Assembly (NCBI GenBank): GCA_921293015.1 | Contig: OV121092.1 | Span: forward strand, 13,584,001-13,648,000 | Source: Phorcus lineatus | Lineage: Eukaryota > Mollusca > Gastropoda > Trochida > Trochidae | DNA: 64,000 nucleotides | Direction of reading: 5' to 3' | Shown: positions 1 through 64,000 of the stretch, piece by piece | Layout of the letters: every line of letters starts with the position of its first letter | Position numbering within the stretch: the stretch's first letter is position 1 | Notes under the pieces: generated by a model | Seen by the model: the letters and a program-made list of their open reading frames with translations, nothing else | What the model was told of the DNA's origin: nothing | The model's database searches: none | Made by a program: the position numbers and the translations under genes

Positions 1-131
1 GGGATATATTCAATCTACTTTTTTACTGAAATATCACCAACCACATATAAAAAAGTAATATAAAAGTAAGATATTTAAAGAACACCAAACCCTCAGATGG
101 TGTTCTTCCCCCAAGTTACCCCCATTCTCTG

Positions 132-720
132 CAGGTATCGAATCCCACCTGAATCACCTGAAAACTTATACACAAGTAAACACCAAAGATATAAGTCTAA
201 GAGAAAAGGAATTTTATTTGAACATCATTCCCTCCAGATTAGCAAATTGCCCTTCTACCCCTGATGTCCATTGACTGTATCCAGGTGTATCTGGGGTATT
301 GTATCCTGCCTGTGTTACCTGAAGACTGACAGGTAAATACCTGAGTTATTGTGTACAGGTAGATTTACCTGCTGATAAAGGGTTGTGAGATAGGGTGTTG
401 CCATACCTGACAGGTGATGTGATGAGGTATGGTTCAGTGGGCTTACCTTTAGAACATATGGTTAGAAGACAGGTAGAAATATCTCAAGTACCTGAAGTTT
501 ACATGTGTGACATGTATAATTGTTACAAAAAAATCAACTAATCAAGTACTGTAGATCTATATTTTATGAACTAGATCCCCACAACTAGTGAAAACAGAAA
601 TTACATGAAACCAATTCAAAAATGATATTTCTTGTATAAAAATAAACCAAGCCTTCAGGTAACAATTTATCTTCATTGTTGCACCTGCCAGCAACGATGT
701 CACATCATCAAACGACAGGT
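132..720. promoter_or_regulatory. Cluster of CAGGT/ACCTG motifs
   Basis: Sixteen exact CAGGT or ACCTG pentamers occur here, starting at 132, 147, 156, 282, 317, 330, 339, 356, 367, 405, 411, 470, 490, 656, 683 and 716. About one would be expected by chance in this length. Some pairs are palindromic, such as ACCTGACAGGT at 405-415. CAGGT(A/G) is the core bound by Snail/ZEB zinc fingers and by some bHLH proteins, so an enhancer is possible. A decayed satellite is the main alternative. No gene is visible in the stretch. Confidence 0.45.
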
Positions 721-2700
721 GAGAACAATAATGTCTATTTATAGCCAGATCCAGATAATGCTTAGCCGACTTTTCTCTATCATCCAAATCAATGAATCAT
801 TAAAGCTATGTTTACATTCCTGATTGCGTTTATCTTATGGTCTAGACTGCTGTTTTGCCTCCAAATAAATATTTTGTTAAACAATTTGGCTCAAATATGT
901 TGACCCTTATTCATGTGGGTAAAGAAATCCCAGCTATTTTAGGTCCTTATTTGTATTCAAATTTGTATCATTACCATATTCAATTGCAATAAGTACCCTC
1001 TATCCATAAGTGCCCTCTAAACATATTTGTAACTCGCAAAATTTAATCAGCGACCCCTTCTCATAACTTTCCTAGCTTTATAATACTAGCCACTTTCAGT
1101 TGAGCCATAAGTCTCTTACTTCTGCCATAAGTCAGGAAGTTGCATCACCAGACCACCTCTTGAAGGTATGCATGTGACTGTCAAGAATTTAAGGTATAGA
1201 CGTCAATGAGTTTTGAAATATTTGCTTGTTTTTAAACAAAGTATATCTAGACATTTAACTCATTCCATTGAATTTTATTGAAAACCATTTCAATAAACGC
1301 CCCTCTTTTCAATTTCCTAATTAATATGTACCAAAACCTAATTAGGGTAAGCAACTTGTGAAAATCTGAAAAAATGCAATTTATTTGAAAATTAGTTTCC
1401 ATAAAAACCTCATCAATGAACAGGATGCAAACCTGATACAAATCCTAACTCAATCACTGTTTGACCACAGTTATGGGTAATGTAATTGTTGATTTCCACA
1501 TTACCTGAAAATCATACAATATCTCTGATACTGACTTTCCACATTTTACCTTCAAAGAACAGTCTTGTTAACAGGATTCAAACCTGATCCAATTCCAAAC
1601 AACTTTTCAAACCAACAGGATAATTTCATATCGTTATTCCAGCTTTATCTGAAACTTAAGCTATAGGTTTAATTTGCAACTGACTATAACGTTATTCCCA
1701 GATCTGCCATCACGTGTGTATCAAGCTCATTGATTTGTTGTGTTAGTGATGGCTGCATAAAAAGGGAGCTGTTGTTTGTTGTGGAAACTGTCACCCAACA
1801 ACAACAAGCTTTTATCAACCTCACAATGTTGTTTAATGCCTGACTTGATCTTCAATTGAGTAACATTAAAAAAAATATTATATATTCAATATTAAAGATC
1901 TTTTTAAAATTTGTTCACTTGAAGAAACGTGTACTGTTTTTTACTTGCTTGTGTTATGAAATATTTTTCTTATACATCGTAACATTTAAACTTAAACAAA
2001 ATCATTTTATTTTTTGCAAGAAGATTATGCAATTTGTTCAGAGACGGTCTATTACATACTAATTTTGATACTATTAAGGGCTCATTTTTCATATTAATAT
2101 TGCAAAAGAGTGTCATTTCTATTATAATATTAAACCCAAAAAATCTTGTAACATATTGATGAATATTCAGAATTAAGAAGAAAGCCCTGCTTTTGATAGA
2201 AAAAATATTTGGAACAGAGACTTTATTAACATCATTAAAACAGAATTTTAATGATTCCTAAAGGAAATATTTTCTAAAACCATTTGGAGTTTTTTAATTG
2301 TAAGTTCCTCAACCGCTGATTTTCCAAAACTGAAAATCAAATGGATAGCAAATTGAATATGACCCTTGAAATAGCACACAGTGTTTGCCTGCAAACAAAC
2401 CTTTGTCCTCTGTTTCCAAAATCATTGGATTGTTTTTAAAAATTTTTGTGTAAACTTCCCAACACACGTGAAAATGATGTTGAGTTTCGCAAGGTCACAC
2501 ATACTGCTGACTCGACCAATATCCTTCTGGTCAATGTTCGCTGAAAATGCCTTCGTAAACATAAAACTAAAGTGTGTATTAACCCCAAAACGAATAAAAT
2601 AATTAACAATTTATATCTTGGGCTATTTATTTTTGCTACATGTTAAGCAAACGTTAAATCATACCTGTTAATTTGTAAATTTATGAAAAATTATGTAAAC
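721..2700. other. No gene seen; AT-rich spacer or intron
   Basis: Only short open frames of 60-75 codons occur, without recognisable motifs or paired splice sites. No repeat copy that I could match elsewhere in the window was found. Confidence 0.5.
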
Positions 2701-2707
2701 TTAATTT

Positions 2708-2794
2708 GGGTTTGGGAGGGGTAGGGTTATAGTGATTCATGGTTGAAGAGTGTATATTTAGTTAGGGTTTTGGGGAGGATCGGGGTATGGGGGG
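2708..2794 (+). other. Two canonical G-quadruplex motifs
   Basis: Motif one (2708-2726) reads GGG-TTT-GGG-A-GGGG-TA-GGG. Motif two (2765-2794) has G-runs at 2765, 2772, 2782 and 2789 with loops of 4, 6 and 3 nt. Both satisfy the G3+N1-7 rule on the plus strand within 90 bp of otherwise AT-rich DNA. Confidence 0.7.
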
Positions 2795-3313
2795 AAATGC
2801 AAATGTATTGTATTTTATTTTCTTGTTTATACGTATATTTTTTACCATTTTACATGCAAATGTTTTAATGTGTCTCGTAGGCCAAATGGCCGGATGCTAT
2901 GTGATATTGTTTTAAAATGTCATAAAATCGAAAATTGGCATGTGACACACAATTAAAATGTCTTTCTTCTTCTTCTTCTGTAAATTTTTGCCCTAGTTAC
3001 TAGCGGAGCTAAACTCTTAATAATAGCCCATACCACCTTTCATATAGATTATGTGGTTCTTGAGTTCTGTTGAAACAAAGCACTGATTTTTATTCATATC
3101 TATCATTTTTTAACATGCCTTACATGATGAAAAAACTGTTAAACATTTTACTTACAAAATGTTTCCTTTCTTGCAAATTGTAATAGGTATCTAACTCAAT
3201 CGTTAGATTTTGTATCCTTTTCTGCGCAAATTGGTTTTATCATAAAAATAATCATTTTTGTATTTTTCATTAAGTTAAGTTACACTGTGACTACTTTACG
3301 AATACTATTAAGT

Positions 3314-3485
3314 TATATAAGATACCCACGGCATTAAAACAATGGCGAACAATGGGACCGACGATGTGCTTTATTTGACGATACAACCATGCGCAAGGTT
3401 AATGACGTCATTTCAGTAACGTTACAAATGACATCATATTGGCCAAGTCCATTGATCAAACTTGAGGGGGCTATTGTCCATCATG
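3314..3485 (+). promoter_or_regulatory. Promoter-like CpG-rich patch with TATA and CRE
   Basis: A TATATAAG box lies at 3314-3321. Downstream are a perfect CRE (TGACGTCA) at 3403-3410, a CRE variant TGACATCA at 3429-3436 and an inverted CCAAT box near 3438-3443. CpG dinucleotides are frequent from about 3330 to 3690, although the window is otherwise strongly CpG-poor, which suggests an unmethylated regulatory region. A 25-codon open frame starting ATGGCG spans 3342-3419 and could be a uORF. The patch could instead be an LTR or the promoter of a mobile element. No experimental start site can be inferred. Confidence 0.4.
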
Positions 3486-3731
3486 GCTGACTCGGCGTCT
3501 GTCGATTCGAAACCAAAAGAAGGAGAGGTGTGGGTTTGCAGAGAAAGAAAAGCACGGATTAGAGACGTAACGTATCCCCAAAGGACATTTTCAAATTCAT
3601 ATTGGTTGTTCAATTTGATTCTATTTATATTGGAGGGCCCCAACCCTATACATGAAAATGGACTCGTCCGAATATGTTCTACGACGGGAGGCATCATTGT
3701 TTTCAAAATGGTTTTGTTAAAAATACCATAA
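3483..3731 (+). CDS. Candidate small ORF or first exon, unidentified
   Basis: The open frame starts at an ATG in good context (ATCATGGCT) at 3483 and runs 82 codons. The N-terminal third is charged (MADSASVDSKPKEGEVW...), with Lys/Arg-rich residues 17-30. The remainder is more hydrophobic and may be intron translation. GT dinucleotides after GGAGAG (about 3527) and GAGAC (about 3565) could act as donors, which would make this a first exon. I recognise no family. It sits just downstream of the CpG-rich promoter-like patch. The antisense strand is also open across the same segment (3434-3760), so coding potential is uncertain. An LTR fragment or a chance frame are real alternatives. Confidence 0.25.
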   Translation: MADSASVDSKPKEGEVWVCRERKARIRDVTYPQRTFSNSYWLFNLILFILEGPNPIHENGLVRICSTTGGIIVFKMVLLKIP

Positions 3732-3784
3732 TTTTTCAACTGTTTATATATATAAAGCAAGTAATTGTTAAGTGTATCTCATAT

Positions 3785-3929
3785 AAGAAATAGAAAACTC
3801 GTTGTGCATCTATCGTTGAATAAAACATAGCAGGGAGCATAAAACACTCAGGGCTGCGCCTTCGTGTTTTATGCTCCCTGCTATGTTTTATTCAACGATA
3901 GATGCACAACAACTCGTCTTCTATTTCTT
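3785..3929. repeat. Foldback element with 47-bp perfect stem
   Basis: Bases 3801-3847 are the exact reverse complement of 3864-3910, with a 16-nt loop at 3848-3863. The pairing continues imperfectly out to about 3785 and 3929. A 47-bp perfect palindrome implies a recent or actively homogenised foldback (MITE-like) insertion. A transcript would form a long hairpin. Confidence 0.85.
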
Positions 3930-4411
3930 AAGTAGTCAAATCTGCTATTTGCTCATAAGGATGATTTTTAAAAACTATTTGATTTATTTTCTTAAAGCTC
4001 TTGCCCTTGAATTAAGTGAAGCTTTCAAAGCACAACTGGCTGCAGTGTTTTTCGAGTTTAAACTAAAAAAGATTGCTAAATGTTTGCTCTTTGTATATTT
4101 ACAATCACCTAGATGCTTTGAAGAGTCACGCCTCACACTATATTAACTTGTGAATTTCAAACAAATATTTATACTTTTATGCAGACACGTTTCTTGAAAC
4201 CAAAAAGCATGTATGACTGAATGTCCTTTGAGAATATTTATATAGTAAGTATGTTATTTTTGAAAGTATATGTTGACACAAATATTTTCTTTTATGCATA
4301 CATGTTTTAAAACATGTATTATTGAATGTCCTTGCAAGAAAAGCCTATTATATTTTTATGATTAAACAAGAGGATATGTCATGGTATTTTTAAAACTAAT
4401 TCTAAAAAGCT

Positions 4412-4715
4412 CAACTCAGGCGTTTTGGGTTTAAATCCCGCTTTCAAGAGAATATTACTTCCATCATTGCTGCTAGTAATATTGCAGGGAGAAAGCTTGC
4501 AATACCATTGTGGCTTTGCATTGTGGTGAAACCTGCGAGCATTGGCTAGAACTATCGAACCATTTGTGGTACTGAGCTAAAATTCAGTGTAGCATTGCAC
4601 CCAAACCTTAAATTACTGGATGCAGAACAGTTCTCAACTGCAGAAAAAAGTTGACGAGCCCCTGATGTGATTTGCGATCTAAAGCCAAATGTGCTTAACA
4701 CTGTCCTATCCTGTT
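4412..4715 (-). mobile_element. tRNA-derived SINE (family A), old copy
   Basis: This is the first of twelve family A copies. Family A is read on the minus strand: the tRNA-like head lies at the right end (A box like TAGCGCAGTGG, B box like GGTTCGAATCC), then a conserved body, then a GAGT/GGTGA-type tail at the left. This copy keeps the body but has a badly eroded B box, and I found no target-site duplication. Confidence 0.8.
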
Positions 4716-4780
4716 TTAACTCGGAAATTATCTTGAAATGTAAAGAACTAAAGTTTGAATATGATCTTGTAAGAAAAAAA

Positions 4781-4975
4781 GTTTCAGGCGGCGCTAAGGC
4801 GACCTGTCAAAGAGAAGTTTGGTAGAGATAGCAGCATTCAAAAAGCATTCACGTTGGAACCAAACCGAAGATTGGAATAACTTAGAAAGAGGATAAAACC
4901 ACTATTAAACATGGTTTCAGACGGTGCTAGGCAATCTGTTTAGAAGAGGTTTGATGGGGTTAGCAGCGAATCCAC
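4781..4975. repeat. Two-copy tandem duplication (~133 bp)
   Basis: Segments from 4781 and 4914 share the pattern GTTTCAGRCGGYGCTA, followed by similar AGAAG.TTTG and TAGCAGC blocks. The offset is about 133 bp. Confidence 0.55.
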
Positions 4976-5640
4976 TTATGGATACACCTTTGGAAATAAA
5001 GCTTTGATGAAGATGGCAAACACCTTGGAAACATTTATCATTACAATTCTGGTCTGGTTGCATTAAAGTACATGTGTTTTGCATGACAATTGCATGAACC
5101 TAAGTAAAGTCAGAATAGTGATAAAACAGGTTTTGAACACAGAAGCCTTTCTGAAATAAAAATTTGTTAGATATGCAAGAAAAAAAAAATGAATAATTTG
5201 ATAAACAAACAACATTTTAACATCTTTAATGAATTCAATTAATGTAATATTTTTGGCACATTCTTATGATTTGATTGTCTATATCTAGAAACTTTTATAT
5301 TGTACACAGATGACTTCATTCATATAGACTAACATGTATTCAATGCAAGAATTGTTTCCTTGAAATATGTATTTATTATTTCGTTTTGAACTGATATTCA
5401 GATATAAAGATATATCACTAATTAGCCTCGTTTAAACACCTATAAAACATACTTATTGTGTTTAATATATAACAGTGGTAAATAAAGCTGTTTAAAACTT
5501 CTAATCACTCTTGAGTGGCAGACGTGTACTAATGCTTGAAATATAGTATTTAGTTTGTACGTAAGATTAACTTCTCAGAAATAATTCAGACTTCAGTTTA
5601 GTTGATGCTAAACACATTACTACCAATATAAAACATAATA
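4976..5640. other. No gene seen; AT-rich intron flank
   Basis: There is no recognisable coding segment or repeat. If the minus-strand COBL-like gene is real, this lies in the intron downstream of its first coding exon. Confidence 0.5.
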
Positions 5641-6095
5641 AAGACTTACTTTGAGTCTACCAGTAAAAACAGGTATAATGACTTCTTTAGGTCTACCAGG
5701 TAAAAAACAATAAAGACTGACTAAAGGTCTATCAATTTGAAACAATATAGACTCACTTGAAGTCTACCAGTATAAAACATTACAGACTTATTTTAAGTCT
5801 ACCAGTATAAAACAATACACACTTATTTTAAGTCTCCCAGTATAAAACAATACACATGTGCACTTACTTTAAGTCTCCCAGTATAAAACAATACACATTT
5901 ATTTTAAGTCTCCCAGTATAAACAATACACACTTATTTCAAGTCTCCCAGTATAAAACAATACACACTTATTTTAAGTCTCCCGGTATTAAACAATATAC
6001 ACACTTATTTTAAGTCTCCCGGTATTAAACAATACACACTTATTTCAAGTCTCCCGGTATTAAACAATATGGACTTACTTTGAGTCTACCGGTAT
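5641..6095 (-). repeat. 35-bp minisatellite containing a splice donor
   Basis: Thirteen degenerate copies with a period near 35 bp can be followed by the GTCT core at 5655, 5691, 5727, 5762, 5797, 5832, 5873, 5908, 5942, 5977, 6014, 6049 and 6084. The last copy is the 3' end and donor site of the COBL-like exon. The most distal copy (5643-5661) matches the 19 bases at that exon border exactly, including GTAAGT. The copy near 5866 also keeps an intact GTAAGT. The other copies mostly carry AATAAGT-type variants that lack the donor GT. Confidence 0.85.
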
Positions 6096-6300
6096 AATGG
6101 TGGTCTTCCCGCCTGGCAGGGTAACAGAGAGTTCTATCTGTTCGTCAATGACCTCGTTCATGTTCACATCATCCACCGGCGCCGAGCTGTATTTGAGGGG
6201 AGGGGGGCCGCTCCCATTCTTGTGTGACGAGGATTTCATGTCTGTCCCCGCGGGGACCGAGGGGGAGAATCCCCTCTTAGTCGAACTACTCATTCCTTTC
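6079..6300 (-). CDS. COBL: Cordon-bleu/COBLL1-like, N-terminal coding exon
   Basis: COBL-family proteins are actin regulators. They have a proline-rich N-terminal stretch, a ubiquitin-like Cobl domain and C-terminal WH2 actin-binding motifs. Here an ATG at 6293 opens 71 codons plus two bases. The Ser/Pro-rich start contains GSGPPPLKYS (about residues 27-36) and leads into DEQIELSVTLPGGKTTI (about residues 50-66). That closely matches vertebrate COBLL1, where DKDIELSVVLPG begins the Cobl domain and is followed by V.GSK. The exon is bounded by a good acceptor (TTTTTATTTCAG, AG at 6302-6301) and a GTAAGT donor (6078-6073), leaving phase 2. Seven bases precede the ATG, so at least one 5' exon lies at higher coordinates. 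The following exons are not in the lower 6 kb as far as I can see. The donor sits inside a minisatellite. The assignment rests on one exon. Confidence 0.7.
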
Positions 6301-6859
6301 CTGAAATAAAAATGTTTATATTAATTTTTAATGTTAAAGAATTTACCAATGTTTCTTGAGGAGTCAGACATCCCAAAATAGGGGGAATAGGACACAGGAA
6401 TAACAGCAGAGGGATCCAGAGGATGCAGAGATAGGACCAACAGAAGGTGCCAATAATTAATTGAATTATTAGAAATAAACATTAAAGTTACATCATAACT
6501 GCTGGGATCAAGTTGTATACCACGATCATCTGAGATGAATATTCATTCTTTTTCTGAAATTAAAGGAAGAAAGAGAAGAGGAGATACAGGAGGAAAGCCT
6601 GCAACTCCAATATGATAATTCTTTGGAAAGAAACCTGCAAGTTTCTCCTGTCTGAATGCTGCTCCAAAGAGGTTTGACATATTAATTAACAGTGCTCTTT
6701 TGCAAAAACATGCCTTTATGGATCAAATTCTGGATATATGTTAAAAATAATAAAGATAGTTTTTTTGTCCTGTAAATGTCCTGAACAGAGTGAGATTCAT
6801 TTAGTTCAAGTGCACCCTCTCTCCATAGTGCAGCACCAGTTACTAAATAGAGATTATTA

Positions 6860-6984
6860 CCTAAGGCAGTGTGTCATATGACCTTTACAAAACGAGTATG
6901 AAATTTTGTATTACCCGAGCAAGTGCAAGGGTTATATACACAAATTTGCACCAGTTTCGTAAAATTCATTTGACACACTTAGGA
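6860..6984. mobile_element. Short foldback MITE
   Basis: The left terminus AGTGTGTCATATGA (6868-6881) is the inverse of 6966-6979 with one mismatch. The inner arms stay about 70 percent complementary almost to the centre. An outer CCTAAG/CTTAGG pair extends the terminus. The element is about 112-125 bp with no coding capacity. It lies 560 bp upstream of the COBL-like exon. Confidence 0.6.
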
Positions 6985-7288
6985 TTGTAATAATTTCTTT
7001 ATTACCCAGTCTATCCAATCTAAAATGCAATGAAATATCAAGAACACAACCTGCTTCCCTACTATAGTGAAGATATGAACAATGGTTTTATGACGTCACA
7101 GACAACTAAACATGGTAACTCGCACTGAAACAAATGTTACCAGGCAAAAGTGATATGTGCACATGTGCTCATATTGAAAATATGTCACCACTTATGATTA
7201 ACCATATGAGTAATAAATGTCTTTATGATGCAACCCTGTAAACTAAAGAAAGCAACAACTTTGATTTACTAAGCCTGATGGTATGACG

Positions 7289-7362
7289 TGGCTTGGAGTC
7301 AAACCCAAGCCATCTTAGTGATTAGCAGACACTCTACCAACTGAGCTATACCACTGGCGCCC
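7289..7362 (-). repeat. tRNA-like sequence (SINE head or tRNA pseudogene)
   Basis: Read on the minus strand it has an A box TAGCTCAGTTGG (7349-7338), a B box GGTTTGACTCC (7305-7295) and a perfect T stem (CTTGG/CCAAG). The anticodon stem pairs poorly and the acceptor ends do not match, so it is unlikely to be a functional tRNA. It does not resemble SINE family A or B outside the boxes. Confidence 0.6.
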
Positions 7363-8640
7363 AAACCATTTATTTAGACATATGAAATGAATTAAAATTA
7401 GAATAAAAGAAAATATGAATCAAGGAAACGAAAAATCATATTGTAATAAACATCACATTACTTACTAAAATATCAAAATTGACATTCATACATTCATATG
7501 AATCCAACAGGACTATCTGACAAAAACATTTATGCTGTGGTCAGATCACACTTAAATGACCTTACCTTAAGAATTTCAAATATTTTCTCAAGTCCTTGGT
7601 CTTCTAGTACAATTCATAAATTATCTTGACGAGTACATGCAAGCAGATATATATATATGATATTTACTTAATGGTGGTAAAACAATAGAATAAGACAAAG
7701 CATTTCATTAATTTCTTTAAACACTTTTCACAGAAATGTATTTGTGAAAAACTTTGAACCTAAGATTCTGTTAAAAGAAGAGTTTTTCCCTCCCACTAAG
7801 AACTAAAATGTGTTTTCTATTGTTTTTTTACAAATTTTCTTGGATAAATCCAGCATATCCAACAATTAAAGAAATTGTTATAATTAAAAATCATCCAAAT
7901 TTTATACATATTTATGCAGAAAAATTTCTTTAAAGGGAAAAATGTATATATTCACTCAAACAGATTATGCTCAGTCATAGGATAACAATAACAACTCAAG
8001 TGACAATCACAAGAGGCCATTTTAGTGTGAACACCTTTGAAACACTAGAGAAATGAATTTACCTAGCCTTACCAAACTTGGTACGTTCATTAAAGAAATA
8101 CTTATTCTGACTGAATTGGATTTTTTTGAAATTTGTAAAATTTGTGTCCTTTTTTGTAAGATCCCTTAATTTACATATAAAAATGTGCAATGGAGCTTTT
8201 ATTACTTTAATCATCGGCATTCACCCTGGACCCTCCAGAAACAGTAGTTAAAAGGTGAGGTCATTTATGGTTTAATGCCATTGTCAAGAGTATTTCACTT
8301 TATTGCGCTTAAAAAATTGGTAAAAGGGGGCGCTAATTAAAACGATAAAAATTGTCCTCAAGTTTAGTCTTGAAAGTGTTTTCTTACGATACACATGTCT
8401 TTGAAATATGGTTTGTAACTATTATCATTTTAATGGTGGCTGGGGGTCTTGAAATACTCTGTATTCTTCACTTTAGTGGGAGTAAAAGACTTATTGCAAG
8501 ACTGAAAAACCTTCTTCAATGAATCAGCATGCAAGGTAAGCAATGTTGAGAGGTGGGTGCTAAATCAGGGCGCATATTGTTCAGTCAAAAACGTGGTGGG
8601 TGGGCGCTTATAGGGGAGTGGGCGGTTATTAAGTCGAATC
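7363..8640. other. No gene seen
   Basis: AT-rich sequence with no open frame of interest and no repeat identified apart from a short AT run near 7650. Confidence 0.5.
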
Positions 8641-8866
8641 GGTATTGCAGGAAGAAAACCCACAACACCATTATGGCTTTGCATTGCGGTTAAACCTAGC
8701 AAACCATGGGTAGTACTGCACTGAAATTCAGTTAAGCATTACCAAACCTTACTGTGTGTAGAACAGTTCTCTACTGCAGACAAAGTTTTCAAGCCCCTAG
8801 CAGGATTCGAACCCCAGGACTCTTGATCTGAAGCCAAACTTGCTAACCACTGCGCTATCTCGCCCC
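8641..8866 (-). mobile_element. SINE family A, tail-truncated
   Basis: Head and body are kept, with B box GGTTCGAATCC and the A box region at the right end. The left (3') third, with the tail, is missing. No target-site duplication was found. Confidence 0.8.
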
Positions 8867-9330
8867 AAAATTCAAAGTCATTGATCACTGGCATCAGAAT
8901 TAATGTTTTGAAATAACAATTTGATGTAAACTCAATCTACCCCACTCCAAAAAAAAGCTCCACCAACAACAAGTATGAAATTTATCATTATGAACTAGTT
9001 CACCACTTGACTTTGTGAATGACTTTTATCAGTTTAAGCACATGCACCATAAATACACCTTAAAAATATTTACTTTATTGTCCAGAGAAGATTTTGGTTT
9101 ACAGGGGTGTCATATTTCTCTGATAAACATAGATAGGATGGTCTGAATGAGTGAGTCAACAGCTCATTGTGATCCCACATACATGGCATATCTTTGTTGT
9201 GTTGTGACTTCATCTGTCATATCTCATATTTGATCATAAATAAATACCATATGCGTACACTGATAACCCCTTAACCCCCAGTCCTAATTTGGCTTTAACT
9301 TAAGCTTTTGGAACTTTTGCCATCAAAATT
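8867..9330. other. No gene seen
   Basis: No coding or repeat signal that I could support. Confidence 0.5.
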
Positions 9331-9620
9331 TTAATTTTCTCTAGGACAATGACATTCAAAGTTTGATGTTCTTTAGGACAATGACATTTGAATTAAAATG
9401 TACTTTAAGATAATGGCATTGACAGTTGAATGTTTGTTAGGACAATGACCAAGAATAATGCCATTTTGTTATAATTTGAACATTTAAAATAAGAATGTAC
9501 TTTAGGACAATGCCATTAAAAGTGGAATGACATGTACCTTAATTAGGAAAATGACGTTATATTTGAATGTACCTGATAAAAAGAAAAAGGTTTTATGGAC
9601 ATTGCCATTCAAAGATGACA
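9331..9620. repeat. 32-bp degenerate minisatellite
   Basis: AGGACAATG-type cores occur at 9343, 9375, 9407, 9439, 9503 and about 9545. The exact 32-bp register holds through the first four, and one copy is lost between 9439 and 9503. Units are separated by TTGAATGTAC-like sequence. Confidence 0.75.
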
Positions 9621-12600
9621 ACATTTAAAATAAATGCAATGTCTGGATTTTATCCGAACATGTTTAAATTTTTATTTTGATAATAATTCAATGCAACAAT
9701 TCTTGGTTATTGTGAAAATAAGATATTTTCAGAGGTTTAAGAACAAACAAAGAGGAAAATTATATTAGCTACACAGGCAAGAACTGTTTTGATAAGAGGG
9801 GCAATATACCAATCCTCTTCACATCCTATTAAATCTATTCAAACACATTGGGCTATCCTTAACATTCCTGCATTGTTGAATATTTATTCTTTATCTCCAT
9901 GTTCAACAAAGGTTGAATCCAATTGTATGTTTTAGTCCCTCAAAACTTAATCAAATTTGACTTTTTTATGGCATCCACTAAAATATTTGCAATACGACTA
10001 ATTAAATGAATTTAAACTTTTCAAAGATTTTTGTACATATTCATAGCCATTACAGCCATAAGTGGTGTGCTTTAGAAAAAGAAAACCAGGTTGTAATTCA
10101 ATAGCATATCTAACAACAGAATTTCTGCAAAGTTCTGGTTGCTGGTGAAATCTCATTATAATGTGCTCCTATTTTTTCATGTTGCTATTCTAGCACAGCA
10201 AAACCAAGTTGAACAAACAAATTACAATATCACCGGGTTCAACAGAAAACCATCACTGAGGTTGAAGCTTGTAAGAATGCAGCAATTTTGGACAGGGTAA
10301 AAAAGTATTTATTAACTCAGGAACTTCTTCCCCTTAAATAATTCGCTGTCTTTAGTTAGAGTGACATAGAATATGTTTCATAATTTATTTATATGATTAA
10401 AAAATGAAGCAAAATAACATATGTCAAGTTCAAATTGCCTTTCTAAAGTTACATCATTATCTATAAATTACCACAGTTATTACACTGAATGTGTTTTGGC
10501 TAAATGGATAAATTGGCCCGACAAATTATGTCTCAAAATATTTGAATGGGTGGTATAAGCTTAGATGTTTCCATTTCACTGAAAAGGGTTAGGGTTAAGG
10601 TTTGAATGCTGGGTGGGGAAACAATTCCATAGTTGTTCCAAATGGGTATTAGTTTCTTTACAACTTTATCAGATTCAATACTCAACACTACTTCAATGAA
10701 CTTAATTTACCTTATGTCCAATTTTGTTGAGTATACTATATGTACTTTCATTCTATCAATACCCATGGAAATGACATCCAAAGCATTTCTTTAAGTAGCA
10801 TCAATGGATTGACCGTAATAATGAAATTATTTTGTCAGTACTGTCTCTTTAAATGATCATCTCACAATTTCAATTTGTCACTTTACTGTAAGGATAAGAA
10901 TTCACAACTACGTGTTAAGATTAAACTTGTCTGAGTACAATCAAGCACAAAGGTTGGGCGAGGATGGTCTGATAAGTTGAGATGCTTACAGAATTTCATC
11001 AGCCTGCAATTTGTGGAATTTCAACCGAAATTTGATAAGCAGCACTCGGGAAGCTTTAACCCCATCGGTCCCATCAAGTCAGTCAGGCGTCAGAAGTCTA
11101 ACTTGACGGATAACTATAGTTAACCCTTGGCCTGCTGTTAAACATGTACAGGTGTTCTAGTTGGGCTATATATTTGTCCCTGTATGGCCAGTTCAAGAAT
11201 TTCCAGGCCAGACAAAATTATCATAAAACTGTGTCCATCCACATAGTACACAGTGTCAATTTTCCCTAATGGGTAATATAGTGGTGTCAAGTTTAAAATT
11301 GCAGACCAGCTGAAAGAGATATATACTTTGACAATAAGCTTGTCATGGATGAAAGAATATAGCCCATGATGTGATTTAAGAATCAGTGTTACAGTTATGT
11401 GGGGAAATATAGGATATTTTCTCACGTTACATGTCATAATGATGACATAAATGGACATGGGAGACATTGATATACATACATTGAAATCTGCTAGCTTTCT
11501 TTAACTGCACTTTGCGATACATGGAAAAAATGATATCTCAAATACTTTTTTGCTTAAACTCAATTCTGAACACATGACGAGAGAAATCGAAATATAGAAT
11601 CCAAATGCAGGCAATATGTTTTTATAATCGGTCCTCAACTAAGATATTAAACATATTTTCTAGAAATAGTTTAATTAAATCATACCAAACTAATGCCTTG
11701 TATGAATGTACATTTAAAATAATGTATTACACATCGTAACAATCTTACTAAATTATTGCGCTCGGCAATGGGTATCCTTATTCAAACATATAATTTATGG
11801 CTCTATTATTAAGAAATATGACACACTATTCATAAAGGCCTTATCTTATAGAATTTATAATCAACATAAGCATCTCTTCAGAATATTGACATCATCTATA
11901 ATTAGATATATACACATTCACTTTATACCTATATCTATTTACTTCATACTTCTGTGTCTATGGGCTTGGTAGCACTTTATTCATTGTACATGTAAAATAA
12001 CATTATGTCCAAGGTAAGGGCAAGACAGTCTTACACCTTAGCCCTGAACTTGTATAGTGAAGAGGTCAACATCTATATAGAAAGTATAAAACTGGGTCAG
12101 ACATAAGTAGTGGAAAGGAAATGTCAGAGTCTCTGAAACTTGACCTATGAATTTTGGGCCGACACCTTTCCTCTGAAAATAAACTTCAATTATTCCTGGA
12201 GGTGTTTTAGTTAAATAGTTACTTTATTTTCATCATTGGCTAACTAAAATATTGGAGATTTTTTTTATCTTGACATAATAGCATCACAATTCTGACTCCT
12301 GCTGAAACAGCATTACTTCTATGTGTAATTAAATTTGTACTTTGCAAATAACTTGCCGAAATATAAACCAAAAGGTGCAAGTTCTCAAAAAATGGATATT
12401 CATACACTTATAATATAAGATGTTTAAGTTGAACAACAAACTTCAGCCCCTCAATGTTTTCAAAATCCATTTTTTATAACCAAATTATGTTTTTTGTCCA
12501 CTACCTTCATGCCAAAAAACAAGCCTCAAGATTTGTTTACAGGACTTCTCCATCTTGGTATTTATAATGTTGTACTTTGATCTTCATACATGCAAATTTA

Positions 12601-14028
12601 TTAACCAAGTTTTTTTTAAACAAAAGTGAAATTCAATTTAATTTGAAACTTGAGAATAATTTATTTTACTGACTATTCATCATTAAGAACATCATTTTTC
12701 AGATTAACTTACTTTGCATTTGATAGATTTTAATTGAAGTGATAACAATGAGTCATAAAGGTAACAAGAGTTATGTCCCTTGAATCTGAACTTGCCAAGA
12801 AGAAAACATGTTAAATATATGAGGGGCATTCTAAAAGTATGATGTAATTATTTCACAGATTCTTTTTTTTTTCTAATGGTATAAGGATATGTACCTTAAC
12901 ATCGCAAAAAGTTGGTTTTCCATGAAATCTCAAGCTCGTACCAAAAAAACGGTGGTTTTGAATCTGGTAGGCAACTAAACACATCAATATAATACAGAAT
13001 TATCACCACATGTTTGTTAACTTTTGCTCAATGAAAGGATATTTTCATATTTTAAAATATATTTGAGAATAAGAGTTTTATCATTTTATCATTACATACC
13101 ATATGAATAGATGCCCAATGAACACACAACGTGAAACATTATTCTAAGCATTCATAAAATCCCCAAAGATACCTGAGATTATCAAAAATCTCTATAATCT
13201 TTTATGTTTGATAAATTAACTGATTAATCAGAGATAAATATTTTAAGCTGAATTATTTTTTGATGTTTTTTCAGGCACCTTTTTAATCCTACATGTTGTT
13301 TAATCAACAATAAACACTTTTGAATCTTTGTTATAAAACATTTCCAAGGATCATTAATGTCATTTCAAGAAATTTTTAAAGAATTAATAAGGCTTCTCGT
13401 TTCCTGTCATTTTATTTTATGATCAACTGAATTCATATAATTAGAAGACAAAAAAGGTATCAGCATATTAAGTATTTTTACATTTTTTCTCATATTTCGT
13501 ATTAAAGAAGTATGTATATGAATTTATTTATAAAATAAATCAATAAATAGTTGCCTTTGAAAAATGTCTAGGATTCACAGCATTTTCTACACCAACATAT
13601 TTAGTAATATGATAATAATAATAATACTAAAGACTTTTAAAACTTTTGATTGATAAAAATGTCACTCATATAATGCCATACCTGTTCAAAGTAAAATTTA
13701 AATTTCAAAAATTGATATTTGTCTTATCGATTAATTTTATATCAATGTCATGAAAAAATCTAGAACTATTTTTACAATGGGACCTCACACGTAAACTACT
13801 AATTCATACCGCCCAATGAATCCAATAGGTTTAACACCCACTGTGAGTGAAGCCAACTCGTACAGCACAGAATACACATAAACATATCCACTTCAGCGAC
13901 TTGGATACACTTTATGTACTGATGAGATTAGGTAAATGCCAACTTCCGAAACAGACCCTTTGAAGCAAGGCTCAACTCTATTCAAATAGACCTTTTCACT
14001 CTGTTGTGGGCAATTGCAGCTAATGACG
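9621..14028. other. No gene seen; AT-rich, likely intron or spacer
   Basis: The largest frame is 109 codons on the minus strand at 11138-11467. It has no recognisable motif and is within chance expectation for the whole window. Small ATA and poly-T runs occur, and I matched no dispersed repeat copy. Confidence 0.45.
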
Positions 14029-14186
14029 AGGTATTTACAACAAAAGGAATTTCTAGTGCAAAGAGCAAAACCTGTATATGTCAAGTTTTTGCCTTCTTGT
14101 ACATGAGACATTGATTAAATATGGATAGTCTATCCAAATTGTTATAAAATAAATTTGCAACAAAAGGGAATTCAAGTACAAAAATC

Positions 14187-14221
<35 letters not shown>

Positions 14222-14275
14222 TTTCGGCCTTGATGTGTGTGACACAATGAAAAAGTATGGATTTTTATTATTCAC
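14029..14275. repeat. 124-bp tandem duplication holding an AT microsatellite
   Basis: Sequence from 14037 (ACAACAAAAGGAATT) recurs from 14159 (ACAAAAGGGAATT), and both copies end in similar GTATGG/ATATGG blocks. The second copy is interrupted by an alternating AT run at about 14190-14217. The two overlapping minus-strand frames here are products of the duplication. Confidence 0.65.
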
Positions 14276-15194
14276 ACTGGATATCTATCAAGCCATTGAC
14301 ATTTTAGGATTGTCAATTTTCAGATCATTGTCAATCCCTGTAACCAATTATTTTTTCTCTCTAGAAAGTTAAGGTTTCTATAAAGTTGACACTAAGAATA
14401 CCTTAGTACTTTATTAATTTAACCTTTATAGTGTCAGTTAAGCCTTTCCTTCTGAAATAAACACCAAAACATTCTGTGCGCTAATAGTAATATAACAGTG
14501 GCAGATCCCGAAATTTTTAAACGTTTGGGTTAATGAACTAATCACTAACCCTTAATGATGCCCTATTATTCGGACAACTAGCTTCTTACAAAGACGAAAA
14601 TCCAGATTCTGCGAGTTTTAGCCATAACCCAATTTCTCCGCACAGAGGTAGTTCAATCAATAATTCCTATACAACCTTTGTTTTAATACAAGATCATTTC
14701 GGTCCCGAGCAGGTTACCCTAGCGGCAAAACAGTGCAACATAAACTATCTTGCAATATTTCAGCCAATGAAAACACTGGGTGTGTGGATAACATATTGTC
14801 GTGACACAGGCCTATGGAGTGATGCAGTCGCTAAATAAGGAGAATGTGTCTGTAAAGAAGACTCTAAAGTGCAAAGCGTACATTTGAATGAAATTTAGCT
14901 TTCCTGTAGCATACGGAAATAACAGGTCTTTTGAATGGTAATTTTTTAACAGCTTCACTGATCGTACAACTAACTGTCATTGTATCCAAACAGGCGAATA
15001 CAATCCTAGATTGAGAAACATTTGTATTATAACAGACATTGTATAGGAATTTATGACAGAGCTACCTCAGTTGGGAGAGAATGGCCACAACCAGAATATT
15101 AGTAAATAAAGAGTTAACCGGGAAAAAATGAATTTCAATGTATGAAACACATGAAAAAGAACTCTTGAAGAATTTCAACCACAAAAATTAGAAA

Positions 15195-15760
15195 TTGTAC
15201 TTTTCCGATCAATAGAACATTTCTTTATAAAAAGGTTTTCATGAAATTCATATTTTATATTCTCTTTGATAGCACATCTCTGTTTCAGCAAGAATTTAGA
15301 AACAGATCTTAGTGACATAAAGAATTTTTTAAAATGATGTTTCTGGTATGTTAAATAGAATACAATTGTTGTGTTCTATTCAATGAATACAACATAATCA
15401 CCTGTTGCTGTAAATAATGATCTATGATCTATAAAACTTTTCTTTATAAAAAACGTTTTTCATGAATTTAATAATTGACATTCACTTAGATAGTCGGCTC
15501 TGGGCACCCTTTAACAAAACCCTAAGGTGAATGAAGTCACTAAGGTAACCTTAGCGCAATGGTAAAGGATTGGAGATAAGGTTAACTTTGTGAAAGTAGG
15601 CACTTTTCACCAAGAATTTAGAAACAGATCTTAGTGACAGATAAGGAAATTCTAAAAAAATGTAGAACCTATTGGTATGTTAGATAAAACACAATTGTGG
15701 TGTTCTATTCAATGGATGCAACATAATCACCTATTGCTGTAAATAACTTGTCAGTGTGCA
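15195..15760. repeat. Tandem segmental duplication, second copy expanded
   Basis: The block at about 15210-15420 recurs at about 15425-15755. AAGAATTTAGAAACAGATCT is exactly shared (near 15291 and 15611), as are GTGTTCTATTCAATG.AT and ATAATCACCT.TTGCTGTAAA. The second copy has about 100 bp inserted before the shared core. Confidence 0.75.
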
Positions 15761-15944
15761 TTCACACTTTGGTCGTTTAGTTAGTAAGCGAGCCTTGAGC
15801 TGCATTCATATATAGAGCTTCATTGCTTTTTGTTATAAACACATAACTTCCATCTCTCATGAATTTTCTCAAGAAAAAACTTATTCATGAAAGGCTACGC
15901 ATATAACATGTCACAGTGACCTCTCTAACTCACTAAGCAACAGT

Positions 15945-16285
15945 TGACAATATCAAAAGCGGATTGACTATGATATTTTTATTTCCAATATAGGTATGTT
16001 GAAATATGTAAAAAAATAACTTGGGGTAACCAAATCAGATGTCTTTATCTTCATTGCATATTGTAAAAATTTGAAATACAGATTCATATCACTAAATAAT
16101 TTTCTAATAATCAATGGTGTTAGTTTAATCATAACTCAATACTCGAGATCAACAACTGACTTTATCAAAAGAGGATTAACTATGCAATTTTGATTTCCAA
16201 TATAGGCATGTTGAATTATGTTTTTTCCCTGGACACAATCAAAACAAATGTCTTTATACTCATTGCATACAGTAAACAAATTACT
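15945..16285. repeat. Second adjacent tandem duplication (~200 bp offset)
   Basis: The blocks at about 15945-16075 and 16146-16285 share TTTCCAATATAGG.ATGTTGAA, ATGTCTTTAT and TCATTGCATA. They are clearly diverged from one another and distinct from the pair just to the left. Confidence 0.65.
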
Positions 16286-16821
16286 AGATCATATTTTAAT
16301 ATTCAATGGTGTGACATTGCTTTGCTAGCAAGAATTATGTTCTTAGCTAAACCTTTTCATTATTTTATGTGGTCTCATGATGTAAGCGTTTGGGGATTAA
16401 TTTCATATTGAAAAGAACAATGATCTTTGACCTGTAACCAAGAAAGCATAAAGAAAAACCTAACTACAATGTTGGGCGTGGTATCATTTTACAATGTTTG
16501 ACATGCAATGTGCAGCTTATGAATATCAAGAAAAACTTTATTAACAAAGTCTTGAATTAAAAAAGAAAAGCAAACAAAGCTAGTTATTTTACAATGTATG
16601 TTAGAGTTTGAAATAACTAGAAAAATATATTATAATTCAAATTTTTGGGGAAAAAAAAAGAAATATATCCTAAAATGAGAAAATGCAAGCTTTTGACATT
16701 TGAAGTTTGATATTTTGAATTTTTCATTAATAACTAATTTTAACCTAATGTTGTATGATCTGTATTATATCAAAATAAATCCATACATTTTAGCTAATAG
16801 CCTCTTATAAAAAAAAACCTT

Positions 16822-17020
16822 GATGGTATAAAAAAGGCAAAATGAGAGAGGTCAAGATGATATACAAAAGATGAAGATTGTATACAAAGGGCAAGATGAC
16901 ACTGAAGAAGACAATATGAATGGCATACAAAGGTCAAGATGGCATATAAGAGGTCAAGAAAGTATAGAAAAGGTCAAGATGACACCAAAGGACAAGATGA
17001 CACACAAGTAGACAAAATGG
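16822..17020 (+). repeat. Purine-rich degenerate minisatellite
   Basis: About eight irregular units of roughly 20-26 bp based on AGGTCAAGATGACATACAAA run up to the edge of the SINE at 17021. The plus strand is strongly purine-biased. Confidence 0.6.
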
Positions 17021-17298
17021 TGAGGTGAGGTGATATGGGCTTTCAAGAGTATTTCCCTTGGCTCATGGCTGCTAGTATTATTGCAGGGAGAAAGCCCACA
17101 ACACCATTGTGGCTATTCATTGCGGTGAAACCTGCAAGCATTTGCTGGAACTAGTGAAATTCAGTGTAGCAGTGCACCAAACCTTACTGCAAGTGGAACA
17201 GTTCTCTACTGCAAAATTCCCATGCTGCTGGAGGGATTCGAACCCTGGACCCTTCATCAAAAGTTGACTGCATTAATCAGCGTGCTATCCCATCATCA
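17021..17298 (-). mobile_element. SINE family A, diverged
   Basis: Tail (GGTGAGGTGAGG), body and B box GGTTCGAATCC are recognisable, and the A box is eroded. About 30 bp around the ACTAGCGAACC segment is deleted. The tail abuts the purine-rich minisatellite directly. Confidence 0.8.
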
Positions 17299-20200
17299 GA
17301 TCCCTTGGTTAAGTATGGATATGGTAACTATGTATAAACCTGCCTAGGCCCAATTGCACAGAGCTCTGTTTGACTAAACAATCAAAACTCTGTTATAAGA
17401 ATAAGCAAAAAGTACCAACATTGAATAAATTCTGAGATGGGCTTTGAGATGTAAATGATTTAAAATTAAGTCCTGATAATTGTCTAATGTTAGTATGATA
17501 TGGAAAAATATCATTCTCAGATTAACCCAATAAAATAAGTATCTGGAAATGTTGGTTTGGAATCTGAATGATCTATTTATAGGTTAAGAAGGAATTTGCT
17601 AAGTGCTAAGGTCGAGTTTGTTTGACAATTGTATACTCCCTGTGGAGATGAAAAAGGGATAATCTGATGTCTTGACTAGGTTAAGTAGGTATTTGAACAA
17701 GTTGAGGTGTGAAGTAAAGATTATTACCATTGGAATGGAACCAAGTAGTTTTCAGAAAGTGGGTTAAGTACAGATTTGCATACATAAAGAAGTGATAATG
17801 GTAGACTTTACCTTGCATTAGAGATTTAGATAGGTAAGTGTAATGTCTGGATGACTTTGGATTTCGAGACATCAAGGTATGAAACAATTAGGACAATTTA
17901 GGACACTTTAAAGATTTACACTCCCCACTGAGTTAAGGCGTTAAGAAGTACAATAGACTATTTTCTCTTTTTTTGTTGTCTTTAAACATATACTTATTAC
18001 ATGGATCAAGCAGTTATTTGATTGATACATTCCCCAAAGAGTTGCATAGTATATAGATGTAATAATAATGTAAGTAAAATTTGAGACTAGTCTGATCTAC
18101 CTAAAAATAATTATTGAAGTGTGACTTTATTTCTTTACAAGATTCTTAAACAAATTTCTTTCTGCATTGTTAAAATCAAAATGCTAAAATGAAAAGTTTC
18201 AAAAGATATCAAAATGAAAAGTGTGTAAAAATTGAAAATAATGCCTATGTATAGTTAAATGAGACATAATCAATAAGATAGAAATAATTCAAATAATTTA
18301 ATACCATAAAATAATGAAAGTCAACAAAGTCTTTTGCTTCCAACTTCAAAGTCAAACATATGATATTCGACATAAAACATGTCATCTGGCAAAAAGAGTT
18401 TATCTACAAAAACATCAAAAAGACACCCTGAGGCACAAAGAATTAATTTGTAGAATTCTTTGCATGTCGTCATGAAGATGTCACCATTATCCATATATGC
18501 TTCACTGATCACAGAAATCACCCAGCGTTTCAAAGGTTTCACTTAGTGTTCTGACTACATGCTAATAGCGGGAGATAAAGATTTTTTACTGGCATGAATT
18601 TTGTTGGACTCCTAACTTGCTAAAACAGCTCACGGAGAGAGGTAGGGGGTTTAGAATTTGGGGGGTTGATAGTAGTGAATGATGGGCATCTTCTTCATAC
18701 AAAAATCTTAAATCTGGGTTAGAATGAATTTTCATTTAGGCGGGAGGGGAATATCCTTTGATTGGAATGTAAAGGGTTACCTTTGAACTGTCAAATCTCA
18801 TACCTTTTAGCTGTAGATTTCCAGGAGTCCTTACTTGATAAGGACGTGGTTAATATTGGTCAGCTTAAAATTTCCATTTGTGGAATATTCCTGATTTCAA
18901 AGATTAACACTTGCATGACACTGTATTAGCATAAGCAAACATGACACCAAAACATGATGCCTTATCCCTCTGACCAAAATTTCAGCTACCATTAAAGACT
19001 TTATTCAATGCAAATTCTGATATACATAACTTTGAATAACCTTCATCACCATTGACAGTAGTAAAATTAGTAGTAAAGCATTCAAAGTCATCCAGATCTA
19101 TGATGTAACCCCAGCCCAAATGACTAGCCAAGATAGGCCTTGCCGCATTTCCAGTACTTTTCTGTGCTTGTTGCTAAGGCTGTTGTGATGCATCGCAATA
19201 AAACAATGAGAAATCTATGAGAATTACAACTTTTAGCTGAAGAGGGCACTGCACTCAAAACACGAATTTTGACGGGTTGGCAGCAAGGTTTAAATTAGCC
19301 AGTGATAGAGACTGGTGCAACATAAAGCCATGCAAGGGCAGATGATTTTGACCATGATGGAATTGTACTTTTAAAGCAGATACTTTGCGCTTCACACAGC
19401 CATAGAGGTAAATACATCCCAAAATTAAATCCACTAACTTTTTGTGTAAAATTCTGTTAACACTCACCTAAGCCAATGCAAATTTTGAAATAACAAGATT
19501 CTCTGATTCTTGGAACAACATTTCTACTACAAGAGTCAGTAAAAAAGCTGTACATAACATGACATTCTTGGCAAAATTTCTTTGAACACCAAAGACCATA
19601 ATGTATTAAATGTCTGAACTAAACAATATCCTTTGATTCATAATTCTGCTACCAAAAGCACTTCAAATTCAAAGATGTTTCTGACTCTTTGAAAAACAAC
19701 CCCAATACTATTGAGGATCTCAACTTGAGTTGTCATCCTGAGTACAAAGATGGGAGAGCTTAACGAGAGGTCGTTTGTTTACCTGAGAAAGTTTACCTTG
19801 AGGAGAGCGGCCCCTCCTTCAAGACGTGGGTGTTCAGTTTACAATAGGTTTGGGGCAGTGGGTAGATTGACGGCATACCAGGGGTCATCGGGGGTGCATA
19901 CTACGGATGTTTTGTAGTTGTTGGACTTGCTTGTATCAGGGAACTGATGAATAGGCTACATATACTGCTGTGATATTGAAATCTACCTGTTTCTCTTAAA
20001 GAGATGCCCCTTGTGTTGTTGGGGTCACATATGCCAAAGTTTATGGAGTCCTTTGATTGAAAAATACTGACTGTTGCAGAAAAGAATTACTTCAAAGGCT
20101 GTGTGAACTGGTTCTGTTACAGCGACAGTAATGTCAGATATAAAATCACTATCTTGATCAAAAACAGGATATTGTTTGGCCATGTGTCAATTAGTCAAAT

Positions 20201-22258
20201 GTAAGTTCAGAAACTTATCTCAATTTATCAGAAGACCAGAAATAGTGCTGTATCTGCCTATAAGCCTCCCAGCCCAAATCTCGATCAAAACCAGATATCT
20301 CACGTACAAGACGACCCCCTTCCACTGCAGTTGTGGAAGCAACAAGTCCAGATATCAGAAGGCCAACACACTGATAAACAGTATGTTGATATAAGAGTAG
20401 TTTTATATAAGAGATGAATATTTTTCAAAAACTAGTTCAATTTTACAAGGAGAGGTTGGAATCATACCCTTAAGCAAAATAAAGATGATGATTATGCTTT
20501 CTATTATAATTTTTTAAATAAATATTCACTTTCTATTCCGTGATTGCAAACATACCGCTGTAAGCATGAACTTGCTGCTACAGTACCTGCCCAAAAGGGT
20601 GTCATCCCTAGTGAATTTCCCACTGACTCCCAAATGATTACCTTGTGAAGAAATACAATTTCAAATAATGAAGCAATGATTTTAATGGATTATCAACTTA
20701 AGGAATGCAAAACATTCATCAGAATAAGTTTGAAAATGAACAATATTACAATCTATACCAAAGCATCTCTATTGTCAATAATAAAGAAGTTAGTAATCCA
20801 TAAAAATCTTTGTCTTACTCATACAACCGACACCTAGAATGCCACTTAAAAATTTCAAATGTATATGTTCGTTCCCAGAGAGCAGACCTAAATATCAGAT
20901 TTATTTTCTCAAAGGTATCACATCATATATCTGTATGAAAGCATGATACAATCGCTGTACATGACATACTACCCCTCTATAAACGCCACGCTGGAATCCT
21001 CCGAGGCTTAAGATATATATAGAAATATAGATATGAATCTGAGTCCAGGGAAGAAAATGTGACTGATGCAATGGTGCTAACCGTCTATCAAATACCTCGT
21101 TAAGGTACTGAGTGCCTTATAAGCCTCATCCAATAATTCAATTATTTATCGCTTTCTTTCAAACTCTGCAACTGTAAATCATAAACCATGTGCACTGATT
21201 TTTTTGTCCTTGATCTGGCAGTGTTGTGATGAAGATGTTAATGTGTACATATAATTGCAAACATGATAAATTTGCTCTTGCAACATGGCTGCCAAACCTA
21301 AAAAAGAATCAGCAAAAATATAGGAAATTTCTGACTAGGTGACAAGAATCATGTAGTCGGATATAATAAATTCATACCGTGTGAGTACTTACTTGGGTTG
21401 ATTGAAAATACTTCAAGATGAATTTTATATTTAGTGAGTTAAGATTTTTTAGTACCATGGTTGACAATAGTATAATATCATGAGCAGGGTTTATAGAGTT
21501 CATATAGAAAAAAAAACCAGTAACGTTTATAACTTCTTTTAGTAAACCTTATTTACACAATATTTCATATCTAAGCTTTTTCTCCACACATATAACCACC
21601 TATGAAATATGGCCACAAACAATGACATAAAATACATACCACACAGATTTTTCCGTTTTCATATTTTTCAACCAGGATTCTGCACAAATATGGCATCCAA
21701 ACCTATCATCTTTGTGTTCACAGATATCCATTGTGCAAAAAAGGAAAGTTTCTTCAACCACAAGTCAGAATATTTTGCTCTCACATTGAATATAAATCCA
21801 TGATCAAACACGACCACCAACCCTGCATATGGTTAAGACTTCTCAATCCTGATCTGTTTGATGTGTAGTGATCCAAGAATAATACCTCAAAATCTTGCTT
21901 TCATTTTGTCAGCTCAACTGCACACCTACTAACAGTTTTATTAATAGTTTCTACACGAAATATTTCTTTATTTCATCCAACAGTTTATCCTGGCATCAAA
22001 AACACATTTCCCTGTCTTTTTCTTCAAGCTAATTATTGATATTTCTTGTTATGATCCTCAAGATCAAGTTTTATTCCAAACATGATTTTTTGTTTGTCTT
22101 CCAAAAGGTTCAATATCCATGTAAAAGTTTTCTTCAAAATATGCTCACTACTTTCAGAAGAAATTCACTTATATAAGTAAATATTTATTTCACATAATTC
22201 TTTTATTCCTTACAAACGAGTAGTCAGACACCAAAAGCAAAGTTTTCCTTGAAAAATA
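17299..22258. other. No confirmed gene
   Basis: Only frames of up to 73 codons occur. The most protein-like is on the minus strand at 18321-18542, with no family match. A GC-richer island at 19740-19930 has, on the minus strand, two tandem donor-like sites (CAAG|GTAAAC at 19797 and CTCAG|GTAAAC at 19783). It could be an untranslated exon, but no acceptor was defined. Confidence 0.4.
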
Positions 22259-22722
22259 CTCAAGTCACAGGATTTGCAAAATTTTCTTGCCAAATCAGCA
22301 GAAGATCAATGTTTCCCAAGGTCTCGTAAATTCCACAGACAATCTTGAACAACTGACATCAATTAATATCCATCGATAAATTTTCCACAAAGCAGGCTCC
22401 TCTTCTGCAAATTCCCACAATATCCAAAGAAATTGTTTCTCCACCTTACATACATCCCAATGATAATCCTTCCCAATCCAAAATGAAGAGTATAAACATC
22501 CAAGACAACTTTTCCTCAAAACATGCTCCTTCTGTGCAAATTACCACAACGTCCAAAGAAATTGTTTCTCAACATCACATAAATCTCCCTAACTCTCCTT
22601 TCATCCTCATCTAAAGGGAACCTCTCCAGCCAAAGCCTCTTCTTTGTGGCAGAGTCACAAGCAGGACCTGTTGCCTCAGGGCAAATCCAGTTCCTGTTCT
22701 CCAAGGTGGTGGACCTGCCCAA
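22259..22722 (-). repeat. Duplicated block with a protein-like frame
   Basis: CCAAAGAAATTGTTTCTC, with similar flanks, occurs at about 22424 and 22554, an offset of about 130 bp. A more diverged relative lies near 22280. On the minus strand the rightmost copy carries a 68-codon frame (22722-22516) whose first 50 residues look protein-like, including NWICPEATGPACDS and LERFPLDEDERR. I recognise no family, and the frame may be a chance opening or a decayed exon. Confidence 0.45.
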
Positions 22723-22744
22723 TACTACATCACTTACTACCGCA

Positions 22745-23140
22745 CACCTCCTAGTAAATCCCTGGACATTGTGTTAAAAGTTTTTGATATCCATTGGATC
22801 TTTTACTAGATTCCTCCTGAGAAATCACTGTAAGATGTGTTGAAATTATTTGATGTCAATATCAGTTTTTACTTGATTCGTCCTGATAAATCCTTTGACG
22901 TGGTGTCAAAATAATTTTTGATGTCCATTTTAACTGATTAACTCTTATAAATCACTCTGTGTTGTGTTAAAATTATTTTGATATCCACTGCATTAAAATC
23001 TGAATAAATGACTCTGTGCACATGTGCCAGTATCTTGAAGTAAATTTTATCTTTTATGGAATAACCCCCTAAGCTTTATGCTTTGTTAAGATTATTTTTA
23101 TATCCAGTGCACTTTTTACTTTATAAAGCTTGATAAATAA
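22745..23140. repeat. ~66-bp degenerate minisatellite
   Basis: GATATCC/GATGTC cores at 22786, 22852, 22920, 22980 and about 23100 mark units of 60-68 bp, with the last gap about double. Units share TGTTAAAATTATTTTGATATCC and CCTGATAAATC-type segments. Confidence 0.7.
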
Positions 23141-24270
23141 GGCTGGTTTGCTCTAATCATTATTACACAACTCGTTTGATATCTTCCTTCTAGGTCATTT
23201 CACATCTTCCTTCAAGGTTTCTTTACCATAGAAAAAAAATTTCAATTATATTTTCACAAATTTAATTTCATTCTCAATTTCACCATTATCTTCTCTGGGG
23301 ACAAGCCTCCTCAGATTATTCTTATTTGGGTATTTATGGTACAAATCTTCCTCAGGCATAGAAGAGTTCCACATCACAGAGTACACACTTCTTACCTCAG
23401 GCACTGAAGAGTGGCTATTAAGGACATTGTTAGCCCCGACAGTTGATGTAATATGTTTGATAACGACTGGAGTTACCTAACATTTGATGTAACTTGATGT
23501 TTGGAAGGATTTAATGGATGGGGGACAACTTGAAACTGTGTTTGGAATTCAAACTGACAAGAATTTGAGGATTGTTGGTTTTCTGGAATTTTATGTTTGT
23601 AAATTGATGGATTATGTTTTCCATCACAAACTTTTTCTTTCACTAACATATTTACCACATCTGACCATTCACCTTTTGCAATAATACAGAGTTTGAAGTA
23701 TTTTTATTAAATCAAATCAAATCGAACATTACCAATAGCCAACTTTTGTTTTTAAATGATAAAAAATCTTTTTACCATTAAAAAAAATAAACATTTTAAT
23801 AAAAATTATAATGAATAAATTCAGGATATGCCTAATTCCGAGTAAATCAGCATGCTCATTGCTCTAAAGGAAAATTCAGTCACAAATCTTGTCTACAGTT
23901 TTATTTACAAACAAAACACTCTATAAAAAGATGTCTTTTCATCTCTGGGAAATCATTATAAAACTAAGAATCAAAACAAAACAAAAAATAAAAAGTCAAT
24001 TTATTCCTCTTTTTGATAATTTCAATTGTATTCTACTCATAAACTTTACACTCAGCAAGATCCTTATGAAAGAACTAATATTTATAATACCCCTTCAGGG
24101 CAAACATGGCTAATTACCCCTACATGGATAACTGTCAACCAGTGAATAGACTTATATCCTAGGATGTATTTCAAGCATGTTTTGCCTCCAAGCAAAATCA
24201 CCTTTCACTTTCCATTCCCTACAAGTCAATCAGCTGGGAAATGATGCAATTGTTGCAATAACTGGCCAAT

Positions 24271-24345
24271 AATGTTGTTAAGAGGAAAGTAACTTGATGT
24301 TGTTAAGAGGAAATTAACTTGATGTTATTTAGGAGGAAAGTAGCT
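24271..24345. repeat. 25-bp minisatellite, three copies
   Basis: GTTGTTAAGAGGAAA-type units start at 24274, 24299 and 24324, an exact 25-bp register. The stretches on either side (23141-24270 and 24346-24777) show no gene. Confidence 0.75.
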
Positions 24346-24777
24346 CTCTTGAATTTTATCTGATATAATGATTGAGGTTCAATTGCTCCTCAGAATTAAT
24401 CATCTAAATAATAATTTAGTTTAAAATGTTTTGTCCTTTCATCACTGGAGAGGTGATGTGTAACTGTTTTTGTAATTGAGAATTGCAGCACTTTTCAAGA
24501 TGTGAAATTTTTTGTTTGTTTAATTCATTATCATGAAATGATATTGTTCATTTTTAACATTAATCAAGTTTTAATGTTTTGATGACTTTGAACTGGTTTA
24601 TATTGTTGATGAAATTTTGTGCTGGACGTCTTGAATATTGAGTGCAATCACATCAATTGATATTTTTTACTGTAAGAAATACACTTTTAAAACCATGATT
24701 TCAGAAACTTATAAAACTATGATTTAAAAAAATGAGACAAGAACCTTCACTAAAATTCCGTCCCAAATATCAGGAGC

Positions 24778-25047
24778 TTAGTTGATTTGGGGTTAGGCTG
24801 CTATTATCATTGCAGGAAGAAAACCCACAACACTATTGTGGTCATGTATTGTGAAGAAACCATCGAGCATCGGCTGGAACTAGCAAACCATGGGTAGTAT
24901 TGCACTGAAATTCAGTGTAGCATTGCACCCAAACCTTAATGCATGTACAACTGTTCTCTACTGCTGACAAATATTACCGAGCCTCTGGTGGGATTTGAAC
25001 CGTGGGCCTTTTGATCTAAAGCGCTAACCACTGCACTATCCCCCCCA
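24778..25047 (-). mobile_element. SINE family A, old copy
   Basis: Body and head are present but diverged (B box region GGTTCAAATCC). The left tail is largely lost, and no target-site duplication was found. Confidence 0.75.
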
Positions 25048-25131
25048 AATTTTAGGAAGGTACTGTCTCTATATTGAGGTATACAATGCATGGCAGAGGA
25101 AGAGCACATTGTCCTCTTTTACATCAATACC

Positions 25132-25599
25132 TTAAAGAGCCACTGCATGATTTTCATAACATATTATTTACCTTTGATATAAACCTAAATGTCATATGTG
25201 GTGATATCAAATCAAAACATCTTAACTTTTCATGTCCAAAAGACATATATGTGACAAATACTGGTTTTCCATGAACATCTAAAAAAAGCCTTGAGAGGTG
25301 TACATATCACGTCCAATATACATGGATACTAGTTATAATAACCTAACAAACACTATCAACTCCTAACTGCCCTCCTTGCTGTTTTAGATAAATCTCCAAA
25401 ATTACGTTTGACTATTTGATGCGCCACTGTCCTGTTTTTGATCATAATTGCGACGTTCTACCTTGATATTGTCACTGTAAAAAAACCAATATGCTTTAAA
25501 ATGTGTCTTTTTGGTAACAGTCGTACCTTGCAATCAAATGACACCATTGATTAAGTTTAGATATATATGACTCCAACAACTCACGGAGTGGCTCTTTAA
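25132..25599. mobile_element. TTAA-flanked MITE, copy 1
   Basis: A 460-bp non-coding element (25136-25595) lies between TTAA tetranucleotides. The right terminus is the inverse of AGAGCCACTCCGTGA. The left terminus, AGAGCCACTGCATGA, differs at two positions. TTAA target duplications are typical of piggyBac-type transposition. It is about 85-90 percent similar to the copy at 34650-35128. A 66-codon frame inside is a shadow. Confidence 0.85.
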
Positions 25600-25636
25600 G
25601 AACCCCTCCAATGGCTCACTCAGGGTTGAACAGCGC

Positions 25637-25967
25637 CGTTAATAATAATAATGATAATAATAATAATAATATACATTTTAACACCTAATATCCAGTGCGA
25701 GGCACTGCTAACTGGCGGTACATTATTACCCTGAAGGAATTGTACCACAGCAGCTACTTAGCGCTTCCGTACTTCCCTTATTCAGGTACCAATTTATACA
25801 GCTGGGTTGACTGAGTGCAATGTGGATGAAGTGCCTTGCCCAAGGACCCAATGCGGTATGAGACCCAGGTCACAAATGTTTGGTGTCTCCACCAGGATTC
25901 GAACCCGGGTTGTCGGCAATAGGCCAGCATGCTAACCACTACACCACTGTGCCACTACTACGTTAAT
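25637..25967 (-). mobile_element. SINE family B, near-complete
   Basis: Read on the minus strand it has a tRNA-like head (A box around GTGTAGTGGTTAGCA, B box GGTTCGAATCC), a body with CCTTGGGCAAGGCACTTC and ACCCAGCTGTATAAATTGG, and an ATT-repeat tail. The body motif resembles a core shared by many marine-invertebrate SINEs. CGTTAAT at 25637-25643 and 25961-25967 is the probable target-site duplication. Confidence 0.85.
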
Positions 25968-27903
25968 GAGTCATTCTACTTTTCAAAGGACAACCCAAGG
26001 CAATAACTTGCTTTATACATACTTAAAAACCTTTCCCTTTCACAGAGCTGCTCAGATATTCAGTGATGTAACCTTGTATAGCTATTATCAGCTAAGGTAT
26101 TGCCACAAGTCATAAGCATTATTGGGTGTATTGCTCAGAGTATGTTAATAGCATGTTTTGCTACTGTTAAGGAATGTTAAATGTTCTGATAGATCATTTA
26201 GATTTGAACAAATGAAGACTTTCTAAGATGTTCACATGAGACTCCCATGTACTTATAGTCATTGATAAATGCACCCAGATAACATCAAAATCTTTTTAAT
26301 CATCATGTCAACAAATTGATTCATTTTAGAAATACGATTATAAGAATCGTTTTTTAAACAAATATTTAAAAAAATTAGAAAAAATTCTTTCTCTGCAATA
26401 ATTAAGAATTCTTTCTTGTTAAAATGGCTAGCATTAGTTTTGCTTGATACTTAATACTTTCTTCTAAAACTATGACTTATCTGGTTGAGTCATGAGGTTT
26501 TTGACCCTTCTGAAGATAATGCATTTGGCATATAATTATATTTATTGGGGGAAAGACTTAGATTTCCAAAACATGTTCTATTGCCCTGTAATAAAGAATA
26601 AACTGACATGACCTTTTCAAAACATTTTAAAAAAAAAAATTGTTCTGATATGAAAATAAAAGGTTGTCATATTATGCACATCATTGATCACATGACTACA
26701 AGTATTGAAACATAAAAGTTTTAGACCAATCATCAAAGAACAATTACCATCAAGCCATTTTTTAAATATTTCTATTAAAATTATCTTTCTTATCAATAGT
26801 GTGCAAGAAGACACATAATAAAAAACACAGAATGTGTTAGCAGTTTATGAAAAAAAACGGAACAAAATTAAAGAGGTTAAAGGCTGGCAGACTGGCCTTA
26901 TTTGATACACTGATGCAAATTTCAAAAACGACCATCGCTACAAAAATAAAATTAATTTTGATTCAAACAATTCCATCAAATAATTTTTCCAATCATTCCG
27001 TGAAATGATTTTCAAGATTTGGCAAACAATTTTGCTAACAATTAATCATGGATATCAACAATGGAATCCAAATGGACAATTCATATAAACAGATGCTGAC
27101 AAGTGTTAGCACAGGAGACGACATCGCTGTGTATCCGAGATATATGTGACCGCTGATATTCAAGATGGGTGTTTGTTCCTGAACATTCCAACATCAGCGC
27201 GACCTCTCACAACCTCACATACCCATATTGCGGATTATCTTGTCCATTGGTCAATAAACAAAAGAAATAAGACTGTTTCCATGACAACCAAATTTGATGA
27301 GTCTTTGAAAAGTCCTTTCCTTCTCAGTAAGTTTTTTTATGCAATGAAAATAGGAGGTATCAATGGAAATAAAGGTGGAATATTTATTACTTCAAAAATT
27401 GCATCAACACTTTAAAAAAAAGTATTATAATGCATTAAAAAAATATGACATACAATTTGAAAATTGTTATAGTCAAAACCCAAATCATCCATTAGAGGAA
27501 TAACCACCAACTTTTGCATGTCATCGACCAAATTTACAGCACTGATACAATTAATTGAAAAGCTTACCAACGATTAGTTGATCAATTTCTCATGGCCAAC
27601 ATTTGATTTCCATAGCAACCACAAATACAAGGATTGTTGAAAAACATCTCTCACAGGTAATATAAACAATGTCAATTTGCCTTTGCTCATCATCACTGAT
27701 ATACCTTCATGTAGGTCAGGTAACGTAGATAAATAAACAATTGTCAATATACTTCAAGTAACATAGATAAACAATTATAGGAGATAAGTAATTGTCATGT
27801 CATCTCTTAATGACCTTTCATATATATATATATCATTTGATCATCTACATTTCTTAAATTATTTGATTTTATTACATTTTGATATCTTGAAGATTAAAGT
27901 TTA
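25968..27903. other. No gene seen
   Basis: AT-rich. Frames of up to 89 codons (27146-27415, plus) lack recognisable motifs. Confidence 0.45.
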
Positions 27904-28128
27904 TGATAATAATAATAATTTATATTCTTACGAGTAATATCCAGTCAAAGACTGCTCACTAGCTGTATAATGTACAATATTACAGTGAGAGAATTGTACT
28001 TTTGAGGCAGCTACTTAGCATACATCCCATATTCAGGTACCCAATTGTACTGCTGGGTGAATTGAGTGCAATGTGGATGAATTGCTCTGGGACAAAACAC
28101 AGTGTAAAGCCCAGGTCACAAATTTTCA
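27904..28128 (-). mobile_element. SINE family B, head missing
   Basis: The ATT tail and body match the copy at 25637-25967, including GAGTGCAATGTGGATGAA and CCCAGGTCACAAAT. The tRNA-like head, with both promoter boxes, is absent on the right. Confidence 0.8.
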
Positions 28129-29545
28129 TCCCTTTCCTGAAAAGTGTTAAAAATTTAATCTCTCTTTGATGATTTTTTTTCATAAAAGCAACTATAAGAT
28201 GATCTAATACCACTGAGAAACCCTTAAGAGTTGAAATATTGTGTCTTCTTCTCAAGAGAGTTTATCTGCCCTTCCCATCTGGTAGTTATAAAGACATGCT
28301 CTACTTAATCTAGCTTTGAAAGTAATGCAGACTCCTATCTGTTCTTTGACTTTACAGTGATAAAAAGCGACATGAGCCATCTCAATGATTTTTCCTCATT
28401 TTGTAAACTTTTCCTTTGTTGATAATAATTACAGAAGTTGTAATTCTATACTTGACTCCTGTGAACATATCATAATCATTTGTTGTCCATGATATCCATT
28501 CATTGAAACTTTTTTTTAAAAACCACTGAATTTTTTTTACAAATATGCCAAACCAACAAAATATTCTGATTATATTTATGATGTTAACAAGATGACATTT
28601 GAATGTTTCAACTGATTAACTGAATATGCAAATATTTATCATATTTTTTTTCAGAAAATATGATGGAGAGAATATATAGAAATTAAAGTTTCAAATGAGT
28701 ATATCAAGGTTATTTAAAATATTTTTCAATAACTAATAACCAAATATCATCACGTTGACTCATAATGCATCTCTCGGACTTACTTTTTACATATATGATG
28801 TACAAACAAAAATATTTCATTCAATTGGTATGGGAAATAACACTTAGTCAGACCCCATTGAGCCGCATCATGAATCCGTGGAATGTACTCTCAAGCAGAG
28901 AAGTTATATAAATGATGCGAACTCTTTTTTGTAGAAGGAGGATAAATGATGTGGAAAGCTCTCCTATTCAGGAGGATGATAAATAGTGAGGAGTGACGAT
29001 CCTCTATTGTTCGGGTATCACAAGCTTCAACCAGATTGATATAGTGATAAATAAATATAAGTAAATCAAATAGGCTTGCTATGGATGGTTGAATGTAAAA
29101 TCATTCATAAGGTATGGAAAAGATAGGTTAAGAAGGTTTTAGATACCAACTGTCCCATTAAATTATACTGTCCTATTATAAATTATAAACTTATGTTACT
29201 TCGGTATTTTCAATTTGGACATTTTTTAGTTTGTAAATTAAAGGGAAATTCAACAATGTTTACATAGCTCTACAGAGGCTATGATGTTGTTTATGAAAAT
29301 ATTAAGAGTCCTCAAATTGCAAAACTAAGCTAAAACTCACAGTGCAAAAACAAGGAAACAAGGTACTATATTCATTAGGAATCATGACTTTCTGTCTTCG
29401 AATTAAATCAAGGCATTGACTTGACAAAAAAACCTCACTTACTTCACAATTCTTTTTTTATCATTCATTTTTACAAAGTTTCAATCTATGAGTTTCCAAA
29501 ATGCTTAGAAAGGAGAACAAGGAAATATTGCAATTCCATTGGAGA
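28129..29545. other. No gene seen
   Basis: No supported coding segment or matched repeat. Confidence 0.5.
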
Positions 29546-29854
29546 CCTTGACAAGAGTGAGTGAGTGAGTTGGGGTTTAACGCCGCTTTCAATTTCACTT
29601 ATATCGCGGCTGCTAGTATTATTGCAGCGAGAAAGCCCGCAACACCTCTGTGGCTATGCATTGCGGTGAAACCTGCGAGCATCGGCTGGAACTAGCGAAC
29701 CATGGGTGGTACTCAGTGCAGCATTGCACCCAAACCTGACTGCGTGTAGAACTGTTCTCTACTGCAGACAAAGTTGCCGAGATTCGAACCACTGACCTCT
29801 TGATCCAAAGCCGAACACGCTAACCACTGCGCTATCCGCCCCTCCTTGACAAGA
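29546..29854 (-). mobile_element. SINE family A, young, with 11-bp TSD
   Basis: CCTTGACAAGA at 29546-29556 is repeated exactly at 29844-29854 around an almost full-length copy with a GAGTGAGTGAGT tail. About 15 bp around GGCGGGATTCG is shortened, which damages the stretch next to the B box. The exact target duplication points to a relatively recent insertion. Confidence 0.92.
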
Positions 29855-32800
29855 ATTATCACTTATTGTCCTAGGCATTCAAAGCATTATGTCTTCCCCA
29901 CCACTTCTCTCAAATCCCTCATTCTATCAGGAGACCATGCATTAAGGAAAGTACAAGGGACTTAACTGTTCCCCTTGGCTAAGTCTCCCACAAAACCAGG
30001 TTAATTCTCTCGTACTAACATTGATGCTCATTTTATGGCAAATTCAATACCTTGACCTGCGAGGGAGAAACAATAAAGACCAATTTGACCTTTAATACAA
30101 TAGCATTAATGTTCCTTATTCTTATGAATATTTTCTGGTAGAATAAGAAACTAATGATAATACCTAGTCAGGGCTTTGATTCAACACCTTTGAGCCCTGA
30201 CAATGTATATATTAACCTAAGATTAATATGAAAGGTCAAGATTTATCCCTTAATCTTTTTCTCCTCCTCAAAGATTTATTTCTGGACATTCTTAAAATCA
30301 ATGATGACATGCTCCCAGGAAAATCAATTCTGAAAACAGGTGAAAAGAACAATGTCCCATTTGGAGGAGACATATTCAATGACTTCAACAATTATCTGAT
30401 ATAATCTGATATAAAAAGTCAGGCATTTTCACCTCAACATTCCAGAAGGGATCATCCAGGAGCTGATGTCGGGAAATGTTAATCCGAAACAAACAGATGC
30501 TTTATAACAGAGGCTAATTCCTTCCTTTTTTCAAATCAATGCTTATGATTTGAGCTTGCTCTGATGTTAACATTGTCAATTTGCAACACATTGCGATTTC
30601 ATCCTTATCTCTTTCGAATGAAAAATTGTCAAATATCATTGTAAAATTACTTTAAGATCAGGTTAGATGAGCATCACCAAACACTACATATATTATTTTT
30701 TATATATCCAATCCTATAAAATTTGCTATTTAGAGAGATTTAAACCTTATCTTAGATGGATGAAATTATAAGTTTTATAGATTCTAAATTTTAATGGAGA
30801 AAAAACAGGTAAGGTAAACATTTAAGGTTCACAAGTGATATCTAACTTTATTACTGCAAAATCTTTCTTTCTACTCTTTGAAAATGCAAAATTGAACTCA
30901 AAGTTCAACCTCACGAGGATAGTCTAAATAGGTACTAAGTGACCACCCCTTAGCTCAATTTCTTTCCTTACAAACTTGAAACAGGGTAACAATGGGCAGG
31001 AATTGCACATACTTCAGAAAGTATCACCTGCTTTCCTACAACTCTTCTTCTTTTGTGAAATCACAAAAGGTCAAGTTGTGGAGGAGGTGATATGCAAGCT
31101 CATCACAGTGCCATTCAAACACCACTGCAGGGAGCTTTTGAAGTGAGCAGACGTCAAATTAGGAAGCAATGTGAGAACTGAAGACAGACGGCAAATCTTT
31201 GAAATTTGTTTTAAGGTTTGCAAAGGATATCTCTGTCAAATCTTAGTGTGTTTGATGGTTATTTTTTAAGACAAAATGTAGTCAAAGCTTTAGAAACTTG
31301 ATTTGCCTTTAAAATAGCTATGCTTTTGCAAAATGCACTTTAAGATAATTTTTATTGAATATCACTTATAATATTACTTTGATGATATTATTTTTGGTTG
31401 TATATTTCCTAGAATATGAAATTTGAATCAATATTAATTGCAGTACAAGATCAAAACTTTTCAAATCCCAAAATACTAAAAAAATTTTAAATTCTTTACT
31501 ATCAGTTTTTTTAATATCCATTTTGGGGGTTAAAGTTAGCAATCAAACTCATTATCTCAAATATGCATTGAGCACTATCCAACCAGTTGAAAACCTTGAT
31601 GACAAAACAATTCACCTGTTTCTAGCCTCACATCAGCAACAAAATCAGCAACACAGTATCCTCAAAGAGAACAAATCAATTGTACCTTCAGCCCTTACTC
31701 TGTATCAACATTAATTTCAATTATTCTATGGCCTTAAGACTGATACCAGCAATTAGATATCCTCAGTCATATGTTTGCCTATTCCTTCTTCAGCCCCTAC
31801 CCTGGATAAGCCAAAAGTTTCACCTGTCTCCTCAACAGAAAGATTTGACAGACAGCAATATTGACGAGAAGTGAATCGTCTTTGCAACATCGATTCTCGA
31901 CATCCCTCTCCTATTTGATTAATCCTGTATGTCGAGATGTCCTTCTCCTGACAAATCCTGACACCCTTAACATCGATCCTGCCAGCTATGATCTGTCAAT
32001 ACTTCAACAGATAGAAACAATTTCATGGACTTCAGGGATAAAAGATACAGTAAATACTGTGGAGTTATGTATAAAAATATTTGGATGATCAACTTAAGGT
32101 TTCTATGAAAGTAATGTTTCAGTAGAAATTTATGCCTTTATATGATAATCAATTAAGAATCTATACAGATTGTACAATTAGGCAAAAAAAGGAGTTAATT
32201 TCTCAATTAAAATAAGCTAGTAAAGTTCTCATATAGATACCTATTAAGATAAAAGATAAGCAAATATGATTCTTTACCAAAATCATTGTGAAAATATACC
32301 CAGTTTGTTTCTAATTTTTTTATACGACTACCACTTTCTTCCTGTAGTTGTCACTCAAATTTGAAAAAAAAAGCATCGTCTGATTTCATGTTTTCAACTT
32401 AAGGGATAACCGAATGGTTCTGATTAAAAATCACCAAGAAATTAAAATCATAATAGGAAAAAATCTAAATCTTCCGTTTTCAGAAAAAAGCATAACTTTG
32501 AAACATTATAAATGATAACAAAATCCACTCATCATGCAGAATAAATCAAACAAGGATAAAATTTTAATGACATTATTTGCATAAACAGGCCACCAAAGCC
32601 ACTAACAAATAGTGTACATATCTGCCACTCATTTAATAGCCTACTCAAGCTGTTTTATGAGCATTAGTATTGCCAATTGAATATGTAATTTAACCTTGAA
32701 ACGTTTGACCTTTAGAGTGGTCTTGGTCAGTGCAAATTACAGCTTGACCTACTCAAGATAGAGAAAGAAAGGAATAGATTTCATGCTCACTTTGAAATCA

Positions 32801-34649
32801 AATGACTAAAAATGTTTTGTGGAAGGAAAAACTTGAGGTTAACAAGCAAATTTAAAATTTAGAATGAATTATCATGCCCATGATTTTACAAGGCACACAC
32901 ATATACACACAAAATATATTCAAAGCACACCTGGTGCTAATCAAGAACTTGAAAGTCACCTCATACAAATCTTTCACCAGGTATCCACTTAAATTGCTTG
33001 TTTAACAGGGGCATGTTTTTAAAAAAAGCCTCAAACCACTCTTACAACTTCTTTCAAAAACTTCATTTTTATTTTCAAACTCAACTCTTGATAAAAATGA
33101 AGACTTTTGAAAGTCCAAAATATTCTTCAAGCCCATCAAACCAATACTTTTCGACCAAAATGACTTTTCGCAACTATGAAAAGAATTTTGAAAAGCAAAA
33201 TTTAGACTTCATCATACTTGTTTTTATATACACAGAACTTGAAGTTTCAAAATCGTCTTGACCTTAATGACCTTCAATTTGTAACTTTAAAAATAAAGTT
33301 AACAGACAAGCTTGATTTTTAACATCTGGAATTATCAGAATTCTTAAACAAACAGGAATTTAACAAGCAGAGGGGGAGCATTTTTAACTGGTATTCTTGG
33401 TTGCCAGTTTTAGGTTGACAAAATCTCCAACTTTGTGCGGGGCACCTTTTTTAACTCAATAACATAAACAGACCCTAATTCAGCTCAATTTATTGAAATA
33501 TTAGGCAGGGAATAACCTATTGCTTTGGTAATTTTATTATTGCAAAAGTCAATAACAGTAATTGCTCCTTTTGTGATAAAACAAAGTTGACTGGAAAGGT
33601 TTGACAATATTATTGGATTTTGATTGAATTATTGACAATATGGTTATGTGACAGTCATAATCAAATAGCAATATAAACACTACATGAATGTCAGCGTTAG
33701 AACTCGTATTCCATTGAAAAGGACTCGTATTTATCTAGTATTTTCTTACAGTAGTTGTTGGAAATATATAAATAAACCTGTCAAAAAGCTTCCTGATATC
33801 ATCTTCCGTTTAATAGTTTAGTACAGTTCACATTGGGGGTTAAAATGAAAAACTTTTTAAAGTTTTTTAGAAATATTATCCAGTCCTCTTTTTCATTTCT
33901 GAATTAAATTATATCATATAACATACAGACATTTGTCATGTCTAATAATAAACATTGTGCCAACATGTATAATGAAGGTTTTAAAAATATATCCACATAC
34001 AGCCTAAGCTTTATATGCTATACCGACGTTCACATAAGCTTTACAAGAATAAGAAAAACAGTGATTTCATGATTTGAAAAAAGTGACTTCCACATAAGAA
34101 TAATTTTGTGACAGTTGATTGTTTCAAATTCATCCTTGTCTATAGGAGATGTAAGAAAACTTGGAAGCATTTCCATAAATAATGATATGATTTATTGTTT
34201 ATTTTGATAGAAAGAATTATATGTTTTACAACAGAGATCCATATTCGTAATATGGCAGATTCTCTGTGGGGAGTTCAGTAACAATTAATGAAAAGTATAA
34301 GTGTTTTTTCTGTCACACAAGGTTATGTTTAAATGTGGTGTATTGGTTTCAAATGATTTCTGTGTTTAATTCAAATCAACAAGAATCATGATAATATCAA
34401 ACGAGATAACAATTAAAAAAAAATTTCAACATTTAATCATTCTACTTAATGTAGATTGAGGTAAGAATATTATTTGAAAGCTCATGGTTTTCACAATAAA
34501 GACATTGCTCTCCTGAAAAAATTGCTTAACAAGGATCATCCAAACGTCATTTATCAAACAATCATGGATTGTCACCATCATTAACAAATCTAACATTATC
34601 TATAACTATAACTTTAATAATGGTTGTTATATTATCATAAATTTACCTC
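29855..34649. other. No confirmed gene
   Basis: A slightly less AT-rich segment at about 31860-32090 has a 75-codon plus-strand frame that begins at a non-ATG codon and shows no motif. The remainder is AT-rich with only chance-length frames. Confidence 0.4.
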
Positions 34650-35128
34650 TTAAAGAGCCACTCCGTGATTTTCATTACATATTATTTACCTTTCATACGA
34701 ACCTAAATGTCATATGTGGTGATATTAAATCAAAACATCTTAACTTTTCATGTCGAAAATACATATATATGACAACTACTGGTTTTTTCCATAAAAATCT
34801 AAAAACAGCCTTATAAATGCACAGAGGTGTAGATATCACGTCCAATATACATGGATACTAGTTATATAACCTAATCAACACTATCAACTCCTAACTGCCC
34901 TCCTGTCTGTTTTAGATAAGTCTCCAAAATTACGTTTGACTATTTGACGCGCACCACTGTCCGGTTTTCGATCTTAATTGCAACGTTCTACCTTCATATT
35001 GTCACTTTAAAAAACAAATAAGCTTTGAAATGTGTCTTTTTGGTAACAGTCGGTACTTCGCGATCAAATGACACCATTGATTAAGTTTGGCATATATGAC
35101 TCCAACAACTCACGGAGTGGCTCTTTAA
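34650..35128. mobile_element. TTAA-flanked MITE, copy 2
   Basis: Element 34654-35124 (471 bp) is flanked by TTAA at 34650-34653 and 35125-35128. Its termini are exact 15-bp inverted repeats, AGAGCCACTCCGTGA and its complement. It has no coding capacity and must depend on a transposase supplied elsewhere. It is closely related to the copy at 25132-25599, with the same orientation of the interior. Confidence 0.9.
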
Positions 35129-35474
35129 AGGGTTAAAGTCTGATTCAGGTTTTCAAGTGTTAAATCATGAGGCTAAAATATCACAGCAAGGACTATGCTA
35201 ATCCAATGTGTAACCATAAGAAAAGTTATGTTTGAAGACATAAATATCTGTCGTTATGTTTATTCAAGTTTCTTACATAACCAAACATTATGTTTATGCT
35301 GGCTTAGCTCTGTATTCGGAGTCAGACAGTAAATAAACAGGTTTTATGGGTGCTAAATATTTCCATACTTTCTTTGAAAGAAGCAGGACTTGAAAAACAG
35401 GCCAATGATCAAAAGCGAAAGATTTGTCACTGTCACTTTTTGTCGTTTATTTCATGAATCAAGTTGAAACTGTA

Positions 35475-35570
35475 GTGAAATGAACATTGTCACGTCAATC
35501 TATTATGTGAAATTAACATTGTTATGTCAATATATCATGTGAAAAGAACAGGTATTGTCAATTTCACATT
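35475..35570. repeat. 32-bp minisatellite, three copies
   Basis: GTGAAATGAACATTGTCA-type units start at 35475, 35507 and 35539, an exact 32-bp register. Confidence 0.75.
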
Positions 35571-36929
35571 TAATGATTGATTTCATTTTTCAAGAATTGA
35601 ATTGAAATTAACAAGTTGTATTCCAATGTCAATCTCTTGTCTCATTTAGCAACTGATCCCATTTTGCAAAAGTCAGTGAAACAAACAAATTATCATGAAA
35701 ATGTATAGCCACAAGAACCTGTTGTTTGGGCTATTTAAGTTTGTCACTGATTAAATTTTTCAAGAAATAAAAACGTTGTGAAATGAAAACATTTGTTTGT
35801 AAATTTCAGGTGTCAAAAGAACAAGAGATTGTTGATGCCATTCAGTCATTTTAAGAGTTGGAAATTTGGCTGTTGAGAGATAAAACAATAGCAAATGTCA
35901 TTTAAAGCTGTTAATTTAAACAAGACTTAAAGTAAATGAAGAAATGAAAAACTGTAATTAAAATTTCTTTTGGGTCAAACATCATTTATAAAATGATGAT
36001 CTATTCAACTATTCAAACGAACAAAGAAAATCTGAAGCAAGTCTAATTTAATCGAAAAACGTGCTAACAAGTAAATGATGTCTGACTTTTAAGTTTATTT
36101 TCAAATGAAACATTGGAATTGTTAATTAAATTTACATGTCAAATAACGAGTTGTGTTTTGAAAGAACTCAGTTTCCGCTTTCATTAGCGCCAAATCTTGT
36201 GAACAACTTAGGCAAAAGGATTTTTGCCTTGGTAAAATAGTCAATTGGATACTCAAATCTAATGCTGTTTTAACTTAGTAATTTATAATTCATTAATTTA
36301 AGTTTTTAAAAAAAATTTGATCTAACAGCCTAATACTTTAGATATATATCCTTTTTCATTTTACTTTAAATTTATATTTTCACTTTTGTTTTTAAAAAAG
36401 TTTGGATATATAAATGTAAGCACAAAATTAAAACTCACAAGGAACAAATTCACAAAATATTTTTCTATGTGAAAATACCTGATATCTATTTGACAGGTAA
36501 CATCAAATGAAATATTTTTAAGTAAAGTAAGATAAGCTTTTCAAAGTCTCCCACCTTGAATATCACCATTGAATTCCATAAAATTTTAACCCCGGCTTGA
36601 ATAGCCCCAACACAAAATGAATTCAATCGAGACGGTATGAGATCTGAACCTGTTTCAGACAAACTGGTCACACCCACAACAGAAATACAAAGTGTCAACA
36701 AAGTTTGGATAATCGCGTCTACAAGACTAAAACACAAACCCACCTTATCACAGAAACTTCACACCATGCTATATCAATATATCCAACATGTAAACTCCAA
36801 CTGACAATCACAGATCCACTGTGGTCACGAAATTGGCGACGAAATCGACGATGAAATTGACAGCAGTGAGTTTGGCTGTCTCTCTGTGAATGCTATCCCA
36901 CTGAATACAGTGGCAGGGACAGACCCTGT
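35571..36929. other. No gene seen
   Basis: AT-rich. An 85-codon minus-strand frame at 36486-36743 has no identifiable motif. Confidence 0.45.
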
Positions 36930-38030
36930 CTCAATGCTTCAGTGATCGCAATACCTGAACTAGACTTGCTGGGGCTCCCAGAAGACTCAGGTGTTAAAGT
37001 GATATAACCATGAAGGTGAGGTTGATTTGTGGATTTATATTGCTTTCAAGCATATTTCCCTTATATCACGGATGCTAGTGTTATAATCCAGGGAGAATGC
37101 CCTCAACACCATTGTGGGTATGCGTTGCAGTGAAACCTGTGAGCATTGGCTGAAACGGGGGAACCATCATATCACTAAGAAGTCAATGATGAGGATTTCA
37201 AGACCTTTACATATAACTTCAGTGATTAGAATACCTGGATATCTTCCTGGAGCTCTTAGAAGATTTTTCAGGTGTGTTTAAGTGACAGAAGCATCTGTTG
37301 TTGATTTCAAGACCTCAACTCAATACTTCAGTGGTTCCAAAACCTGCCTTCAGACTTATTTTGGCTTTTAGAAGATTCTGGAGGTAAAAGTTACAAATAA
37401 CTGAAGTCTGTGTAGATGTAGTATAAAGTTAGTGATTAAAAGACCAGGGTCTTTGTTGTTGATTCGAAGACCTTTACTTGATAATTCAGTGACCACAATA
37501 CCTGAACTAGACTTGACAGGGCTCTTGGGAGACTGAGGTGTTAAAGGAATACAGAAAGATCTATGGATGATTGCCTCAGTTATAAAAGGATAGTAATAAT
37601 TTGAAACTAGACGTAGCGGGGCTCTCAGAAGACTGAAGTGTTAAAGGGATATTACTACTAAAGGATCTGTGAATGAATGCCTCAGTTATAATAGGAAAGT
37701 AAACATTTGGAACTAGACGTAGCGGGGCTCTCAGAAGACCGAAGTTTTAAAGGGATATTACTACAGACAGATCTATGGATGATTGCTTCAGTCATAATAG
37801 GATAGTAAAAATTTGGAACTAGACGTGGCGGGGCTTCTGAAGACTGGGGTGTTAAAGGAATATTACTACAGAAAAATCTATGGATGATTGCCTCAGTTAT
37901 AAAAGGATAGTAATAATTTTGAACTAGACGTAACAGGGCTCTCAGAAGACTGAAGTTTTAAAGGGATATTACTACTAAAGGATCCGTGGATGATTGCCAC
38001 GGTGATAAAGGGATAGTAATATCTTGATTT
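36930..38030. repeat. 106-bp minisatellite with older divergent units
   Basis: CTAGAC cores at 37507, 37607, 37713, 37819 and 37924 give five adjacent units of 100-106 bp, each with GGGGCTCTCAGAAGAC, GTTAAAGGGATATTACTAC and GGATGATTGCCTCAGT. Upstream, 36930-37010 and 37180-37500 hold older, longer relatives (TTCAGTGATCGCAATACCTG, GATTTCAAGACCT). A SINE fragment splits these older units. Confidence 0.85.
37014..37167 (-). mobile_element. SINE family A fragment inside the minisatellite
   Basis: Tail and central body are present (GGGAGAATGCCCTCAACACC, AAACCTGTGAGCATTGGCTG). The head half is missing. It lies between older units of the 106-bp repeat family. Confidence 0.75.
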
Positions 38031-39223
38031 CTGTAGTTTATTTCAAGACCCTAACTTATTCTACACATATGCTGCCCTGGTTACTTAAGGTATTAAAAGG
38101 GAAAAGAATATGTGTGAAACCTACCTGTCTTCATATACTTTATATGTTCTCATTTTATTAAAGAGGCACATGCAGTCAAGCTATCATGCAGGTGTGTAGT
38201 CTTTCAGATCTGATGGGGATATTAACAGTTTTACATATGTTGAATTCAGGTGTGAATGTTAGATTGGGTGTCATATCTCAATTCCAATCTTTGAAAAATA
38301 ATGTGATTGTCAGTGCTTTAAGTGTTACCTACAAATATCAGTTTTAAATATGTCAGTTGAAAGACGATTAGATAATTCAATAATTTTTTTCAAAACAGAA
38401 AGATTACACCTCTTCAAATGATAAATGTCAGAGAAGTGAGATTATCGATGTGCAAAGCGCCATCTAGTTGTAATGGGTCAGGATCGGGTCTCCTTATTTA
38501 GAGCACTCAATAGTCAAGTGTTTTCAAGGGTGAAGTCAAGAGGTAAATGATTTATGAAGTCCTCATACCATACCCTACCTCTGCATTTCTGATTATAAAG
38601 AGGTAGTTTCAGTTTTCAATTTAATTGTTAAGCCAATTTGTTTGTAATCATTTTCAAAATTCATATGAAACAATGAAGCTCACTAACATCTTCAAGAAAA
38701 AATGTAAAAAAGAGTCTCATATGTATAAATAAACTTTATGCCTTTTTTGTATAGCAATCTTTTGATTTAAATTCATACATATTGATAATCTAGAATTGAT
38801 AACCCTAAAAAATAATCACATTTGTATGTTTTCAACATATCATTTTTTTTATTGCTACAACACCCTATTTGAATATCTTTGATGCTGGACGCAGTCAAAA
38901 ATGGAAACATTGAAAGAAATTTTTAATAAATAATTCCACGGGATAAACATCAAGCAGACTCACTCAAAGTCCACAAGTATCTACATAGGTTACCACTTTG
39001 ACTAGACAAAGGTAACACAATCTCTTTCCTCTCTCCACCGTAATTTAACTGTGAACAGGTATAGGGCATCAATTCAAAGCTACAAAACTGAGAAGTTTGA
39101 CTCCCTCGTGCAAGGTGATAAGTGCAACTTTTATTGCCTGCCTCAAACACGCCATTGTTTGGGGGAACGCTGCAGAAAAGTCAGTGACTTTTTAACAAGT
39201 GCAATGCAAAATTCAACCAATAT
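38031..39223. other. No gene seen
   Basis: No supported coding segment. Frames on both strands at 38950-39260 overlap each other and lack motifs. Confidence 0.45.
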
Positions 39224-39440
39224 CATTAACAGGTACAGACATAGCACTGAACCCTGCTGAAAACCAACTGCTGTATTCAATTTTGCAATTCTTTGTTAAT
39301 TCATGAAAATAAATATTTCAACAACCAGCATTCAAAACGTTTACTTGTGTCATTAACAGGTATAGGCATAAAAGCGAACCCTGGTGTATACCATCTACTG
39401 TAATAATGTTTTGTGATTCTGTGAACAATTTACAAAGATT
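39224..39440. repeat. 127-bp tandem duplication
   Basis: CATTAACAGGTA.AG.CATA, followed by CGAACCCTG/TGAACCCTG, occurs at 39224 and 39351. A partial relative (GAACAGGTATAGGGCAT) lies near 39053. Confidence 0.65.
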
Positions 39441-42400
39441 AACTTTAACAATTTCTTTGAAAGGACACAGCAGTACACCATGTCAAACAGCAAATATTGT
39501 AATTAATTTTATGACTTCTTGGATGCTTTTTCAAAATATTTTTGTAAGAACAAAAATGGAAAACTATACTTGAATCATAACAAGAAATATACTCGTAACG
39601 CAGTTCATACTGTAATAATCAACATAACTATTGTTCAAAATAATTGAGTTTGCAACTTCTTGGACTATCTATCAAAAATGAAGAATTTTTAAACGCCTGC
39701 AAAGTCAAAAATATTTGTATTTCTTACAAGTTATAATGTAAACCTCGCCCCTAATATGAGCTATAAATTCTGAAAATAGATCACAATTTCAACTGGCAAA
39801 AAAATTCTTTTCCCTTAAAAAAGCTCGATTCTGAAACAAAATCACTGCTCTGCCAAATGCTTCAAAATGCATATTCACAATCTTTTGACACCATTTTAGT
39901 CCTCAATTGCCAACAAAAGAGATATTCATCGTAACAAATCCTTTCTTAAGATCACAATACCATGGGGTATTTGCAGACAGATATTGATTGTTTATCTCCT
40001 CATGACATGTCTTCCGTTCCCTGTTATTAACTTGTTTATCCCATGATAATGACCAGTTAACTGCAGAGCAAAGGGTAACATGATAACTAAACTGTTACCA
40101 ACTCTGATTATCTCCTCTTGGAAAACTAGGGTCTCTCGTATCTTGTAATCATATACTTAGAAAACAAAACATGAATGGATATATGGCAAGATAGATAGAT
40201 TACCTCTTAAAGCAGGAAGCATATCATTTGAAAGGTCATGATAAGGGTAGTTTGTCTTGGAATAAAATTCCATTTGACACAAAAAAATTCTTGAGTTTTT
40301 TTCATTTTTTCCCATGTGAAGTAATACTTTAAGCATTTTCATTCTATCACAAATCACCTACTGTTTGTACGTTGTCATGATGTTTTCTTTTCTTTAATTG
40401 GAATTTACTTACACACATACCGTAAACACATATGCCCTTTATGATAATCTAGTCAGGATTGTTATCATATCTCCAGCATTGTTCATATTTGACCAAGCTT
40501 AGTATGGCAAGTTTTATTAGCTAAACTCGCATGTATATTTACAAATAATTTCCTTGTCTTTGAAGACTCATATTTCAAATTGTCACAAACAAGTACAAAA
40601 CTCCTCCAAATAGTAATAAGACCATCCCTCTGTAGGCCAACTATAAGTGTGGGCACAATGATAATATACAGATAGACTGAAAGGAACAGTTTAATAATAT
40701 GTTTGTGGAACTTTAAATTTAATCATATAGCCCTGTTTCTACATACATCCTAGTAGTCAATGAAACAATTTATTGAAATGAAATTTTAAACCAACAACAC
40801 TGGACATGTACTATCAATCCTCACCTTTGATTTCTTTAATAAACTGCACTGTTAAAAGGTTGAAATGCTGCCCTTTCGAAAATATTCAATTTTGCTTTAT
40901 TCTTAGGTTAATTGAAATATTACAAGGGATTTTTTAAGATAAAGTATTAATTTTTGCTTCATTTCCTAAAATTTACTTTTTAAAACTGATTTAATTCAAC
41001 ATGTTTCCTTATTATTTCTGTATTCCTAGAAAAGAAAAAACAAGTGCTTATTGAAATTGGCAAGCAGTTTTGTTAGTAAATAAGATATAAAGCAGAGTTT
41101 GGGAGATTTCTTTGTTCAAATCTTTAACAATTAAACATTAACCCTTCACAATCCCACAGATTAATATGATTAAAAGGATTATCTAATTGTCGTTTACTTA
41201 ATCAGTTATCAATTGAGATATCTTTCAAGATTTTTATCTTGACATATATCACCATAAGGACACACAAGGGACAGAAAATCTATTCACAAATGTTTCAGAT
41301 AAGGTTAGTGTCTTCGTTTGAACTGTCCTCAAGTATCGTATGAGGATTTTAAGCGGAGCCCTATATTCAGCACGTTTGGTGTCATAAATCGCTTGGCATT
41401 TGTCCAAGTCTTTATATCATTCAAAGCCTGGTTTAAAGGCCCCCATAGCCAATATTTACATATATAGGTATACAGAAATACCCCTTGTTGAATATTCAAA
41501 AGAGAGACCCAGTTCCTAGCTTTCAATGTCAACATTTGAGTTGGTTTACACCTGACCTATATCTTTAAAATTTGTTTATGCATATAACATTTTGAATTTA
41601 AGTTTAATATTTACAAAGATGAATATTTTCTAAAATGCTTTTAAATCCATAATTTTTTTAACCCCACCAAATTCATTATAAGATTATTCTAAGAAAGCAA
41701 AGTTGAGAATGCTTAGCTGAGTCAATGGTGAATTTCAATTTTCAAATTGTACCCCAAGTTTTCAGTTTCATTATTTTGCTTGGAAAACCTACCTCTTCTT
41801 ATCTTTCTACATTCAATCATTCAAAAAAGACGACAACTCAAGAAGAAAAGTCTCACATATATTGTAATTCTTTCTTCTCTTGTCTGATTTTAAAATTCTT
41901 TTTAGCTTTTTTTGAATTTTTCATTCAAAGAACAGGAGTGTTGAGCAGAATATTACAAAATCTTTTTACAATTCCATACAATATATTTCTAGTATATTGA
42001 AGACATGTTGTACAGTTAATCATTCAAAGAAGATGAAAGTAAAGAAGAATATATCTATCCACTCTAAGCATCATCTCAATACCATCGCAAATTGTCAGTT
42101 TCAATGTCTTGCTCTGACAAATAACCTTATTGTTTATTTGACAAATAAACCTTATTTGTCATTCCTCATATAACAATTCAAAGAACAGTTACTTAGAGTC
42201 ATTTAATTTCCCATCATTTTCATCTCTTTTGTAATTCCTTATTACACTGTCTGAAATTGTCAATTTCATTGTCTCACTTTGATATCTCACCCCTGACTTT
42301 TGCCCTCTGCAACCCCTACAGGTAGATCTAACCTTCATAACAAGGTCACACCTATCTTTGACCCACAGAGGTCAGGACTGACAGTTTTGATGACCAAGTA

Positions 42401-43110
42401 ATAGTGGGTTGTATAAACTACTATCCTAAGGACATATGTTTATAGTTATCATATTTATAGTCGTCTGTTGGAACATGACAATCTAAGTTTATTGTGAGTT
42501 CATCTCAATGTCTTCAGGCAACAAGATTGAAGATAGAATTTTTAGGACTTTTGTTTTGAAATAGATATGAAATGAATTCTTGATTGTCATTTAATGGCCA
42601 TAAATAAACAATTCAAGGGAAACATGTTTCATGAATTGCAGCCAAAATTGTATCAAAATTATAAACTTTTGCAGCAAAAACTATGCTTTTGGTTGGAAAT
42701 AATTGTTTAGTACATCTAAAATAAATTTTGAAAAATTAATTTTTCCAGTTAAAGTGTTGAAGTGGATCTTTTGACAACAAACAATCTAAATATACACATG
42801 GAATAACAAAATTGCAACATCAACCTTTCTTGAATGTTCTACAAACCATGTGAAAACAAGGAGGTTTCCTAGTTATATAAACAAACTTCTTCAAACTTTT
42901 TATAGAAGAGTTTTCATATCTTCAGACATGAAATAACCTAAAGCAAACAGTTTAATATGATTTAGATTGTTAACAATGGAATATGCCATTTATTACTATC
43001 ATGAACCTAAATTTAAAACAGGTGTTGCAATTAATACTTCTTTCCATGTGTACAAGTGTAATATCCATGGTACAATAATTATTTCAATGTCAGAGTAAAA
43101 AAATATTAAA
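39441..43110. other. No gene seen
   Basis: AT-rich sequence with frames of at most 91 codons (41725-42000, plus) and no recognisable domain. Confidence 0.45.
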
Positions 43111-43421
43111 GGTGAGGTGAGTTGGTGTTTAACGCCGCTTTCAAGATTATTTCACTTATATCGCGGCTGCTAGTATTATTGCAGGGAGAAAGCCCGCAAC
43201 ACCATTGTGGCTATGCATTGCGGTGAAACCTGCGAGCATCGGCTGGAACTAGCGAACCATGGGTGGTACTTCGCTGAATTTCAGTGTAGCATTGCACCCA
43301 AACCTGACTGCGTGTAGAACAGTTCTCTACTGCAGACAAAGTTGCCGAGCCCCTGGCGGGATTCGAAACCCGGACCTTCTGATCCGAAGCCGAACGCGCT
43401 AACCACTGCGCTATCCCGCCC
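43111..43421 (-). mobile_element. SINE family A, near-consensus full-length copy
   Basis: Tail GGTGAGGTGAGTTGG, full body and head are present: A box TAGCGCAGTGG, and a B box with one extra base (GGTTTCGAATCC). The flanks are A-rich and similar (AAATATTAAAG and AAAAAATTAAAG), suggesting a target duplication in a poly-A-like site. The 71-codon minus-strand frame here is SINE sequence, not a gene. Confidence 0.92.
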
Positions 43422-45461
43422 CCCAAAAAAAAAATTAAAAAAATTAAAGATAATTGCTTATGAAATACAAAATTTCAATCATAAAAACAGAATTGTGATT
43501 GAAAGAAAAAGACAACAGTGCATGTGTACATCACCGTTTTCATCCCAACAGTACAAATGGTAACTTGTTTAAGATGACAGCCTGTATCCAAATATAAAAC
43601 AACCTTTTCAAGTCTTGACACCTCTTCAACTGGATATACTTATTATATGATAAGCTTATAAGATCATCATAACATAACCTTGAGTAAGAAGAACAAAGAA
43701 GACTGTTCTTTACAGAGCGCATGAGCATACATATTCATAAACTTGTGAATATGATGATCCAGCATTTTACAAATAGATTTCTGTTACTATGTAAAAGGTG
43801 TATGTAAAGAAGTATGATACAATGCAGTTAAACATAACCTGTGTCATGAAATATATATCATAAGTGCACATATGCAGTTTTACCAATGTCTTGTAGAGTC
43901 TGTAATAATGAAACAATTGACATGATTAAGTTGAGCAAGCATATGCAACTTCAAGAAAATTAAGAAACGTAATTTGTGTCTTATAACATATGTGCACATG
44001 TGCAGAAATGATGTTTTTTCGTGGCATGTGTTACATATCATAAAACAATACATGCCACTAAGGCAGGCAGTAAAAGTTGATGTGGACCATATGCCGACAT
44101 TTTGTATATGATTCAAATGGTTAAATGAGTGTTACTTCATAAATAAAGTTCAGACAAATGTTTCAGTTGAAATAAATCATACCAAAGAATTGTCCTACCC
44201 TTTGTACATTCACTCTTTCATCACCCACACAGGTAATATTAATATCCGGTTCATATCAAGGTAGGTATAAAAGCAGGTATGTCAAATCTGAGATATTTGC
44301 ATTAGGAAATGAAAGTTACTCACCTGTAGATATAAGTACATAGGTAAGTAATTAAAGGTAGGCATATAACCTTTCAGTACTGTTTGTTTTAAGAAAGATA
44401 AGTTATTATTCTAGGGTTACATACATTTTAAATTCTTGTTATAGGAAACTTAAAATTGCCATTCAACAAAATGAAAATATTGCTTTGCATTTACTGTGTT
44501 GGCATGCCACCGTATTGAAAAAAAGAGAAAGTTGTAAACATATGAGTGGTTCACTGGAGAATGAATGAACGAGATTAAAAGCAAGAATCAAAATTAATTG
44601 GGAATTTTAGTCTTGAATTAAAATTGTGGTTTGGGGCTCTGAAAGGGAGAGAGTACATATCATGTTGTAAATGGTACATACTTTTGAAGTGAAGTTCAAG
44701 AAGTTCTCCAATTACTGAATGATACAAGAGGTGAGATATGTATTCTAAATTGAAGTACATACAATTGAAGGTAATATCACAGGTATATGTCCTGTCAGTG
44801 TTATGTTTTCAAAAGGAAATTAAAAATCATTGACAGGCGAGTGCAAAAATAGAAAGGAAATGAAAAACTTTAAAGCGTCTCAGTCATATCAATTTCACCA
44901 GATTTAACATGAAAATTATTTTCATTAGAAATGAATGTATTAACAATCAACTCTTAAATTCCCTTTTTTATATCTTATATTTTCATTTTGCCTTGCTTTA
45001 AATTTGTATTGTTCACTAGATTTGGGCTTAACATTAGCCAAACATTACATTCTATTGATTATTGCATCCATGTACAATACATAAACCCTAATATCTGCCA
45101 CTCCTGTATTATTATGAGACAGCAAAGTGAATGCAAATCCCGTAAACTCAGTGAAACTGATTTGCAATAACACTTCAAGACCAATTCATTTTAATGTACA
45201 TTTAGTTTATTTACATAAGATGTATAAGATCTCTTTTATTTGCCAAGGTGTAAGATTGAAAACGACAGCATCATTTAATACTCTTCTTGATAACTCCAGT
45301 CCCATTTCTTGTTCTTGAATCCTCCAAATAACATTTCCGTTTAATCATTGGATGATTCAAGATTCTTACCCTAGATTTCAAGTAAAATTCCTGTAATTTG
45401 GGCTCTCAGAATGGCTGCAACTTCTCAGACAAGCAGTTAAAGAATTCATATACCACCAAGG
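43422..45461. other. No gene seen
   Basis: A weak duplication (GTGTC.TATAACATAT...GTGCACAT near 43850 and 43975) and a small cluster of CAGGTA motifs at 44230-44360 occur. No coding segment is supported. Confidence 0.4.
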
Positions 45462-45854
45462 TCAAAAACAATTTTGCTTTAAAGATTTGATTTCATGACA
45501 AAGTTTAAGAGAAGCAAGATCTTCTGGGTAAGAACTTATGTATGCCTCTTGTAAATGTTCTTCAAAGAATGGATGACCATGTCTGTACCATTGAGAAAGC
45601 TGTGTAAATATTTGAGCATCCTCTTCATGTCTATCAGTATCAGAAGCCATATCAGATTGCTATACAGCCCTGAAGATTAACACTCCACTGTGGTGTGATC
45701 TATCATTGAAACTTTTATCCTTGAATTGAGGAAACATGATATCGTAAAAGGGTAGTGGTAAATTCTTTAAAGTGTACATCCTGCTAAAACATACTTTTTT
45801 AAGCTCCTTCCTAATACCCTGATCTATTTCAAGCCAAAACTCTTGTATCACTAG
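45462..45854 (-). pseudogene. Unidentified frame with one in-frame stop
   Basis: Reading leftwards from about 45854, one frame stays open for about 64 codons, meets a single TAG at 45662-45660, then continues in the same frame through an ATG at 45650 to a stop at 45462. The downstream part is hydrophilic and protein-like (MASDTDRHEEDAQIFTQL, then WYRHGHPFFEEHLQEAYISS). The upstream part includes LPLPFYDIMFPQFKD. No ATG opens the upstream half in frame, so it may begin inside an exon or be a decayed retrocopy. I do not recognise the family. If translation starts at 45650 the product would be 62 residues. Confidence 0.35.
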
Positions 45855-47596
45855 CTACTTGACCAGCCAATGAGACGACTCGCATTCAGCAACAGCGGCA
45901 CAACCAGGATAGAAAAAAATCTGTGGAGTTCAAGCTAGTAACTTCAAGCTCCTTAATTAACGAAATTTCATTGGCTGAAAAAATTACAGGTGAGCATAGC
46001 CACAAATATCAAGCAGTCAGCCATATGAGGGATGTAGCCCGAAAGAGATCAGGGTATTAGGAAGACACGAAAGCAGATTCATATACGCTGATTTGGCAGG
46101 ATGTAAAGTGTATCATGATAAAGAATTTATCATAATTTTTTTTATATCTATGAAAACTAAATGTAAATTGTATATTTCTACTGCTGAAATTCTGAAAAAA
46201 GGTCAATTCAGAAATGGTGAACATGTGTCTACATATTTCCTTATCCTATCACAAGAACATGGGTTTTCAGGCATCCCTTATAATAAGCTTGACCAATACA
46301 CAATGAAGAAATCTCATCAATAAACAGCATTGAACAGAACACAATCAGAAAATCCGGACGATCCAGAAATCATTCCAGAAAACCTATGGGCTGGCAGCTC
46401 TGGTCAATCCAAACAGTGTTCTTGCAAGTCTAGGTAAATATCAAATACTTAGGCCAGGTAGTATATTTACATAGATCCATTCGCAAATGGTAATTATTTC
46501 AGCAGCACATCAGAATAAATGTCAACTAGGCCCCAAACCACTCACAAATTCCTTACATAAACATTCAGGTATTGTTACACTTTCTTCCAGATTCAAAGCC
46601 CTTTAGAAGCCTACTGAATTTAATGACTTTAACATTTTTAAAAGACTGTAAGTGATATTAAGAGTTAAGCCTCAAATAAACTATATAAACATAACATGTA
46701 CAGTTGATGCATTTTGCAAATTGAACAGCCCTTTCAAATTTACAGTGACTTTGGTATTTCTATTTCATTTATAAACTTAAAAATAGCTCACTATTTACTT
46801 AAACTGACCAATTGGCCAATTCAATGTCACAGGTCATTAATTCTACTCATATAGGCCCAAGACAATCAAATCTAAACCTTGCCCGATTTTGATTACCAAA
46901 GGGGTCATCTCAAACAATTTTTGTGCATTATTTTATTTATATATTATCAAGTTCAATTGTTAGATTTAATATATCATATCATAGACAGTTTCATTAAAAA
47001 AAATATTTTGATTATCTGAAAGTTTTAAATTTCATGAATGTGAAAAAAAGGATAATTCGTTATGAAACAACCCCCAAGGTCCAAAACTAGGTTAGTGTGT
47101 AATTATTATAAAGATAAGTATCTGGGGATATGTGGGAAGATATATCACTCCATTTGACATAGATAACCTTTGTAGCAGAGGTTCAGATACAGAGAAGAAT
47201 ACAAAACTACAACATATATGAAAAATGTATGCAAGTTATGTACGTAACTTGGAAGAGAAGGACAGAGGCATTATTTAAGAAATAAATTCAGTTTGCCTTT
47301 TTCCTTACATCATAATAATGTTTCAAATGAACTGTATGTATCTTTTTAAAGTATACTGGACAAAAATAATTAGGGATATGTGAAAATTCTGAAAATATCA
47401 ATACCGACATGTCTTTACATTGATCCCCTGATGAAATATTAATCATAAAATTAACAATATCTTATATTTAACAATATCTTGAAATATTCCTAATTTAAAA
47501 CAATTTTGTAACAAAAATGGTATGCGGTTTTCTCAGTTTGAGAAGCGTTCTCACCATCCATGATGTATATCCCTTCATCACTATTATCTCATTCCT
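45855..47596. other. No gene seen
   Basis: A 76-codon plus-strand frame at 46093-46323 has no identifiable motif, and no repeat was matched. Confidence 0.45.
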
Positions 47597-47933
47597 GTGA
47601 TATGACTAAAGAGTGAGTGAGTGAGTTGGGGTTTAACGCCGCTTTCAAGATTATTTCACTTACATACTGCTAGTATTGTTGCAGGGAGAGCCCGCAACAC
47701 CATTGTGGCTATGTATTGCATTGAAACCTGCGAGCATCGGCTGGAACTAGGGAATCATGGGTGGTACTGCGCTGAAACTCCGTGTAGCATTGCACCCAAA
47801 CCTGACTGTGTGTAGAACAGTTCTCTACTGCAGACAAAGTTGCGGAGCCCCTGGCGGGATTCGAACCACGGACCTCTTGATCCGAAGCCGAACGCGTTAA
47901 CCACTGCGCTATCCTGCCCCCGTGATATGACTA
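47597..47933 (-). mobile_element. SINE family A, young, with 12-bp TSD
   Basis: GTGATATGACTA is repeated exactly at 47597-47608 and 47922-47933. Between them is a nearly full-length copy with GAGTGAGTGAGT tail, B box GGTTCGAATCC and A box TAGCGCAGTGG. A short deletion near TCGCGGCTGC is the main lesion. Confidence 0.94.
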
Positions 47934-48079
47934 GATTTCTAAAATCAATGTCACTTCATTGACAAGTAAAACAATACGAAATTGTCAGAAAAATCTCTCA
48001 AGAGATGCAAGTTTTCATGTACTGTGTTCTACTTACCGCAAAAGCATTTTCACTTTAAATGTGATACCCCTTATTCTCA

Positions 48080-48230
48080 CTTCAAGTTAATTTACTCTAT
48101 ATTTCAACTTACGTTAGGGTCAATCTTTTAACACAAATACCCCACTAAAATCACTTCAAGATAGGGTAACGTCTATATTTCCACTTATGTTACGGTCAAT
48201 CTTTTAACCCAAATACCCCACTAAAATCAC
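48080..48230. repeat. ~75-bp tandem duplication
   Basis: GGTCAATCTTTTAAC.CAAA, then TACCCCACTAAAATCAC, occurs in both halves (GGTCAA at 48118 and 48194). Each is preceded by a CTTCAAG block. Confidence 0.8.
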
Positions 48231-48663
48231 AGAATATTATCAACATACAAACAAGTTGGCTATCTGAAATATAATTTTGAAGTTCACATGTAAGCATGAG
48301 CTTGAATACCAAATGAAAATTATCAGAGCATGACATCTATATATCCCTGTCTATACAGAAAGCATACTTATCCTTTTACTTATATGTAATGCCTAAATGT
48401 ATATATGCATACACCTACGTTTCTTTTATTATGAGTCAGCCACAGACTGCATAAATATGGAGGGAATATTTATGACCTATATATTCTATAACGGCAATAC
48501 ACTTATGACCAATGTGACATTCATAGGGAGCTTCTAAGGTAGATATTGAGCTGAGGATGACGATATTTGGCTATTTCAAAAGTTTTTGATTTATACAATG
48601 GCTCATATCATTGTTTATTTTTGGTTTGACTTTTTTTTTCAAAATATTTTGATAAAAATTATA

Positions 48664-48895
48664 AGCAGTTAAGTGCTGGGCACTTCTCACTGACAGCACA
48701 ATCCCTGAAGGAAGTGTACTTTCAATGTTTAATCAAGTGATTCGCTTGATTAATTCCTTAATTCCTGTGTACAGGCACCCATTTGTACAGATTGGTGGAC
48801 TGAGTTCAATTTGGATGTAGTGACTTGCCAAGAGACATGACACATTTGTAATTAAACTTGGACTTTGCATGAGAGATCAGTATGCTACCAGAGCG
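48664..48895 (-). mobile_element. SINE family B, strongly decayed
   Basis: CACTTCTCACTGACAG, CCTGAAGGAAGTGTAC and GGCACCCATTTGTACAG align in order with the better family B copies. The head is barely recognisable (ATCAGTATGCTACC). Confidence 0.6.
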
Positions 48896-49085
48896 AGAAA
48901 GAAATTGTAGCTATTCATTTTGGTAAAACATGTAACACTGAGCTGTAAATAGCAAAGAGAGTTGGGATGAATTAGGGTTAAATACTTCCTTGTAGAGGGT
49001 TTTGCCGACATTCAACACAATGTAATTGCAGGAAGAAAGCTTACAACACTTTTGTGGTAACATATTGTGATAGAACCCTGATTTA
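48896..49085 (-). mobile_element. SINE family A remnants
   Basis: Two scrambled pieces remain. GAAATTGTAGCTATTCATTTTG matches the body that normally precedes AAACCTGCGAGC. The piece at about 49026-49080 (GCAGGAAGAAAGCTTACAAC) matches the segment before it. The order suggests a partial duplication or two nested fragments. Confidence 0.5.
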
Positions 49086-49889
49086 CTTCATTATTAATAA
49101 GATCAACAGGTCCGAGTGTTGGTGTTTTCTGATTTGATAAAATATAAAATATTGCTTCTTGAATTTAAAAAGTACGAACGTTAAGTTATGAATGTTGTGC
49201 ATAAATTGCAGATGAAAAAGTTTCCAAAATTTTAGATAGACGTAAATCTTTTCTTAAGTATTCATACTAAATTTAAATATATTTTATAAGAAAATATTCA
49301 CATGAAATCAAATTAGGATGATTGAAAGCATTACTTTGAATATATTTCTAAACATAAATTATATTGTTATCAACAAGCCTTAAAGTTTTAACATGTCAAC
49401 TTAAGCAGTCTTTTGATACTTAAAAAGGAAAGAAATTCCCATAATTGTTAAAGATAAAATATGTATATCCCCTTAATGCCTTGTCATGACATAAAGCTTA
49501 TAATTTCTGTCTCATAGGGTGAAATATTGTTGACAAATGTGTCGGAATGTAAGTTTTGTTATACACCCCTTGTAATAATGACAAGCTCCACACATCATCC
49601 TACAAAACAGTGTTGTGAGGAGCTTACACACCCATGAATTTAGGTGGTATTTATCAGTGCATGACGACATTGTGATGTCAAATAAAACTTTAAGTTTATG
49701 AAAATGTTTATTTTCTTTCTGAATAAGTACTTTTATTGATTTTCATTGCATTTTATTTATCTTCATTGAATTATGTCAAAATATTGCTACTTCTCATATG
49801 ATTGCACAAATCTTGTTTTCTTACCAGCTGACATTGTGCAAGGTTAGTTATTTTTCATCCAAAACTGACTTGCACAGTGTTACCGGGCA

Positions 49890-50150
49890 AAGACTGCATA
49901 ATGCTCATATAACTATGCAACGATGGCATAATGCTGATTATGTCACTATACAATGATGTCATAAAGGTGATGATGTCACTATACAATGATGTCATAAAGG
50001 TGATGATGTCACTATACAATGATGTCATAAAGGTGATGATGTCACTATACAATGATGTCATAAAGATGATTATGTCACTATACAATGATGTCATAAAGAT
50101 GATAATGTCACTATACAATGATGTCATAAAGGTGATGATGTCACTGTGCG
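49890..50150. repeat. 33-bp minisatellite, open on both strands
   Basis: TACAATGATGTCATA recurs at 49950, 49983, 50016, 50049, 50082 and 50115, an exact 33-bp period, with more degenerate copies to the left. Because 33 is divisible by three, both strands keep long open frames (plus repeat SLYNDVIKVM, minus repeat SDIITFMTSLY). TGATGTCA occurs ten times between 49954 and 50143. I regard the frames as a by-product. Confidence 0.9.
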
Positions 50151-50502
50151 ATGGAACATCCAAGTTTCAAGTTCATAGTTTCGTAGTTCGTATGTTCAGA
50201 TATTTTGAGTATCACACTGAAGTATGCAAGTTAGCAAATGAAGAAATATTGGCATTGCATATTCTCCTATCAAACATTTCAGAGACACATTGATTTAAAA
50301 AGAATACTATATAAATAATATATTTGGATATCTGTTACTTAATAAACTTTTGTTGTTTTTTGATATATATATATATACATGACTTGAAGATTTAAATCAA
50401 TTAAAAATGTTAACTTCTGTTAGTTTCACCATTCAAAACTGAATACATATACAGTTCACAAAAATTTCCATTCACAAAAAATTGTTTGAAAAATTGGAAT
50501 AA

Positions 50503-50575
50503 TTCAAGATTCAAGATTCAAGATATTTTATTTGTAGAAAGGCCAAAGACCCAAAGTACAAATTAGATTGCAAGA
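50503..50575 (+). mobile_element. Possible retroelement 3' tail
   Basis: Three GATTCAA heptamers (about 50508-50525) are followed by ATATTTTATTTGTAGAAAGGCC. Short tandem heptamers of this kind often end non-LTR retroelements in marine invertebrates. No upstream coding remnant is seen. Confidence 0.3.
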
Positions 50576-50870
50576 ATATGTTATTGGAATAATGAATATT
50601 TATAACATTATATATCATTTTATGAATATGAATTTCATTCACAAGCAGTTGTAGTTAAAAAAATGAGATTTATTGAGGACGTCCTGTTATCAATTCATAT
50701 AAAATGCACACATTTAAAACCTTTTAATCTTTTTTCCATCCTCTCAATGTAAACTATAAGAGGCTTTATCTGAGTACTTAAGGCATAAGTACAAAGTTAA
50801 TACTGCTTATTTGGTTAAGATGCTCAGACCTGAATTTCCTTATTCACCTTGTAATCTAACTGAAAAAATA

Positions 50871-51596
50871 GAGCCATGGGCTCTGTAGCTCATCAGATTT
50901 TTGATAGAAATAGGTGTTTGGGTTTAGACCATGGTTTTGACCCCTGTGACCCCATTTGGGGTCATAGGGTCACCAAACCTACAATTTAGAATCCCCGTTG
51001 GCCAAGGAGTCTACACACACCTTTTCAGCTCTCTAGACCTTTTGGAACTGGAGAAGAAGATGAAAATAGGTTTTTCAGGTTTTGACCCCTGTGACCCCAT
51101 TTGGTGTCATGGGGTCACCAAACCTACAATTTAGAATCTCCAGTGCCCAAGGAGTCTACACACAACTATTCAGCTCTCTGGACCTTTTGGAACTGGAGAA
51201 GAAGATGAAAATAGGTTTTTCATGTTTTGACCCCTCTGACCTCATTTGGGGTCATGGGGTCAAAAAATCTACAATTTAGAATCCAAGAAGTCTACACACA
51301 ACTTTTCAGCTCTCTGGACCTTTTGGAACTGGAGAAGAAGATTAAAATAGATTTTTAAGGTTTTGACCCTTGTGACCCCATTTGGGGTCATGGGGTCACG
51401 AAATCTACAATTTAGAATCCCCATTTGCCAAGGAGTATGCACATAAAATTTCAGCTCTCTAGAGTCATTGGTTCTGGAGAAGAAGTCGAAAAAGTGAAAA
51501 GTTTACGGATGGACGGACGGACGGACGCCGGACGCCATGCCATGCCATAAGCCCATCGGGTCTTTCAGACCTGATGAGCTAAAAAGTACCCATCAG
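50871..51596 (+). mobile_element. pearl/Helitron-like element with 145-bp core repeats
   Basis: Four core units begin at TTTTGACCC (50935, 51080, 51225, 51361; periods 145, 145, 136). Each holds GGGGTCATGGGGTCAC, TACAATTTAGAATC, TTTTCAGCTCTCT and CTGGAGAAGAAGATGAAAA. After the last unit come a GGAC tetranucleotide tail (51513-51530) and a hairpin GGGTCTTTCAGACC (about 51559-51572), ending GATGAGCTAA. CTAA fits the Helitron-type CTRR end. The left edge, GTAGCTCATCAG, is the inverse of the right-end CTGATGAGCTA. Bivalve pearl elements are known for such tandem cores. The frames inside are shadows. Confidence 0.7.
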
Positions 51597-52432
51597 GTCA
51601 CTTCTTGACAAAATTTGACATCAAAAAGATTGTTAGGAGATATATATGTAAATTAGTATTTCATTCATATATTGTAATCAACTTTAATTTCTTAGTGGGT
51701 TGCTTTGTACAAGGAAGTAAAAACATAAATTCACACAAAGTTGATTTCTGAAAACAAATGATTTGAAAAAGTGTTTGCATTAACACAAAAGATTAAAAAT
51801 GTACATTATTTATTTCTGAAATGAAATATTTCTGTGCTGACAAATTGTTAACAAAATGAAAACTATTGTAAAAAGCTTTGTTATTTATTTGAATGTACTG
51901 GGATTGAAATGTTTACAACTCTACACTGAAGGTTTTCACTCAAGGGAGGACAAATCTAGAAGTAGGAATTTGTCTTATTTACAGTTAAAATAAACAAATC
52001 CTGCAGGGAATGTGAAGCAGAGAACAGTAGCCACAAAATGGCAAAGAATGGAAAAATGTCGTCAAAAAATAAACTTTGATAAAAGGGCCTATAAAATGTT
52101 ATTTACCAATGAGGTGTGAAGACAACTTGTATGCCGGACACTAAATATTTAAGGAGCCGAACAGCTGATCAAAACAATATTACCATTTTTAGAACTGTTC
52201 CCTTTTTACCTTCAGAGAAATTGGAAAGCCTTCTGTGTTAAATTTGTAACGGAAATAGAGGTGAAACTAATTCTTTGAAGAACGGAAGATAAAAATGTAT
52301 TAGAATAAGAAAATTAACTGTTAGAATAGGGGATTCATATTCTTTTAATTGAAATAAAAAACAGAATGAGTCTCTCGATTGATTAATGATCTAGCACACT
52401 GTTTAAAAATCTGTATGTCAGAATTAAAATTA
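51597..52432. other. No gene seen
   Basis: No supported coding segment or matched repeat. Confidence 0.5.
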
Positions 52433-52766
52433 TAATCATTGAAGGTGAAGGTGAATTTGGTGTAACGCTGCCTTAAGAAATATTTCACTTATATCCCGGC
52501 TGCTAGTATTATTGCAGGGAGAAAGACCAGTACACTATTGTGGCTATGCATTGCAATGAAACCTGTGAGCATCGACTGGAACTAGTGAACCAGGTGGTAC
52601 TAAGCTGAAATTCAGAGAAGCATTGCACCCAAACCTTACTGCATGAGGAACACTTCTCTACTGTAGACAAGTTGCTGAGCACCTGACCATATTCAAACCC
52701 TGAACCTCTTGAACCTCAGTTGAATGAGCTAACAACTGCGCTATTCTGCCCCCAGTAATCATTGAA
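52433..52766 (-). mobile_element. SINE family A with 11-bp TSD
   Basis: TAATCATTGAA at 52433-52443 recurs at 52756-52766. The copy between is full length but diverged: the B box region is altered (ATTCAAACC), and the tail GGTGAAGGTGAA is degraded. Confidence 0.9.
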
Positions 52767-52872
52767 ATTAGCTTCTCTAGAGCTCTGATATATATTGTTA
52801 ATTGGGATAACACTACACACAATACTAATACTACACCACTTTATTGGGACAATTCCTTGCAGCAGTTGAACC

Positions 52873-52925
52873 TCTCCCCCCCACCCCCCAAGAGCAAGGC
52901 AACACCCACTCCCCCCCCCCCCCCC
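52873..52925 (-). repeat. Poly-C tracts including a C15 run
   Basis: C-runs at 52875-52887 and an unbroken run at 52911-52925 put several G-runs on the minus strand. The 99-codon proline-rich frame across it is a low-complexity artefact. Confidence 0.75.
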
Positions 52926-54959
52926 AGCACTGACCGTGCCCACAGCTTACCAATTCTCTCACTAAGCCTTGCCTCAAAAGCTACTTTTCTCCTTAATTTA
53001 AGATGGCAATTTATAAAGAGAATATTTAACTTACTCCAACTCAACAAAAAATGTTTTATTCATTTCACACCAAATTATGCAGCATTCACTTTTTCTTCTT
53101 TTATTCATAGAATCACCTCAAAAGAACACTGTTCTAATTTTTTTCTTGCAAAGTAGTCCTCATTTGCCACAAATTTGGAATTAAATTTCTCCCATCATCA
53201 TTAGCAAAATCGTAATAATTAAATGTTATTACACTGAAGCTCATGTTCTATCCTGTAATTTTCTCTACTTCACAAAATACAGAAAATATTTTTCCTCTCT
53301 TTATGCAAATACAGTTCCTTTATCATTTCTTCTCCAAATTTGTTGAAAAACTTTCTCTCATCGAATACCAAATCAATTAGTTGTTTAATGAAATAGTATT
53401 ACACTGAAGATCATGTAGTATCCTTGATTTCTCTCCTGCATCACAAAAACCTCCCAACAGAAGCTAATAAGACTTCTCTCCTGCTCTTGCACTACAGCCC
53501 TTTTAACCCAACTGCCTCTCCAACTTCTGTAAACAGAGTACGATCAGTGTTGTCAATGTTTGCTCCAGGAGAGAAATAAACAATCAATGACAAACACTGA
53601 CCTAGTGGAGAGAAACAAATAAACTTTTTTTCTTAGTCAAAGAAATGTTCAGCTTATTTCTCTGTTGATCACAAAAATGAAATTGTTACATTTTTTATGA
53701 TTCATTAAAGATAAGTGTCCAGGCTAATTAAGGTACTCTCTTTCGGGAACATTCATCAATAACATGAATGATAATAATGATGATAATGAGGACATGAGGT
53801 GGTATTGTAATCTATGCTGAGTTTATATCAAGGAAGGGCAGCAAAAATATACAATATTATTTTTATGGAGCAATGATCATTTAAATTCATAAACTGTAAT
53901 TCCCCTTGTGTAAGTGCAATATACAAAGTACACTTGTTCTTTAAAAACAAGTGTGCAGATAATGACATAAGGTGAGACTGCATTTAGTTCTCACGTGAAT
54001 GTCAAGTGAATTCTAAATATATGTACCATTTGGCCCTGACCTATCTACATGCAGGTATTAATTCAACACTATATGTTTAGGAAAAACTCTCTGCTGTGAA
54101 GTATAATTTATTTTTAGGGGTGAAATAAACTGAAAAAATTCATTACATCAAATGCTCAGGAAAATTAGGAGGAGTGATTTTACATGATTAATCTCTTTGC
54201 AAGAACTTTTGCTTATCAACAAAGTTTTCTTTTGTACAAATACTGTTGATTGTATGCAAGGGTGTGGTGAAACATGTCCCAAAGATTAAACAAGGTAAGT
54301 GATACCTATTGGTTTATTTTTATACACGATGATGTAATACAAAATTGGATAATCTGACAATATATCATGTTCTCAACTTATAAGATTACCAAAGAAAACA
54401 AAGAGTGTTTACACTGTTAAAAATAACTGACAGGTGAAAGAATACAGATCAAAGGATCAGGTGAGGTAATTGATAGAGTACAGGTAAGACATTGAACAGA
54501 TTTCAGTGCAGGGTGTTGACAAGGTTGGTGCTTATCTCCATACTTTTCCTGTACAAAGTCATTGCAAATATACATATGCCAAAGGTGAAGCTTGCTAATC
54601 TGTAATATCAAAACTTAAAAAGAATATTCACAGATCATTATGACACTGGTAAATTCAATTCAGATAAAGTTGATCACCTGAACTCTACCTCTAAACTCTA
54701 AATGTGCATTAGTTGTCAAATAAATAATATCAATATGCACACATAATCAACCAAGAAAGAAGAAAATGTTGATATCAAAGCATGCCTTATTCATAACTTA
54801 AGTAACATTAACAGATAAAATGCAAATAGGGACTTTGAAAATAATATATCTTTCATATTCACTTTCTGTAACATCATGAAAAACAACCTTCTGATAAAGC
54901 TTATATTATATTTAACTATTAAAATATTCAAAGATTCATGTTCTCTCTACATCAAATCT
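52926..54959. other. No gene seen; short hairpin at 53929
   Basis: The only structured site is ACACTTGTT..AACAAGTGT at about 53929-53953, a 9-bp stem with a short loop. One eroded member of the cassette family at 54960 lies near 54500-54560. Confidence 0.4.
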
Positions 54960-55690
54960 AGCACTTGGTTTAAGTAAAGTTGTTTGTGTTACCTAAGTTA
55001 AAGAATATTAACTTTTATTAGAAAAATAATATTGTAATTAGCACTGTCAAAGCATAAAAAATCAGGTAAAAATATCAAGGTAAATTCAAAATGAAATCAA
55101 ACACAGAGTTTCGACAAAGTTGTCACTTACCTCTGTGTTATTCCACTTCATAAAATATGAACTTCAATTGGTAAAATAATGTTGTATCTACTACTGTCAA
55201 AACCTCGTTGAATGGCATTTATAAGTAGAAGTGATGCAGAATTATATGAATTTTTTATGGGTAAACAACTTCTTTTTTCTTTACAAACGATGCATCGATA
55301 TAGACATTAATGCTTGGCAACGATATTAGCATCTATGTTGTATCATCACTAAAACAGAATAAAGAAGTTGTGTATACATAAAAAAAAATCTCAGTATGTT
55401 ACTGTCAAAACATCAAAATATCAGTTACGAAAATCTAGCTAAATTCAACATAGAATCTGAGACAGGGTTAAGACAAGGTTGATTCTTACCTCTGTATTAT
55501 TCCACTATAGACACCATGAACTTCAATTGGTAAAATAATGATGTAACTATTACTGTCAAAACATCAAAAGATCAGACACAAAAATACATGTAATTTCAAC
55601 ATGAAATCTATCACAGGGTTAAGACAAGGTTGTTGCTTACCTCCGTGTAATTCCAGTTTATAGAATATGCATGCACAGGTACTCCTCATG
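54960..55690 (-). repeat. Repeated ~145-bp cassette carrying donor-like sites
   Basis: Related blocks occur with the same internal order on the minus strand: TTTGACAGTA, then TTATTTTACCAATTGAAGTTCA, then GGAATAACACAGAG, then GTAAG. Donor-like sites fall at 54992 (GTAACA), 55130 (GAG|GTAAGT), 55489 (GAG|GTAAGA) and 55640 (GAG|GTAAGC). Spacings are 138, 359 and 151 bp. More decayed relatives near 54535 and 56515 have GATAAG in place of the donor. They could be duplicated 5' UTR exons of the minus-strand gene or merely a satellite. Confidence 0.55.
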
Positions 55691-57902
55691 TCATTTCACT
55701 CCTGAGATTAGGGTTCTATCACTGACGAGCTACCAGGTATCACAGACACTACGCTAAAGCTCTCTACCTGGCAAGCCTACCTGGTACAGTTCAACCAACT
55801 TGCAATGTACCTCAATACAAAGTTGAGCTTTATACTGAGACACTAGAGCTGTGTCATTGATAGCAAAATACAGTGTTGATTAAAGGACTATTATACTACA
55901 TGGCATTTTTGTAAAAAGTAAAGTTGAGGAAATTAGTCATTTCTGATTATACATATGCATGTTATTGATAAATGTTTAAATCATTTCAATAAAGGAAGCA
56001 CATAAAAAACAAGTGAATCCCTTCTTTTCTATAGGACAGCTTCTTAAAGATAAGTTTCCCACTGACATGTATTAACTCTACATGCAGTTAAAATGTCATT
56101 AATTTCTAGGTAATGAAGGCAAACTGGTACATTTACACATTCAGTTCAAATGACGTAGGAGTTAAACTTGCATTTGATAAAAATGCAAGATTCTATCTTC
56201 TACAAAAGTAAATGCTGGGCTCCATCATTGAACACTGATTAACACAGAAACATCGATTGAAACTGTGTTAAACAAAAAGAAATAGAAAGATTGATAAATT
56301 TCAACCGATTTATGATGGATTTAAGTACTTGGCAGTTAACTACAAGATGAACAGGCTAACACTAGAATATCAATTCTCTTAAAGATTAATATATATAATG
56401 TCAGCATTAAGACAAGATTCAAATATAGTTTACACAATTTAGAAATAAACATGCAGTAATTGAAAATGTGTGAAACACATGTAATCACAGGAATTCTAAC
56501 ACAGGTTTCAGACAAGGTTGTTGTTTATCGCTGTATCTTTTATTGATAATAAAATATTAATTCATGCATTTCAATTTACATCAAGACTGAGCTACAGCGC
56601 AACCAACTTATGGTGATTCTTTGCTAGGCATTAACACAGGGGTTTATCAATTCTCCGATGAATGTTCTGTAATTGCAAATTACAGTGTTGGACATACAGC
56701 AATTATTGTGGAATGAGTTTACATTGCCACATATGTATGGATGACTCCTTATTGATGTATTTTCATTTTGAGTGAAAACATATGATTATGATGACTATTA
56801 AGGGTATCTATTGTCATCTAAAACATTGTGAAAAATGTTATTTTTGATACTGGCATATCTTAAATATATAATTCATTTTCTAGCTTTGACAAAATTGCTA
56901 TACATGGTTTGAGACAATCACTTTTTGTTTTATAATTTCTTAAACTTCATTTTTATCAAAAGAATAACATTTTATGATATGTGTGACAACTAACTTTTGT
57001 CTCTCAATAATGCAGTAATTATCTCTAGCCGGTCTCCTGGTCATTGGAGAGGATTCCAGTCATGATCGTAATCGACAGAAGAGATCATTTTTCTAAAAAA
57101 CAAGTATTGTTCATACCTGAATGATGTTCATTTTAGTTAAAACTCAAACTTTAACAACAAACTATAAAAGATGACAATGAAGTATGCATGAACAAAATCA
57201 ATCTCTTATCTAACACATTAATTTTGTATAAAAAATTGAGAAGATGTTGACCATCAAACAAATGAAATCCAATATAAACGATATTTTAGAGAGTTCATGT
57301 GAAATAAACCTTAAAATCTAGATCACTTGATATAGCTTTCAACCAATCAATGTTTAGGCATATCTGTTAACTTTAAAGTGTGAAATTATTCAACATTGCT
57401 ATCTAACAATGAAGATGATGCTGACCATGAAACAAACATGCAAAGCTAAGACTTTTTCATAATCAAGATCAGATAAATAACAATAATTTGAGAACAATCC
57501 AGAAATCATCACCTAAAAATATTATTACAGTTTCCCATAAACCTCACTGGATGGATATGATAATGATCCAGCTGTTAACTACAAACCAATTCATTTCTGT
57601 TCCACATCAATGGATGTCATTGTGACATTAAAAGCTTATTATGGAAATATTTATGATCAAATCTATATCTGAATATTCAGTATTCACTTTCTCTTCTGAA
57701 TACATGCTCCTGTAAAAATCAATCAAATATGAGCTTTTCAAACCATATGGTTAGTAAAATTAATGTAATTTACAAAATATTATTGATATCTTATCCATGG
57801 TTTTTTATTTCCTTCCTAAAGCAGACCAAAGACCTGTTATTGGTGATATCTAAACCCCCATTATATTGATATTCTTATTCTGCTCCACAAACAATGTGAT
57901 CC
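55691..57902. other. No confirmed gene
   Basis: The sequence at 55691-55860, upstream of the last cassette on the minus strand, is less AT-rich. It carries several CAGGTA/TACCTG motifs (around 55735, 55767 and 55781) and a TATAAAG at about 55833. A minus-strand promoter is possible but unproven. The rest shows nothing. Confidence 0.35.
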
Positions 57903-57903
57903 C

Positions 57904-57934
<31 letters not shown>
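57903..57934. repeat. CAGA tetranucleotide microsatellite
   Basis: An uninterrupted run of eight AGAC units is followed by two imperfect ones. Confidence 0.9.
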
Positions 57935-58113
57935 TGGACAGACGGTAAAACCAACATCCCACTATTCCAATCCTACTCAAAGTGGCATGGGGATAAATAC
58001 AATCATTAGCTGAAAAATATTTTTTGACAACCAAAAAAGAGAATACAAGACATAACACACTTGACCAATAACGTTTCACATGAAGACACTCGGAACAACA
58101 ACTTCCTCAAATG

Positions 58114-58436
58114 ATCTCAAAAGGTGGGGTGATTTTGTTTGGGACTTAACGCCGCTCTTAAGAGTATTTCACTTATATCCCAGCTTCAAGTGTTATTGCA
58201 AGGAGAAAGCCCGCAAAACCATTGTGGCTATTCATTACGGTGAAACCTGCGAGCATCGGCTTGAACTAGCAAATCATGGGCGGTACTGAGCTGAAATTCA
58301 GTGTAAGCCAAACTTTACAGTGTGGAGAACAATTCTCTGCTGCAGACAAAGTTGCCAAGCCCCTGGCCCCATGGACCTCTTGATTCGAAGCCAAACGTGC
58401 TAACCACTGCGCTATCCCGTCCCTAAATCTCAAAGG
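58114..58436 (-). mobile_element. SINE family A lacking its B box
   Basis: ATCTCAAAAGG (58114-58124) and ATCTCAAAGG (58427-58436) flank a near full-length copy, giving a target duplication with one indel. The GCGGGATTCGAACC segment that contains the internal B box is deleted, while the A box region is intact. Confidence 0.88.
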
Positions 58437-60550
58437 AGATGTTTTAAAAGTTCATTATTCGAGGTCAATAACCTTGCAAACTAAAATAGGTCTCTGGGCC
58501 GTTGAACTTTCTCCAATTATCCATGACAGCTCCTTTGGGTCGGTCAGACTGTCAAGTAAAGTAATGGCAAAGAAACAAGCTTGACTAATCCAAAATGTGA
58601 ATCTGAACATGTCAACATTTCCAAGGTAACTTTCCAATTAACAGTTCATTAACACTGCTGAATTAAAAACACCATTTGTTTCACTGGTGATAGGTATTTC
58701 AAAAGAACCACAAGATATAAAATCAAAAGAAGTTGAAAATCCCAAAAGGCACATCTTCACATACTTATTGATTAATATGATTTGTTAAATAGATCGAGAT
58801 ACAGATTTTAAGTTCTGCTACAGAAATGATATGAGGCAAATGGTGGAAAATGAACAAATATATATTCCCACCAACATAACCAGAGGTAATTGGTTAAAAA
58901 ATATCTGGACAAGCCTTGCCAAAATTCACCGTGACATTTTTTTTCTAGTTTGGTCAAACTGTAGGCATATTCCAACCCTCTGATGGCTTCCATGAAGCAA
59001 ACACTATCGCTCACAGACAAATAATTAAACAGGGAAAATAGCTCCTTGCACAACCCACATTCATATATGGACAAGTTGACCTCTAACCCCCAGATTTGAC
59101 CTCTCTGAACGTAACATTTGTTTTGAATAAATTGTTGCGTTGAGAGCTGGTTGATAAATTCCTTCAATAATATTTAATATTTGCAAAAATAATTATTATC
59201 ACAAAGAACACTATTTATGGTGGGTTGTTTCATTAAATGATTCCAATGCATTACAGATTTTAAAACATTCATTTTTATACTAATTACAACTCTAAGTCTC
59301 ATTATAATAAATAAGCATTCTATCATATGGCATGGTGACTCTCAAATTATTTCACTGTCATATGTTTCATGGTCTTAAATACAATACACAATTTTAGGAA
59401 TTTCTAAACTAAGTGACATTTCTTGTTCTGGGATTAGGTAAGTTTACGAGGACATGTGTTACATCCGTGATTCAACTGTTTACAAGGTCATAGGTCGAGG
59501 TTGAGGAAAACAAGTTGTAAGAATCCTCATTATACAACAGACATCACAGAATCATGTAGGACGTGATTGTCTCATAACCCTCTATTACACATTTGACAGG
59601 TATTACAAAATAATTGAATGTGAACATTTCGTGTTGAAAATGATTCTTGTAATATCTTTATTAAAAATTCAATATCAAAAGAATATGATAACAGATTGAA
59701 CATGAACACATGAACCTTTGAAGTTTTAGAGAACTACAATGAACATGAGTACATAAGATGAACCACTCAGCCTCTGGATTAAGAAAAAATACAATGATGG
59801 CAACTTATGCAAATACTTTCAGTAAAATAAATTATTTGGATGCAAACACCACAAAATCAAATTTTGAGAAAGTTAACACTAAGCATTTCCTGATGAATAT
59901 TTTACCCTGATAATTGGCGCCCCTGCCAAATAATTATTACTTATTATAAATGCTAAATGACTAAATAATCATGCTGTTTACATCCCTCCTCAGTCAAAGT
60001 CCATGGGGTTTAGTTGTGATAATCAAAATTCTAACTTAAAATTGTAATGAGATTTCACGTTATCATTTAACAAAACTTCTATCAGTTTTAATGTGATCAA
60101 ATAAGAATAAAAAATATTCAACTAAAATTAAACCGATGATTTTCCCATTTCAAAAGTTAGGTGACAAATATAACACAAGCATGTTGACAAGATCACAAAG
60201 AGTTACAAGTTTACAACGTGTTACGAGTTACGAATGTCTCTTTTCACCAGTGTGAGAGGATCACGATCGCAAATACTAGGGTCAGTGGTGACTTTGTCCA
60301 GCCTTAGCTGGCCAGTGTCCAGGCACTGTGTAAACTGAAGGGGACTTCTGTCAACTTTAGCATCAGAAGTTGGATTTAGGTTTCAATGTCATCACAGTTG
60401 TAATTCCGGTGATAATACACCTTGATTAGATCCCAAAAATGACAAGGGGAACAGTGGATAGAAAATACATACGAAACACAGAGTAGGATAGTGTGTATGA
60501 AAAGGAATGATCTCATTGACAGACACAGACACATACACACAGACAGAGAT
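58437..60550. other. No confirmed gene
   Basis: A 119-codon minus-strand frame (58808-59167) is the longest non-repetitive one in the window. One or two frames of this length are expected by chance here, and I see no domain, splice context or recognisable motif. The rest is AT-rich. Confidence 0.4.
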
Positions 60551-60672
60551 CCAAACAGGAGGAGGTGAGGTGAGGTGAGTTGGTGTTTAACGCCTCTTTC
60601 AAGAGTATTTCACTTATATCGCGGCTGCCAGTATTAATGCAGGGAGAAAGCCCGCAACACCCAAACAGGAGG
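60551..60672 (-). mobile_element. 5'-truncated SINE family A with 12-bp TSD
   Basis: CCAAACAGGAGG at 60551-60562 is repeated exactly at 60661-60672. Between them is only the tail-side third of the SINE, ending at GCCCGCAACAC. Perfect target duplication around a copy missing its promoter half indicates truncation during insertion, not later deletion. Confidence 0.9.
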
Positions 60673-60771
60673 ACAGAGAGATACCAATAAAGATATATAC
60701 AGATGGAAAGACGCACACACACACAGATAGAAATGCAAATAAGGGGACAGAGAGATACCAAGAGAGATACC

Positions 60772-60925
<154 letters not shown>

Positions 60926-61139
60926 CCATCAGATATACCTTTTTTATGACGTAATATTTTATTCAGATGATGTTTTTAGTATTTTTATATATCTTTTAAT
61001 GAACATGCCTTTATTTTACACATGAGCATCATAACTGTATCAGTGTCTCTCATAAATTGCTGTGCGATAGGTTGTATGTACAAGTGAGACAAAAATAAAA
61101 CAATCTGTCTGACACCAAGACAGCGATGAAGACACAGAG

Positions 61140-61800
61140 ATTATTATAAACCTTATACATACAGACACACACTTACAAACAGACAGACACAGACATAAAG
61201 AGATCTAGACAAAAAATTATTTACACTTATACAGACAGACACAGAAAGAAAGACAGACAGAGATCTATACAGAGAATTTTAACACTTTTACAGACAGACA
61301 AAGAAATCAGAGAGATAGAGCGATCCCAAGAGATATAGAGACATACAAACACACTCAGACAGACAGACAGTAACCAAGAGATATATACTGACATACAAAC
61401 AAACACAGACAGAGATGTAGACAGACATACCAAGAGATATACAGACATACAAACAAACACACACAGACAGAGATGTAGACAGAGACATACCAAGAGATAT
61501 ACAGACATACAAACAAACACAGACAGAGATGTAGACAGAGAGATACCAAGAGATATACAGACATACAAACAAACACATACAGACAGAGATGTAGACAGAG
61601 ATACCAAGATATATACAGACATACAAACAAACACAACAGACACACAGAGATGTAGACAGAGATACCAAGAGATATACAGACATACAAACAAACACACAGA
61701 CAGAAAGAGACGTAGACAGAGATACCAAGAGATATACAGACAGACAGACAGACAGACAGTCACATCGACAGAGATCAAGACATAGATAGACAGACACCAA
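61140..61800. repeat. ~59-bp satellite built from CAGA-type sequence
   Basis: CCAAGAGATATACAGACATA blocks recur at 61326, 61374, 61430, 61490, 61546, 61604, 61665 and 61725, a period of 48-61 bp. Each is followed by ACAAACAAACACA and CAGACAGAGATGTAGACAGAG. Flanks are looser CAGA/ACAC repeats. All three minus-strand frames are open for more than 100 codons because the unit lacks stops. They encode low-complexity Cys/Leu/Ser/Val repeats and are not genes. Confidence 0.92.
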
Positions 61801-62372
61801 AAGCTATACATAGATAGAAACGACAAACAGACAATAAAGCTAAATCGCCAGCAAAAATCCAGATTTAACTTCGTTGTGACATCTTCACCTTGTGTTGAAT
61901 AACCAACAGTGACATCTGTTGACAAACAATTTCTATTGGCATGTCTCCCATTGCAAATATGTCTAAATATAGAATTTTACGATCGTTCATCTCAGACGAT
62001 GCTCAAACATAGGCAGCAAGCTTGGAAACAACAATCAGTCAAAAAATATCTTTGAAATTCCTTTTTAGGATGGTGTGAAAAACCTTTTAAATCACAAAAG
62101 GGCTAATTTGATCAAAATTGATTAACATCAGTCTATTGTGTATTTTGAGGCACTGACCAAATCTTTATTGATCATTTCTTACAAAAGAAGTTAGCCATTT
62201 ATGGGTTTCTGCCTTAGAAAATAATTGAAAAATAGGTTTAAAAGGTATGGCCCCTAGGACAATTTAAGAAGAATATGATAGCTCATTTTTAAGGTGTGTT
62301 TACAAGAGAAAGAAAATAATCATATCATTACCAAAAGATTTTTGTTGTTTCATATTTTCTAGATGGAATCAC

Positions 62373-62697
62373 ACAATGTTAATTAATGTGAGGTGAGGTG
62401 ATATGGGGTTTATCGGCGCTTTCAAGTTTTTCACTTATATCGCGGCTGCTAGTATTATTGCAGGGAGAAAGCCCGCAACACCAATGTGACTATGCATTGC
62501 ATCAGCTGGAACTAGCCAACCATTGGTGGTACTGCGCTGAAAGTATTTGTATCATTGCACCTTAACCTCACTGCGTGTAGAGCAGTTCTCTACTGCAGAC
62601 AAAGTTGCCGAGCTCCTGGCAGGATTCGAACCATGGACCTCTTGATCCATAGCCGAAAGCAGTAACCACTGCGATATCCCGCCCCTACAATCTTAAT
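62373..62697 (-). mobile_element. SINE family A with 11-bp imperfect TSD
   Basis: ACAATGTTAAT (62373-62383) and ACAATCTTAAT (62687-62697) flank a copy with tail GGTGAGGTGATATGG and B box GGTTCGAATCC. About 20 bp around GGTGAAACCTGCGAGC is deleted, and the A box has one change. Confidence 0.9.
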
Positions 62698-64000
62698 CGA
62701 CAAAGTTTTATAAATTAAAGTAAATAGTGAAGAGTAAGGTGGTATATTCCATATCTTAAATAAAAACTGATAAGATTTTAAAATTTTCATCAAAGAAATT
62801 AGGCCAATATAAAACCAAATTTCAACCAACTGTTTAAATCCCTGGTAAAATTGTCCTTGTATAAAGTGTTGTCTGTATTTAGAGAGTTTTAAAAAACTGA
62901 ATGTATTTTAATTAAACATTATGGTAATGAAACAGTTACACCACATGTCTAATGAATTAAATGAACAAGATTACCAACCATATAGGGAAACATATTTACC
63001 ACAAGGAGGAAGACATATAACAAGTGTTTCTTTTCTTACTTGAACAGCATCTGCCATGTGCTAACTCAGAAAAAGAATTAAAGCGACTGTTCTATTGACT
63101 CCAGTCAACCATCTTGTGTTATTGCATTACATGATGATCTGCTATACTTGTATGTTACAACCCCATTTTAATAAAGTACATACATACATATAAATCAAGA
63201 AATTCATAATTAAATCAATCTAGTATCAACGATGCAGGAAATAAAGCCTCTCCAACCTCGGCTGAGTTTTTCAGCTGAATTTCTTGATATTTTCACTATT
63301 GAATAAATACATGCTATTTGTTGTCAAATTTATTAAATCCTGTACTAAAATATTACCCATAATAATATGCTTCATGTGGCTCTTTGTTCTCATGTACTTA
63401 TACGATATATAAAAAGATTAATGTTCTCTTGAAATGTTACTAAAAAAACTACCCATATTGATCATAAGGAATGATCTGAACAAATCTTTGAAATCTATAA
63501 ATCGTTGCATAATGCATTTCAAAGTTTTTAAATTGCCAGTATATGAAAAAGACACATCCAGCGCTTCTATGACATTATTAACATATTAAGCACCCATAGA
63601 AAATTGAAAAGAGGTTGCACTTATCAAAATGGCTTTCCATAGCATTTAAAAATTTTTGCTACCTTAATTCGTTCAAAATTGTTTAGCATATACATTTTGG
63701 TTTGTCAACCTATGGGGGAAAAAGTCACGAACATGCATTACTTAACTTCCTGAGTGGTAAAAATGTTATAAATGTGACTTCCTAGATTTATCACAGATGG
63801 AAACTTACAGGAAAAGGACACTTATTACTTTGTAAGTTAAAATATTTGTTTGGGGGCGCTTACTGCATCGAAATTCAGTATCTCTATTTATTTGTTTGTT
63901 CATATGTAATTTGATTTTCATCATCTCTTCTGAGCCTATTGGCGAATCAATTCATCAACTGCATCTTCGTAAATAAAATTTGTTTGAATAAAAAATTTCT
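62698..64000. other. No gene seen
   Basis: AT-rich with short ACAT repeats near 63180. No coding segment is supported up to the window edge. Confidence 0.5.

Follow-up and report, generated by a model that had tools for sequence, protein, structure and literature searches.

The 64,000-nt stretch of Phorcus lineatus DNA analyzed here (hereafter 'the window') contains, on its minus strand, a minisatellite with a unit of 35 bp that runs from the end of a COBL-like exon, across the exon's own 5' splice site, and into the following intron. We believe that this array is a minisatellite of the 'mirage' type, that it is most likely a neutral by-product of repeat growth, and that the real donor at position 6078 is the one used (a reading to which we assign a probability of roughly 0.8).

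TRF, run on the window, placed the array at 5620-6097 (minus strand), with a period of 35, 13.3 copies and a score of 438, and a listing of the repeats gave 13 copies in register. The array reaches 19 nt back into the exon at 6079-6300 and, across the donor, 459 nt into the intron, such that both the exon end and the intron start are repeated in its units. A preliminary description of the region had reported thirteen copies of about 35 bp, extending from the exon's own donor into the intron over 5641-6100; the array and its copy number stand, and its start is moved to 5620. The same description had matched the farthest copy (copy 13, 5643-5661) to the exon/intron border at 19 of 19 bases, GTAAGT included. 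An exact-word search agrees: on the minus strand, the 19-base border word is found at 6072-6090 and 5643-5661 and nowhere else in the window (which has a G+C content of 33%). With up to three mismatches allowed, five matches were found in the window (including the two exact ones), compared to 0.01 expected from 100 shuffles. A blast search with the array returned no second match within the window and, against the 958-Mb assembly, a single match corresponding to the array itself, in a search that skips very common words and for which a single match is therefore not proof of rarity. The predicted RNA fold of the array region was not unusual (z of +1.3, with 90 of 100 shuffles folding at least as well).

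Other repeated features are present elsewhere in the window. A dispersed element of ~270-310 bp, probably representing a SINE family, is located at 43151-43460 and includes a tRNA-like part at 43354-43420 (Rfam), with no tRNA gene listed in the element by ARAGORN; it gave 12 blast matches in the window, counting itself and fragments (for example at 47655-47921, 29594-29842 and 62430-62685). A near-perfect, MITE-like hairpin at 3784-3930 (arms of 61 nt that are 90% complementary, with a 6-nt loop) gave no further blast match within the window, and a pure (AG) run of 149 bases occupies 60775-60923.

The exon at 6079-6300 (222 nt, minus strand) lies in an open frame at 6075-6320, is entered and left in phase 2, and is bordered by the acceptor tttttatttcag|G (AG at 6302-6301) and the donor AAA|GTAAGT (6073-6078). 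Two of the six possible frames are open across it. An open frame is by itself little proof of an exon, since shuffled sequences are often open too (at least one open frame in 1415 of 5000 shuffles and at least two in 178 of 5000). Taken alone, the exon had no match in Pfam, and BLASTP against human COBL yielded nothing meaningful (the best alignment, E 0.59, fell in an unrelated region); a shuffle test on the final portion of the exon gave 0.058, a search of solved structures gave one match (E 1.1), and the exon peptide had a single match in the 958-Mb assembly, which was the exon itself. The human sequence used in these comparisons, which we take to be COBL, matches Pfam Cobl at 1e-46. A Pfam search of the three minus-strand frames across 1-6078, with stops represented by X, gave one weak match without bearing on the gene.

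We accept 6079-6300 as an exon because the sequence downstream of it supplies both an in-phase next exon and a match to COBL. The next exon, which was located with tblastn and was missed by a regular-expression search, follows an acceptor (ttgcctttcag) at L003:8123-8122, and its first base completes the codon that is split at the 6078 donor. The peptide encoded by the two joined exons (...LSVTLPGGKTTIIPVDS-N-IPMQDLRVLL...) aligned with this human COBL sequence over 93 columns with 28 identities (E 1e-11, as a single comparison). In the 40 kb beyond the window, a match to the Pfam Cobl domain (PF09469) came to light on the same strand at L004:8875-9246 (28.2 bits versus a cut-off of 25; E 2.6e-6). 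Judged from these sequence matches, the gene is a member of the COBL (cordon-bleu) family, and the COBL-like exon and 6078 donor that had been proposed for the minus strand are borne out. The intron that bears the array corresponds to C19:13582122-13590078 and is 7,957 nt in length. A Cobl family search of the organism's own genome gave nothing at E≤0.001; it also matched none of 14 control genomes and so was uninformative. Further downstream, a minus-strand open frame of 623 amino acids (L005:6392-8263) probably belongs to the COBL-family gene. Its end stretch presumably resembles the WH2 region of COBL-type proteins; WH2 was not found by Pfam in this frame.

The donor GT is kept in four of the 12 intron copies (with first intron bases at 5867, 5756, 5721 and 5649) and is missing in the remaining eight, in line with the initial observation that most intermediate copies lack it. 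Copy 7 (5862-5867) and copy 13 (5644-5649) each carry an intact AAA|GTAAGT on the minus strand, while copy 10 (5751-5756) carries CAA|GTGAGT and copy 11 (5716-5721) a weak GTCAGT. The preliminary description had placed GTAAGT at 6078, 5866 and 5648; the three words are indeed intact, with their first intron bases corrected to 6078, 5867 and 5649, and the sites at 5756 and 5721 had been missed. We calculated U1 duplex energies of −6.7, −5.7 and −5.6 kcal/mol for copies 7, 10 and 13, respectively, and of −5.6 kcal/mol for the real donor; a splice-site matrix scores the decoy at 5756 above 6078.

Past the exon, the reading frame continues as ...GAC TCA AAG TAA. The TAA (6077-6075) lies inside the real GTAAGT, and an extended exon therefore stops at once; such an in-frame stop is inherent to any phase-2 intron that begins with GTRAGT. 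When 5867, 5756, 5721 or 5649 was joined computationally to the next exon, all four products ended ...PVDSK-stop, and among the donors examined 6078 alone leaves an open frame. We infer from its agreement in phase with the next exon that 6078 is the donor in use. The earlier suggestion that the decoys could add intron-encoded residues does not hold, as they add none beyond one codon running into a stop.

These same features might be taken to indicate a poison-exon device, in which the decoys would compete for U1 and divert transcripts to an immediate stop, COBL-like output would fall, and the length of the array would set the diverted share. The parity of three decoys with the real donor in U1 pairing is consistent with such a device, as is the immediate stop in each of the four extended exons examined. 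Within ~450 nt, three sites in the array also equal or exceed the real donor in strength, versus ~0.5 expected. Sites of that strength are common, however: the 64 kb hold 74 on the minus strand and 77 on the plus strand (~1.2 per kb on either strand). The three in the array exceed the local expectation, yet are nothing unusual for an 8-kb intron. The first view of the decoys as a threat to splicing was in that respect overstated. The primary paper on the minisatellite of IFI6 that gives multiple splice donors is reportedly that of Turri, from 1995. In human IFI6 (6-16), which like the present array has tandem repeats with donors at an exon end, two downstream repeat units are described as serving as splice donors (PMC4526556), which favors a regulatory role; here, a downstream donor would instead lead to an immediate stop. 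Against such a role, the extended exons would reach 433-651 nt, GT is absent from two-thirds of the intron copies (8/12), and normal splicing is reported for comparable arrays in lancelets (PMC3087553, PMC3902484). A poison-exon function therefore seems to us quite improbable, and we regard the reading of the array as a regulatory device as unsupported.

Comparison of the copies provides an indication of how the neutral array may have arisen. Inner copies 2, 4, 5, 6 and 8 share 89-97% mutual identity, with copies 3, 7 and 9 falling below that range (for copies 3 and 7, due to insertions). Identity to the exon copy is 80% for copy 9, 83% for copy 10, 78% for copy 13, 61% for copy 11 and 59% for copy 12; the interior of the array is thus homogenised and its edges divergent, strongly so for copies 11 and 12 and less so for copy 13, which looks like a retainer of the ancestral state in its core. 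Seven of the eight GT losses are the identical G>A change at +1, and the eighth is a 1-nt deletion. On a FastTree phylogeny of the 13 copies (insertions in copies 3 and 7 dropped; branch supports of 0.64-0.90 on a short alignment), the G/A state at +1 requires just two steps, and we therefore conclude that the dead donors are mostly one event, multiplied. Relative to the exon copy, +1 is changed in 7 of the 12 intron copies, a frequency similar to those at −13 (9 copies), −10 (7), −4 (11) and +7 (7). Loss of GT is one among several changes common to a young subfamily, with selection not visible in the sequences. We see no need to invoke selection on the copies, which at 35 bases are too short to exclude it. 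Two points speak against this history: the age pattern shown by the identities of copies 9-13 to the exon copy is not clean, and copy 7 keeps an intact GTAAGT amid the derived units.

The simplest history that we can propose begins with a stretch of ~35 bp across the exon/intron border, which would have been tandemly duplicated by replication slippage or unequal exchange, after which the copies on the intron side would have multiplied. The middle of the array would then have been filled by a derived unit type in which G>A at +1 was present by chance, and most decoys would for that reason be dead by descent. The far copies 11-13 would lie outside the derived group, and the exon copy would be held by the combined constraints of coding and splicing. 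The spliceosome would take the exon-proximal donor at 6078, such that the exon stays at 222 nt; a transcript spliced from a distal donor would meet the stop in the old donor, and its degradation or a short protein would be expected.

A second donor-spanning array is present in the same gene. It has a period of 52 and 22.2 copies (TRF), is located on the minus strand at C19:13571872-13573022 (L004:7872-9022), and covers the terminal 23 nt of the exon that encodes the Cobl domain, together with the donor of that exon (TGG|GTAAGT, L004:8999). Requiring at least 18 of 24 border bases to match, we counted 21 copies. A degenerate unit lying after the second copy and before the third is not among them, and two of 23 listed entries were set aside, one at 7985 as a chance match and one at 7858 as a shifted copy at the array end. 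GT is kept in 18 of those 21 copies and GTRAG in 10, among them eight consecutive intron copies with GTAAGC. The reading frame runs 41 residues into this array before a stop at L004:8874, ahead of the first intact decoy at 8847; use of a decoy there would therefore add ~41 residues, followed by a stop.

Because GT survives in so many copies of the second array, decoy loss is not a rule. This bears on whether selection stripped the donor GTs from the intron copies of the 35-bp array in order to protect splicing. The absence of GT from eight of its 12 intron copies would fit such selection, but seven of those eight losses are a single shared change that takes two steps on the tree, and the second array keeps GT in 17 of 20 matched intron copies. 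We consequently give selection against the decoys very little credence.

The present array closely resembles the lancelet mirages, described as tandem duplications of intron/exon borders in Adh3 and in the globin genes BflGb6 and BflGb9 (PMC3087553), with troponin C (TnC) and PGBD5 also named as mirage genes (PMC3902484). Those arrays, which can affect 5' or 3' borders (PMC3087553, PMC3902484), likewise consist of border-spanning units, some with splice signals, that are homogenised inside and not at the edges. In the globins and Adh3, regular splicing is said to continue, with a variable number of copies and homogenisation of the inner ones (PMC3087553), and mirages are reported not to disturb normal splicing (PMC3902484). 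The lancelet cases differ in involving other genes and in that length variation and normal splicing are reported for them, whereas the present case consists of the sequence of one assembly. As far as that sequence indicates, the structural features of a mirage-type minisatellite that we tested (border-spanning units, a real exon, a homogenised interior) are all present here. A literature search, with most subscription journals outside its coverage, did not bring to notice such arrays outside of lancelets and IFI6.

In the Rogers model of intron gain, tandem duplication copies splice signals (PMC3087553), as has happened here. The array might accordingly be viewed as a step toward a new intron, in which an AG located just upstream of the donor word lets a unit become a small exon, as proposed for the lancelet globins (PMC3087553). 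The AG at −9/−8 is in fact unchanged in all 12 intron copies. The spacing between AG and GT is only 7 nt, however, several stops interrupt all three frames through the array, and what is seen is the lengthening of an existing intron rather than a new one. We rate this possibility as extremely improbable.

Under the neutral reading, the occurrence of two donor-spanning arrays in one gene still calls for comment, as it could hint at more than simple accident. In the 104 kb surrounding the gene, arrays (period of at least 10, at least three copies) occupy 4.8% of the sequence, a figure that includes both donor-spanning arrays; at that coverage, the chance of at least two covered junctions among 8-18, a guessed number, is 0.06-0.21. 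Arrays in 30 kinase loci, which served for array coverage only, amount to 2,228 of 111,858 bases (2.0%), at which the same chance, calculated by hand for the same guessed junctions, falls to about 0.01-0.05. A region rich in minisatellites may have acquired two such arrays by chance, although a tendency is also possible. In that case the donors of this COBL-family gene would be prone to tandem duplication, with something at transcribed 5' splice sites promoting minisatellite birth, such as a stalled polymerase or bound U1 favoring re-replication. This idea gains weight from the kinase-locus coverage, which makes two chance arrays less likely. Genome-wide, three spaced GGTAAGT words gave 515 forward and 534 reverse matches, versus 676 and 527, respectively, when the word was reversed (counts of matches rather than of arrays), and among the matches listed for C1 up to 57.76 Mb we distinguished by eye at least 11 separate GGTAAGT arrays versus at least nine for the control. 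GGTAAGT-carrying minisatellites are thus not commoner in the genome than reversed-word ones, and in two other GGTAAGT arrays on C1, read by eye, we saw no clear exon on the upstream side. We regard a proneness of these donors to duplication as unlikely.

One COBL-family gene therefore displays the mirage pattern twice, with opposite fates for the copied donors, which have largely been lost from one array and largely retained in the other. The paired arrays offer a natural experiment on the handling of numerous decoys close to real donors by the splicing machinery.
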